From: a virus
DNA length: 37,597 nucleotides
Virus record (IMG/VR): IMGVR_UViG_3300030329_006528
Span: 1 to 37,597 of that record
Reading direction: 5' to 3' (one strand)
Below are positions 1 to 37,597 of the stretch, in pieces. Both the position numbers and the translations under genes were made by a program. The first letter of the stretch is position 1, and every line of letters begins with the position of its first letter. The notes under the pieces are model-generated. The model ran no database searches and was not told where the DNA came from. It worked only from the letters and a program-made list of their open reading frames with translations.

Positions 1-611
1 AAGATATTTCTGTAGCCTGATAACTTAATATCAACTTGGTTACAGTCACCACATACAACATATTTAGAATCTCTACCAAATCTAGTTAGTATTGTTGTTA
101 ATTCACCAGATGATAAATTTTGAGCCTCATCAACTATTACTAGAGTTTTGTTAAAGGTTAATCCCCTTACAAAGTTAACAGGTATTGCATCAATCATACC
201 CTTATGTTTAAGCATCATTGTAGTACCTTGATTAGTAATTTCAGTAACCTTTTCAAGTAGTGGTATAGCATAAGGAGAAAATTTATCATCTACCTCACCG
301 GGTAGGGATCCTAAACTTTTCTCTGCAGATTCCACTATAGATCTTATGTAGACTAGTCTATCATATTGTTCATCCTTTAAGAGCTCTAGTCCAGCATATA
401 CAGCTATATATGTTTTCATGCTTCCTGCAGGACCATCAACAAAAGCTATCTTTGTATCTTTATGTTTTATACATCGATAAAACTCTTTATGTTTAGGGTT
501 AAAATAAAAAGGCTTTTTAATATGAAAGTCTAGAAGCCAATTATCCTGTAATGATTCATCGAGGTTAGCTACAGTAACCTCCCGACGCCTTCGGGCCGTT
601 TTAGTACTCAT
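1..611 (-). CDS. phoH: PhoH-like P-loop ATPase (3' end cut by window edge)
   Basis: PhoH family proteins are P-loop ATPases found in many marine phages; their phage role is unknown, with RNA metabolism or phosphate stress proposed. Reading from the ATG at 611, about 203 codons are visible and the frame stays open to base 1. A Walker A-like motif GPAGSMKTYIAVYAG is followed by VRGLTFNKTLVIVDEAQN, a Walker B with the DEAQN typical of PhoH, and then VVCGDCNQVD (PhoH sensor region, usually GDxxQxD). The loop has Met where a classical P-loop has Gly (GPAGTGKT). Small residues at this place are common in phage PhoH as I recall them, so the variation need not inactivate it. The N-terminus is basic (TKTARRRR). 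The gene diverges from the queE-like gene, with a CTAAATA element 7 nt before its start. Confidence 0.93.
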   Translation of the reverse strand, partial: MSTKTARRRREVTVANLDESLQDNWLLDFHIKKPFYFNPKHKEFYRCIKHKDTKIAFVDGPAGSMKTYIAVYAGLELLKDEQYDRLVYIRSIVESAEKSLGSLPGEVDDKFSPYAIPLLEKVTEITNQGTTMMLKHKGMIDAIPVNFVRGLTFNKTLVIVDEAQNLSSGELTTILTRFGRDSKYVVCGDCNQVDIKLSGYRNI

Positions 612-618
612 GTATTAT

Positions 619-625
619 TATTTAG
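619..625 (-). promoter_or_regulatory. late-promoter-like CTAAATA element before phoH
   Basis: On the minus strand CTAAATA lies 7 nt before the phoH ATG. It matches the NTAAATA elements in front of the structural genes in this window and the T4 late promoter TATAAATA. Assignment as a promoter is inferred from the motif and position only. Confidence 0.45.
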
Positions 626-1414
626 TTGAAAACTACCGTTATCAGCTATAATATGTTAATGGATTGCAATAAAGAAACTTTAATAGTATCTGATGATAAG
701 GCATTTTATACACTAGAAGGTGAAGGTGAATATGTAGGCGAACCTTCTGTGTTTTTTAGATTGTCTATGTGTAACCTAACATGTCAAGGGTTTGCTTCAG
801 AAGATTCGCCTTATGGCTGTGATTCATATATTTCTTGGTCTGTTAAAAACAAAATGACTTTTAACGAAATATTTGAATTCATGAAAGAAAACAAATTTAT
901 TGAAAAACTTAAAGCTAATGCAATTCTAAAAATAACAGGTGGCGAGCCACTAATTCAACAAAAACAATTACTAAAATTTATAGAAGCATTTATCGATAAG
1001 TATTCATTTTTTCCACGAATTGATTTTGAAACTAATGCTACATTAATGCCGGATAAGAGGTGGAAAGAAGAATATAGAGCTACATTTACCACATCACCAA
1101 AATTAACTACTAATGGAGATCCAGAGGAAAGATCTTATAAACCTGAAGTACTAAAGTGGCATGCTGATAATGGATCCGGATTTAAGTTTGTTATTGCTAC
1201 ATCTGAAGACATAGAGGAAATTTGGCGCAAATATGTCGAAGATGATAAGGGTATTAATGTACCTTTAGATCGTATTTGGTTTATGCCATGTTGTGGTAGC
1301 AGGAAAGAGCATGTAGAGAAGGCAGTTGCAGTAGCAGAGTATGCTAAAGCTATGAATGTGAAGTTTTCACCTAGATTGCATCTATTAATTTGGGATATGG
1401 CACTAAAAGTTTAA
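626..1414 (+). CDS. queE: QueE-like radical SAM protein (7-carboxy-7-deazaguanine synthase)
   Basis: QueE converts 6-carboxy-tetrahydropterin to 7-carboxy-7-deazaguanine, the committed step to preQ0 used for queuosine tRNA or for modified phage DNA. Visible signatures are TLEGEGEYVGEPSVFFRL (residues 29-46), Cys49, Cys53 and Cys65 as probable Fe-S ligands with a long insert between the second and third, and the SAM-binding ITGGEPL. The insert with QGF and GCDS is the form I associate with phage QueE rather than the compact E. coli CxxxCxxC. The longest frame starts at a TTG (626) only 14 bp from phoH; ATGs at 653 and 659 would also fit and leave room for a promoter. The other preQ0 genes (folE, queD, queC) are not in the window. 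Confidence 0.82.
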   Translation: MKTTVISYNMLMDCNKETLIVSDDKAFYTLEGEGEYVGEPSVFFRLSMCNLTCQGFASEDSPYGCDSYISWSVKNKMTFNEIFEFMKENKFIEKLKANAILKITGGEPLIQQKQLLKFIEAFIDKYSFFPRIDFETNATLMPDKRWKEEYRATFTTSPKLTTNGDPEERSYKPEVLKWHADNGSGFKFVIATSEDIEEIWRKYVEDDKGINVPLDRIWFMPCCGSRKEHVEKAVAVAEYAKAMNVKFSPRLHLLIWDMALKV

Positions 1415-1415
1415 A

Positions 1416-2267
1416 ATGAGACAATTCGATATAGTTATTGCAGTAGGTCCAAATGATGTTGATTATGTACATAATCAAATTAAATGCACCAAAAAAAATA
1501 TTATTGGATATCGTAATATTTACCTTATTCCATATGATCCGACTTTTGAAGTAGAGGGTTGTATTACGGTAAAGGAAAGTGATTTTCCATTCTCTAAACA
1601 AACAGTAGAGCAATACCATGGTAAATTAGAGCGTAATGGCTGGTATTTACAGCAACTACTAAAACTTTATGCAGGTATTGTAATTCCCGGGATTCTGGAT
1701 AGATATTTGGTTATCGATAGTGATACATACTTTATAAAACCTACTTCATTTATTACCGATGATAATATATGTTTATATTCACATGGTCATAATATACACG
1801 AACCGTACTTTGACCACATGAGCAAGTTGCACACTTCCCTAAGGAGAGGTTCCTGGGGGGTTGACTGGTCAGGTATTTGTCATCATATGATGTTTGAGAC
1901 AAAATATGTAAGAGAGCTGTTTGATCTAGTTGAAAGCGATAAATCTCCGGGTATTTATCGTAAAGTCCATCCGGATGGCACACCAATGAGATTTTATGAA
2001 ATATTTTTAGAGAGTGTTAATAAAGAAGACATTACTTTATCAGGCGCTTCTGAATATGAACTATACTTTAACTATATGTTAATATATCATCCGGATAGCA
2101 TTAAACTTAGGCACTTGCCAAATGCAGAACCCCAACTTAATCACACAGGGGATCCGGATCCACAATGGAAGAAAAAAGCTCGTCTTGAATTGGGTGAAAA
2201 GCTTGTAAATAATCCACCGCATCAATGTAAAGAACATAATTATATCTCTTGCCATTGGTATAACTAG
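1416..2267 (+). CDS. DUF6492-like glycosyltransferase, GT-A fold
   Basis: Probable nucleotide-sugar-dependent glycosyltransferase. The pattern GWYLQQLLKLYA (residues 75-86) followed by YLVIDSDTYFIKP, with a DSD metal-binding triad at 101-103, and later GICHHMMFETKYVRELFDLVE is what I recognise from the DUF6492 family of polysaccharide-cluster proteins. No signal peptide or membrane segment is visible, so it should act in the cytoplasm. It starts one base after the queE stop and opens a run of tightly packed glycan genes. Donor and acceptor cannot be read from the sequence. Confidence 0.75.
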   Translation: MRQFDIVIAVGPNDVDYVHNQIKCTKKNIIGYRNIYLIPYDPTFEVEGCITVKESDFPFSKQTVEQYHGKLERNGWYLQQLLKLYAGIVIPGILDRYLVIDSDTYFIKPTSFITDDNICLYSHGHNIHEPYFDHMSKLHTSLRRGSWGVDWSGICHHMMFETKYVRELFDLVESDKSPGIYRKVHPDGTPMRFYEIFLESVNKEDITLSGASEYELYFNYMLIYHPDSIKLRHLPNAEPQLNHTGDPDPQWKKKARLELGEKLVNNPPHQCKEHNYISCHWYN

Positions 2268-2281
2268 GATCTATATATATT

Positions 2282-3040
2282 ATGAGAATTGCATTTTCCG
2301 GAACTGGTAATAGTGGAAAGACAACCCTACTAAAAAGCTTTATATATACCTGGAATAATTATACAACACCTAAAAAAACATATAGAGACGTTATAACAGA
2401 GGAAAAATTAGAGCATTCGTCAAAGACAACAACAGAGACACAAGAAAAAATTCTTAATTTTATGATTGATCAGCTTCAATTAAATGATAAGGATGATAAA
2501 GTAGCATACGATAGGTGCCCATTAGATAATATCGCCTATTCAATGTGGTGCCATGATAAAGGTGTAAAAGGATTTACCAAAAAATTTGTAACCAAACAAA
2601 TTGCTCTTATGAAAGAGTCAATGAGACACCTGGATATTATCTTTTTGTGTCGCTTTGACGAAGCACAAGCTATACAAGAAGATGGATTTAGAGATACAGA
2701 TGTTAATTTTATTAAAGAGGTAGATAATATTTTTAATTCTTTGTATAACCAGTATATTCAAAACCCTGAAGCGGATATATTTTTCCCGGCAGGTGACACT
2801 CCTTGTATACTTCCTTTACCAAATGATCAGCAGCAACGAATTGATTTAATTGCAGAATATATTGCGCCAGAAGGTGATCTAATTAGTGACGAGGAGTCAA
2901 TCTTAAACCCTAATAACCTAAATGAATTAGAGGCATTAGTTCGACAGCAGCAAATTGCACTAGATGAAGAGGACCGCCAGAAGGAACTACAAAGAAAATT
3001 TGGTTTACCGGATGGTGGAATTCCACCAATTACATTATGA
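2282..3040 (+). CDS. P-loop nucleoside/nucleotide kinase-like ATPase
   Basis: The N-terminus MRIAFSGTGNSGKTTLLKSF holds a Walker A motif (GTGNSGKTT, residues 7-15). YDRCPLDNIAYSMW resembles the DRxPxD substrate-lid region of thymidylate/deoxynucleoside kinases and of NadR-like AAA_28 ATPases, and HLDIIFLCRF is a Walker B-type strand. The last 60 residues are polar, Glu/Gln-rich and look disordered. The substrate is unknown; it could phosphorylate a nucleoside, a cofactor or a sugar-like metabolite. It lies inside the glycan island and its stop overlaps the next start by 4 bp (ATGA), so it is co-transcribed with glycosyltransferases. The kinase role is inferred from motifs only. Confidence 0.7.
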   Translation: MRIAFSGTGNSGKTTLLKSFIYTWNNYTTPKKTYRDVITEEKLEHSSKTTTETQEKILNFMIDQLQLNDKDDKVAYDRCPLDNIAYSMWCHDKGVKGFTKKFVTKQIALMKESMRHLDIIFLCRFDEAQAIQEDGFRDTDVNFIKEVDNIFNSLYNQYIQNPEADIFFPAGDTPCILPLPNDQQQRIDLIAEYIAPEGDLISDEESILNPNNLNELEALVRQQQIALDEEDRQKELQRKFGLPDGGIPPITL

Positions 3041-3870
3041 GTGAGAGTATAGGGGTAGGTATTATTACTTGTGATCGACCCGATTTTTTTACAAAATGTA
3101 GGGATTCTATAGATCATAAATGCTACGATCATATAGTTGTTGTAAATGACGGTAATAATGACGTGGTTAATCCTAGAGCACCAGTTATAAAAACAGGTGG
3201 TAGAGAGGGAGTAGGTAAGGGTAAAAATAAAATTTTGAAATACCTGTATGAAAAGGGTTGTGATTATATGTTTTTGTTAGAAGATGATATGATCATGTTA
3301 GATTCCTCTGTTTTTGACAAATATATACAAGCACATAAAGCATCTGGTATACATCATTTTAATTACGGTCCTGGGTCTCCATTTAATAGAAAGCAGACTA
3401 TCCAAAATTTCGATCTTCATAACAGGCATGAGTTAGATCAACACTCTGAACCGAATCCTCGGTTAATTATAGATTATAAAGATATAAAAATATCTTTATT
3501 TACACATACTGTTGCCATGTTTTCTTTTTTTACGAGAGAAGTAATAGATAAAACAGGATATTTAGATGAAGAATTTTATAATGCGTGGGAGCATGTAGAT
3601 CATACGTATAGAATAATTAAAGAAGGTATGCACCCTCCATTTTGGTACTTTGCAGATATATATGACAGTCATAAGTATATGACTGAAGCCCCTCAGGCTA
3701 TTGATAAATCTTCTATTGCTGGTGACTCTGAACAATGGAAAAAAAATGTATACGGTGGTAGAGAGATTTATAAACGAAAGCACGGTCATTATCCCAATAT
3801 GCCACCTCATACAACCAAAGAAGAAGTATTACAAACCTTAAAACAAATTAAAAATGATTATTCCAAATAG
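3037..3870 (+). CDS. GT2-like glycosyltransferase
   Basis: A GT-A type nucleotide-diphospho-sugar transferase. It opens with IGVGIITCDRPDFFTKCRDSI, the first strand and helix of the fold, continues with IVVVNDG and has the metal-binding EDDM at residues 82-85 in YMFLLEDDMIMLDS. AMFSFFTREVIDKTGYLDEEFYNAWEHVDHTYRI is typical of the acceptor half (the helix with the ED/EHVD catalytic region). Length 277 aa is normal for a single-domain enzyme. It overlaps its upstream neighbour by 4 bp and its downstream neighbour by 17 bp. The sugar transferred is unknown. Confidence 0.8.
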   Translation: MSESIGVGIITCDRPDFFTKCRDSIDHKCYDHIVVVNDGNNDVVNPRAPVIKTGGREGVGKGKNKILKYLYEKGCDYMFLLEDDMIMLDSSVFDKYIQAHKASGIHHFNYGPGSPFNRKQTIQNFDLHNRHELDQHSEPNPRLIIDYKDIKISLFTHTVAMFSFFTREVIDKTGYLDEEFYNAWEHVDHTYRIIKEGMHPPFWYFADIYDSHKYMTEAPQAIDKSSIAGDSEQWKKNVYGGREIYKRKHGHYPNMPPHTTKEEVLQTLKQIKNDYSK

Positions 3871-4624
3871 CTGTATATTTTATTTAGTAAACGAACAAGA
3901 AGTACATCTCCGTAGATTAGAGAGTAGCTTAAAGTGCCTTAACGATAATTTTTTAAAGGATTACCCATATCCAGTTGTTTTTGGCCATGAAGGTCTATCT
4001 GGATCTACAAAAGATAGAATTCGAAAAGTTGCTCCAACTAATCATTATTTTCATAAAGTAGATTTTTCTCTGCCCGCTTATAGTCAAGATATATTAGATA
4101 AAATACCAGAAAAGTTTAAAGGTCATTGGGATGAAAATGCATTTTTTTCAATGGGATATAGACATATGTGCAGATTATTTTCTGGAGGGCTTTATAAGGA
4201 TGAATTTTTTAATAATGTAAAGTATATAATGCGATTAGATTGTGACTCGTATATTACTGATAAAATTACACAAGACCCATTTAAAGTTATGGCAGATAAA
4301 GAAGCTATCTATGGGTATGTAGGAGAAGAGGAAGATATGGATTATGTTATTGAAGGGCTATTTGACTTTGCAGAAAAAGTTTTACCAACTGATCAAAAAC
4401 TTCAATATAATAAAATGTATCAAACACACTTCTTTATTGAAGACTGTGAATGGTTCTGCACAGGTCCTTATATGAAATTTTTTGATGAGATTGATAAAAC
4501 TGGTAACATCTATATTAAGCGATGGGGTGATGCTCCTATAAAATATCAAGGCGTTATGAGATTAGTACCAAAAGAGAAGCGCATTAAATTCGATTTACCA
4601 TATAGACATGGCGGGGACTTATGA
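3854..4624 (+). CDS. GT15-like alpha-1,2-mannosyltransferase (Kre2/Mnt1 type)
   Basis: GT15 enzymes (Kre2/Mnt1) add alpha-1,2-mannose to glycoproteins and are best known in fungi. The diagnostic block is present: GYRHMCRLFSGGLYKDEFF at residues 101-119, then YIMRLDCDSYITDKI (124-138), matching the family pattern YRHMCRF-SG followed by WRVEPDV. The acidic DCDS takes the place of the fungal EPD metal/nucleotide site. The protein is 256 aa, shorter than the roughly 400 aa fungal enzymes, and lacks their N-terminal membrane anchor, so it is a soluble cytoplasmic form. Its start lies inside the upstream gene (17 bp overlap) and its stop overlaps the next by 4 bp. Family membership is well supported; mannose as donor is inferred from family. 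Confidence 0.82.
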   Translation: MIIPNSCIFYLVNEQEVHLRRLESSLKCLNDNFLKDYPYPVVFGHEGLSGSTKDRIRKVAPTNHYFHKVDFSLPAYSQDILDKIPEKFKGHWDENAFFSMGYRHMCRLFSGGLYKDEFFNNVKYIMRLDCDSYITDKITQDPFKVMADKEAIYGYVGEEEDMDYVIEGLFDFAEKVLPTDQKLQYNKMYQTHFFIEDCEWFCTGPYMKFFDEIDKTGNIYIKRWGDAPIKYQGVMRLVPKEKRIKFDLPYRHGGDL

Positions 4625-5508
4625 TAAGACAAAAACCAAAATCGCAATTCCACAGCCATCATAATAGCCATAGCTATGAGACTGAAAATGGAGCCGTTGT
4701 GATCGATGGCGAGGTCATTGTGGACCATCTTCAAACTCGACAAACATATGAGGCAAACGTACTTAAAACTATTCATAATGAAGAATGGCAACAGAAGCGT
4801 GATGAGCCGAAACCATACATTAAAAAAGCGCTAGATATTTTTCGGGATATAGAAGGTGAAGTAATAGTTGAAATAGGGTCCGGGCCATATAGCTCTTCGA
4901 TCTTTGCAAAGGCATCCAAGACATTTTATACATGTGATAATAATATAAACAGTTCTAGAGAAGCATATAAATCGATTATAAAAGACAACTGCATACCGAC
5001 TACCTTTAACCAAATTAATCAGTCTGAAGATCCGGATACGTTAAATGATCTTTTATTTACCGTTGCGCCTGATGGTTGGCCTATAACATATACAGGGAAT
5101 GCGTCTATTACCGAAATTGAGAGTAATACTACTTATACAGATAAAGAATGTAAGCAAACTGCAACAGTTTATAATGGCGACGGTCTTTTATTTTTACAAG
5201 AATTTACCGGTAAGATTGATCTACTATACTTAGATGCCTGGGATATAGGCACTGACAAATACAAGGAAAGACATTACGAAGCATACCTCAAATGTAAAAA
5301 CAACTTAAATGATAAGAATATAATATTAATTGATGATACGGATGTTGATTTTTCGCGATATAACGGTTATCATATAAATGAAAAGGATGACATCTTAGAC
5401 TATAATAATTGTATTGGTGGTAAAGGGGGAATTCTTATTTCCCATTTACTACAAAATGGATATAATGCTCAATTTACTGGTCGACAGACATGCTTAACAA
5501 ATTTTTAA
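4621..5508 (+). CDS. class I SAM-dependent methyltransferase-like protein
   Basis: A Rossmann-fold methyltransferase signature is seen: VIVEIGSGPYSSSIF (residues 81-95, SAM-binding glycine loop), FYTCDNN (acidic end of strand 2), KIDLLYLDAWD (strand 4) and NIILIDDTDVD (strand 5), as in the Methyltransf_24 group often found in polysaccharide clusters. The first 20 residues contain a His-rich stretch (HSHHNSH), an oddity with no clear role. It overlaps the GT15-like gene by 4 bp and is followed one base later by another transferase. Probable role is O-methylation or another modification of a sugar; the acceptor is unknown. Confidence 0.68.
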   Translation: MIRQKPKSQFHSHHNSHSYETENGAVVIDGEVIVDHLQTRQTYEANVLKTIHNEEWQQKRDEPKPYIKKALDIFRDIEGEVIVEIGSGPYSSSIFAKASKTFYTCDNNINSSREAYKSIIKDNCIPTTFNQINQSEDPDTLNDLLFTVAPDGWPITYTGNASITEIESNTTYTDKECKQTATVYNGDGLLFLQEFTGKIDLLYLDAWDIGTDKYKERHYEAYLKCKNNLNDKNIILIDDTDVDFSRYNGYHINEKDDILDYNNCIGGKGGILISHLLQNGYNAQFTGRQTCLTNF

Positions 5509-5509
5509 A

Positions 5510-6247
5510 ATGAAAATCGCGATTTTAGTACCAACAAGAGAAAGAATGAATAATAGACTTACTCTATTATTTTCTATATTAACCACTGTTGACAATATAG
5601 AAAATGTTAACATTTATTACGGTGTTGATAAAGATGATCCAACACTGGAAACTATTAAAAAGGTCGCAGCTGGAATCCCGTCGTTACGTATTATTGAAAT
5701 TGATAATAAAGGTAAATTTTTAGGTCTCGGGATATTATGGAATAAGCTGGCTGAAGCCTCTAATGAGGAAATTATATCTATGATAGGCGATGACATGGTA
5801 TTCAAAACACCCGGATGGGATACAATGTTATTAAAAGAATTTAATAATATGCCCAAGGATCAAATTCAAGCTGTACATTGTAATGATGACTGCCATGGCG
5901 CACAACTAGCTGTTAATTTATTTTGTCATAGAAAATATGTCGACATTTTAGGTTATTTTATGAGAGAAGAATTTGTAATTAATTGGGTAGATCAATGGCT
6001 TCATCAAACATTCTCTGCATTTGGAAGACTAAAGTATAGGGGGGACATTATGATTGAACACAAACACTGGGTGTTAGGAAAGAGTAAAAAAGATACAACT
6101 GCCGAAAGAATGGCTGTAGCTGATGCTAATAAAATTAGTGATAAATTGTGGCATGACTTAGTAGACGAAAGAATTAGTGATGTAAGAAAGATCGGTGAAT
6201 ATTTAAAAATAAATCCGGATTGGAATAAAGTTGATACGGGATCATAA
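5510..6247 (+). CDS. GT2-like glycosyltransferase
   Basis: MKIAILVPTRERMNNRLTLL at the N-terminus, followed by NIYYGVDKDDP and MIGDDMVFKTPGWD (GDDM at residues 93-96 as the metal site), marks a GT-A fold transferase of the GT2 type. Later FCHRKYVDILGYFMREEFVINWVDQWLH corresponds to the acceptor helix with an acidic catalytic residue. 245 aa is short but complete for the fold. There is no membrane anchor. The flanking genes are two methyltransferase-like proteins, one base and two bases away. Confidence 0.78.
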   Translation: MKIAILVPTRERMNNRLTLLFSILTTVDNIENVNIYYGVDKDDPTLETIKKVAAGIPSLRIIEIDNKGKFLGLGILWNKLAEASNEEIISMIGDDMVFKTPGWDTMLLKEFNNMPKDQIQAVHCNDDCHGAQLAVNLFCHRKYVDILGYFMREEFVINWVDQWLHQTFSAFGRLKYRGDIMIEHKHWVLGKSKKDTTAERMAVADANKISDKLWHDLVDERISDVRKIGEYLKINPDWNKVDTGS

Positions 6248-6249
6248 AA

Positions 6250-7002
6250 ATGGGTGAAATAAACGCACATGATAAATTAGGAGCATACATTATTCAATGT
6301 GTAAAGGAGTTAAATCTAAAGACAAATTTAGAAATAGGATCCTGGGACGGTACGGGTGCGACTAGATGTTTTATAGACGCAATGAAAGACTTTCCAGAAA
6401 AGTCTTTAACATGTTTAGAGATAGATAAGAAAAAATACAATAATCTTGTTAAAAATGTAAATGAATATTCATGGGTTAAATGTTATAATAAATCATCAAT
6501 AGATTGTAATAAGCTAATCGAGTTTGGATTTGAGAGAATGTGGAAGTCTCCCTTTAATCCATTAGTACGTTTTCCTGACGTCGAAAAGGAGACTGTGCAT
6601 CAGTGGTATAATAATGATGTTGAGATAATGAAAAAATACCCAGATGGATTTTTAGAGAGAGATAAAACAATATATGATGCTGTATTAATTGATGGTGGTG
6701 AATTTACCGGTTATTTTGAATTTGAGCTTTTAAAAAATCGAACAAACGTGTTCTTTTTAGATGATACTTTTAGATCCTATAAAACAAATAAAGCAGCTAT
6801 TATCTTATCAGAAGATTTAGAGTGGGACTGTATAGCGTATGAAAGATGTATAGAAGACATTGATTGGGGACTGGATCCGGATATAGAAAAAGAAGAAGAT
6901 ATACCTCAAGACATTCTAGAAACTATAATAGAACACCGAATGAATGTGAGAAATGGTTTTGCTATTTTTAAAAGAAAAAAATTTATAGGACATGGAGGAT
7001 AA
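6250..7002 (+). CDS. class I SAM-dependent methyltransferase-like protein
   Basis: TNLEIGSWDGTGATRCF (residues 26-41) is a SAM-binding loop, LTCLEIDKKKY gives the acidic residue after strand 2, and YDAVLIDGGEFTGYFEFELL plus TNVFFLDDTF give strands 4 and 5. This layout is that of Methyltransf_24-like proteins of surface-sugar clusters. It is the second such protein in the run and is only loosely like the one starting at 4621. It overlaps the next gene by 11 bp. The substrate cannot be predicted. Confidence 0.7.
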   Translation: MGEINAHDKLGAYIIQCVKELNLKTNLEIGSWDGTGATRCFIDAMKDFPEKSLTCLEIDKKKYNNLVKNVNEYSWVKCYNKSSIDCNKLIEFGFERMWKSPFNPLVRFPDVEKETVHQWYNNDVEIMKKYPDGFLERDKTIYDAVLIDGGEFTGYFEFELLKNRTNVFFLDDTFRSYKTNKAAIILSEDLEWDCIAYERCIEDIDWGLDPDIEKEEDIPQDILETIIEHRMNVRNGFAIFKRKKFIGHGG

Positions 7003-7702
7003 TTCTCTTGGTATAATTCAACCTGGTAAATTAGGGGACTTAATTATAGTATTACCTGCCGCAAAATATTTACATGACAAAGGGTATACAGTGCACTGGC
7101 CTGTATATGAGCAATTCGCTGATATGTTCAATGAGGTCGTTGACTATGTTAATTTTATTCCTGTAACTAATAATGTTTATAAGTGTGTTGAAGAATCTTA
7201 TAGAAAATTACATGATTTAAATGTAACCAATATTAAAGATATTGCAGCAACATTTCCGGGCAGTACATCAACAGATGAATATGTAGCGTTAGGTGATGGT
7301 AAGGTACAGTCTTTTGATGTCTTTAAATATGATAAGCTCGAAGTACCCATAGATGAAAAGTGGAATATAACAGTTAACAGGAATCACGAAGCGGAAGATA
7401 AACTCTATAACAAGTTAGTTGAGAACGAAAAATATGCAGTGGTATGTTTAAGACATTCTAGAGGTGAATTAAATGTTAAATTTGATCAATCAGATGGTCA
7501 AGTTATACATATAACAGATGATTATAATATTTTTTACTGGTTGAAAATTTTAGAGAATGCACACACTATAGCCCTGGTAGAAAGTAGTATGTCAAACTTG
7601 GTAGAGCAGTTTAGCTTTAATTGTAAGAAAATACTATTCCGAAAAATTGACAACTACTTTATGAAGCTCCCTGTAATGAAAAATAAATGGAAAATAGTAT
7701 GA
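6992..7702 (+). CDS. GT9-like (heptosyltransferase-fold) glycosyltransferase
   Basis: The start LGIIQPGKLGDLIIVLPAAKYL (residues 6-27) matches the N-terminal strand and GxLGD loop of GT9 ADP-heptose:LPS heptosyltransferases (GT-B fold). YAVVCLRHSRGE and the C-terminal ALVESSMSNLVEQFSF fit the second Rossmann domain, where GT9 enzymes have a Ser/Thr-rich turn that binds the donor. At 236 aa it is shorter than WaaC/WaaF (about 320-350 aa), so it is a reduced version. The window also carries a probable nucleotide-heptose pathway (15744-18918), making heptose a plausible donor; this is an inference. Confidence 0.62.
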   Translation: MEDNSLGIIQPGKLGDLIIVLPAAKYLHDKGYTVHWPVYEQFADMFNEVVDYVNFIPVTNNVYKCVEESYRKLHDLNVTNIKDIAATFPGSTSTDEYVALGDGKVQSFDVFKYDKLEVPIDEKWNITVNRNHEAEDKLYNKLVENEKYAVVCLRHSRGELNVKFDQSDGQVIHITDDYNIFYWLKILENAHTIALVESSMSNLVEQFSFNCKKILFRKIDNYFMKLPVMKNKWKIV

Positions 7703-8481
7703 AAAGAGTAGCGTTTACAATAATATTAAATGGCCATAGGCACTTACTGCATAATAATTATTATGAAACAATGAGTAATAATTTCGATTTATGGGTAATA
7801 GTAGAAGGAGTAGCTAATCCAGGCGGTTCAACGGAGTGGTGTAACAAACTCAGTGATTCATTTCATAATAATTTTATATCAAATGACGGTACTTCTGAAT
7901 TTTTAGATAAAAATAAAAAGGAAAATGTTATTGTAATTCGTCCTAATAACAGGCCATGGAAAAGCAAAGACGAGCAAGTTAATGCTGCTATTAAAGAAAT
8001 TAAAAAAACAGTTAAAGAGTGTTTTTTATGGCAAGTGGATATCGATGAGCAATGGACATTAGAGCAGTTACAAACAGCAGAGTCACAACTAAGTAAATTT
8101 AATGGTAAAACGGGTTGTTTTCTGTGCGATTATTTTGTAGGTCCTAATCAGCAGGTATTTGGAGAATGGGGCGAAGGCACAGGAGAGCCATATCGTAGGT
8201 TATGGAAATGGAAAGGTGAGAGTTTTAAAACACATGAACCACCTCAACTAGATGGTAAAAATGGCCCGGGTATACTTTTATCGGCTAGATTTAACCACTA
8301 CGCGTATTACTTTAAAGAAGATGTAAAATTTAAAGAAAAATATTACGGTAGCTATGATGGGTTATATGATAGATGGAAGGCAATACAAGCAAATAACAGC
8401 ACTATTCCAGTTAGCGAGCTTTTGGGCCCTAACTTAAGGTGGAGTTATACAAATACTAGCATACAATATATAGATGATTGA
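7699..8481 (+). CDS. putative GT-A glycosyltransferase (GT17-like)
   Basis: RVAFTIILNGHRHLLHNNYYETM begins a GT-A-like fold; CFLWQVDIDEQWTLEQL carries a DIDE acidic motif comparable to the DxDE of GT17-type enzymes, and SARFNHYAYYFKEDVKFKEKYYG resembles the His-containing acceptor region that follows in those proteins. The assignment is by pattern and not certain. The ATG at 7699 overlaps the previous stop as ATGA and has GGAAA upstream, so it is preferred; an ATG at 7687 is also in frame. No membrane segment is seen. Confidence 0.55.
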   Translation: MKRVAFTIILNGHRHLLHNNYYETMSNNFDLWVIVEGVANPGGSTEWCNKLSDSFHNNFISNDGTSEFLDKNKKENVIVIRPNNRPWKSKDEQVNAAIKEIKKTVKECFLWQVDIDEQWTLEQLQTAESQLSKFNGKTGCFLCDYFVGPNQQVFGEWGEGTGEPYRRLWKWKGESFKTHEPPQLDGKNGPGILLSARFNHYAYYFKEDVKFKEKYYGSYDGLYDRWKAIQANNSTIPVSELLGPNLRWSYTNTSIQYIDD

Positions 8482-9289
8482 TGGTAATAACTTTTTAAGG
8501 CATCATATTAAAAATGATATACCCTTTGCTGCCGGTAAAATTGGAGGAACAGAGCTTAAACTTTTAGCTACATATCTCTCAGAGTCTGAGATACCACCAG
8601 ACTTAAAGGCTGAAGCAGAAAACGTATCCGGGCTTGTACCAACAACGATAGAAACTTTAAACTGGTTTTCAAAAACGTTTTTAGATGCTTTACCAACTAT
8701 GGATATGTTATGCGAATGGAGCCGAATTATTCCGCAGCTGGAAAAGAGTCTTATCGTAAATAAAGCTAAGGCTCATTCCACGCCGCTGCAACATTTAGAG
8801 CCATATTTTTTTGAAAATCCTTGGACTGAGTGCTTAGAAGGTAAAAAAGTACTAGTTTTTTCGCCATTTGCTGATAGTTTTACTGAAAATTTTCCTAAAT
8901 TAGATAAAATATGGAACAATAAAATAGTTCCTAATTTTGAATTACAGGCTGTAAGATATCCTACCTCTATTACCATTACCGACAATAGTAATTACGGTAA
9001 TTATAAAGAAATATATGACAAATATATAAAAATTATTAATGAAGAAGAGTTTGACGTTGGTATTTTTGGAACAGGCTACACTGGATTATTGTTTGCTTCG
9101 GAATGTAAAAAGATAGGCCGGTCGGGCATACATTTAGGCGGTGCAACACAAATTTTATTTGGTGTTATTGGTAATAGATGGAAAGCTATTAGTGAATTTG
9201 ACCCATTCTTTAATGAGCACTGGACAACCCCTAAAGAGGATGAAACGCCTAGGGATGTTGATTGTGTTGAAGATGCCTGTTACTGGTAA
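8474..9289 (+). CDS. GT-D-fold-like glycosyltransferase candidate
   Basis: Two blocks resemble the GT-D fold (DUF1792-type) transferases: PFAAGKIGGTELKLL (residues 17-31, in the place of their RxGDGE/DxE region) and the C-terminal DVGIFGTGYTGLLFASECKK with IHLGGATQILFGVIGNRW (219-236). The middle segment GKKVLVFSPFADSF is a Rossmann-like strand. The HLGG-Q-FG-RW block is one I associate with surface-polysaccharide and aquatic viral proteins. 271 aa fits a single domain. It overlaps its neighbours by 8 bp and 1 bp. Function as a transferase is an inference from the fold. Confidence 0.55.
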   Translation: MIDGNNFLRHHIKNDIPFAAGKIGGTELKLLATYLSESEIPPDLKAEAENVSGLVPTTIETLNWFSKTFLDALPTMDMLCEWSRIIPQLEKSLIVNKAKAHSTPLQHLEPYFFENPWTECLEGKKVLVFSPFADSFTENFPKLDKIWNNKIVPNFELQAVRYPTSITITDNSNYGNYKEIYDKYIKIINEEEFDVGIFGTGYTGLLFASECKKIGRSGIHLGGATQILFGVIGNRWKAISEFDPFFNEHWTTPKEDETPRDVDCVEDACYW

Positions 9290-10065
9290 TGAGCACAATA
9301 GTAGTTCAATATAATCCTGATGGTAGGATGGGTAACAGGATGTTTCAATATGCGTTTGGTTATATATTATCTCAAAAAGGAAACAAGGAAATAATTCATG
9401 ACGAATTACCTAATTTTGGTATACCAAATAACCATAAACCGGTTAAAGCAAGTGGAGAAGTAATTAGTACATACCAAAAGTGGGGTCAAAATTATGCAGA
9501 TATGGATCTTCTTATGAACCACGACGGTCCAATAATTATTAATTCATTTCTTCAAAAAAGCTGCTACTATAAAAAATATAGAGACTTATTAAGAGATGTA
9601 TTTACTATAAAGGAGCTTGATACCATTAACAAAGATTATCTTGTGGTACATGTACGTGAAACTGATTATACGCAAATTGATACTTTTCTAGGTTATGATT
9701 TTTATAAATCTCTAATTGATAATTCTGGATTTACTAAAATTAAAATAGTAACAGATAATTCAAATTGTGATACGGTAAAAAAATTAGCTAGCGAGGGGTG
9801 TGAGCTAGTCACAGAAGGATATGTAGACAAGTTTGAATTTCATAGTAATAAAAGATCTATAAGTGATTTTAAGACCTTATTATATAGTGAAAATATAGCA
9901 CTATCGCAATCATCTTTTTCTTGGTGGGCAGCTTTTTTAGGTTACCATAAAAAAATTATTTTTCCCTTTTCAGCAAACGTTAAAATGTGGCCTATAGATC
10001 CAGGTAAAGATGATGTAGATTTATATTTTGATTTTAATGGAGAATCAACTAAGTATGTGATGTAA
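9289..10065 (+). CDS. GT11 fucosyltransferase-like protein
   Basis: GT11 enzymes (alpha-1,2-fucosyltransferases such as FutC/WbsJ) transfer fucose from GDP-fucose. All three landmarks are seen: GRMGNRMFQYAFGYIL (residues 12-27), the donor-binding HVRETDY (121-127, family HxRRxDY) and ALSQSSFSWWAAFLG near the C-terminus. At 258 aa it is slightly shorter than the usual 280-300. The first Arg of HxRRxDY is kept (HVRETDY) and the second is replaced by Glu. It sits in the middle of the island with a 1 bp overlap upstream. No GDP-fucose synthesis genes (gmd, fcl) are present here, so the donor would come from the host or from genes outside the window. Confidence 0.86.
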   Translation: MSTIVVQYNPDGRMGNRMFQYAFGYILSQKGNKEIIHDELPNFGIPNNHKPVKASGEVISTYQKWGQNYADMDLLMNHDGPIIINSFLQKSCYYKKYRDLLRDVFTIKELDTINKDYLVVHVRETDYTQIDTFLGYDFYKSLIDNSGFTKIKIVTDNSNCDTVKKLASEGCELVTEGYVDKFEFHSNKRSISDFKTLLYSENIALSQSSFSWWAAFLGYHKKIIFPFSANVKMWPIDPGKDDVDLYFDFNGESTKYVM

Positions 10066-10067
10066 TA

Positions 10068-10919
10068 ATGTCAAAAGAAACCAATTTTATTTTATTTCAT
10101 AAAGGACATAATTTGCCTCAGCATATAAGAGTATGTGTAGATCAAATTAAAAAGACGCAGACCAACTACAAAATATTTTTATTAACAGATTTAAAAATAG
10201 ATAATAGTGGTGATGTTATTATTATTGATATTAATCAATACCATATACCATTAGACAATATAACCTACTATAAAGGCCATCAGGACCCTTTATGGCGCAC
10301 TGCTTTCGAGAGACTTTTTTACATTAACGAATTTATTAAGCACTACAACTTAACTAACATCGTACACTTTGATAATGATGTCTTAATCTATAAAAATATT
10401 GCAGATATTTCTGCTCTGCTAAGTGATAATATACCAAACATCGGCCTTACGCCGCATAAAGAAAATGAACTTGTATGTGGATTTATGTTTCTAAAGAACA
10501 GTAATTCTTTAGAAGTAGTATGTAAAGAATTGTTAAATCTTGCTGTATTAGGGGAAAATAAATTAGAAGAGATGCTTAAAAGCATGCCTCATGAAATGAG
10601 ACTGCTAGGCCACTTACAAAATAATGTATTAGAAAAAGATATCATTACTTCGTTACCGGTTTCCCCTATAGAGCCAGGTAATAATTTGTTTACGATATTT
10701 AACGGTGTGTTTGACCCTAGTTCTTATGGGCAGTTTTTTGGACTCGATAATACAATTCACCCCGATGGTGCTAATAGGTTTATTGATAGGTATATAAACA
10801 AAGAATTTATACCTGTTTTTGATCGCTACGAGCCCTATATAGTATGGAATAAAAAACAAGTGCCTATTTTCAATCTGCATATACATAATAAACACCTTGA
10901 ACGATATGCTAGCAGGTGA
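10068..10919 (+). CDS. GT-A glycosyltransferase-like protein
   Basis: TNFILFHKGHNLPQHIRVCVDQI resembles the beginning of capsular-polysaccharide GT-A transferases; LWRTAFERLFYINEFI followed by IVHFDNDVLIYKN (FDND at residues 101-104) is the helix plus metal-binding motif arrangement of that fold. FNLHIHNKHLERY near the C-terminus gives the histidine expected to close the metal site. The family could not be named. It overlaps the next frame by 23 bp if the TTG start of that gene is used. Confidence 0.65.
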   Translation: MSKETNFILFHKGHNLPQHIRVCVDQIKKTQTNYKIFLLTDLKIDNSGDVIIIDINQYHIPLDNITYYKGHQDPLWRTAFERLFYINEFIKHYNLTNIVHFDNDVLIYKNIADISALLSDNIPNIGLTPHKENELVCGFMFLKNSNSLEVVCKELLNLAVLGENKLEEMLKSMPHEMRLLGHLQNNVLEKDIITSLPVSPIEPGNNLFTIFNGVFDPSSYGQFFGLDNTIHPDGANRFIDRYINKEFIPVFDRYEPYIVWNKKQVPIFNLHIHNKHLERYASR

Positions 10920-11727
10920 ACAATTCCAGTCATTATGTCAAATAGGGTTTTATACAGAAATCAATTCTATTATTGAAGATCAAAATAAAGCCTTTAAGCA
11001 GAATATACATAAAATATCTAATGTAAGTATTGAAGATATTAAAAAATATAAAACAATTTTTATTTATACTCACTTTGTGTATGACTTTATGCACAAATTT
11101 TTAGACTATCTAGATAATGCTACTATAGTAACACATAACTCAGATCACAGTATAAATAATGAACACTTACAATATCTTAATCATAAGAACATAAACAAAT
11201 GGTTTTGCCAAAATAGGGAGACGTCACATTCAAAATTATTTTCAATACCTATAGGAATAGCAAACAGCCAATGGCCACACGGCAACCAGGATGCTATTAA
11301 AAGTATAAAAGAAAACGATACATTAAAAACAAATTTAGTGTATAAGAATTTTCAAGTAGACACCAATCATGGTGAGCGCGCTTTATGTAATCATATTACT
11401 AATACAAATGGTATATTAATGAATAATAATACATCACAACAAATGTATTGGAATAATATTAAAAAAAGTCTATTTGTTATATCCCCACCCGGTAACGGAA
11501 TCGATTGTCACCGTATATGGGAATGCCTTTACTTACGTTCTGTACCAGTAGTAAAATACCATGAAGCATTTTCTCAATTTAAACATCTACCTATTCTCTT
11601 TATAGATGATTGGAACGAGGTAACGGTAGATTTTTTAAGATCAAAGATCGAAAACTACATAAATTTTGACTTTAATATTCCAGATCTTACTTTAAAATAT
11701 TGGAGAGATAAAATAATAAATGGTTAA
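10897..11727 (+). CDS. exostosin/GT47-like glycosyltransferase
   Basis: The diagnostic block is KKSLFVISPPGNGIDCHRIWECLYLRSVPVV at residues 189-219; the pattern SPxGxGxDCHRxWExLxxGxxPVV is that of exostosin-domain (GT47-like) GT-B transferases, the donor-binding part of the C-terminal Rossmann domain. The N-terminal half is divergent. The longest frame starts at a TTG at 10897; an ATG three codons later (10906) is equally good. It ends 8 bp inside the aminotransferase gene. Donor sugar unknown. A second gene of this type lies at 18958. Confidence 0.68.
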   Translation: MNDMLAGEQFQSLCQIGFYTEINSIIEDQNKAFKQNIHKISNVSIEDIKKYKTIFIYTHFVYDFMHKFLDYLDNATIVTHNSDHSINNEHLQYLNHKNINKWFCQNRETSHSKLFSIPIGIANSQWPHGNQDAIKSIKENDTLKTNLVYKNFQVDTNHGERALCNHITNTNGILMNNNTSQQMYWNNIKKSLFVISPPGNGIDCHRIWECLYLRSVPVVKYHEAFSQFKHLPILFIDDWNEVTVDFLRSKIENYINFDFNIPDLTLKYWRDKIING

Positions 11728-12751
11728 GAACATTCCTAGAGTTAGAAAAAAATTTAAAGATGGTTATACATATCTTAATAGGAATATGATAATGGACTGT
11801 CACCCGGATCATATTTACCATAAGTTAATAAACACGTTTAAAGCTGAAGATCTACATCAATACCCAGATATGTTTCCACCGTATGAGCTTCTAGGGAAAT
11901 ATTTAAATGTCAGTGAAGATCAATTATTATTAACCCGAGGGGTTGAAGGTTCAATTAAAACAATTTTTGAATCGTTAAATTTAAGTGGTGAATGTGTTGG
12001 GGTATTTGTTCCAACATGTGCAATGTTTAAAGTATATGCTGATGTTTTTAATGTAAACTTTATACCCATTAAGGGACAAGCACCAGAATATAATATCAGT
12101 GTACAGCAAGTAAAGGATGTAGTACCAAAAATTAAAGTACTTTTTTTGACAAATCCAATGTCACATTTGGAAAACTGCTTTTCAAACGAAGAGTTACAAG
12201 ATCTAATTTGTTTTTGTCAGAAGCACAATGTTTTAGTTTTTTTAGATGAGGTATATACTGGGTGGGAAAATAAAAGTTATTTACCATTTTTAGAAAAACA
12301 CGATAATCTTATTATATCCTCAAGCTTTTCGAAAATTGGATTTCCGTCAATAAAGACGGGGTGGTTGGCTTGTAACAAAAAATTAAAAACTCAACTTGAA
12401 GCTACAAGAGGGGCTTACGAACTAGATTATTTCTCAAATAAAACTCTAGAATTTATTATTAATAACAAGGACTATTTTAAAGAACTAAAGAAAAATCTTT
12501 TACTCACAAAGAAAAAATGGATTGAGTACTTCTCTGCTAATAGTAATTTTAAGGTATATAATTCATCATTATATACCGTAAGACTATACTCTGAAAATAA
12601 AAAACTAGTAAAACGTATATTTGATAATTTATATTCAAAAAAAATTGTAGTAAATGTGCTAGATGAAACTAATTTACAGTTTTCTGTATCCACTAATCCC
12701 AAAATAGAAAAATTGATTTTTAGTGAAATTACGGTAAATACCAGAAAGTAA
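11720..12751 (+). CDS. class I/II PLP-dependent aminotransferase, HisC-like
   Basis: Fold-type I aminotransferase related to histidinol-phosphate aminotransferase. Visible are LLLTRGVEGSIKTIF (cofactor phosphate helix), TNPMSH (Asn145), VFLDEVYTGW (Asp176 pairs with the PLP nitrogen) and SSSFSKIGFPSIKTGW with Lys205 as the Schiff-base lysine. The C-terminal Arg that binds the substrate carboxylate in HisC-type enzymes (LRISxG) appears to be Gln320 in LQFSVST, so the substrate may not be an ordinary amino acid, or the reaction may be a decarboxylation. It may aminate a sugar or make a non-sugar side group. Its stop shares one base with the next gene, a cupin, suggesting joint action. Confidence 0.8.
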   Translation: MVKNIPRVRKKFKDGYTYLNRNMIMDCHPDHIYHKLINTFKAEDLHQYPDMFPPYELLGKYLNVSEDQLLLTRGVEGSIKTIFESLNLSGECVGVFVPTCAMFKVYADVFNVNFIPIKGQAPEYNISVQQVKDVVPKIKVLFLTNPMSHLENCFSNEELQDLICFCQKHNVLVFLDEVYTGWENKSYLPFLEKHDNLIISSSFSKIGFPSIKTGWLACNKKLKTQLEATRGAYELDYFSNKTLEFIINNKDYFKELKKNLLLTKKKWIEYFSANSNFKVYNSSLYTVRLYSENKKLVKRIFDNLYSKKIVVNVLDETNLQFSVSTNPKIEKLIFSEITVNTRK

Positions 12752-13104
12752 TGAAGGCGGGTAAAATATGGGGCGAAACAGAGCTACTCCACGCTAATGG
12801 GGTGTTAGAGTTTCATAGAATCCAATTTAAAGCAAAGGCTCAATGCTCAAAACATAAGCATCAATTTAAATGGAATGGATTTTTTGTGGAATCTGGAGAA
12901 CTATTAGTTCGTGTATGGTCAAGAGAAGATGAGATTGATGTTGACGTAGTTGATACTATTTTAAAACCAGGAGACTTTATGCAAGTTAAGCCTGGCTTAT
13001 ATCACCAATTCGAAGGTATAAAAGCAGGTGTTGCTTTTGAATTATATTGGGCAGAATTTAACCATGGTGATATAATAAGAGAAACTTTTGGAAAGGAAAT
13101 TTAA
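12751..13104 (+). CDS. single-domain cupin protein
   Basis: A small beta-barrel cupin. Motif 1 is seen as CSKHKHQFKWNGFFVESGELLV (His35 and His37) and motif 2 as LKPGDFMQVKPGLYHQFE (His85), giving the metal-binding histidines. 117 aa is one complete cupin domain. Such proteins in sugar clusters act as isomerases, epimerases or metal-dependent modifying enzymes; nothing here fixes the reaction. It shares one base with the aminotransferase upstream and lies 2 bp before a zinc-ribbon methyltransferase, so the three genes may form one tailoring step. Confidence 0.75.
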   Translation: MKAGKIWGETELLHANGVLEFHRIQFKAKAQCSKHKHQFKWNGFFVESGELLVRVWSREDEIDVDVVDTILKPGDFMQVKPGLYHQFEGIKAGVAFELYWAEFNHGDIIRETFGKEI

Positions 13105-13106
13105 AG

Positions 13107-14084
13107 ATGGCTAATTATAATTGTGTTTTATGTGGCAGTAAAGAACTAGAGCTTATTAGCTCGGTACGGGATAATGCTAAAAAGAAAATATATAAATGTA
13201 GTAAGTGTGGTATGATTCAACTACATCCACGAATTACCACAAACCCGGATAAAGATCAGCCAAGCATTGATAATCAGGATGCTAATAGAATAACAGCTCC
13301 AATAGATTTAGAGAATAATAAAAAAATATACAAAGGTAAGCTAGTAGGACACCCGGATATCCTACAATTAGCACACGTTCTAGAAAATGATTATGATAGA
13401 TTTTTAGATCATGTAGCTAAATATATCACTAAGGACCAGCCTTTAAACCTGCTAGATGTGGGAACAGGATACGGTCATTTTCCACACCTAGTACGGCAGG
13501 ATTACCCTAACATTGAAACATATGGACTAGATTGCAACTACAGCAAACTAATGTATGGTAAAGAGACCTGTAACTTGGATTTTAATTTTATTTTTGATAA
13601 AATCGAAAATAATGATTTTGTAGAATCTTATAAGGGTACATTTGATATTATAACATCGTGGCATGTGCTAGAGCATGTATACTATCCTGCCCTATGGATA
13701 GAAAATATTATGCAATTACTAAAAGATGACGGTGTTGTATTATTAGAATTCCCTAATGAAGATGATGAATTACTACAACAAGCACCGGAATATTCAAAAC
13801 TTATTCATTTTGAGGATCATGTAAATTACTTTAATAGAGATACTGTAACAAAATTACTCACTGACTGTGGTATATCAAATTCTAATTTTACTGTGACCGG
13901 TGTCCAGAGATATGGTTTTTACAATTACATTGACTGGATAAGATATGGTACAAAGGATAAGGTTAACGGTGATGATTATAGAAATATAAATAACCCCCCT
14001 AGGAGTAAATATGAAAAATCGTGGATAGAGGAAAGGGAGAAAAACCTAACTAGCGACACATTGCTAGTTACTATTAAAAAATAA
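13107..14084 (+). CDS. SAM methyltransferase with N-terminal zinc ribbon
   Basis: An N-terminal zinc ribbon (Cys6, Cys9, Cys31, Cys34) precedes a class I methyltransferase domain: LNLLDVGTGYGHFPHLV (residues 113-129), TYGLDCNYSK, and DIITSWHVLEHVYYPALWIENI, the post-motif usual in Methyltransf_23 proteins, followed by GVVLLEFPN. The layout resembles sugar C-methyltransferases and methyltransferases of O-antigen clusters that carry the Methyltransf_13 zinc-binding domain. GTTAAC-type regulation or a promoter is not seen; it is transcribed through from the cupin gene. Substrate unknown. Confidence 0.78.
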   Translation: MANYNCVLCGSKELELISSVRDNAKKKIYKCSKCGMIQLHPRITTNPDKDQPSIDNQDANRITAPIDLENNKKIYKGKLVGHPDILQLAHVLENDYDRFLDHVAKYITKDQPLNLLDVGTGYGHFPHLVRQDYPNIETYGLDCNYSKLMYGKETCNLDFNFIFDKIENNDFVESYKGTFDIITSWHVLEHVYYPALWIENIMQLLKDDGVVLLEFPNEDDELLQQAPEYSKLIHFEDHVNYFNRDTVTKLLTDCGISNSNFTVTGVQRYGFYNYIDWIRYGTKDKVNGDDYRNINNPPRSKYEKSWIEEREKNLTSDTLLVTIKK

Positions 14085-14088
14085 ACGT

Positions 14089-15027
14089 GTGGTAAAGCAA
14101 GAACATAAAAATAGTGGATTTTTCTATAAACCATCTGGGGTAGCTAATGAAGAAACTCGTAAATGGTTGCCTAGAGATTTTGACTCAAAACTAATTACAC
14201 ATAGTGTAAAAAGAAATATAGATAGAAAGCGAACTTCAATTGACCACGTACATATGGTCAACGATGTACCGTTGTTTAGCTGGGTGGAGTTAAATCTAAA
14301 TGAACTATGCAATCGTAAATGTGCATTTTGTCCGCGGAGTGGAGATTACCCTAATCAAAATCTTCATATGGATCCCGGGCTAGCTGCAGCTATTGCATTA
14401 CAATTAGATGAGTTAGATTTTTCCGGGACAGTTAACATTAGCGGTACTGGTGAACCTCTCTTAACAAGAAACCTTCTTGAGATTGTAAAGTGCTTTTGTG
14501 ATAGGCAAATAGGCATTGAGATTGTAACAAATGGAGATAAGTTAACCCCTGCCCTTATAAAAGATTTATATTCAATCGGCCTTTCACAACTAGTTGTAAG
14601 TATGTATGATGGTCCAGAGCAGATAGACTATTTTAATAACCTATTTAAAGAATGTAAAATTGATAAGTCCAAGTACACGCTCCGCGATCGTTGGTACAGT
14701 GAAGATGAAGATTTTGGTTTGATCTATACTAATCGTACCGGTGCTCAGAAAGAACTCAAAAAGGCTGCAACAAGGCCCTGTTATTATCCTCACTATGCAT
14801 TATATATAGATTGGAACGGTGATGTTTTATTATGCTGTCAAGATATGTATAACCGGACAGTTAAATTTGGTAACGTAGTAGAAAAACCTATTTTTAATAT
14901 ATGGCGAGATAAGCGATTAAAAGATTTTAGAGATAAGCTTAAAAATGGACAGCGTTGTTTATCTCCTTGTTCAAATTGCGATGCTAACGGTATGCTATTC
15001 GGAAAAAATCACGCAGCAAAGTGGTAA
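14089..15027 (+). CDS. radical SAM/SPASM domain protein
   Basis: The [4Fe-4S] radical SAM motif is CNRKCAFCPR (Cys74, Cys78, Cys81) followed by the SAM-binding SGTGEPLL and EIVTNGDKLT. A C-terminal SPASM region carries further cysteines (RPCYYPHYALYIDWNGDVLLCC, FGNV, IWRD, then CLSPCSNC) for an auxiliary cluster. Proteins of this shape recur in surface-polysaccharide clusters and in peptide-maturation systems; the reaction here is unknown. The start is a GTG at 14089, 4 bp after the previous stop; no ATG fits between. The core in vitro reaction would need SAM and an electron donor from the host. Confidence 0.85.
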   Translation: MVKQEHKNSGFFYKPSGVANEETRKWLPRDFDSKLITHSVKRNIDRKRTSIDHVHMVNDVPLFSWVELNLNELCNRKCAFCPRSGDYPNQNLHMDPGLAAAIALQLDELDFSGTVNISGTGEPLLTRNLLEIVKCFCDRQIGIEIVTNGDKLTPALIKDLYSIGLSQLVVSMYDGPEQIDYFNNLFKECKIDKSKYTLRDRWYSEDEDFGLIYTNRTGAQKELKKAATRPCYYPHYALYIDWNGDVLLCCQDMYNRTVKFGNVVEKPIFNIWRDKRLKDFRDKLKNGQRCLSPCSNCDANGMLFGKNHAAKW

Positions 15028-15033
15028 AAAAAA

Positions 15034-15747
15034 ATGAGTTATAGTTACGATAATATACAAGATTTTAAAGATATACATAAGGGTAAACGAGCTATTGTAT
15101 GCGGTACGGGACCCTCTTTAAATGATATTAATTTTGACTTAATATCCTCAGATGAAAATATAATTTTTGCGTGCAATCAATCTGTTACTGCTCTTTCTAG
15201 GTGTGATTATTTTTGCTTAGCTGACAATGCAATTGTAATAATGCCGTTTTTTGAATATGGTATTAATATCGCTACTAAAGTTATAGCTATGGGCAATCTT
15301 CTCGATTTAGTAGGAAATTGTCATGATCCGGATCAAGAACGTAAATTAACAGAAATGTTGGAGAGTAAGGTGCATATTTTACCGAGAAAGGACAATCACA
15401 GTCTCGAATTTAGTAAATCTGGCTCTATTATTCGTGGTCCAGCTGGAGAAGATGTAATTCATGTTACATCTCACCTTGCATATATTATGGGATGTAGAGA
15501 AATTGTATTAGCTGGAGTTGATCTTACTGTGAACAACGGCATATATTGTAACCCTACAACTTATAAAAAGGAAGTTGATTGGTCCGGAGTAGCCCCGGTT
15601 AATAATCCACAATTTTTAGATGCATCTTACAACACGTGGCTAAAAGTAAAAGAAATTAATAGCAATATAAAATTTTTAGATGCCTCGCCACGCGGAAGAT
15701 TAAATGAGATATTTGATTCTATATCAATTGAATCTTTATATAGTTAA
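15034..15747 (+). CDS. DUF115/GT42-like Rossmann protein
   Basis: KRAIVCGTGPSLNDINFDLI (residues 18-37) with IFACNQSV and the later EDVIHVTSHLAYIMGCREIVLAGVDL are the pattern shared by DUF115 (MptE-like) proteins and GT42 bacterial sialyltransferases such as Cst-II (GNGPSL, CNQ, and a helix-strand ending in SGID). A CMP-sugar transferase is therefore possible, but a DUF115 protein of unknown function is just as likely. At 237 aa it is near the length of Cst-II's catalytic core. It is the last gene of the plus-strand run and its TAA overlaps the TAA of the opposite-strand gene (TTAA shared by both). Confidence 0.6.
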   Translation: MSYSYDNIQDFKDIHKGKRAIVCGTGPSLNDINFDLISSDENIIFACNQSVTALSRCDYFCLADNAIVIMPFFEYGINIATKVIAMGNLLDLVGNCHDPDQERKLTEMLESKVHILPRKDNHSLEFSKSGSIIRGPAGEDVIHVTSHLAYIMGCREIVLAGVDLTVNNGIYCNPTTYKKEVDWSGVAPVNNPQFLDASYNTWLKVKEINSNIKFLDASPRGRLNEIFDSISIESLYS

Positions 15748-16082
15748 TCCGGGTCACCAAAAAAAAGCCAATCCGACATTCCTTTATCGTCAATAAACTT
15801 GTCGGCTCCTGGCTTACCTAGGAACAGTTGATGATATTTTACATTCCAAGAATCTAATTGCTTTTTGGTAAAGTCATACATTTCCTCATGAGCTTTAGCT
15901 TGATCATTATTAGTTCTACCCATGCCTCTAGCAGTCATAAAGAAAATAGTATGGCCCTGATCATATAGCTCATTAACCTTTTCTATCCTTTTTGTATGCG
16001 GTGTACTTTTGTCGTAGGGTCCCATGTCGGGGCTATGACAAATAGTATTGTCAATATCAAAGCAATAAGTTAATTTATCCAT
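15744..16082 (-). CDS. small HAD-superfamily phosphatase
   Basis: HAD motifs are seen in order: CFDIDNTIC (Asp9, Asp11), FFMTARG (Thr50), LGKPGADKFIDDKG (Lys90 and Asp98/Asp99). 112 aa with no cap domain matches the small capsule-cluster HAD phosphatases. It is the last gene of the minus-strand operon and overlaps the transaldolase gene by 13 bp. In the heptose pathway the 7-phosphate of the bisphosphate is removed by GmhB, also a HAD enzyme; this gene could do that job although GmhB is larger (about 190 aa). That role is inferred from context. Confidence 0.78.
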   Translation of the reverse strand: MDKLTYCFDIDNTICHSPDMGPYDKSTPHTKRIEKVNELYDQGHTIFFMTARGMGRTNNDQAKAHEEMYDFTKKQLDSWNVKYHQLFLGKPGADKFIDDKGMSDWLFFGDPD

Positions 16083-16738
16083 TCTTTAAAGTCTGTTAAA
16101 AATTGATCAACTGATGATTGGGTACCGGGATGTGTTGTACCTTTTTTTATTACATCATAACCGGCAGTTACAATATCTGCCCCGCCAACCCATGCATCCG
16201 TAATATCTTTAGGTGTGCGAATACTACCTGCGATAATTTTGCAATTTAGGTTATTACTCTTAATAAATTTAGAAGCATCATCCAGTGTACAAAATTCATC
16301 TTCACCACTGTCTTTTGCTCTATTATAAAAAAATGACACATATCGGGCGCCAGCCGCGGCAGCCAAAGTTAATTGCGAGGTAGTAAAACAACATGTACAA
16401 TTAACGCGCGCACCGACAGCAGCAAGTTTACTAATAGTCTCTAATTCATTAAATCCAACGGGTATTTTTATGTTTAAATTGTGGTAACCTATATCCTCCT
16501 CTAGGCGCAAAGCCTGTTGATAAATTTCATCTTGGTCAGTAGCAAACACCTCAACACTAAGTGGGATGTTATTATATTTTTGACAAATTTCTGCAATTTT
16601 TATCATATGATTTACGTAACTACCTCTAGGTTCCTTAGACATTAAGGATGGGTTTGTAGTTACACCAGAAATAATTCCACGCTTGCATGCTGAGGAAATT
16701 TCATCAAGATTAGCAGTATCGATAAAGAGCTGTCGCAT
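16070..16738 (-). CDS. talC: TalC-type transaldolase
   Basis: Transaldolase moves a dihydroxyacetone unit between sugar phosphates and interconverts fructose 6-phosphate plus erythrose 4-phosphate with sedoheptulose 7-phosphate plus glyceraldehyde 3-phosphate. Visible active-site residues are Asp7 (FIDTANLDEI), Asn29 (GVTTNPSLM), Glu63 (SVEVFATD) and the Schiff-base Lys91 (NIKIPV), followed by AGSIRTP. Glu63, where fructose-6-phosphate aldolases have Gln, favours transaldolase. Marine cyanophages carry TalC as a pentose-phosphate auxiliary gene, but here the neighbours are heptose genes, so it may serve sedoheptulose 7-phosphate supply. 222 aa is the normal family length. The start is followed by 30 bp to the cupin gene. 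Confidence 0.88.
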   Translation of the reverse strand: MRQLFIDTANLDEISSACKRGIISGVTTNPSLMSKEPRGSYVNHMIKIAEICQKYNNIPLSVEVFATDQDEIYQQALRLEEDIGYHNLNIKIPVGFNELETISKLAAVGARVNCTCCFTTSQLTLAAAAGARYVSFFYNRAKDSGEDEFCTLDDASKFIKSNNLNCKIIAGSIRTPKDITDAWVGGADIVTAGYDVIKKGTTHPGTQSSVDQFLTDFKEWIN

Positions 16739-16768
16739 ACCTATATAATAGATATTAACTGTAATTTA

Positions 16769-17182
16769 TCAACTATCTTCAGTAAACTTATAGGTTTTAC
16801 CGTCCTCTACAATGTGAGAATCGCCGTCGTCATCTTTGTTAGACCACTCGATAATAATAGTATCCTCTAGGGCTATTCTCATATGCATTAACCCGGGAGG
16901 TATGTGGTATACATCGTTTTCCTCCAGTGTAACCGACGTATTCTCTGCACGACCGATGCGATGACCAACCTTTAGTTTACCGGAAAAAATATAATAAAAT
17001 TCATCTTTATTGCAGTGATATTCCATGCTACTCTGACTGCCCCTTTTCATGAAAATCTTCTTTAAAGTAAAGTTTTCATCGGCAAAAACAGAAGTAATAT
17101 ATCCCCAGTACTTATCCTTATGTAGAATAGGTTTTAGTATCGGAGGAAGATGTTGGATTCCAAATTCGTTATCTTTCTTCAT
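16769..17182 (-). CDS. cupin protein, mannose-6-phosphate isomerase type II-like
   Basis: A single cupin domain: FTLKKIFMKRGSQSSMEYHC with EFYYIFSGKLKVGH (motif 1, His then Glu) and ENDVYHIPPGLMHMRI (motif 2, His). The arrangement resembles the C-terminal cupin of type II phosphomannose isomerases. The ATG at 17182 gives 137 aa and overlaps the kinase gene by 14 bp; a longer frame to 17281 lies wholly inside the kinase and was not used. It is the third gene of the minus-strand operon, between the kinase and the transaldolase, so an isomerase or epimerase step on a heptose or related sugar phosphate is plausible but unproven. Confidence 0.75.
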   Translation of the reverse strand: MKKDNEFGIQHLPPILKPILHKDKYWGYITSVFADENFTLKKIFMKRGSQSSMEYHCNKDEFYYIFSGKLKVGHRIGRAENTSVTLEENDVYHIPPGLMHMRIALEDTIIIEWSNKDDDGDSHIVEDGKTYKFTEDS

Positions 17183-18065
17183 ATCGCTTTTTAAATAGTT
17201 CAAAACTCGGCGGTGTAGCTCCCTTAGTTTCTGTAGATAGACCCGCCCATAAATTACATTTATATAGTACTTCTTCCACATCGTGGCTCCAGTCTTGAGT
17301 AGCTAACATAGCAATAAAACTATCACCGGCACCACATGTATCCACCACCGTAGTATCGATACTCGGAACGTGAATATCCTTAAATTTACTACCCCTACTA
17401 CCCATAGTTTCTACAACCTGACACTTAGACCATGGAAAAGAACTTGACCACTCCTTTGCCTCTTCTTCATTTAGTACAATTAAATCACAACCATTAAACT
17501 TTGATAATTGTAGAGTTGTTTTATTTCCCCAATCAGAAAGTTGACCGGTCCCAATACACGGAATTGATAATTTCTCACATATATCTATTACACCTGCTGT
17601 TACTTTTTTAGTTAATACACCGCATCTGTAATCACTTAAAATAACACACTCATAATGAGGTAATATGTTGGTTAGTTCATCAATAACATCTTCTTCTGAC
17701 CCTGGATTAAGTTCATCGCTATCAGTATAATTCATCTGCAAGTACTTGTGTTGTACATGATTTCTGTCAACATAATACCGCTGTTTTGAAGAGGTTTGTT
17801 TTTTTGTTGTAATACAGTGTACATTTACTTTTTGTGATAGATCATCATACACAGTTGTATCACTACATATGGTCATATAACCGACATTACACTCTAAAGC
17901 GACTAAATTCATGACAACATTACCTGATCCACCAGGGCTTTTTTTTGTCGATGTATGTTCACATTTTATTGTAGGAGACTCAAGCGAAAGACCAACAGCT
18001 TGACCGGTAATATACTCGTCAATTATTAAATCACCTATTACAAATATTTTTTTTCTATCAAGCAT
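17169..18065 (-). CDS. hldE1-like: PfkB-family heptose kinase, HldE domain I-like
   Basis: HldE's first domain phosphorylates D-glycero-D-manno-heptose 7-phosphate at C1. The protein has IFVIGDLIIDEYITG at the start, SLESPTIKCEHT with SPGGSGNVVMNLVALECNVG (PfkB signature 1, as in HldE's SPEAP...PGGAANVAMN), and DTCGAGDSF (residues 242-250; signature 2 with catalytic Asp248). 298 aa is the length of the HldE kinase domain alone. In enterobacteria the kinase and adenylyltransferase are one polypeptide; here they are separate genes overlapping by 8 bp. A different PfkB sugar kinase cannot be excluded, but the neighbouring HldE-type adenylyltransferase makes heptose the best guess. Confidence 0.82.
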   Translation of the reverse strand: MLDRKKIFVIGDLIIDEYITGQAVGLSLESPTIKCEHTSTKKSPGGSGNVVMNLVALECNVGYMTICSDTTVYDDLSQKVNVHCITTKKQTSSKQRYYVDRNHVQHKYLQMNYTDSDELNPGSEEDVIDELTNILPHYECVILSDYRCGVLTKKVTAGVIDICEKLSIPCIGTGQLSDWGNKTTLQLSKFNGCDLIVLNEEEAKEWSSSFPWSKCQVVETMGSRGSKFKDIHVPSIDTTVVDTCGAGDSFIAMLATQDWSHDVEEVLYKCNLWAGLSTETKGATPPSFELFKKRYEER

Positions 18066-18918
18066 ACTGTTTAATTTTTTCTACAACTCTCGTTGTAGAG
18101 TAAACGTCTTGGTTAAGCAATGAAGCAACTTTTACATCTATATGATTAGGGATTTCATCTCGTTCACGAACTTCAGCAGCTGTAAATTCCCCGCCCTTTA
18201 CAACAATATCTGGACCAATGTCATTGATAATATTTTTTGTGTCGATATCATTAAAAACAACAACTTCATCAACAAGAGATATATATGACAGTATTTTTTT
18301 GCGGTCTTTTTGATTGTTTATTGGCCTCTGAGAACCTTTAATTTTTTTTGTAGACTCGTCAGAGTTAATACCAACTACTAATTTATCTCCTAAACTTTTT
18401 GCAAATTTTAATGTTTCTAAATGACCAGCATGTAGTATATCAAACACCCCATTTGTAAATACTATAGATTGTGGCTTATGTCTGGATATTTTTTCTACCC
18501 TTTTAACATGACGTCCTTCACCAAATTGTGTGCCGAGCCACTCATTTAAAATTAATTCAGATGCTTTTGGCGTACTTATCCAGCTCCCTAGGCATAAAAT
18601 ATTAGAATCGTTATGCTCTCTGCATTTAGGGGCACTATCCAAATTATGAATTAAAGTCGCCCGTACGTTTTTAAATCGATTAGCAGCAATACTCATTCCA
18701 ACACCTGTACCGCAAATTAGAATGCCCTTTTTAATATCACCACTATCGATAATATTTCCCATTTGATAAGCATAGTCAACGTAGTCTACTGACTCTTTAT
18801 TATATGGGCCTAGATCAACGACATTAATATTTTTTTGCTTTAAGCAATTATAAAGAAAGTCCTTAAGATCAACTCCATTATGATCGGAAGCTATAGCAAT
18901 TGTTGTATCTAGGCTCAT
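18058..18918 (-). CDS. RpiB-type isomerase fused to HldE-type adenylyltransferase
   Basis: Residues 1-145 are an RpiB/LacA sugar-phosphate isomerase: IAIASDHNGVDLKDFL, DYVDYA, the catalytic Cys69 in GILICGTGVGMSIAAN, His102 in REHNDSNIL and the ending EGRHVKRVEKI. Residues 151-285 are a nucleotidyltransferase very like HldE domain II (heptose 1-phosphate adenylyltransferase): VFTNGVFDILHAGHLETLKF with HAGH at 163-166, NSDESTKKIKG, DIVVKGGEF and YSTTRVVEKI. The linker is only about 6 residues and the reading frame is unbroken. It is the first gene of the minus-strand operon. Both halves keep their key residues, so a bifunctional enzyme acting at the start and end of a nucleotide-sugar pathway is likely; the substrate of the RpiB half is inferred. 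Confidence 0.88.
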   Translation of the reverse strand: MSLDTTIAIASDHNGVDLKDFLYNCLKQKNINVVDLGPYNKESVDYVDYAYQMGNIIDSGDIKKGILICGTGVGMSIAANRFKNVRATLIHNLDSAPKCREHNDSNILCLGSWISTPKASELILNEWLGTQFGEGRHVKRVEKISRHKPQSIVFTNGVFDILHAGHLETLKFAKSLGDKLVVGINSDESTKKIKGSQRPINNQKDRKKILSYISLVDEVVVFNDIDTKNIINDIGPDIVVKGGEFTAAEVRERDEIPNHIDVKVASLLNQDVYSTTRVVEKIKQYA

Positions 18919-18924
18919 CCGATA

Positions 18925-18936
18925 TTAGTATACTAA
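18925..18936. promoter_or_regulatory. 12-bp palindrome in divergent intergenic region
   Basis: TTAGTATACTAA is a perfect 12-bp inverted repeat in the 39-bp space between the start of the heptose operon (minus) and the exostosin-like gene (plus). It could be an operator or part of two back-to-back promoters; TAAACTAAAATAAT follows on the plus side. Function is inferred from position only. Confidence 0.4.
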
Positions 18937-18957
18937 CTAAACTAAAATAATCAACTC

Positions 18958-19854
18958 TTGACTTTACCCGGTCATTATTTAAATAATGCAGTGATTGGAA
19001 TTATATGTAAGGACGATATCGCTGCATTAAATCCTAGCTTGTTTTTAAATTTTAGACTCGGATTAACAAATTATCTTAAGACCAAATTTGTAGAAGTAAA
19101 TGACATTAACGATCTAGAAGATATTACTACGCTAATTATTGTTGATGAGCACTTTGGCTCACATGTATCAATATGGAAAGATGACCCTCAATTTGTTAAT
19201 GAATTAAACAATCGTAAAATAAAAACAATAGTCTTTAATTTTGAAAAAATCTTTAACAGTAAGTTTCCATGGAATGTAGATCATCAAAAGCGGCTAGAAT
19301 CTATTAATGATTTATATCAACTAGTAAGTGATGTAGATGATGCTATTACCCTCAATAAAAAAATTATTAACAAACAATTGCTATCTAAAGACTTAAAACT
19401 TGAACATCACACAGTAGAAAGAGAAAATAGAATTTTATTTTTAGGTCAATCAGATCCGGTCTATGATCCGAGCTGGTCTTATTCAAGAAGATTTAACGTT
19501 CTTAATGACTTAAGATCTCGACCTGACCTACCTTTAGATATTCATGTTACAGAACGAAAACTTCCATATAAAGAATTTTTAACAAAATTAGCAAGTTATA
19601 AATTTATTCTTAATCCACTTGGCACTGGAGATTTTATTAACATCCGCTTTTATGAAGCACTTAGACTTGGTTGCATTCCAATCCAACAAGTAACCGAAAA
19701 CATGCTTAATAGATACTCTGAACTTTCACCGAATATATGCCATCGGTTTAAAACTACTGATGAGGTGTGTTTACCGACACGGGCCTTTAAAAAATTTAAC
19801 TCTTCCTTAGAGGATTATTTTGAAGAAATACAGCTTATAAAACAAATTAATTAA
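18958..19854 (+). CDS. exostosin/GT47-like glycosyltransferase
   Basis: LASYKFILNPLGTGDFINIRFYEALRLGCIPIQ (residues 211-243) is the donor-binding block of exostosin-like GT-B enzymes: a strand, a Gly-rich turn, then the R-x-x-E-AL-LG-IP motif. RILFLGQSDP and DIHVTERKLPYKEFLTKL support the same C-terminal domain. The best start is a TTG at 18958; there is no suitable ATG nearby. It diverges from the heptose operon and is followed 2 bp later by an FkbM methyltransferase. It has the same motif as the protein at 10897 but otherwise differs. Confidence 0.65.
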   Translation: MTLPGHYLNNAVIGIICKDDIAALNPSLFLNFRLGLTNYLKTKFVEVNDINDLEDITTLIIVDEHFGSHVSIWKDDPQFVNELNNRKIKTIVFNFEKIFNSKFPWNVDHQKRLESINDLYQLVSDVDDAITLNKKIINKQLLSKDLKLEHHTVERENRILFLGQSDPVYDPSWSYSRRFNVLNDLRSRPDLPLDIHVTERKLPYKEFLTKLASYKFILNPLGTGDFINIRFYEALRLGCIPIQQVTENMLNRYSELSPNICHRFKTTDEVCLPTRAFKKFNSSLEDYFEEIQLIKQIN

Positions 19855-19856
19855 TT

Positions 19857-20702
19857 ATGAACTCAATAGATATTATATCAGACAGCCCATATCGAGAACT
19901 ATATCATGACGTACCCGTAGGGTGGGGTGGTAAGCCAGGGTCTCCTATTCCTAGGCCCCAGCCTTCCGATTTTGTAAACCATTATTTTAAAAACGCAAAA
20001 ACTGGTTTTTTTGTAGATGTTGGAGCTAATGATGGTGTTATATGGAGTAACACTTTAGGTCTAGAGACAAGAGAGGAGTGTTGGACTGGAATCTGTATAG
20101 AGCCTCATCCTGATATATTTAAAGAACTAACTAAGCATAAGTTTGTTTTACTACCATACCCTACTATACGCTCCTCTATCGAGGAGCTCCGAGAAGCCGT
20201 CACCGGATTGGAAATAGATGCTCTTGGAACTGTGTTTACATTGTTAGATGGGTATGCTATATATGAATACTACGGGCGCTCGAACTCTGAGTGTCTCCAG
20301 GTAGCTATTTCAGATAAAGAAGGAGAGGCAGATTTTCTTGCATTTGACGGGTGCTGGGAATCAAACATGTTAAGTGGTTTAGTAGACAAAATTGATTCAA
20401 AGCGACAAAAAGAGGAAGATTTTATAAAACATAGGGATAGAGCTAAAGTAAAAAAAGTCCAATGTAAAAAATTACAAACTATTTTAGACGAGAGAGACAT
20501 AACGTTAGTCAATTACCTGTCTATAGATGTGGAAGGATCTGAAACTAGTGTTCTAAATAGTATAAATTTTGATAAAGTTCATTTTGATTTAATCAGCGTT
20601 GAAGCAAATTATTCTCGCAAGGCAATAGATAAAATTTTAAATAAAAACGGCTACAAATTTATTGAAGAAGTAAACACTGATTGCTTTTATAAAAAGAGTT
20701 GA
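19857..20702 (+). CDS. FkbM family methyltransferase
   Basis: FkbM proteins are SAM-dependent O-methyltransferases common in polysaccharide clusters and cyanophages. Seen here are FFVDVGANDGVIWSNT (residues 51-66, SAM loop), GICIEPHPDIF, VNYLSIDVEGSETSVL (218-233) and LISVEANYSR, the standard order for the family. The N-terminus PVGWGGKPGSPIPRPQPSDF is Pro/Gly-rich. 281 aa is typical. It closes the carbohydrate island; the next gene starts 28 bp later and belongs to a different functional group. Confidence 0.9.
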   Translation: MNSIDIISDSPYRELYHDVPVGWGGKPGSPIPRPQPSDFVNHYFKNAKTGFFVDVGANDGVIWSNTLGLETREECWTGICIEPHPDIFKELTKHKFVLLPYPTIRSSIEELREAVTGLEIDALGTVFTLLDGYAIYEYYGRSNSECLQVAISDKEGEADFLAFDGCWESNMLSGLVDKIDSKRQKEEDFIKHRDRAKVKKVQCKKLQTILDERDITLVNYLSIDVEGSETSVLNSINFDKVHFDLISVEANYSRKAIDKILNKNGYKFIEEVNTDCFYKKS

Positions 20703-20730
20703 GTATTAAAATTTGGTATTATAATAAGGT

Positions 20731-21312
20731 ATGATAATTGAACAGGGAGTCTATGACGGTAAATTAATTCATGAAAGATTTGCCTATAAGTTTTTTCGTA
20801 AAGAGGTTTCACCGTATGGTAATATTGTAGCATTTCGAGCTCCAATGTATGTGGAAGATGCATTAATTGATTTAGAAGATTCTTTAAGCGATGACCATAT
20901 TCATAGTCAAGATGCGATTAATTTTTGTTGGGAAATACCTGGTGTATGCCCCCTAGGGGCAGTGTCCTTCCAGAGACTTTTTAATACTGCAGTAGCAAAT
21001 ATACTATCAGGCATTATACAAAAAGGAATAATGATAGATGGTGATGATATTATGGTACAAGATAAATTTGTTGGTAATGATGATAAGGTTAGAGAATCAG
21101 GCAAAGTAAGTGTATCTATTACCTATTCCAAGGATAATGTTACATTAGGTCATACAGGAATTAATATCAAGGCAGGAGACAAAGCCCCGGGATTTGCATA
21201 CTCGTCCAATTTGTCAGATGATCAAGTTGATTATTTTATTAATGCAGTAGTTGATTATTTTAATGACGAAGTAAAAGATCAGTTTGTTGCAACTACAAAA
21301 ATAATTGTATGA
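20731..21312 (+). CDS. DUF366-like protein
   Basis: The pattern YDGKLIHERFAYKFF, NIVAFRAPMYVE, LIDLEDSL, HSQDAINFCWEI and later KVSVSITYSKDNVTLGHTGINI matches what I recall of DUF366, a family known from archaea and some phages with no firm function. 193 aa is the family length. It has an ATAAGG ribosome-binding-like sequence just before the ATG. Its last 4 bp overlap the clamp-loader-like gene, so the two are co-expressed. No membrane segment or Cys cluster is visible. Confidence 0.6.
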   Translation: MIIEQGVYDGKLIHERFAYKFFRKEVSPYGNIVAFRAPMYVEDALIDLEDSLSDDHIHSQDAINFCWEIPGVCPLGAVSFQRLFNTAVANILSGIIQKGIMIDGDDIMVQDKFVGNDDKVRESGKVSVSITYSKDNVTLGHTGINIKAGDKAPGFAYSSNLSDDQVDYFINAVVDYFNDEVKDQFVATTKIIV

Positions 21313-21671
21313 ATTTTTTTCAGCTTCAAAATAAATTATTTTACTCTAAAAAGGAAGAGGCAGGTGACCTAGATACAGAGGGAGAACAAGCATTTGTCCC
21401 TTTTTTGCTTAACAGGTGGCTTTCGTTCTACAATAAAGATATGTCAGTGTTTGTAAATGAAACGCTTAATAAATTTAGCGGTATCTTTGACGATAAGCAA
21501 AAAAGTTATAAGCTATATTACTATTTTATTCCTAAGTTAAAATGGAAAAAAATAAAGTACATCAAAAAAAATAAAAAGGAAGCTGAGGAAGAGGAAAATT
21601 TAGCCGCTATAGCTAAAAATAAAAATATATCAAAAAGGGAGCTTAAAGAATATATAAAGAATTATGAGTAG
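21309..21671 (+). CDS. gp62: gp62-like clamp-loader small subunit (tentative)
   Basis: In T4, gp62 with gp44 loads the gp45 sliding clamp. FVPFLLNRWLSFYNKDMSVFVNETLNKF followed by DDKQKSYKLYYYFIPKLKWKKIKYIKK fits the pattern I associate with phage clamp loader subunit A proteins (a NR-LS start, an aNe-n segment, a d-k-qY-f block and a basic pk-rf-kw block). At 120 aa it is much shorter than T4 gp62 (187 aa) but close to the short forms of marine phages. The C-terminus is lysine- and glutamate-rich helix. gp44 and gp45 are not in the window. Confidence 0.5.
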   Translation: MNFFQLQNKLFYSKKEEAGDLDTEGEQAFVPFLLNRWLSFYNKDMSVFVNETLNKFSGIFDDKQKSYKLYYYFIPKLKWKKIKYIKKNKKEAEEEENLAAIAKNKNISKRELKEYIKNYE

Positions 21672-22563
21672 GGTATTAGTGACCGGTGGTGCTGGGTTTA
21701 TTGGTTCCAATTTAGTAGATAAATTAATTACCCTTTATGATGAGGTGGTAGTTATTGATAATGAATCAAGTGATGCGCATAATAGTTTTTATTGGAACGG
21801 TAAATGTTCAAACCATAAGTACGATATATGCGATTATAAAAATATTCGCCCACTCTTTGATGGTGTTGATATTGTATATCATATTGCAGCGGAAGCTAGG
21901 ATTCAGCCAACATTAAAAAATCCTATATTAGCGGCAAAAAGTAACGTAGTAGGGACGTGCACAGTATTACAATGCGCGCGAGAAGCAGGTGTAAAAAGAG
22001 TTATATACAGTTCAACTTCATCAGCATATGGGCTAAAAAACAAAATTCCCTTAGATGAAACCATGCCTGATGACTGCTTAAATCCCTATTCAGTTACAAA
22101 AACCAGCGGTGAAAAGCTTTGCAAAATATATACTCGCTTATTTGATTTAGAAACAGTAGTATTTAGATATTTTAATGTGTATGGAGAAAGGCAGCCGTTA
22201 AAAGGTCAATACGCTCCGGTAATTGGTATCTTTATTCGACAAAAAAATAACAACGAGAAAATGACAATAGTTGGTGATGGTAAGCAAAGAAGAGACTTTA
22301 CACATGTGAGTGATGTCGTACAAGCTAATATACTTGCTTCAGATCTTCAAAATAAAGAAGTAGTAGGTGAAACATTTAATATAGGGACTGGTACAAATCA
22401 TAGCATTTTAGAAATAGCAAATTTTATAAAAGGCGATCACACATTTGTAACTCCTAGGCCTGCAGAAGCGAGAGAGACTAAGGCAAACAACACTAAAGCA
22501 AGAAATATTTTAGGATGGAAACCAACTATTAGTGTTAAGGATTGGATTAAAAATAACTCTTAG
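21664..22563 (+). CDS. NAD-dependent nucleotide-sugar epimerase/dehydratase (extended SDR)
   Basis: Extended short-chain dehydrogenase of the GalE/WbpP type. VLVTGGAGFIGSNL (residues 4-17) binds NAD, VDIVYHIAAEARIQ and VIYSSTSSAYG supply the conserved Ser/Thr, and PYSVTKTSGE contains the catalytic Tyr142 and Lys146. FRYFNVYGERQ and RRDFTHVSDVVQA complete the family pattern. 299 aa is slightly short. It probably epimerises or dehydrates a nucleotide sugar used by the island upstream, although replication-type genes lie between them. It overlaps the gp62-like gene by 8 bp. Confidence 0.88.
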   Translation: MSRVLVTGGAGFIGSNLVDKLITLYDEVVVIDNESSDAHNSFYWNGKCSNHKYDICDYKNIRPLFDGVDIVYHIAAEARIQPTLKNPILAAKSNVVGTCTVLQCAREAGVKRVIYSSTSSAYGLKNKIPLDETMPDDCLNPYSVTKTSGEKLCKIYTRLFDLETVVFRYFNVYGERQPLKGQYAPVIGIFIRQKNNNEKMTIVGDGKQRRDFTHVSDVVQANILASDLQNKEVVGETFNIGTGTNHSILEIANFIKGDHTFVTPRPAEARETKANNTKARNILGWKPTISVKDWIKNNS

Positions 22564-22570
22564 TTAAATA
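22564..22570 (+). promoter_or_regulatory. late-promoter-like TTAAATA element before the gp31-like gene
   Basis: TTAAATA ends 8 nt before the ATG at 22579, right after the epimerase stop. It is of the NTAAATA type seen before the structural genes. Confidence 0.45.
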
Positions 22571-22578
22571 AACTTATT

Positions 22579-22998
22579 ATGGCAACGGCATCTATAGATA
22601 ATTTAGCACCTACAAAGAGTCTAATTGACTTGACGCAAAAGGATAAGGGAGATTTTGGCCTTGAAGATTATGATTTAAACTTTATTTTTGATGATATTCT
22701 TTTAGTTGAATATGTTGATGAAACTGACCAGGGAGATGAAGTAATTAGAAATGGGATTATTGTACCGACAAATGCGTTAACCAAAGCTTGGCGTAAGGGC
22801 AAGATAATTTTAGCTGGTCCGGATACTAAGTACGCTAAAGAAGGAGATATTGTAATTTTTCCAAATAATATGGGAGTCTCTATTTCAAATGTAAATGTAA
22901 CAGGAAAAGGGAAAGTTGAAAAGGGCATTTTCTTAAACGAAGAAAGAATGTTTGGAATTTGCAAGAGAAGAAATGATAGTACAGCGACCGACACTTGA
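22579..22998 (+). CDS. gp31-like: GroES-like co-chaperonin (gp31 analogue)
   Basis: Phage co-chaperonins replace GroES on host GroEL; T4 gp31 is needed to fold gp23. The GroES barrel is recognisable: FIFDDILLVEYVDE (residues 35-48), the mobile-loop region EVIRNGIIVPT (54-64), GKIILAGPDTKYAKEGDIVIFP (74-95) and the final FLNEERMFGIC, equivalent to GroES's EEDILAI. A 30-residue N-terminal extension precedes the barrel. Overall 139 aa, between GroES (97) and gp31 (111) plus extensions. The last 26 bp overlap the next gene in another frame. It is transcribed towards the capsid genes it would serve. Confidence 0.82.
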   Translation: MATASIDNLAPTKSLIDLTQKDKGDFGLEDYDLNFIFDDILLVEYVDETDQGDEVIRNGIIVPTNALTKAWRKGKIILAGPDTKYAKEGDIVIFPNNMGVSISNVNVTGKGKVEKGIFLNEERMFGICKRRNDSTATDT

Positions 22999-23350
22999 TT
23001 CACTTCTTCAAAACAATGTTTGTGATATAAGATTTGCTCGTAGGATTATAAAGCCTGGCCAGGTACCCACGAGAAGAATGCTCTGTACAAAGTCTCAATC
23101 TTTATTAAATTCTGTAAATGGTAAAATCTCTCTAAATTATTTTCCCCCTAAAGGCGCGCCGTATTCTTACTTAGGGCCTGATAATTTAGTAGTAGCGTGG
23201 GATATTCTAATGCAAGACTATAGAAACATTAATATGAACCAATGCAACGTAATTAGCCAAATACCTGCTAATGATGATTTCTGGGTGTATTTTAACGAAA
23301 ATATATATCCTATGTCTGCTCAACAAAAAATAAATTTTATGAATTCATGA
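22973..23350 (+). CDS. DUF2693/WYL_2-like small phage protein
   Basis: CDIRFARRIIKPGQVPTRRMLCTKSQSLL (residues 16-44) and NLVVAWDILMQDYRNINMNQCNVI match the Sm/SH3-like DUF2693 (WYL_2) pattern found in T4-like phages, in which a T-RxMxCT strand is followed by a D-x-x-x-x-YR-x-x-x strand. The function is unknown; nucleic-acid binding is often suggested for WYL-type folds. The ATG at 22973 gives 125 aa and overlaps the end of the co-chaperonin gene; a TTG at 22952 would add seven residues. Overlaps the next gene by 4 bp. Confidence 0.6.
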   Translation: MIVQRPTLDSLLQNNVCDIRFARRIIKPGQVPTRRMLCTKSQSLLNSVNGKISLNYFPPKGAPYSYLGPDNLVVAWDILMQDYRNINMNQCNVISQIPANDDFWVYFNENIYPMSAQQKINFMNS

Positions 23351-23691
23351 ATGTTAGCTTAGAAAAGGTTACTGATTGCTTAAAGCCGTTTTTACTAAGA
23401 GATATAGTAGTAAAAACGGATAAGAAAATTTTAAAGCGAGGAAAGCTAAAAATATTTCAGATAAAACAGTACCATATTAATTTAACTCTGGAATATAATG
23501 ATGCTATAAAATCATATGAAATACCTTACCCATTTAGAGTAGATAGCTATGATCATGGGGCAATTCTTAATTATCAATTAAGTTCATTTATTCCAAAAAA
23601 GCAAATTAATAAGGTGAAATTTTTAGATAGTTCTTCTAAATCTAAATTATATGACAACCTTGTTTATGTGTTGACTTCTGCAGAAGCCTAG
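23347..23691 (+). CDS. conserved phage protein of unknown function
   Basis: KPFLLRDIVVKTDKKILKRGKLKIFQIKQYHINLTL and SYEIPYPFRVDSYD resemble conserved hypothetical proteins of T4-like cyanophages that lie in the same replication/helicase neighbourhood, but I cannot name the family. 114 aa, mainly beta-strand pattern, basic, no Cys cluster or membrane segment. The ATG overlaps the upstream stop by 4 bp and the Rad3-like helicase starts 12 bp downstream, so these three genes form one unit. Confidence 0.65.
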   Translation: MNVSLEKVTDCLKPFLLRDIVVKTDKKILKRGKLKIFQIKQYHINLTLEYNDAIKSYEIPYPFRVDSYDHGAILNYQLSSFIPKKQINKVKFLDSSSKSKLYDNLVYVLTSAEA

Positions 23692-23703
23692 GTATAATTA
23701 AGT

Positions 23704-25341
23704 GTGGTAGGTGGGTTATTAGATTATTTTCCAAATAGTTATACTCCAAACCCGGCTCAGGTTAAATTACTTAAAAATATTGATCAGGCCTTCAGGGATG
23801 GCTATAAATTTATTGTATGTAATGCCCCTACCGGGTCGGGTAAGAGCTTTATATCAAAAACTCTTGCAAATGCATCCCGGGATCCGTCGCAAAATTTTAA
23901 GGATCTAATATCATCTTATACAGCATTTAAAAGGGATCATACAGGTAATTATGTTCATGAACAAGAGTGTGAGGAGGAAGTACCTGCAGGTGCATCAGCA
24001 CTTACAATAACTAAAGCTTTACAAGATCAGTATAAAACTTTATTTGATGATGTTACTATATTAAAAGGTAAAAGCAACTATATTAGTACAATTGACTCTA
24101 ATATTGATGTTGAGATGGAGTCATTAATTATACCCAAAAACATACTGGAGGATCATAGGCGAAGACATAAATGCCCATATCATAATGACCGGCAAAATGT
24201 ACTAACAAATAAATTTGCAGCTTTAAATTATAACATGTTTTTTTCTTTACCAGGACATGTAAAAAAGCGGCAATATTTAATTTGTGATGAAGCTGCAGAA
24301 TTAGAAGATCAATTAGTTAAAGAATTTTCCTGCAATATTAACTTTCAAATGTTAAACAGATTAGGAGTGCAGGTAAGACCATTCTACTCTAAAAATAACA
24401 TAAACGTGGTAAAATGGATTACTAATCTACTAGTTGATTTAAATGAAAAAATAAACCAGCTCCATGATGAAATTAATAATAGTAAATCTAATAATAAAAA
24501 ATTTCTAATTGAACTTAGAAAGCAGATAGTAAGTGTACGTAATTTACATTCTAAGCTCTCATTAATTATTGAAACCTGGAATGATAGTGAATATCTATTT
24601 GAAACCAGTAAGGATGGTATAACGTTTATGCCATTAAAAGTAAACAACCTTTCAAATCATCTATTTAAGCATGCTGATAAGGTGATCTTAATGTCAGCTA
24701 CAATTATTGATCCGGACAATTTTTGCAAAAGTTTAGGTATAGATAAATTTAAGTATGTCGAAGCTGAGTCATCTTTTGATGCTAAAAACGCTCCTATCCG
24801 ATGTACAACAAAAGTTAAATTAAACTATCATAACTTAAAACGCACACTACCTAAAATTATAAAACAAATACAGCAAATTTGCGAGTTTCATAAAAACGAT
24901 AAGGGTATTATACATACACATAATAATACTATAACATCATTCTTATCAAATAAACTAACGCATGGCAGATTTTTAATTAGAGAGCCCGGAGTTCGTAATG
25001 AAATGATATTGGAACAGCACTTAAGCAATAACGATCCAACAGTACTAATATCACCTTCTATGTCGCATGGGGTAGATTTAAAAGATGATTTAGCTAGATT
25101 TCAAATTATTGTTAAAGCGCCATATTTACCTACAAAAGATAAAAGAATTGAAAAATTAATGAAAGGCGACTTTAATTGGTATACAAACAAAATGTTATGT
25201 TCATTAATTCAATCATGTGGGAGAGGTGTCAGATCTGAAGAAGATCATTGTACTACGTATATTCTTGATGGTGCAATAGTGGAAAGTGTTGTAAATAATA
25301 AGCATAAGTTACCGAAATATTTTATCGATAGGTTTTTGTAA
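23704..25341 (+). CDS. Rad3/DinG-like SF2 DNA helicase
   Basis: Superfamily 2 helicase of the XPD/DinG/Rad3 type. Motif I is APTGSGKS (residues 41-48), motif II is ICDEAA (193-198), VILMSATII is motif III, LISPSMSHGVDLKDD corresponds to motif V and SLIQSCGRGVRSEED to motif VI. Two features differ from classic members: the last residue of the DEAH box is Ala, and the Fe-S ligand context LKGRxNYxC reads LKGKSNYIS, with too few Cys (89, 157) to hold a cluster. A coiled-coil-like insert (LNEKINQLHDEINNSKSNNK) lies in the middle. The start is a GTG at 23704. Role in phage replication or recombination is inferred. Confidence 0.85.
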   Translation: MVGGLLDYFPNSYTPNPAQVKLLKNIDQAFRDGYKFIVCNAPTGSGKSFISKTLANASRDPSQNFKDLISSYTAFKRDHTGNYVHEQECEEEVPAGASALTITKALQDQYKTLFDDVTILKGKSNYISTIDSNIDVEMESLIIPKNILEDHRRRHKCPYHNDRQNVLTNKFAALNYNMFFSLPGHVKKRQYLICDEAAELEDQLVKEFSCNINFQMLNRLGVQVRPFYSKNNINVVKWITNLLVDLNEKINQLHDEINNSKSNNKKFLIELRKQIVSVRNLHSKLSLIIETWNDSEYLFETSKDGITFMPLKVNNLSNHLFKHADKVILMSATIIDPDNFCKSLGIDKFKYVEAESSFDAKNAPIRCTTKVKLNYHNLKRTLPKIIKQIQQICEFHKNDKGIIHTHNNTITSFLSNKLTHGRFLIREPGVRNEMILEQHLSNNDPTVLISPSMSHGVDLKDDLARFQIIVKAPYLPTKDKRIEKLMKGDFNWYTNKMLCSLIQSCGRGVRSEEDHCTTYILDGAIVESVVNNKHKLPKYFIDRFL

Positions 25342-25347
25342 TAAATA
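25341..25347 (+). promoter_or_regulatory. late-promoter-like ATAAATA element before gp15-like gene
   Basis: ATAAATA begins in the helicase stop codon and ends 7 nt before the GTG start at 25355. It belongs to the NTAAATA set preceding structural genes. Confidence 0.45.
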
Positions 25348-25354
25348 TATATAA

Positions 25355-26116
25355 GTGAAAAATGAAGCATTCCATTTTGAGATTAAAGATCTCCTTACCC
25401 AATTTATTGCAGCATTTGATGACGTAATAATTAAACGATTTAACAAGAATCGAGAAGCTAAGCAAGAAATAGAAGTTCGCTATGTATTTGCCCCTAAGCA
25501 TAGAGTAATGTATGATATTATTAATAAGGCTCAAAATCTTACCCTCCCAGCAGTTGCAGTAGATTTAGCTAGCGTTAAACGAGACGAGTCCCGTGTTTTT
25601 AACAAAATTTCCCCGGCACTTATTCCTACTGAGCATAGGTTGAGTAATAATGAAGAGGATTCAGTATTCTTAATGCCTACACCTGTTAATCTTGAAGTTA
25701 ACATGTCTATTTTAGCTAGATATATGTCCGATGTCGACCAAATTATTTCAAATTTTGTACCGTATTCCAATCCGTATATAATATTATCATGGAAAGTTCC
25801 GAGCGTATACGGAGCTAATTATACCCAAGAAATTAGAAGCGAGGTATTATGGTCAGGTGAGCTTGCTTATACCACTCCTACAGACACTACATACAGTGAT
25901 AAATTTAGAATTACAGTTGACACCTCATTTACCATAAAGGGGTGGCTATTTCCGGAACAGAAGGATACTGTTCCTGTGACATTTAAAGTGGATAATAACA
26001 TATTTACAGTAGACCTTAAAAACAGAATGACTTATGGAATAGACCCCGGGGCCGGCCCCGGTATGGTATTCCCCGATGTAGTAACCACCGCCACCACCCC
26101 GCTACCATTCTACTAA
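25355..26116 (+). CDS. gp15: gp15-like tail sheath stabiliser/completion protein
   Basis: T4 gp15 caps the contractile tail and joins it to the neck. The pattern IEVRYVFAPKHRVMYDIINK, NLEVNMSILARYMSDVDQIISNFVPYSNPYI and the ending TVDTSFTIKGWLFPE has the same order as T4 gp15 (VPITYASKEHF..., MIYELSIFTRYEDDMFQIVEQILPYFQPHF..., LTFEVNGWMYPP). 253 aa agrees with T4's 272. The start is GTG, preceded by an ATAAATA element. The last 25 residues are Gly/Pro-rich and encoded by an unusual GC-rich stretch. First gene of the virion assembly block. Confidence 0.78.
   Translation: MKNEAFHFEIKDLLTQFIAAFDDVIIKRFNKNREAKQEIEVRYVFAPKHRVMYDIINKAQNLTLPAVAVDLASVKRDESRVFNKISPALIPTEHRLSNNEEDSVFLMPTPVNLEVNMSILARYMSDVDQIISNFVPYSNPYIILSWKVPSVYGANYTQEIRSEVLWSGELAYTTPTDTTYSDKFRITVDTSFTIKGWLFPEQKDTVPVTFKVDNNIFTVDLKNRMTYGIDPGAGPGMVFPDVVTTATTPLPFY
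26044..26061. repeat. GC-rich inverted repeat inside the gp15-like gene
   Basis: The 18 bases CCCCGGGGCCGGCCCCGG are entirely G and C and largely self-complementary, encoding part of the Gly/Pro tail DPGAGPG. They stand out in this AT-rich genome. Confidence 0.6.
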
Positions 26117-26117
26117 T

Positions 26118-26669
26118 ATGAGACTCTCTTATCAACAACTAGGATTTAACGTTTTATCATCATTTAACTCTAGAGTTCCTTCTAGTTATATAATGAAAAG
26201 TGCCCTGTCGGGGATACCCTCTATTACAAATATATTTTATACCACAACGGGTGTTACTATAGAACCTAGAGAGATAATCTCCATTCAATTAGGGAAAGAT
26301 AATAACTTCTTTTTATATGGAACTAGATTTGGTAAAGTTTTACCAGGCCGGTTGCCCTCTAATGTAACCACTAACATTTTTTTAAGCTCAAACACTACTG
26401 ATTTTATATCAGGAGGTGTTTCATTAGTTACAGATTACCAAAAAATAACATCAGCACAATCAGACGAGATAAGCGGATATAAACTTAATTCTGATTTTTA
26501 CACCATACTTAGCGATAACTTGGCTACAATTCACTTGCCAACCTCTACATTAAGTGGAGCTGCTACTAATACCGCTGCTCCTAGTGGTAGGTTTGTATTT
26601 ATTGTACGAAATATAGCCGGCTGGGCTTCTTCGTATCAAGCCAGTAGCTCTATCATCAGTATGGCATAA
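26118..26669 (+). CDS. virion or assembly protein of unknown function
   Basis: 183 aa, not recognised. It lies between the gp15-like gene and the portal gene, one base after the former, so it is almost certainly part of head-neck-tail assembly. The sequence is Ser/Thr-rich with alternating hydrophobic residues (beta-rich): LGFNVLSSFNSRVPSSYIMKS, EIISIQLGKDNNFFLYG, RFVFIVRNIAGW. There is no Cys, signal peptide or membrane helix. In T4 gp16 (small terminase), gp17, gp18 and gp19 lie in this interval, but it resembles none of them. Confidence 0.7.
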   Translation: MRLSYQQLGFNVLSSFNSRVPSSYIMKSALSGIPSITNIFYTTTGVTIEPREIISIQLGKDNNFFLYGTRFGKVLPGRLPSNVTTNIFLSSNTTDFISGGVSLVTDYQKITSAQSDEISGYKLNSDFYTILSDNLATIHLPTSTLSGAATNTAAPSGRFVFIVRNIAGWASSYQASSSIISMA

Positions 26670-26672
26670 ATA
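26665..26672 (+). promoter_or_regulatory. late-promoter-like CATAAATA element before the portal gene
   Basis: CATAAATA overlaps the upstream stop codon and ends 9 nt before the portal ATG at 26682. One base from T4's TATAAATA. Confidence 0.5.
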
Positions 26673-26681
26673 TATAAACAT

Positions 26682-28487
26682 ATGCCAGGCATCGGATCAT
26701 CAACTTCAGCAGATCAAAACCGTAGTTATGTAACTAATGACGGGCGCGCTTCAACATTCGGGAGAAGCTTAATACAGTACATTCAAAATCGTCTACCGTA
26801 TGCTGGTGGAGCCGAGGATCAATCTCTAAACCCGAAATACGAATTTTTTGCAAAAGCGGGAATGAGGCGTGCAGAGGCTTTAGCCCGGGCTTCTGTATCT
26901 TCTTCAAATCCTTATAATAATTTACCTCTAGGTGATTTTCAAAAAGACACAACATTTGGCGACGTCATGTATGCCAATGTACAAGATGATAAAGCAGGTA
27001 GATTAAGAGACTATAGAATAATGGCTGCTTATTCTGAAATAGCTGATGCACTAGATGAAATATGTGATGAGACTATTAACCCTGATGATTCTGGTTTTTT
27101 GGCAAAGCTGCATTTAAAAAACGTTGATCTAACGGTAGACGAAAAGGAAATATTAGATAAAGAGTTTGATAAATTTATTACATATTTTGATCTCAAAAAT
27201 AGAGGATGGGAATTTTTTAGGCAATTATTAGTTGAAGGAGAAGTTTTCTTTGAACTTATAATTCATGAAGGATTTGTGGAGGACGGGGTACTAGGTGTTA
27301 TTAACTTACCTGCTGAAATTATCGACCCTGTATATAACAATATACAGAATATGTTAGTTAAAGGATTTATATATAGAAAACCTATTTTTGATCCATCAAA
27401 TCCAGCAAAAGTAGAAAAGGTTGAATTTATTCCTATGGACGCTAATCAAATTGTATATGTAAATTCCGGTGTATACAATGATACTAAAAACTTTGTTGTA
27501 CCTTTCTTAGAAAATGCCCGTCGACCCTACAGGCAGCTATCTTTAATTGAAGATGCTATAGTAATTTATCGGTTAGTTAGAGCCCCAGAACGATTAGTCT
27601 TTAATGTTGATGTTGGTAATATGCCTCCGCCTAAAGCTGAAGCGTATTTAAAGAAGCTTATTGCAAATTACTGGTCCAGAAAAACCTTTGATCTAGATCA
27701 GAATGATGTCGTTAAAAAGTTTAATCCACAATCAATGCTTGATGCATTTTGGTTTGCAAAAAGACAGGGTCAAGAAGGTACAGATGTTCGCCAATTAGAC
27801 GGTGCCCAGAATTTAGGTGAACTTTCCGATCTAATGTACTTTATTAAAAAGCTTTATAGAGCTCTTAAAGTACCAACAGCGCGCCTAGATCCTGAAGATA
27901 GTGTCGACGCGACTGGAACACAAATTCTTAGAGACGAATTAAAATTTGCTAGATTTGTGGTAAGACAACAAGAGCGATTTTCTGCAGGGCTAAAAAGAGG
28001 CTTCATTACCCATCTTCGGCTTAAAAAATTATTTGAAAAATATGAGCTAAATGAAACTAATGTGGAAATTTCACTTAATGTACCTACGAACTTTTTTGAA
28101 TTAAGAGAGAACCAGCGGCTGGGGTTAAAGGCTGATAATTTTAGTAATTTAGCAGGTAACGAATTTGTATCAGCAACCTATGCTCAAAAGAAATACCTTG
28201 GATGGAAGGATAGAGATATTTTAGCTAACAGAGAATTTTTACGTAAAGACGCAGAAATGACATGGGAATTAGCGCAAATAGCTGCAGCTGGCCCCGCATG
28301 GAAAGAAATGGCAGTAGCTGGTGAGCTAGCAGAAGGTGAAGCAGCAGTAGGCGGTGAAGGAGCTGGTGTAGGTGGAGCCGGTGCCGGCGCTATACCCGAC
28401 TTTGGTGGGGGGCCAGCCGATGTAGGTGGCGAAGAGGTTGAGGTGGAGACAGATGTAGAAGCAGAGGTAGAAGAACCTGCAGTCTAA
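26682..28487 (+). CDS. gp20: portal vertex protein gp20
   Basis: The T4-like portal forms the dodecameric DNA gate at one capsid vertex and starts head assembly. Typical blocks are RIMAAYSEIADALDEICDETIN (near residue 110), GWEFFRQLLVEGEVFFE, EDAIVIYRLVRAPERLVF, and PTARLDPEDSVDATGTQILRDELKFARFV followed by RQQERFSAGLKRGFITHL. 601 aa is in the normal range (T4 524, cyanophages about 560-600). The C-terminal 60 residues are Gly/Ala-rich and then strongly acidic (VEVETDVEAEVEEP), a low-complexity tail. Its stop codon touches the stop of the opposite-strand gene. Confidence 0.97.
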   Translation: MPGIGSSTSADQNRSYVTNDGRASTFGRSLIQYIQNRLPYAGGAEDQSLNPKYEFFAKAGMRRAEALARASVSSSNPYNNLPLGDFQKDTTFGDVMYANVQDDKAGRLRDYRIMAAYSEIADALDEICDETINPDDSGFLAKLHLKNVDLTVDEKEILDKEFDKFITYFDLKNRGWEFFRQLLVEGEVFFELIIHEGFVEDGVLGVINLPAEIIDPVYNNIQNMLVKGFIYRKPIFDPSNPAKVEKVEFIPMDANQIVYVNSGVYNDTKNFVVPFLENARRPYRQLSLIEDAIVIYRLVRAPERLVFNVDVGNMPPPKAEAYLKKLIANYWSRKTFDLDQNDVVKKFNPQSMLDAFWFAKRQGQEGTDVRQLDGAQNLGELSDLMYFIKKLYRALKVPTARLDPEDSVDATGTQILRDELKFARFVVRQQERFSAGLKRGFITHLRLKKLFEKYELNETNVEISLNVPTNFFELRENQRLGLKADNFSNLAGNEFVSATYAQKKYLGWKDRDILANREFLRKDAEMTWELAQIAAAGPAWKEMAVAGELAEGEAAVGGEGAGVGGAGAGAIPDFGGGPADVGGEEVEVETDVEAEVEEPAV

Positions 28488-28904
28488 TTATCTAGCTGGA
28501 TTGTCACTAAAGAACTGAGCACGGACATATATATTTACAGCGGCATTATCTTCAGTATTTCTAGCAGATATCTCCCCGGTATTTGTCAGCCCTCTAAAGG
28601 TAAAAGTATCATTATCATCCATAAAAATGCAATCGATGGTATTTCCTTCCGGTGGGTTGTCGGTGGTCAAGCCATGGCCGCCATCATAGACTTCGATTGT
28701 CTTTCCAGATTTATTTATTACTGTTACTTCACCGCATGGATAGCCGGCGACTGCAGTAGCCCCGTTCACTTGCCCGGTAGATGTAAATCTAGTCAATGCT
28801 TTATTCGTTGCTAGTGTTATTTTAAATGATCTACATTGGTTAATATTAAAATACTGACTCCCGGCATTTGTCTCCGGGGGGATATTGATATCGAAACTGG
28901 CCAT
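28488..28904 (-). CDS. beta-rich protein of unknown function, antisense inside the capsid block
   Basis: 138 aa from the ATG at 28904 (a longer frame to 28970 crosses the divergent promoter region and is not used). SFDINIPPETNAGSQYFNINQC, KSGKTIEVYDGGHGLTTDN, DTFTFRGLTNTGEI and NIYVRAQFFSD give an alternating beta pattern without helices, as in small capsid decoration or fibre-like proteins. No family is recognised. It is the only minus-strand gene between gp20 and gp23, stops flush against the portal stop, and has its own CTAAATA element 5 nt before the start, so it is likely a late virion gene. Confidence 0.72.
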   Translation of the reverse strand: MASFDINIPPETNAGSQYFNINQCRSFKITLATNKALTRFTSTGQVNGATAVAGYPCGEVTVINKSGKTIEVYDGGHGLTTDNPPEGNTIDCIFMDDNDTFTFRGLTNTGEISARNTEDNAAVNIYVRAQFFSDNPAR

Positions 28905-28909
28905 AACAT

Positions 28910-28916
28910 TATTTAG
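28910..28916 (-). promoter_or_regulatory. late-promoter-like CTAAATA element (minus strand)
   Basis: On the minus strand CTAAATA ends 5 nt before the ATG at 28904. It forms a divergent pair with the ATAAATA at 28942-28948. Confidence 0.5.
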
Positions 28917-28941
28917 TCCTAATAAATACTTTTTGATTAGA

Positions 28942-28948
28942 ATAAATA
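28942..28948 (+). promoter_or_regulatory. late-promoter-like ATAAATA element (plus strand)
   Basis: ATAAATA ends 5 nt before the ATG at 28954; a second copy (28922-28928) lies 20 nt further upstream. The further copy would give a short leader, the nearer one almost none. Confidence 0.5.
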
Positions 28949-28953
28949 ATTTT

Positions 28954-30225
28954 ATGGCACTTGCATGCACGATTTCACCACTTTCTGCATTTCTTTCAAC
29001 AAATCTTAATAATAAAATTCAGACTTATGATAGACTCGGTGACAGAATAAAAAGGTCTCTTGGATACCCTATGGTGTCTTTAGAAATTCATACTGACCAA
29101 CTAAGAGAAAATATACAAATTGCTGTAGAATACTTTACAAAATTCGCGGGGTTTACAAAAGAATTTTTAATTTTTGATTCACAGTTATATGAAACGAATA
29201 AAGGAATTCGGCTTGATTACCTATATACATTAGCTAATACCAATTTAGATACTAATCCTAAAAAAACAGGAGGTAGTAACCCGCTTGGCCCTGGCGCCGA
29301 ATGGTATGGCAGCTCACCGGCAAGTGTCTTTGTGGCAACTTCTTCACTTAGTTCATCTGTCTTTGATTTTGCTATATCTAATCCTAATTCACCGACTCTT
29401 TCTGCTTCCCTATCTAGCACCTTTAGCAGTGCTTCCGGCGGTACAGGTATCGATCAATTTGAAATAATTGATGGTTCATTATTTACTGCTATTACTGCAC
29501 TAAGTTCATTTACCGGTCCCTTTGGAGGCGAAGCTGATACGTCCGCGATCCATGGACTTGGGCATCATAACTTTGGACAAACTTTGAGCGCTTATTTTGA
29601 ACCAAGCAAAAGACAGACCTTTACTATGCAAGGTTCAGCAACTGATGCTGTTTATTTTCAAAATGTTTTTGATTATGATATAATGGAGTATAGAAAAGTT
29701 GTTGATGTTGTAGATTTTGAAGAGGGGTCAACAACTGGAATTAATACTCTATTTACGCTAGAACAAACTCTCGCCCAACAAACATACTTTAGTTACGCTT
29801 TAGGTAACTATGGATTTGATTTAGTTTCTTGGTACACCCTTAAAGAATGGATAGATACAAGAGAAAAGGTACTAGCTACAAAAAGAGATCTCAAGTTTGA
29901 TCCGCGGACTCAATATATGCAAATGTACCCTCAGCCTGGTAGTGAAGCATTTTACGGTGTTTTAGCCTGTTATTTAGAAAGACCAATTAGAGATGTTATC
30001 AAAGAGCAATGGGTATATGAATATGCTCTTGCGCTATGCATGATTACAATTGGTATGGTTCGAGGTAAGTTTGGAGATGTTTCGTTGCTTGGAGGCGGGT
30101 CTCTTAATTATGCCGACATGATTAAGGAGGGGCAAGAAAGGAAAAAAGAGCTTGAAGAGAAGTTATTTACTGGTGCTTCACCGGGATTAGGAGATTCTGA
30201 CCCACCAATGTTCTTCATAGGATGA
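28954..30225 (+). CDS. neck protein, gp13-like (tentative)
   Basis: YDRLGDRIKRSLGYPMVSLEIHTDQLRENIQIAVEYF near the N-terminus has the form of T4-like neck proteins (a tyrosine, IKxRV-RLG-P-V-VEI, DQ, then a helix with AI-Y), and LEQTLAQQTYFSYALGNYGFDLVSWYTLKEW with PRTQYMQMYP and the ending GGGSLNYADMIKEGQ is strongly conserved in marine T4-like phages as I recall them. 423 aa is longer than T4 gp13 (309) because of a Ser/Thr-rich insertion around residues 115-170. The ATG at 28954 is preferred over 28885, which lies in the antisense gene. Virion role is firm from context; the gp13 name is not. Confidence 0.65.
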   Translation: MALACTISPLSAFLSTNLNNKIQTYDRLGDRIKRSLGYPMVSLEIHTDQLRENIQIAVEYFTKFAGFTKEFLIFDSQLYETNKGIRLDYLYTLANTNLDTNPKKTGGSNPLGPGAEWYGSSPASVFVATSSLSSSVFDFAISNPNSPTLSASLSSTFSSASGGTGIDQFEIIDGSLFTAITALSSFTGPFGGEADTSAIHGLGHHNFGQTLSAYFEPSKRQTFTMQGSATDAVYFQNVFDYDIMEYRKVVDVVDFEEGSTTGINTLFTLEQTLAQQTYFSYALGNYGFDLVSWYTLKEWIDTREKVLATKRDLKFDPRTQYMQMYPQPGSEAFYGVLACYLERPIRDVIKEQWVYEYALALCMITIGMVRGKFGDVSLLGGGSLNYADMIKEGQERKKELEEKLFTGASPGLGDSDPPMFFIG

Positions 30226-30662
30226 GAAAAAAATGGCGGCAGGGTATTTTTGTACCTAACAATCAAGACAAATTTATCGGCACAAAAGCTACTTATAGAT
30301 CCGGTCTCGAGTTAAAATTTTTTAGATTTTGTGATAATAGTCCAAATGTACTAAAATGGGGTAGTGAAAATGTAATTATTCCTTACAGGAGTCCTCTAGA
30401 TAATAGAGCACATAAATATTATGTTGATAATTTAGTTATTATAAAGGAAGACGACCAGATAAAAAAATATCTCGTAGAAATTAAGCCATATAAACAAACA
30501 AAAAAACCTCAAACTAAATATAGAAAAAAGCAACATTTAATTTATGAGCAAAAAGCGTACATAATTAATCAAGCAAAATGGTCAGCTGCACGTGAATATT
30601 GTAAAAAGTGCGGATATACCTTTATAATTATTACAGAAAAGGAGCTTTATAATAAAAAGTGA
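30222..30662 (+). CDS. gp4: head-completion nuclease gp4 (TnsA-like)
   Basis: T4 gp4 (gp50/65) acts on DNA-filled heads before tail joining and has an endonuclease fold. The PD-(D/E)xK site is visible: Glu30 in TYRSGLELKFFRF, Asp69 in KYYVDNLVI and Glu86-x-Lys88 in YLVEIKPYKQT, with KWGSENVIIPYRSP between them as in the family. 146 aa equals T4 gp4 (150). It is very basic, as expected for a DNA-binding protein. The ATG overlaps the previous stop by 4 bp (ATGA). Confidence 0.88.
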   Translation: MRKKWRQGIFVPNNQDKFIGTKATYRSGLELKFFRFCDNSPNVLKWGSENVIIPYRSPLDNRAHKYYVDNLVIIKEDDQIKKYLVEIKPYKQTKKPQTKYRKKQHLIYEQKAYIINQAKWSAAREYCKKCGYTFIIITEKELYNKK

Positions 30663-30669
30663 CTAAATA
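30663..30669 (+). promoter_or_regulatory. late-promoter-like CTAAATA element before gp21
   Basis: CTAAATA follows the gp4 stop by 0 nt and ends 5 nt before the gp21 ATG at 30675. Confidence 0.5.
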
Positions 30670-30674
30670 ACTAT

Positions 30675-31340
30675 ATGGCTTTAAAACTTAATCTGGTTGT
30701 TGAAAAACCTGATGTAAATGATGAATTCGAATATATCGAAGAAGAGGTAAATTCAAGCTCACCATCTAATCTTTATATAAAAGGTCCATATATGATGGCC
30801 GAGGGGGTAAATAGAAACAATCGCTTATACCCATTAGACGAATTAGAAAGAGAAGTAAGGCGGTACAATCAGGAGATGGTTGACCCTGGGCGTGCAATGG
30901 GCGAATTAAACCATCCAACGTCTGCAGATGTTGATCTTGAAAGAGCGTGTCACATGGTAACAGAGCTTACTCAAGATGGAAATGTTTTTTATGGTAAGTC
31001 TAAAGTACTTTCAACCCCATGTGGTCAAATTGTAAGGTCGCTTATTAATGATGGTGTTAAGGTTGGAATGTCTTCTCGTGCACTCGGCACCTTAGAAGAA
31101 AGCAGCAAACATAACACAGTTAAAAATATGAAGCTAGTTGCTATTGATTGTGTAGCTGATCCATCCTACCCAAGTGCATTTGTAAATGGTATTTTGGAAT
31201 CAAAGCAATGGGTTGTTGTTGGAGATGGGAAATACGAAGAAGTCTACGAAAATTTTGAAAAATCACTACAAAAGCTACCTAAAAAGGATATAGATGCCTT
31301 TTTACGTGATAGAATTTTAAACTTTATTAAGTCAATATAA
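30675..31340 (+). CDS. gp21: prohead core protease gp21
   Basis: Peptidase family S77, which matures the prohead by cutting the scaffold and capsid proteins. The catalytic His is His80 in GELNHP and the nucleophile is Ser133 or Ser134 in KVGMSSRALGTL; KGPYMMAEGVNRNNRLYP and VAIDCVADPSYPSAFV are also family blocks. 221 aa matches T4 gp21 (212). It is followed 11 bp later by a small core-protein gene and then by the scaffold. Confidence 0.95.
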   Translation: MALKLNLVVEKPDVNDEFEYIEEEVNSSSPSNLYIKGPYMMAEGVNRNNRLYPLDELEREVRRYNQEMVDPGRAMGELNHPTSADVDLERACHMVTELTQDGNVFYGKSKVLSTPCGQIVRSLINDGVKVGMSSRALGTLEESSKHNTVKNMKLVAIDCVADPSYPSAFVNGILESKQWVVVGDGKYEEVYENFEKSLQKLPKKDIDAFLRDRILNFIKSI

Positions 31341-31346
31341 TAAATA
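31340..31346 (+). promoter_or_regulatory. late-promoter-like ATAAATA element before the small core-protein gene
   Basis: ATAAATA starts on the last base of the gp21 stop and ends 5 nt before the ATG at 31352. Confidence 0.5.
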
Positions 31347-31351
31347 ATATT

Positions 31352-31498
31352 ATGGCCAAGGAAAAAAACAAAATTATTAAGTTTATAGAAGAGGTTTCTA
31401 ATAAAAATTATGCCCAGGCTAATAAATATTTAAAGAGCCTCATCGAGGATAAAATAACAAAGAAAATCGATAAGGCTACAGACAAACCACTCTTTTAA
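31352..31498 (+). CDS. small prohead core protein, gp67-like position
   Basis: A 48-aa frame (MAKEKNKIIKFIEEVSN..., ending ATDKPLF) with an ATG preceded by ATAAATA and followed 2 bp later by the scaffold gene. It is helical and lysine-rich, with NYAQANKYLKSLIEDKITKKI as a probable amphipathic helix; this NKxYAxANKxL pattern recalls short core proteins next to gp22 in marine T4-like phages. T4 has gp67/gp68 in this neighbourhood of the head genes. It is likely a minor component of the prohead core; homology to gp67 is not shown. Confidence 0.7.
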   Translation: MAKEKNKIIKFIEEVSNKNYAQANKYLKSLIEDKITKKIDKATDKPLF

Positions 31499-31500
31499 TC

Positions 31501-32349
31501 ATGGCAAAAAAACAACTATTACCTAAAGAAGCAGCAGAAGTTCTTACTGAAGAATCAGTAGGTGCAATAGAAGGTGCTATTAAAGATAAAATAGAATTAC
31601 AAGTAGAAGCAGCTCTTACTCAGCAAGATGATTTATATGCTGAAAAACTTCAAGAACTTGTAGCAGCAATTGACAAAGATCATACATCTAAATTAAATAG
31701 AGTGGTTGAAGCAGTAGACGCTAATAATGCTAATAAATTATTAAAAGTTGTTAAGCGATATGAAAAGGAGCTTAATTCTAATGCTAGTACGTTTAAGGAA
31801 ACATTAGTCGAATCTATTTCTGATTACCTTGAAGAGTATGTTGATGAAGCAATTCCTGCACAAGCTATTTTAGAAGCTACTCAAAATAGAACTGCTAAAG
31901 AAGTTCTTGCTAATTTAAGGAAAGTACTTGCTGTTGATTCAACACTTATGAGTGAATCTGTTAAAGAAGCTGTTGTTGATGGTAAGTCTCAAATTAATGA
32001 GTTGAGCCAAAAAGTTGCAAAGTTGGAAAAAGAAAATAACCTGCTTAAAGAGGCCTATGCTTCTACCAAAGCAGATTTATTATTAGAATCTAAAACAGCT
32101 CATCTTACCGGCAAGAAAAAAGAATATATGATAAGAATTCTTAGTGATAAGTCGCCGAAGTTTATTGAAGAAAATTATGAATACACTGAAAGACTCTTTG
32201 ACAAAAAGGAAAAAGAAAGACTTAGTGTAATTAAAGAGGAGGCTTTTACGCGTCGTAAGGTAAAAGCTGATGCCCCTCGGCCAAAAATTTCAGAGAAGAA
32301 GAAGGCACCTAACCCATACTTGGAGGAGTTACAACGCCATCACAAATAA
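31501..32349 (+). CDS. gp22: prohead core scaffold protein gp22
   Basis: The gp22-type scaffold fills the prohead and is degraded by gp21. The protein is almost wholly helical and highly charged (AAEVLTEESVGAIEGAIKDKI, DKDHTSKLNRVVEAVDANNA, LVESISDYLEEYVDEAIP), with a coiled-coil stretch (INELSQKVAKLEKENNLLKEAY). MIRILSDKSPKFIEENYEY and the basic C-terminal DAPRPKISEKKKAPNPYLEEL are conserved T4-like blocks. Several LxE sites suitable for gp21 cleavage are seen, for example QLLPKEAAEVLTEE and DYLEE. 282 aa compares with T4's 269. It lies directly upstream of gp23 and is separated from it by an 84-nt leader. Confidence 0.92.
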   Translation: MAKKQLLPKEAAEVLTEESVGAIEGAIKDKIELQVEAALTQQDDLYAEKLQELVAAIDKDHTSKLNRVVEAVDANNANKLLKVVKRYEKELNSNASTFKETLVESISDYLEEYVDEAIPAQAILEATQNRTAKEVLANLRKVLAVDSTLMSESVKEAVVDGKSQINELSQKVAKLEKENNLLKEAYASTKADLLLESKTAHLTGKKKEYMIRILSDKSPKFIEENYEYTERLFDKKEKERLSVIKEEAFTRRKVKADAPRPKISEKKKAPNPYLEELQRHHK

Positions 32350-32433
32350 TTTAACCCTGAACAATGAGGTGCTTGACACCTGAGTAACTTGGGACTAGAT
32401 CCCATGAGGTAAAAATGAAAGGAAACGTTTATT
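32350..32433 (+). promoter_or_regulatory. structured leader of the major capsid gene (two small hairpins)
   Basis: The 84 nt between gp22 and gp23 hold two 5-bp hairpins with 5-nt loops: AGGTG/CACCT (32367-32371 with 32377-32381, loop CTTGA) and TGGGA/TCCCA (32390-32394 with 32400-32404, loop CTAGA). A purine-rich AAAGGAAA lies 10-18 nt before the ATG. CACAAATAA at the scaffold stop is a weak version of the late element. No T-tract follows, so these are not terminators. They probably tune stability or translation of the capsid mRNA; that is inference. Confidence 0.5.
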
Positions 32434-33966
32434 ATGAATAAACCGCAATCATTTATCGATAGAGATAGAGCAGACTTACTTCTTGAGAAGTGGGCTCCTG
32501 TTCTTGATTACACTTCTGATAGTGTAGCACCTATTGACGACGATCACACTCGCCTGAATACCGCCATGCTTCTTGAAAACCAAGAAAAGTGGTGTATTGA
32601 GGAATCAAGTACCGCAGGAGGAGGACTGGCTGGTAACGGCTCCCTCGGAAACGGTGCGACGATGCAGAGTATATACAACCCTGGAACTAATCAGATTGGT
32701 TCCGGAGATACGTATGCTACTGGTGATGCTCGTCTTCCAAAAGTGCTTATTCCGATGATTCGTCGTACGTTCCCTGAGCTTATCACCAACGAAATTGTTG
32801 GTGTTCAGCCTATGTCTGGTCCTGTTGGACTGGCATTCGCTCTTCGCTATGCATACCAAGAGAAAACCTTAGGAGCAGGTGTCGATGGCACCGGTGCCGG
32901 ATCACAAAGAACCGGTCCTGGGGGAAGCAACTGGGTTCAGAACCCTACAACTGCTCTTTCTGGTATTCGAGGCCTGCCTACTTCCGAACTCGGTTATCAA
33001 TTACTTGATACGCGTTTCACCGGATCCTCTTCTGAGAAGTTGACCGGAGGACCAAACGATGTTTGGAACTTTGCAGCGCAAGATCAAGGTGTCGCTCAGG
33101 TCCTTTCCGCTTTCGAGATTACTGGTAACATTCCTCAGGTCGAGGTTAAGTTCGAGAAAACAGCAGTTGAGGCCGGCACACGCCGTCTTGGCGCACGCTG
33201 GTCTGTCGAGCTTGAGCAAGATCTTAAGAACATGAATGGTATCGATATTGACGCCGAAATCACAAACGCTATGTCGTATGAGATTCAGGCTGAGATCGAC
33301 CGTGAAATGCTCATGAGAATGATCCAGGCAGCTCTTGGAACCGGAGGGTCGCAAGGCTATTCCACTTGGTCACCTGCTTCTGCAGATGGTCGTTGGATGG
33401 TTGAGCGTAATAGGGACTTCTATCAGCGTCTTATCATTGAAGCTAACCGCATTGCCGTACGTAACAGACGTGGAGCAGCTAACTTTATTGTTGGTACTCC
33501 TCGTGTTTGCGCCATCCTTGAGATGCTCCCTGAATTCCAGTGGGTACCTGTACAAGGTGACGTGAATACACAACCTGTTGGTATTGCAAAGGTTGGTTCA
33601 CTTGGTGGAAGATTCAACGTTTACCGTGATACTAGAACCGAAGTACAGAACAACGATGCATATGGCGTTAATGCTAATGCATACGCTGCTGGTACTGGTG
33701 GTGCACTTAAGACTGGGGGCGTAGAATATGCGCTTCTTGGTTACAAGGGACCAGAATTCTACGATACTGGTATCATTTATTGTCCTTACATTCCTGTCAT
33801 GGTACAGAGAACCATTGGTCCGAACGACTTTGCGCCACGCGTTGGCTTGCTTACTCGTTATGGTGTTGTTGACAACATCTTCGGAGCAAATCTCTACTAC
33901 CACGTCATTATTGTTCAGGGACTCGGTACTGCGTTCACTCCAGCTTCTCAGTCAGTGTACTTCTAA
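32434..33966 (+). CDS. gp23: major capsid protein gp23
   Basis: T4-like major head protein, 510 aa (T4 521). Typical blocks are LLLEKWAPVLDY, PKVLIPMIRRTFPELITNEIVGVQPMSGPVGLAFALRY, KTAVEAGTRRLGARWSVELEQDL, EAEIDREMLMRM-type text (AEIDREMLMRMI) and GAANFIVGTPRVCAILE, ending APRVGLLTRYGVVDNIFGANLYYHVI. TAMLLENQEKW around residues 43-53 contains an LLE, a plausible gp21 cleavage point after Glu48. Codon use shifts towards C-ending and G/C-rich codons compared with the surrounding genes, as expected for the most highly expressed gene. A strong terminator follows. Confidence 0.98.
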   Translation: MNKPQSFIDRDRADLLLEKWAPVLDYTSDSVAPIDDDHTRLNTAMLLENQEKWCIEESSTAGGGLAGNGSLGNGATMQSIYNPGTNQIGSGDTYATGDARLPKVLIPMIRRTFPELITNEIVGVQPMSGPVGLAFALRYAYQEKTLGAGVDGTGAGSQRTGPGGSNWVQNPTTALSGIRGLPTSELGYQLLDTRFTGSSSEKLTGGPNDVWNFAAQDQGVAQVLSAFEITGNIPQVEVKFEKTAVEAGTRRLGARWSVELEQDLKNMNGIDIDAEITNAMSYEIQAEIDREMLMRMIQAALGTGGSQGYSTWSPASADGRWMVERNRDFYQRLIIEANRIAVRNRRGAANFIVGTPRVCAILEMLPEFQWVPVQGDVNTQPVGIAKVGSLGGRFNVYRDTRTEVQNNDAYGVNANAYAAGTGGALKTGGVEYALLGYKGPEFYDTGIIYCPYIPVMVQRTIGPNDFAPRVGLLTRYGVVDNIFGANLYYHVIIVQGLGTAFTPASQSVYF

Positions 33967-34010
33967 TCTTAGAACGTCGCTGATTAAGCAGCAGTCGAGA
34001 GACAAACTTA

Positions 34011-34044
34011 AAACGGTGGGACGAAAGTCCCGCCGTTTTTTTTT
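34011..34044 (+). terminator. Rho-independent terminator after gp23
   Basis: A 12-bp stem (AAACGGTGGGAC at 34011-34022 with GTCCCGCCGTTT at 34027-34038, one G-T pair) closes a GAAA loop and runs into a long T-tract to 34044. It lies 45 bp after the gp23 stop and ends the main capsid transcript. Confidence 0.93.
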
Positions 34045-34075
34045 GTAGAAGTTTACGTAAATAGACACTAATTGC

Positions 34076-34083
34076 TATAAATA
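34076..34083 (+). promoter_or_regulatory. T4-type late promoter TATAAATA
   Basis: An exact TATAAATA, ending 5 nt before the ATG at 34089, just after the gp23 terminator. It is the best match to the T4 late consensus in the window and gives the next gene its own transcript. Confidence 0.65.
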
Positions 34084-34088
34084 TTATT

Positions 34089-34850
34089 ATGGCATATCCT
34101 GAGTTTACTTCACAATCAAAAGGACCTGATTCTAGTTATGATTCTACTTCCTGGGATTCCGGGTCTTATTTATTTAGTAGGGTTACTGGAGAATTCGGTA
34201 CACCGCCCTGGGTTCAAGGGCAAGAACAAATACATGGCTTAAGTCTTTCAGCAGTGGATGAAAAATCTGGCAATGTTCTATTAAGTGTTACACAAGGCGG
34301 CGCAAAACATCCTCTTACACTATCAGGAGACGCTACCCCTGGAGCTAGCTCCGCGGGGTATCGAGACGATTCAACTTACGCCGATCCTGTCTCAGCTGTA
34401 GGTGTTTTATTTACATATAGACACGGTGCATCTGGTTTATTTGGCGGTAAAGGAACCGCAGCTCGTACAGTAATTCTTAGTGCTGGCTTTGGCGGTACTA
34501 CGATCAGTAATCAATACCATGTGCTATCCGGCAATGAGCTCAAAACTCCAGGCACAAATAAAGGCCGCAGCAACCTTGATTTCGAAACCATCGCCCAGCC
34601 CCGCAGTACCATTATATCTACTACTATTTCAGCAGGCTTTTCAGCAGCTGTTTTATATTCTGATTATACCACTGTTAATTATAACGTCACTGCATATGAT
34701 AATAATTGGGGTGGTCAGGGTGCCAATGCGATCGCACCTTTAAGTGGCGGTCAAATTGTTGCACCATATAGTGCAATAGACAGAGAAGGTGGAAATGACG
34801 ATACAGTTGGTCAAAATATGAGACGCCTTAGAAATTCAGGTTACCTATAG
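34089..34850 (+). CDS. probable virion protein of unknown function
   Basis: 253 aa, not recognised. Rich in Gly, Ser and Thr with a beta-rich pattern (VSAVGVLFTYRHGASGLFGG, RTVILSAGFGGTTISN, QYHVLSGNELKTPG, AAVLYSDYTTVNYNVTAYDNN). No Cys, signal peptide or coiled coil. It has its own exact late promoter, comes directly after the capsid gene's terminator and lies before the tail-fibre block, so a decoration, whisker or fibre-associated protein is plausible. It converges with a small minus-strand gene 2 bp away, without a terminator between them. Confidence 0.7.
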   Translation: MAYPEFTSQSKGPDSSYDSTSWDSGSYLFSRVTGEFGTPPWVQGQEQIHGLSLSAVDEKSGNVLLSVTQGGAKHPLTLSGDATPGASSAGYRDDSTYADPVSAVGVLFTYRHGASGLFGGKGTAARTVILSAGFGGTTISNQYHVLSGNELKTPGTNKGRSNLDFETIAQPRSTIISTTISAGFSAAVLYSDYTTVNYNVTAYDNNWGGQGANAIAPLSGGQIVAPYSAIDREGGNDDTVGQNMRRLRNSGYL

Positions 34851-34852
34851 GA

Positions 34853-35125
34853 TTAATCGTCAGTAGTCTGAATCCAATCATCAGGAAGCTCTTCTAGCAA
34901 TGCGCTAGTCTCTGCACCTGTCAAGAGATTTCTATAATCTCTATCCGGGTCATCTGTAAAGATATGTAAAGCAGCACGTGGATTAGTATCCGTTTCCTCT
35001 ACTATAACACCCCATATATATCTGGAACCATTTGGATCTCCTTTGTGATATGCGAGACCCTCATCAATTCCAGCTTGTTCACTGCGAGCTAACGCATCAG
35101 CTTCGTTGTTATATAATAAGTACAT
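34853..35125 (-). CDS. small acidic protein downstream of tail-fibre genes
   Basis: 90 aa, strongly acidic, with no recognised family. The start is MYLLYNNEADALARSEQAG and the end EELPDDWIQTTDD; GSRYIWGVIVEETDTNPRAALHIF looks like a beta hairpin. The ATG shares its first base with the stop of the adhesin-like gene upstream, so it is the last gene of the minus-strand fibre operon. Small proteins in this place often help fold or attach fibres; that is an inference from position. Confidence 0.62.
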   Translation of the reverse strand: MYLLYNNEADALARSEQAGIDEGLAYHKGDPNGSRYIWGVIVEETDTNPRAALHIFTDDPDRDYRNLLTGAETSALLEELPDDWIQTTDD

Positions 35126-36078
35126 TAGAATCGATTATAAAATTGGTTTAAAGCATCGGAGGTTGCACCAGATACAGGTCTTTGATCCGTAGGCCACCAT
35201 ACTACTTCATTAACATAGCCCGACATAGAATTTGATGTACCTGTATATCTTGCAAATAACCGAGCTCCATATTGATCATTATCACCTGTAGTACCAGCAG
35301 CTTCTTCATTATTTAAAAGAAATACAGACCTGGTGCCATTCCAAACTGCAAACCAAATTTTACTGCCTGCTGTTTTATTAGAGTCTACAATAAGAGTGTA
35401 ATCACTACCTCCAGCATATATTCCTGAATCATCATTATTATAAAAACTACCAAGAATATTACGTGTACTAGAAGTTGTACCTTCCCAAAAATATTTGTTA
35501 CCACCTGACCCGGCAGAAGTATCTGCACCTACAACTGAAATGCTGTTTGGATGGGCTATTGTGCCCCATTGAGCAACATCCATTGGGTCTGTAGATAGAT
35601 ACATAGCCGGAGCGCCTTTTTCTTTATCCGCTGTATATCCATAACTTAAAGCTCCGAGATATATTGGTCGAGGTTGATAAGAAGTTGAAGATTGTTCGGC
35701 ATTACGACCATTACCACTTTGATCATACCAGGTCCTCATATACCCATTACTTGGAGTTGAGATTCCATCTGGATTAGCATAACCAGCTCCATCGACAAAT
35801 TCACCTAGGTTGGTTGCATTAGACCCGCTAGAAAAGTTATCAACCGGCGAGTCTAAGGAGAACCCCATCCTAGCATCAAAATGTACATCTGCTTCTTCAG
35901 CATCTACTGCTCGACGCAGTCTAAGTATGGGCCCTCCATATCCTGTGCGTAATCTACGTAGAGAGAAGGCTACATCAGCTCCAGGAAATTGATCAAGTAA
36001 AAACCCGGCTGCACCTGGAGTTTTATTTGCAGATGTGACACTCATCCCCGTGGTCATATTTGTTGGAGATAAAAACAT
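35125..36078 (-). CDS. tail-fibre/adhesin protein with arabinofuranosidase-like lectin domain
   Basis: Residues 37-47 (AFSLRRLRTGY), ILRLRRAVDAEEADVHFD and TWYDQSGNGRNAEQ (116-129) with PRPIY match the jelly-roll pattern of the alpha-L-arabinofuranosidase B N-terminal domain (AYSLRRL..., RRS..., TWYDQSGNGNDA), a lectin-like fold often used in phage fibres. The C-terminal half (IWFAVWNGTRSVFLLNNEE, SGYVNEVVWWPTDQ) completes a LamG/concanavalin-like sandwich. Binding of host surface sugar is the likely job; no catalytic role is claimed. 317 aa. Its ATG overlaps the fibre gene stop by one base. Confidence 0.75.
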   Translation of the reverse strand: MFLSPTNMTTGMSVTSANKTPGAAGFLLDQFPGADVAFSLRRLRTGYGGPILRLRRAVDAEEADVHFDARMGFSLDSPVDNFSSGSNATNLGEFVDGAGYANPDGISTPSNGYMRTWYDQSGNGRNAEQSSTSYQPRPIYLGALSYGYTADKEKGAPAMYLSTDPMDVAQWGTIAHPNSISVVGADTSAGSGGNKYFWEGTTSSTRNILGSFYNNDDSGIYAGGSDYTLIVDSNKTAGSKIWFAVWNGTRSVFLLNNEEAAGTTGDNDQYGARLFARYTGTSNSMSGYVNEVVWWPTDQRPVSGATSDALNQFYNRF

Positions 36079-37597
36079 TAGCTAGGTAGTGAGAAGTTAT
36101 ACTGCACCCCGCCAAATAAATTTGTACCATCGCTCCAGAAAGTTAATATATCAACCGCATTAGCACCAGTTGTTAATGTAGGTGCAACCCCGCCAGGCCA
36201 ATGATACGCATATCCTGTTGACAAAGTTCTTGACCCGGTACCATCTTGTACTACTTTAAGGATATAAGACCCTTGTGCCAAATTAGATGGGTTATGTAGA
36301 CACCTATTACCGCCTAATGTTACGGTAGCGGCATGCCCATTACATGCGTCCCATGTCATTTCTGCTGCATCTGTTATAGTGGTGTAATTAGTCTGTGCAG
36401 TTTGAATAAGGTTTCTAGAGCTTATAGTACCAGCAACAGAAAATGTTGCCCTAGTAGTATCACATGTCCTAATACCCACACAATTATTATCGCCTATAAT
36501 AATTGCCCCGTAATTGTTTTGACGAATAACTACCGGGTAATCATTGGTGGAACCCATTACAAATGAGTTCGCAGGTATTCTATAACTAGTCGATGCATTA
36601 CCAGCCAAGAATATACTACCCTGAACAGCGCTTCCATCCTGTATGAGGCAAATTTTTGGATTATCACTCTCACCACTGTTATCTGAGTCTGCTTCTAATG
36701 TTAGCGATACATCTCCCTTACTTTTTATATGTAACCCGGCTTCATTATCACCCGCAGAAGGAAGTACGAAATGATTTGAATCATTAGAAATACCGACTTT
36801 GGACCCTAAGTAACTCCATTCACTACCAGGGGCCCCAACAACACCTGCGCTGAGCGTACCAAGAGCGCTTATATTACCAGAGACAGTAAGTTTTTCTAGT
36901 GGTGCATCTGTACCTATACCAACCTTACCGTCAGATTTAATCCGCATTCTTTCTGTCGGAGCTGAATCTGAATAAGCGCCTCTCGTGCTAAAGAACAAAT
37001 CACCACAATAATCAGCAGCATCTTTTTCTTCAGCACCTATATAAGTCATCGGATAAGTTCCGGAGTCCCAACCATGAAGACCTATAAGTGTTTTACCCTT
37101 AGTACTACCACTACCACCGCATGCATTTCCTATCCTCACAGCCTCTGTAGCATTAGTTGAGGTTCTTACTACCAGAGGAGCAAGCCCGGCTCCATCTTCA
37201 CCTAGTGCTGCATTAATACCAACATTATCCTGAAGGTATATAAATCCACCTGTGGCACTAAGACCACCATGAGCACTTACAGTACCAGCTACAGTGAGTT
37301 GTTCTTTTGGTCTATTTGTACCAATACCAACATTCCCGCCAAAATAACTACAACCAGCTACCGCAGCTGCACTAAGACCACCTGTAGCGCTTACGTCTCC
37401 TACAATCGATAATTTAGCATCGGGAGTTGTATCACCGAGCCCCAAATTACCACTCCCCATTATTACTGTTGGGTTTGTACCATAGTTAGTAACACATACA
37501 AGTTTTGTTGTGTCAGCAATTGCACTACCAGCCGCGTGACCACCTATCTTACCTTGAATATTAATAGCAGGTGATGATGTGGTATCGGCTCTTAAAC
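36078..37597 (-). CDS. long tail-fibre protein with GIGT repeats (5' end outside window)
   Basis: The frame is open to the right edge, so the true start lies beyond 37597; the Met at 37460 is internal. The visible part has several copies of a tail-fibre repeat, VGIGTxxPxEKLTVxGxxSAxG (for example NVGIGTNRPKEQLTVAGTVSAHGG and KVGIGTDAPLEKLTVSGNIS), with more divergent copies between. The last 110 residues (TVTLGGNRCLHNPSNLAQGSY, DGTGSRTLSTGYAYHWPGG, DILTFWSDGTNLFGG) form the C-terminal domain common to marine phage fibres. It probably binds the host surface. It leads the minus-strand fibre operon. Confidence 0.88.
   Translation of the reverse strand, partial: LRADTTSSPAINIQGKIGGHAAGSAIADTTKLVCVTNYGTNPTVIMGSGNLGLGDTTPDAKLSIVGDVSATGGLSAAAVAGCSYFGGNVGIGTNRPKEQLTVAGTVSAHGGLSATGGFIYLQDNVGINAALGEDGAGLAPLVVRTSTNATEAVRIGNACGGSGSTKGKTLIGLHGWDSGTYPMTYIGAEEKDAADYCGDLFFSTRGAYSDSAPTERMRIKSDGKVGIGTDAPLEKLTVSGNISALGTLSAGVVGAPGSEWSYLGSKVGISNDSNHFVLPSAGDNEAGLHIKSKGDVSLTLEADSDNSGESDNPKICLIQDGSAVQGSIFLAGNASTSYRIPANSFVMGSTNDYPVVIRQNNYGAIIIGDNNCVGIRTCDTTRATFSVAGTISSRNLIQTAQTNYTTITDAAEMTWDACNGHAATVTLGGNRCLHNPSNLAQGSYILKVVQDGTGSRTLSTGYAYHWPGGVAPTLTTGANAVDILTFWSDGTNLFGGVQYNFSLPS
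36850..37460 (-). repeat. GIGT/LTV tail-fibre repeat region
   Basis: Three clear copies of the protein repeat G-[LI]-G-[DT]-x-x-P-x-x-[KQ]-L-[ST]-[IV]-x-G-x-[VI]-S-A are read here: NLGLGDTTPDAKLSIVGDVSA, NVGIGTNRPKEQLTVAGTVSA and KVGIGTDAPLEKLTVSGNISA. The DNA copies are diverged, so this is a protein-level repeat. Confidence 0.7.

Follow-up and report, generated by a model that had tools for sequence, protein, structure and literature searches.

Described heptose pathways and phage heptose genes

In the Gram-negative ADP-heptose pathway (GmhA, HldE, GmhB, and HldD), a kinase acts at C1 of the aldose phosphate and is followed by a phosphatase and a nucleotidyltransferase. The phage operon described here would share this order, and its kinase and nucleotidyltransferase domain are homologous to HldE domains I and II.

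Heptose-type genes have been described in phages before. A genome announcement, in the portion available, names heptose genes of an isolated phage (PMC7378029). In addition, the isolated cyanophages (Kyanoviridae) P-TIM68, S-SSM7, S-T4, S-SM2, and S-CAM3 (T4-GC304-308) share with the operon the families of its kinase, its nucleotidyltransferase, its HAD protein, and its cupin, the genes of these five phages being assigned through annotation and/or profiles. Therefore, the statement of the sequence-only reading that no phage with this set is described is not supported. The nucleotidyltransferase of these cyanophages is not fused to RpiB and keeps the motif Asp in all five, the kinase has the Arg-bearing motif in the four of five that match the pattern, and a transketolase and/or a nucleotide-sugar epimerase is found nearby instead of TalC and AraD, joined in S-SM2 by a distant class II aldolase. 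Two gene names used in cyanophages are misleading: a "phosphoheptose isomerase" is a HAD phosphatase, and a "cysteine dioxygenase" is a cupin.

The isolated cyanophage SynMITS9220M01 likewise carries heptose-type genes, in this case a GDP-heptose-like set of HddA-like kinases, a GmhA-like SIS protein, and an HddC-like nucleotidyltransferase, all of which score under curated cut-offs. HddA and HddC presumably belong to fold families other than those of HldE. WcbL is described as a GHMP kinase in the portion available of its report (PMC4691232).

A further phage module (IMG/VR loci L016-L081) has a kinase, nucleotidyltransferase, and cupin homologous to those of the operon. Here, the kinase and the nucleotidyltransferase are fused to each other and are accompanied by an HldD-like protein and often GmhB; RpiB, TalC, AraD, and the small HAD protein are absent, and GmhA was not found in these loci. 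This module is nearer to the real ADP-heptose pathway than the operon described here. TalC is found in none of the loci of its 27 clusters and in none of the 20 records searched whole, indicating that TalC is not in itself needed for a heptose route.

An operon of five genes in a T4-like phage

The window, which is the whole stretch analysed (37,597 nucleotides, IMGVR_UViG_3300030329_006528), is a fragment of a T4-like phage (marine, bacterial host) from IMG/VR. The five ORFs of the operon lie on the minus strand and are overlapping or closely spaced. The sequence-only reading described five overlapping minus-strand genes; the positions, the strand, and the families agree with ours, but a gap of 30 bases separates the cupin and transaldolase genes. 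Two flanking genes on the plus strand are given as context only: an MptE-like (PF01973) protein (15034..15747), the end of which overlaps the last gene of the operon, and a protein (18958..19854) with a weak exostosin/GT47 match under the Pfam cut-off.

A search of viral databases for the operon, as the sequence-only reading had suggested, contributes to a set of 39 loci that carry the RpiB–nucleotidyltransferase fusion, dereplicated as clusters at 95% identity and comprising the window, 36 other IMG/VR records, and two cellular loci. In these clusters, the kinase is found in 36, the cupin and TalC in 34 each, AraD and the HAD protein in 33 each, and GmhA in one. All five genes of the window are under purifying selection, with dN/dS of 0.04-0.11 relative to the nearest relative (L002). 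The operon is therefore not a chance assembly.

The two cellular loci, from Pelagibacteraceae AG-900-G16 (L087) and Ca. Kaiserbacteria (L088), are surface-sugar-like and share the fusion, together with a kinase, a two-domain cupin, and AraD. L087 also has TalC, a HAD protein, and a GmhA-like SIS protein (63.9 bits, below the cut-off of 276), whereas the HAD protein of L088 is of another type. A gene of the GT9 (heptosyltransferase) family adjoins the operon in L087 (67.5 bits, above cut-off). Genes with a GT9-like domain adjoin it in L004 and L009 (24.0 and 26.8 bits, both above cut-off), and one is a single gene off in L006 (18.2 bits, below cut-off). In the window, a GT9-like heptosyltransferase had been assigned at 6992, an assignment that loses its support, as the gene there matches no Pfam family at E <= 5.

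GmhA (PF13580) gives no match in the window or in 14 phage records with the fusion, which may be fragments. A profile of E. coli GmhB matches in none of 17 and none of 39 fusion loci, where a shorter HAD protein of another subfamily is present. BLAST with the HldD-like protein of phage locus L017 finds no counterpart in any of the 17 fusion loci searched, the window included, and the window epimerase at 21664 is closer to GalE than to HldD.

The RpiB–nucleotidyltransferase fusion and the kinase

The first protein (18058..18918, minus strand) consists of an RpiB-family isomerase domain and an HldE-II/TagD-type nucleotidyltransferase domain, assigned with Pfam and NCBIfam profiles. Residues 7-144 match LacAB_rpiB (162 bits), and the score of this half with the ribose-5-phosphate isomerase equivalog (150.2 bits) is above the cut-off of 138.65. 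Catalytic residues Cys69, His102, and Asn103 are kept in the window, and Trp113 is in place of the phosphate-binding Arg. In all 56 fusion loci, Asp9, His10, Cys66, His99, and Asn100 (E. coli numbers) are kept; Thr68 is kept in 54 and is Ser in two. The phosphate-Arg site is Trp in 56/56 loci and 39/39 clusters, including phages without AraD. In control sequences, it is Arg or Lys in 11/11 from SAR11 and Arg in 28/29 others. According to the portion available of a study of M. tuberculosis RpiB, exchange of Arg113 is the sole structural difference between its site and the six-carbon LacAB site (PMC3755991); we equate Arg113 with E. coli R110 by numbering offset, not by structure comparison. E. 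coli RpiB, with Arg in place, is also annotated as isomerase of a six-carbon sugar, allose 6-phosphate. A longer substrate therefore cannot be deduced from the missing Arg.

The nucleotidyltransferase half (about residues 150-284; CTP_transf_like) is best matched by HldE domain II (rfaE_dom_II, 144.6 bits, under the cut-off of 181.5), compared with 52.5 bits for glycerol-3-phosphate cytidylyltransferase. Its motif is GGEF..VRERD, where HldE-II has GGDY. The Asp of GGD[YW] is Glu in 17/17 fusions, whereas it is Asp in 66/66 phage HldE loci.

The second protein (17169..18065, minus strand) is a PfkB-family, HldA/HldE-I-like kinase by profile and predicted fold. The best NCBIfam match is rfaE_dom_I (127 bits, cut-off 345). 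The closest profile is that of the heptose-7-phosphate kinase HldA (101.9 bits), followed by ribokinase (66.9 bits), and the predicted fold is nearest to HldA (Z 32.2; next family, 27.8). The sequence-only reading named a clear match of the kinase and adenylyltransferase to families acting on other substrates as evidence against it; since the closest families are HldA and HldE-II, no such match emerged. The lid motif of the window kinase is GLSLESPT, where HldE-I has RxSPEAPV. G..LE[ST]PT is found in 14 of 18 kinases of fusion loci and R.SPE[AG]PV in 64 of 65 phage HldE kinases. The kinase R.SPEAPV motif and the nucleotidyltransferase GGD motif are thus both altered within one lineage. Beside this shifted set, two phages (L198, in the same record as L005, and L202) have a second kinase–nucleotidyltransferase pair with GGDY and Arg-bearing motifs, together with a cupin, indicating that two products are likely made.

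Cupin, transaldolase, HAD protein, and AraD

The third protein is a single-domain cupin, putatively type II phosphomannose-isomerase-like (16769..17182, minus strand). The ORF as listed extends to 17281 and begins within the kinase gene; judged from homologues, the start is probably the ATG at 17182, giving 137 residues. The scores with PF01050 (25.2 bits) and PF00190 (23.2 bits) are slightly above cut-off, and the best NCBIfam match, GMP_PMI (31.9 bits), is far under. The metal-site pattern is ExH....E...H; ExH....E is present in 47 of 52 cupins scored, and five do not match the pattern. The predicted structure (pLDDT 92) resembles the CapF cupin domain (3st7, Z 15.2, rmsd 1.9, 108 aligned), archaeal phosphomannose isomerase (7zvy, Z 14.8, rmsd 2.1, 104 aligned), and D-lyxose isomerase (2y0o, Z 13.6, rmsd 2.9, 113 aligned), with Z scores equal or nearly equal to those of many other cupins. 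The sequence-only reading let RpiB or the cupin replace GmhA. They occur jointly in 34 of 39 clusters, so at most one of them does. The near-canonical HldE module of other phages includes the cupin but not RpiB, which favours the cupin.

The fourth protein is a transaldolase of FSA size, TalC (16070..16738, minus strand; TAL_FSA, 136.7 bits, above cut-off). Its catalytic residues D7, N29, E63, and K91, with Lys91 as the Schiff-base residue, are as the sequence-only reading gave them, and profiles bear out the families that it named for the other four genes. The sites of FsaA Gln59 and Tyr131, which we take to distinguish transaldolase from fructose-6-phosphate aldolase, are Glu and Phe in 50/50 loci and 34/34 cluster representatives, as in E. 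coli TalB by alignment. In the 34 representatives, Asp6, Asn28, Lys85, Arg134, and Ser166 are kept alongside. By sequence, TalC has the signature of a transaldolase, not of an aldolase.

The fifth protein (15744..16082, minus strand) is a small HAD phosphatase, EcbF/BcbF-like by profile (best NCBIfam match EcbF-BcbF, 32 bits, cut-off 162). It matches PHROG 1238 (93.7 bits) and has the motifs DIDNT, TAR, and GKP...DDK.

A sixth gene, AraD (L-ribulose-5-phosphate 4-epimerase family), was not found in the window. AraD of L009 and L088 (269.4 and 274.1 bits) is above the cut-off of subfamily NF006047 (257), and that of L087 (179.7) is below; none reaches equivalog TIGR00760 (240.9, 256.1, and 159.5 bits, respectively; cut-off 389.1). 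The three Zn-binding His and Asp120 are kept in 33/33 clusters, Tyr229 in 32, and Glu142 in 29, with Gly in the other four. Ser75, present in 14/14 controls, is Ser in none of the 33 (Val 27, Thr 5, Ile 1). Together with the Arg-to-Trp change in RpiB, this loss fits a phosphate positioned unlike that of an ordinary pentose 5-phosphate.

Compared with the ADP-heptose pathway, the fusion loci thus add the RpiB fusion, TalC, AraD, and the cupin, and the substrate motifs are altered. On sequence grounds, the operon resembles the standard bacterial heptose pathway, yet is distinct from it. The sequence-only reading of a complete nucleotide-heptose pathway goes too far, as AraD is in relatives only, GmhA was not found in the window, GmhB and an HldD-like gene were found in none of 39 and none of 17 fusion loci, respectively, and the substrate-site residues have shifted in concert.

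A proposed pathway and its alternatives

We tentatively propose that the operon encodes a dedicated nucleotide-sugar pathway, the product of which is most likely a non-standard NDP-heptose (not D-glycero-D-manno) for a glycan of the cell surface or virion. In this route, for which we infer all substrates, the sequence of reactions, the nucleotide used, and the eventual target, TalC would convert fructose 6-phosphate and erythrose 4-phosphate to sedoheptulose 7-phosphate, which AraD, where present, may epimerise at C4. Conversion of the ketose phosphate to the aldose phosphate would fall to the cupin, the RpiB domain, or both. The kinase would phosphorylate C1 and the HAD protein would take off the terminal phosphate, after which the NDP-aldose would be formed by the nucleotidyltransferase domain. 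Glycosyltransferases would then use the NDP-heptose to alter the host surface or the virion. We read the fusion, which joins the isomerase to the last enzyme, as channelling. Several points count against the proposal: its chain length is conjectural, RpiB and some AraD exceed pentose-family cut-offs, and of the two isomerase candidates one is surplus to a plain heptose route. The Gly at Glu142 of AraD in four clusters, the lack of TalC in the near-canonical HldE modules, the lack of an HldD-like gene in 17 fusion loci, the Trp of RpiB in phages without AraD, and the lack of a Pfam match at 6992 also speak against it.

More broadly, it is possible, though we hold this less firmly, that the operon yields an NDP-octose, or else an NDP-heptose whose stereochemistry no known pathway produces. 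This would be an undescribed pathway of diverse phages and of one SAR11 and one Kaiserbacteria genome, with the fusion as its signature protein.

A pentose product is unlikely. AraD would convert xylulose 5-phosphate to L-ribulose 5-phosphate, RpiB would make the aldopentose 5-phosphate, and the kinase, HAD protein, and nucleotidyltransferase would give an NDP-pentose, TalC refilling the pool. RpiB and AraD are both members of pentose-phosphate families (RpiB scores above the equivalog cut-off, and two of the three AraD copies scanned score above that of a subfamily), and the first and last steps would sit in one protein. However, the phosphate-site residue is gone from both enzymes in every copy, the kinase is closest to HldA rather than ribokinase, and the cupin and a dedicated TalC would be superfluous. 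Moreover, TAL_FSA is found in 82 of 99 genomes of the SAR11 G015 family and a match to the RpiB portion of the fusion profile in 85 (one being the fusion itself), this being the only candidate host family tested and maybe not that of the host.

An octose product specifically is rather improbable. TalC would add three carbons to the aldopentose 5-phosphate from AraD and RpiB, giving octulose 8-phosphate; the cupin would form the aldo-octose 8-phosphate, and the kinase, HAD protein, and nucleotidyltransferase an NDP-octose. Transaldolase can take pentose 5-phosphates as acceptors, and this is the only order found in which the seven activities each serve exactly once. TalC is in 14 and AraD in 13 of 17 fusion loci and neither is in 66 HldE-module loci (chosen as lacking RpiB). 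The companion of the near-canonical HldE modules is the cupin, not RpiB. However, the argument for an eight-carbon product is one of parsimony, and the RpiB residues are identical in phages without AraD.

We give as little weight to standard ADP-D-glycero-D-manno-heptose, with the cupin or RpiB for GmhA and the small HAD protein for GmhB. It would account for the family placement of the kinase and nucleotidyltransferase and for the cupin at the place of GmhA in phages with HldE, an HldD-like protein, and often GmhB. It does not account for the changes in the diagnostic motifs of both enzymes and in the RpiB and AraD sites, for AraD in 33 of 39 clusters, or for the canonical-type second set in two phages. 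A booster of the pentose-phosphate pathway for phage replication, like cyanophage talC, with the sugar-activating genes as chance neighbours, is very improbable: TalC-like sequences are common (502 of 50,697 phage records, mostly cyanophages), but the fusion and its neighbourhood are conserved over 39 clusters, and that pathway has no role for the kinase, HAD protein, or nucleotidyltransferase.

If the non-standard NDP-heptose route is right, phages would have, beyond single heptose genes, everything needed to turn intermediates of central metabolism into an activated rare sugar. The enzymes, altered at their phosphate-binding sites, would form a compact set for a candidate new nucleotide sugar, and the putatively phosphomannose-isomerase-like cupin would be a candidate substitute for GmhA in phage heptose modules.

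The operon is conserved as a gene module

The sequence-only reading had claimed five minus-strand open reading frames at 15744-18918. All five are present and belong to the families it named: an RpiB domain fused to an HldE-II-type nucleotidyltransferase (NTase; 18058-18918), an HldA-like kinase (17169-18065), a cupin, a transaldolase (TalC), and a small HAD protein. For the cupin, 17182 is the more plausible start. In this IMG/VR virus record of 37,597 bases, genes for a T4-type portal, head protease, major head protein, and sheath stabiliser flank the operon; of 2,487 records that match the window's major head protein, the 12 listed share 31.7-32.6% identity with it. The nearest relative, L002, shares 85% DNA identity with the window over 9.8 kb, with dN/dS values of 0.036 for RpiB-NTase, 0.108 for the kinase, 0.044 for the cupin, 0.089 for TalC, and 0.048 for HAD. 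The conservation and the low dN/dS rule out that these are chance open reading frames. A blastn search with 16070-18918 found no operon DNA in named phages.

Methyltransferase and radical-SAM genes, over Pfam cut-offs, lie near the operon, and a long series of genes around it resembles glycosyltransferase genes on visual inspection, one of them matching GT2 below threshold. Elsewhere, the GT9-like heptosyltransferase proposed at 6992 has no Pfam match at E <= 5, and the NAD epimerase at 21664, considered as HldD, matches GalE better (153 vs 115 bits). A radical SAM/SPASM protein is encoded two genes from the operon (14089-15027), a radical-SAM-like Fer4_12 protein close to the window's left end (626-1414), and a DUF366 family protein, over the Pfam cut-off, at 20731-21312. 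A class I/II aminotransferase gene and, after it, a further small cupin gene (11720-13104), also conserved in L002, may belong to a second small-molecule pathway.

In the first IMG/VR scan (best 80 of 269 loci), 14 loci have the full fusion and 66 the NTase half only. In the genome scan (best 80 of 575 loci), the full fusion occurs in two cellular genomes, Pelagibacteraceae AG-900-G16 (L087) and a Candidatus Kaiserbacteria MAG (L088); counts from the IMG/VR and genome scans cover the best 80 loci per scan only. A second IMG/VR scan, with an alignment as query, brings the set examined to 56 loci from the best-scoring matches, all with the fusion, which form 39 clusters at 95% identity, the window included. 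Kinase is found in 36 clusters, cupin and TalC in 34 each, AraD (L-ribulose-5-phosphate 4-epimerase family) and HAD in 33 each, GmhA in one (L087), and GmhB in none; the absence of single genes is not firm because many loci are truncated, and the local ORF caller is simple.

AraD, present in 33 of 39 clusters, is missing in the window, whose operon therefore has five of the module's six genes. The clusters in which AraD was not found are the window, L189 (L002), L210 (L012), L231, L240, and L206, the last of which ends just past the fusion gene and is hence truncated there. Nor was it found anywhere in L002's 197-kb record or in the records of L012 and of L013, which has the same gene content as L012. 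AraD passes the NCBIfam cut-off for the L-ribulose-5-phosphate 4-epimerase subfamily in phage locus L009 and in L088 and not in L087, and none of the three reaches the stricter equivalog cut-off.

The Kaiserbacteria locus (L088:8001-12671) encodes the fusion, the kinase, a two-domain cupin, and AraD, and adjoins an ABC exporter and a glycosyltransferase, both likenesses read by eye. Next to the SAR11 operon (L087:2824-11492) lie a GT9 gene, a gene for a GmhA-like SIS protein, and a gene that by eye resembles CMP-Kdo synthetase; no TAL_FSA match other than the operon's TalC occurs in this genome. Among 99 genomes of the candidate host family, that of SAR11 genome G015, TAL_FSA is found in 82, the RpiB half of the fusion profile is matched in 85, any part of that profile is matched in 88 (three of these over the NTase half only), and the complete fusion occurs in one. 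These counts do not support phage TalC and RpiB as gap-fillers in a SAR11 host.

Predicted structures and diagnostic residues

The best fold neighbours of the kinase model (pLDDT 89.9) are four HldA entries, with Z from 32.2 (rmsd 2.4, 277 aligned) to 29.1, and the next neighbour has Z 27.8 (rmsd 2.9, 271 aligned). HldA also leads the profile search (101.9 bits; next, 66.9). The cupin model (pLDDT 92.2) could be that of a sugar isomerase or epimerase, resembling the CapF cupin domain (Z 15.2), archaeal phosphomannose isomerase (14.8), and D-lyxose isomerase (13.6), but many cupins tie, so that the fold alone does not assign a role. In the profile search, two D-lyxose isomerases are among 20 PDB matches, behind non-isomerase cupins.

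The NTase of the fusion carries a Glu motif, G[GS]E[WF], in 17/17 fusions of the first set and in 38/39 clusters of the second, one having no pattern match. The corresponding motif is GGD[YW], with Asp, in all 66 phage HldE loci; among 72 bacterial matches, 53 have Asp, one has Glu, and 18 have no pattern match. The kinase lid motif R.SPE[AG]PV is present in 64 of 65 phage HldE kinases (one no match), and an Arg-bearing lid motif in 23 of 28 bacterial kinases (five no match). Fusion-locus kinases have G..LE[ST]PT in 14 of 18 cases, the other four being two without a pattern match, a variant in L087, and the second copy in L005. Two phages, L198 (same record as L005; L005:11682-13167) and L202 (L202:10675-11860), carry a second NTase-kinase-cupin set beside the first, with GGDY and the Arg-bearing kinase motifs RLSLEAPV and RLCPEAPV. 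The presence of parallel sets with different diagnostic motifs in one phage suggests two different activated sugars per phage.

In the RpiB domain, E. coli Arg110 is replaced by Trp and Val11 by Asn in 56/56 loci and 39/39 clusters. At the Arg110 site, 11 SAR11 housekeeping RpiBs have Arg (nine) or Lys (two), 28 of 29 other controls have Arg (four controls being below the rpiB cut-off), and Arg also stands in the five PDB alignments shown, of which two represent one enzyme by sequence. PMC3755991 identifies Arg-113 of M. tuberculosis RpiB as binding phosphate and reports that this site differs structurally from that of LacAB only in the exchange of this residue; PMC4783025 counts Arg113 among the positively charged residues that recognise the substrate. 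The Arg is retained in E. coli RpiB, which is nevertheless annotated also as allose-6-phosphate isomerase, and its loss should hence not be over-read. The transaldolase pair Glu/Phe of TalC is present in 50/50 loci and 34/34 clusters, and the third HAD motif pattern matches 35 of 48 sequences, the non-matching ones shown differing by one or two letters. Ser75 of E. coli AraD, which helps to bind phosphate, is Ser in 14/14 controls; the operon copies have Val (40), Thr (six), or Ile (one) among 47 sequences, or 27, five, and one among 33 clusters.

Related modules in other phages

A fused kinase-NTase of HldE type is encoded in 65 of the 66 loci L016-L081, which dereplicate to 27 clusters. The cupin is found in 24 clusters, an HldD-like protein in 25, GmhB in 18, and all three in 18. 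GmhA, TalC, AraD, and small HAD were not found in the fetched loci of these clusters, nor was RpiB, whose lack is an effect of selection. SIS_2 (GmhA) and TAL_FSA have no match in 20/20 HldE-module records searched whole, most of which are probably fragments. In an example locus (L017:7248-11651), the scores are near but below curated cut-offs: HldE, 268 bits (521); heptose 6-epimerase, 246.6 (274.6); GmhB, 146 (178). For ADP-heptose synthesis in phages, the HldE-HldD-like-cupin module is a stronger candidate than the fusion operon, the cupin there probably substituting for GmhA.

Kinase, NTase, HAD, and cupin are present, as in the operon, in cyanophages P-TIM68, S-SSM7, S-T4, S-SM2, and S-CAM3; the S-T4 kinase is annotated as cytidyltransferase-related and the S-CAM3 NTase is detected by profile only. 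The assertion that no described phage has this set thus fails for the four-gene core and stands for the fusion operon as far as searched, since no description of the RpiB-NTase fusion or the six-gene module was found in the open-access literature searched. The cyanophage HAD genes (L082:7745-8083, L083:8082-8417, L084:8921-9268, L085:11354-11686, and L086:6710-7030) are named 'phosphoheptose isomerase' in RefSeq and PHROG 1238, and the gene so named aligns with HAD phosphatases (DxDxT motif). The neighbouring cupin, where named in RefSeq, is 'cysteine dioxygenase'.

Heptose-related LPS genes of an isolated phage, SynMITS9220M01, are described in PMC7378029. Its locus (L304:30428-44002) has genes for two HddA-like kinases and an HddC-like NTase, together with a GmhA-like SIS protein and a KdsC-like phosphatase; none of these reaches its curated cut-off (HddA-like, 286.7 bits (600); GmhA-like, 47 (209); HddC-like, 60 (300)). 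PMC7029224 places rfaE among pelagimyophage LPS genes and argues for O-chain change, and PMC9611531 names gmhC, for heptose 7-phosphate kinase, as an auxiliary gene of Lake Baikal viromes.

Proposed pathway and target

In the likeliest reading, the operon makes the nucleotide sugar of a higher-carbon aldose, with a heptose of unusual stereochemistry the most probable product. TalC would yield a chain-extended ketose phosphate, the cupin and/or RpiB would convert it to an aldose, and the kinase, HAD, and NTase would activate the aldose. RpiB, with AraD, may act before TalC or on the TalC product. For the ketose-aldose step we favour the cupin, since a homologous cupin is retained, without RpiB, in the near-canonical HldE phages. 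A pentose product is less likely than a heptose. Slightly less likely again is an octose, made in the order AraD, RpiB, TalC, cupin, kinase, HAD, and NTase, which would employ each enzyme once.

Two GT1/GT4-type genes lie upstream of the operon, in nine loci each; in L009, the copy scanned, one is over and one below the Pfam cut-off. GT9 or GT9-like domains adjoin the operon or lie one gene away in four loci. From these genes and the glycosyltransferase-like surroundings, we infer that the pathway would target the host envelope or the virion.
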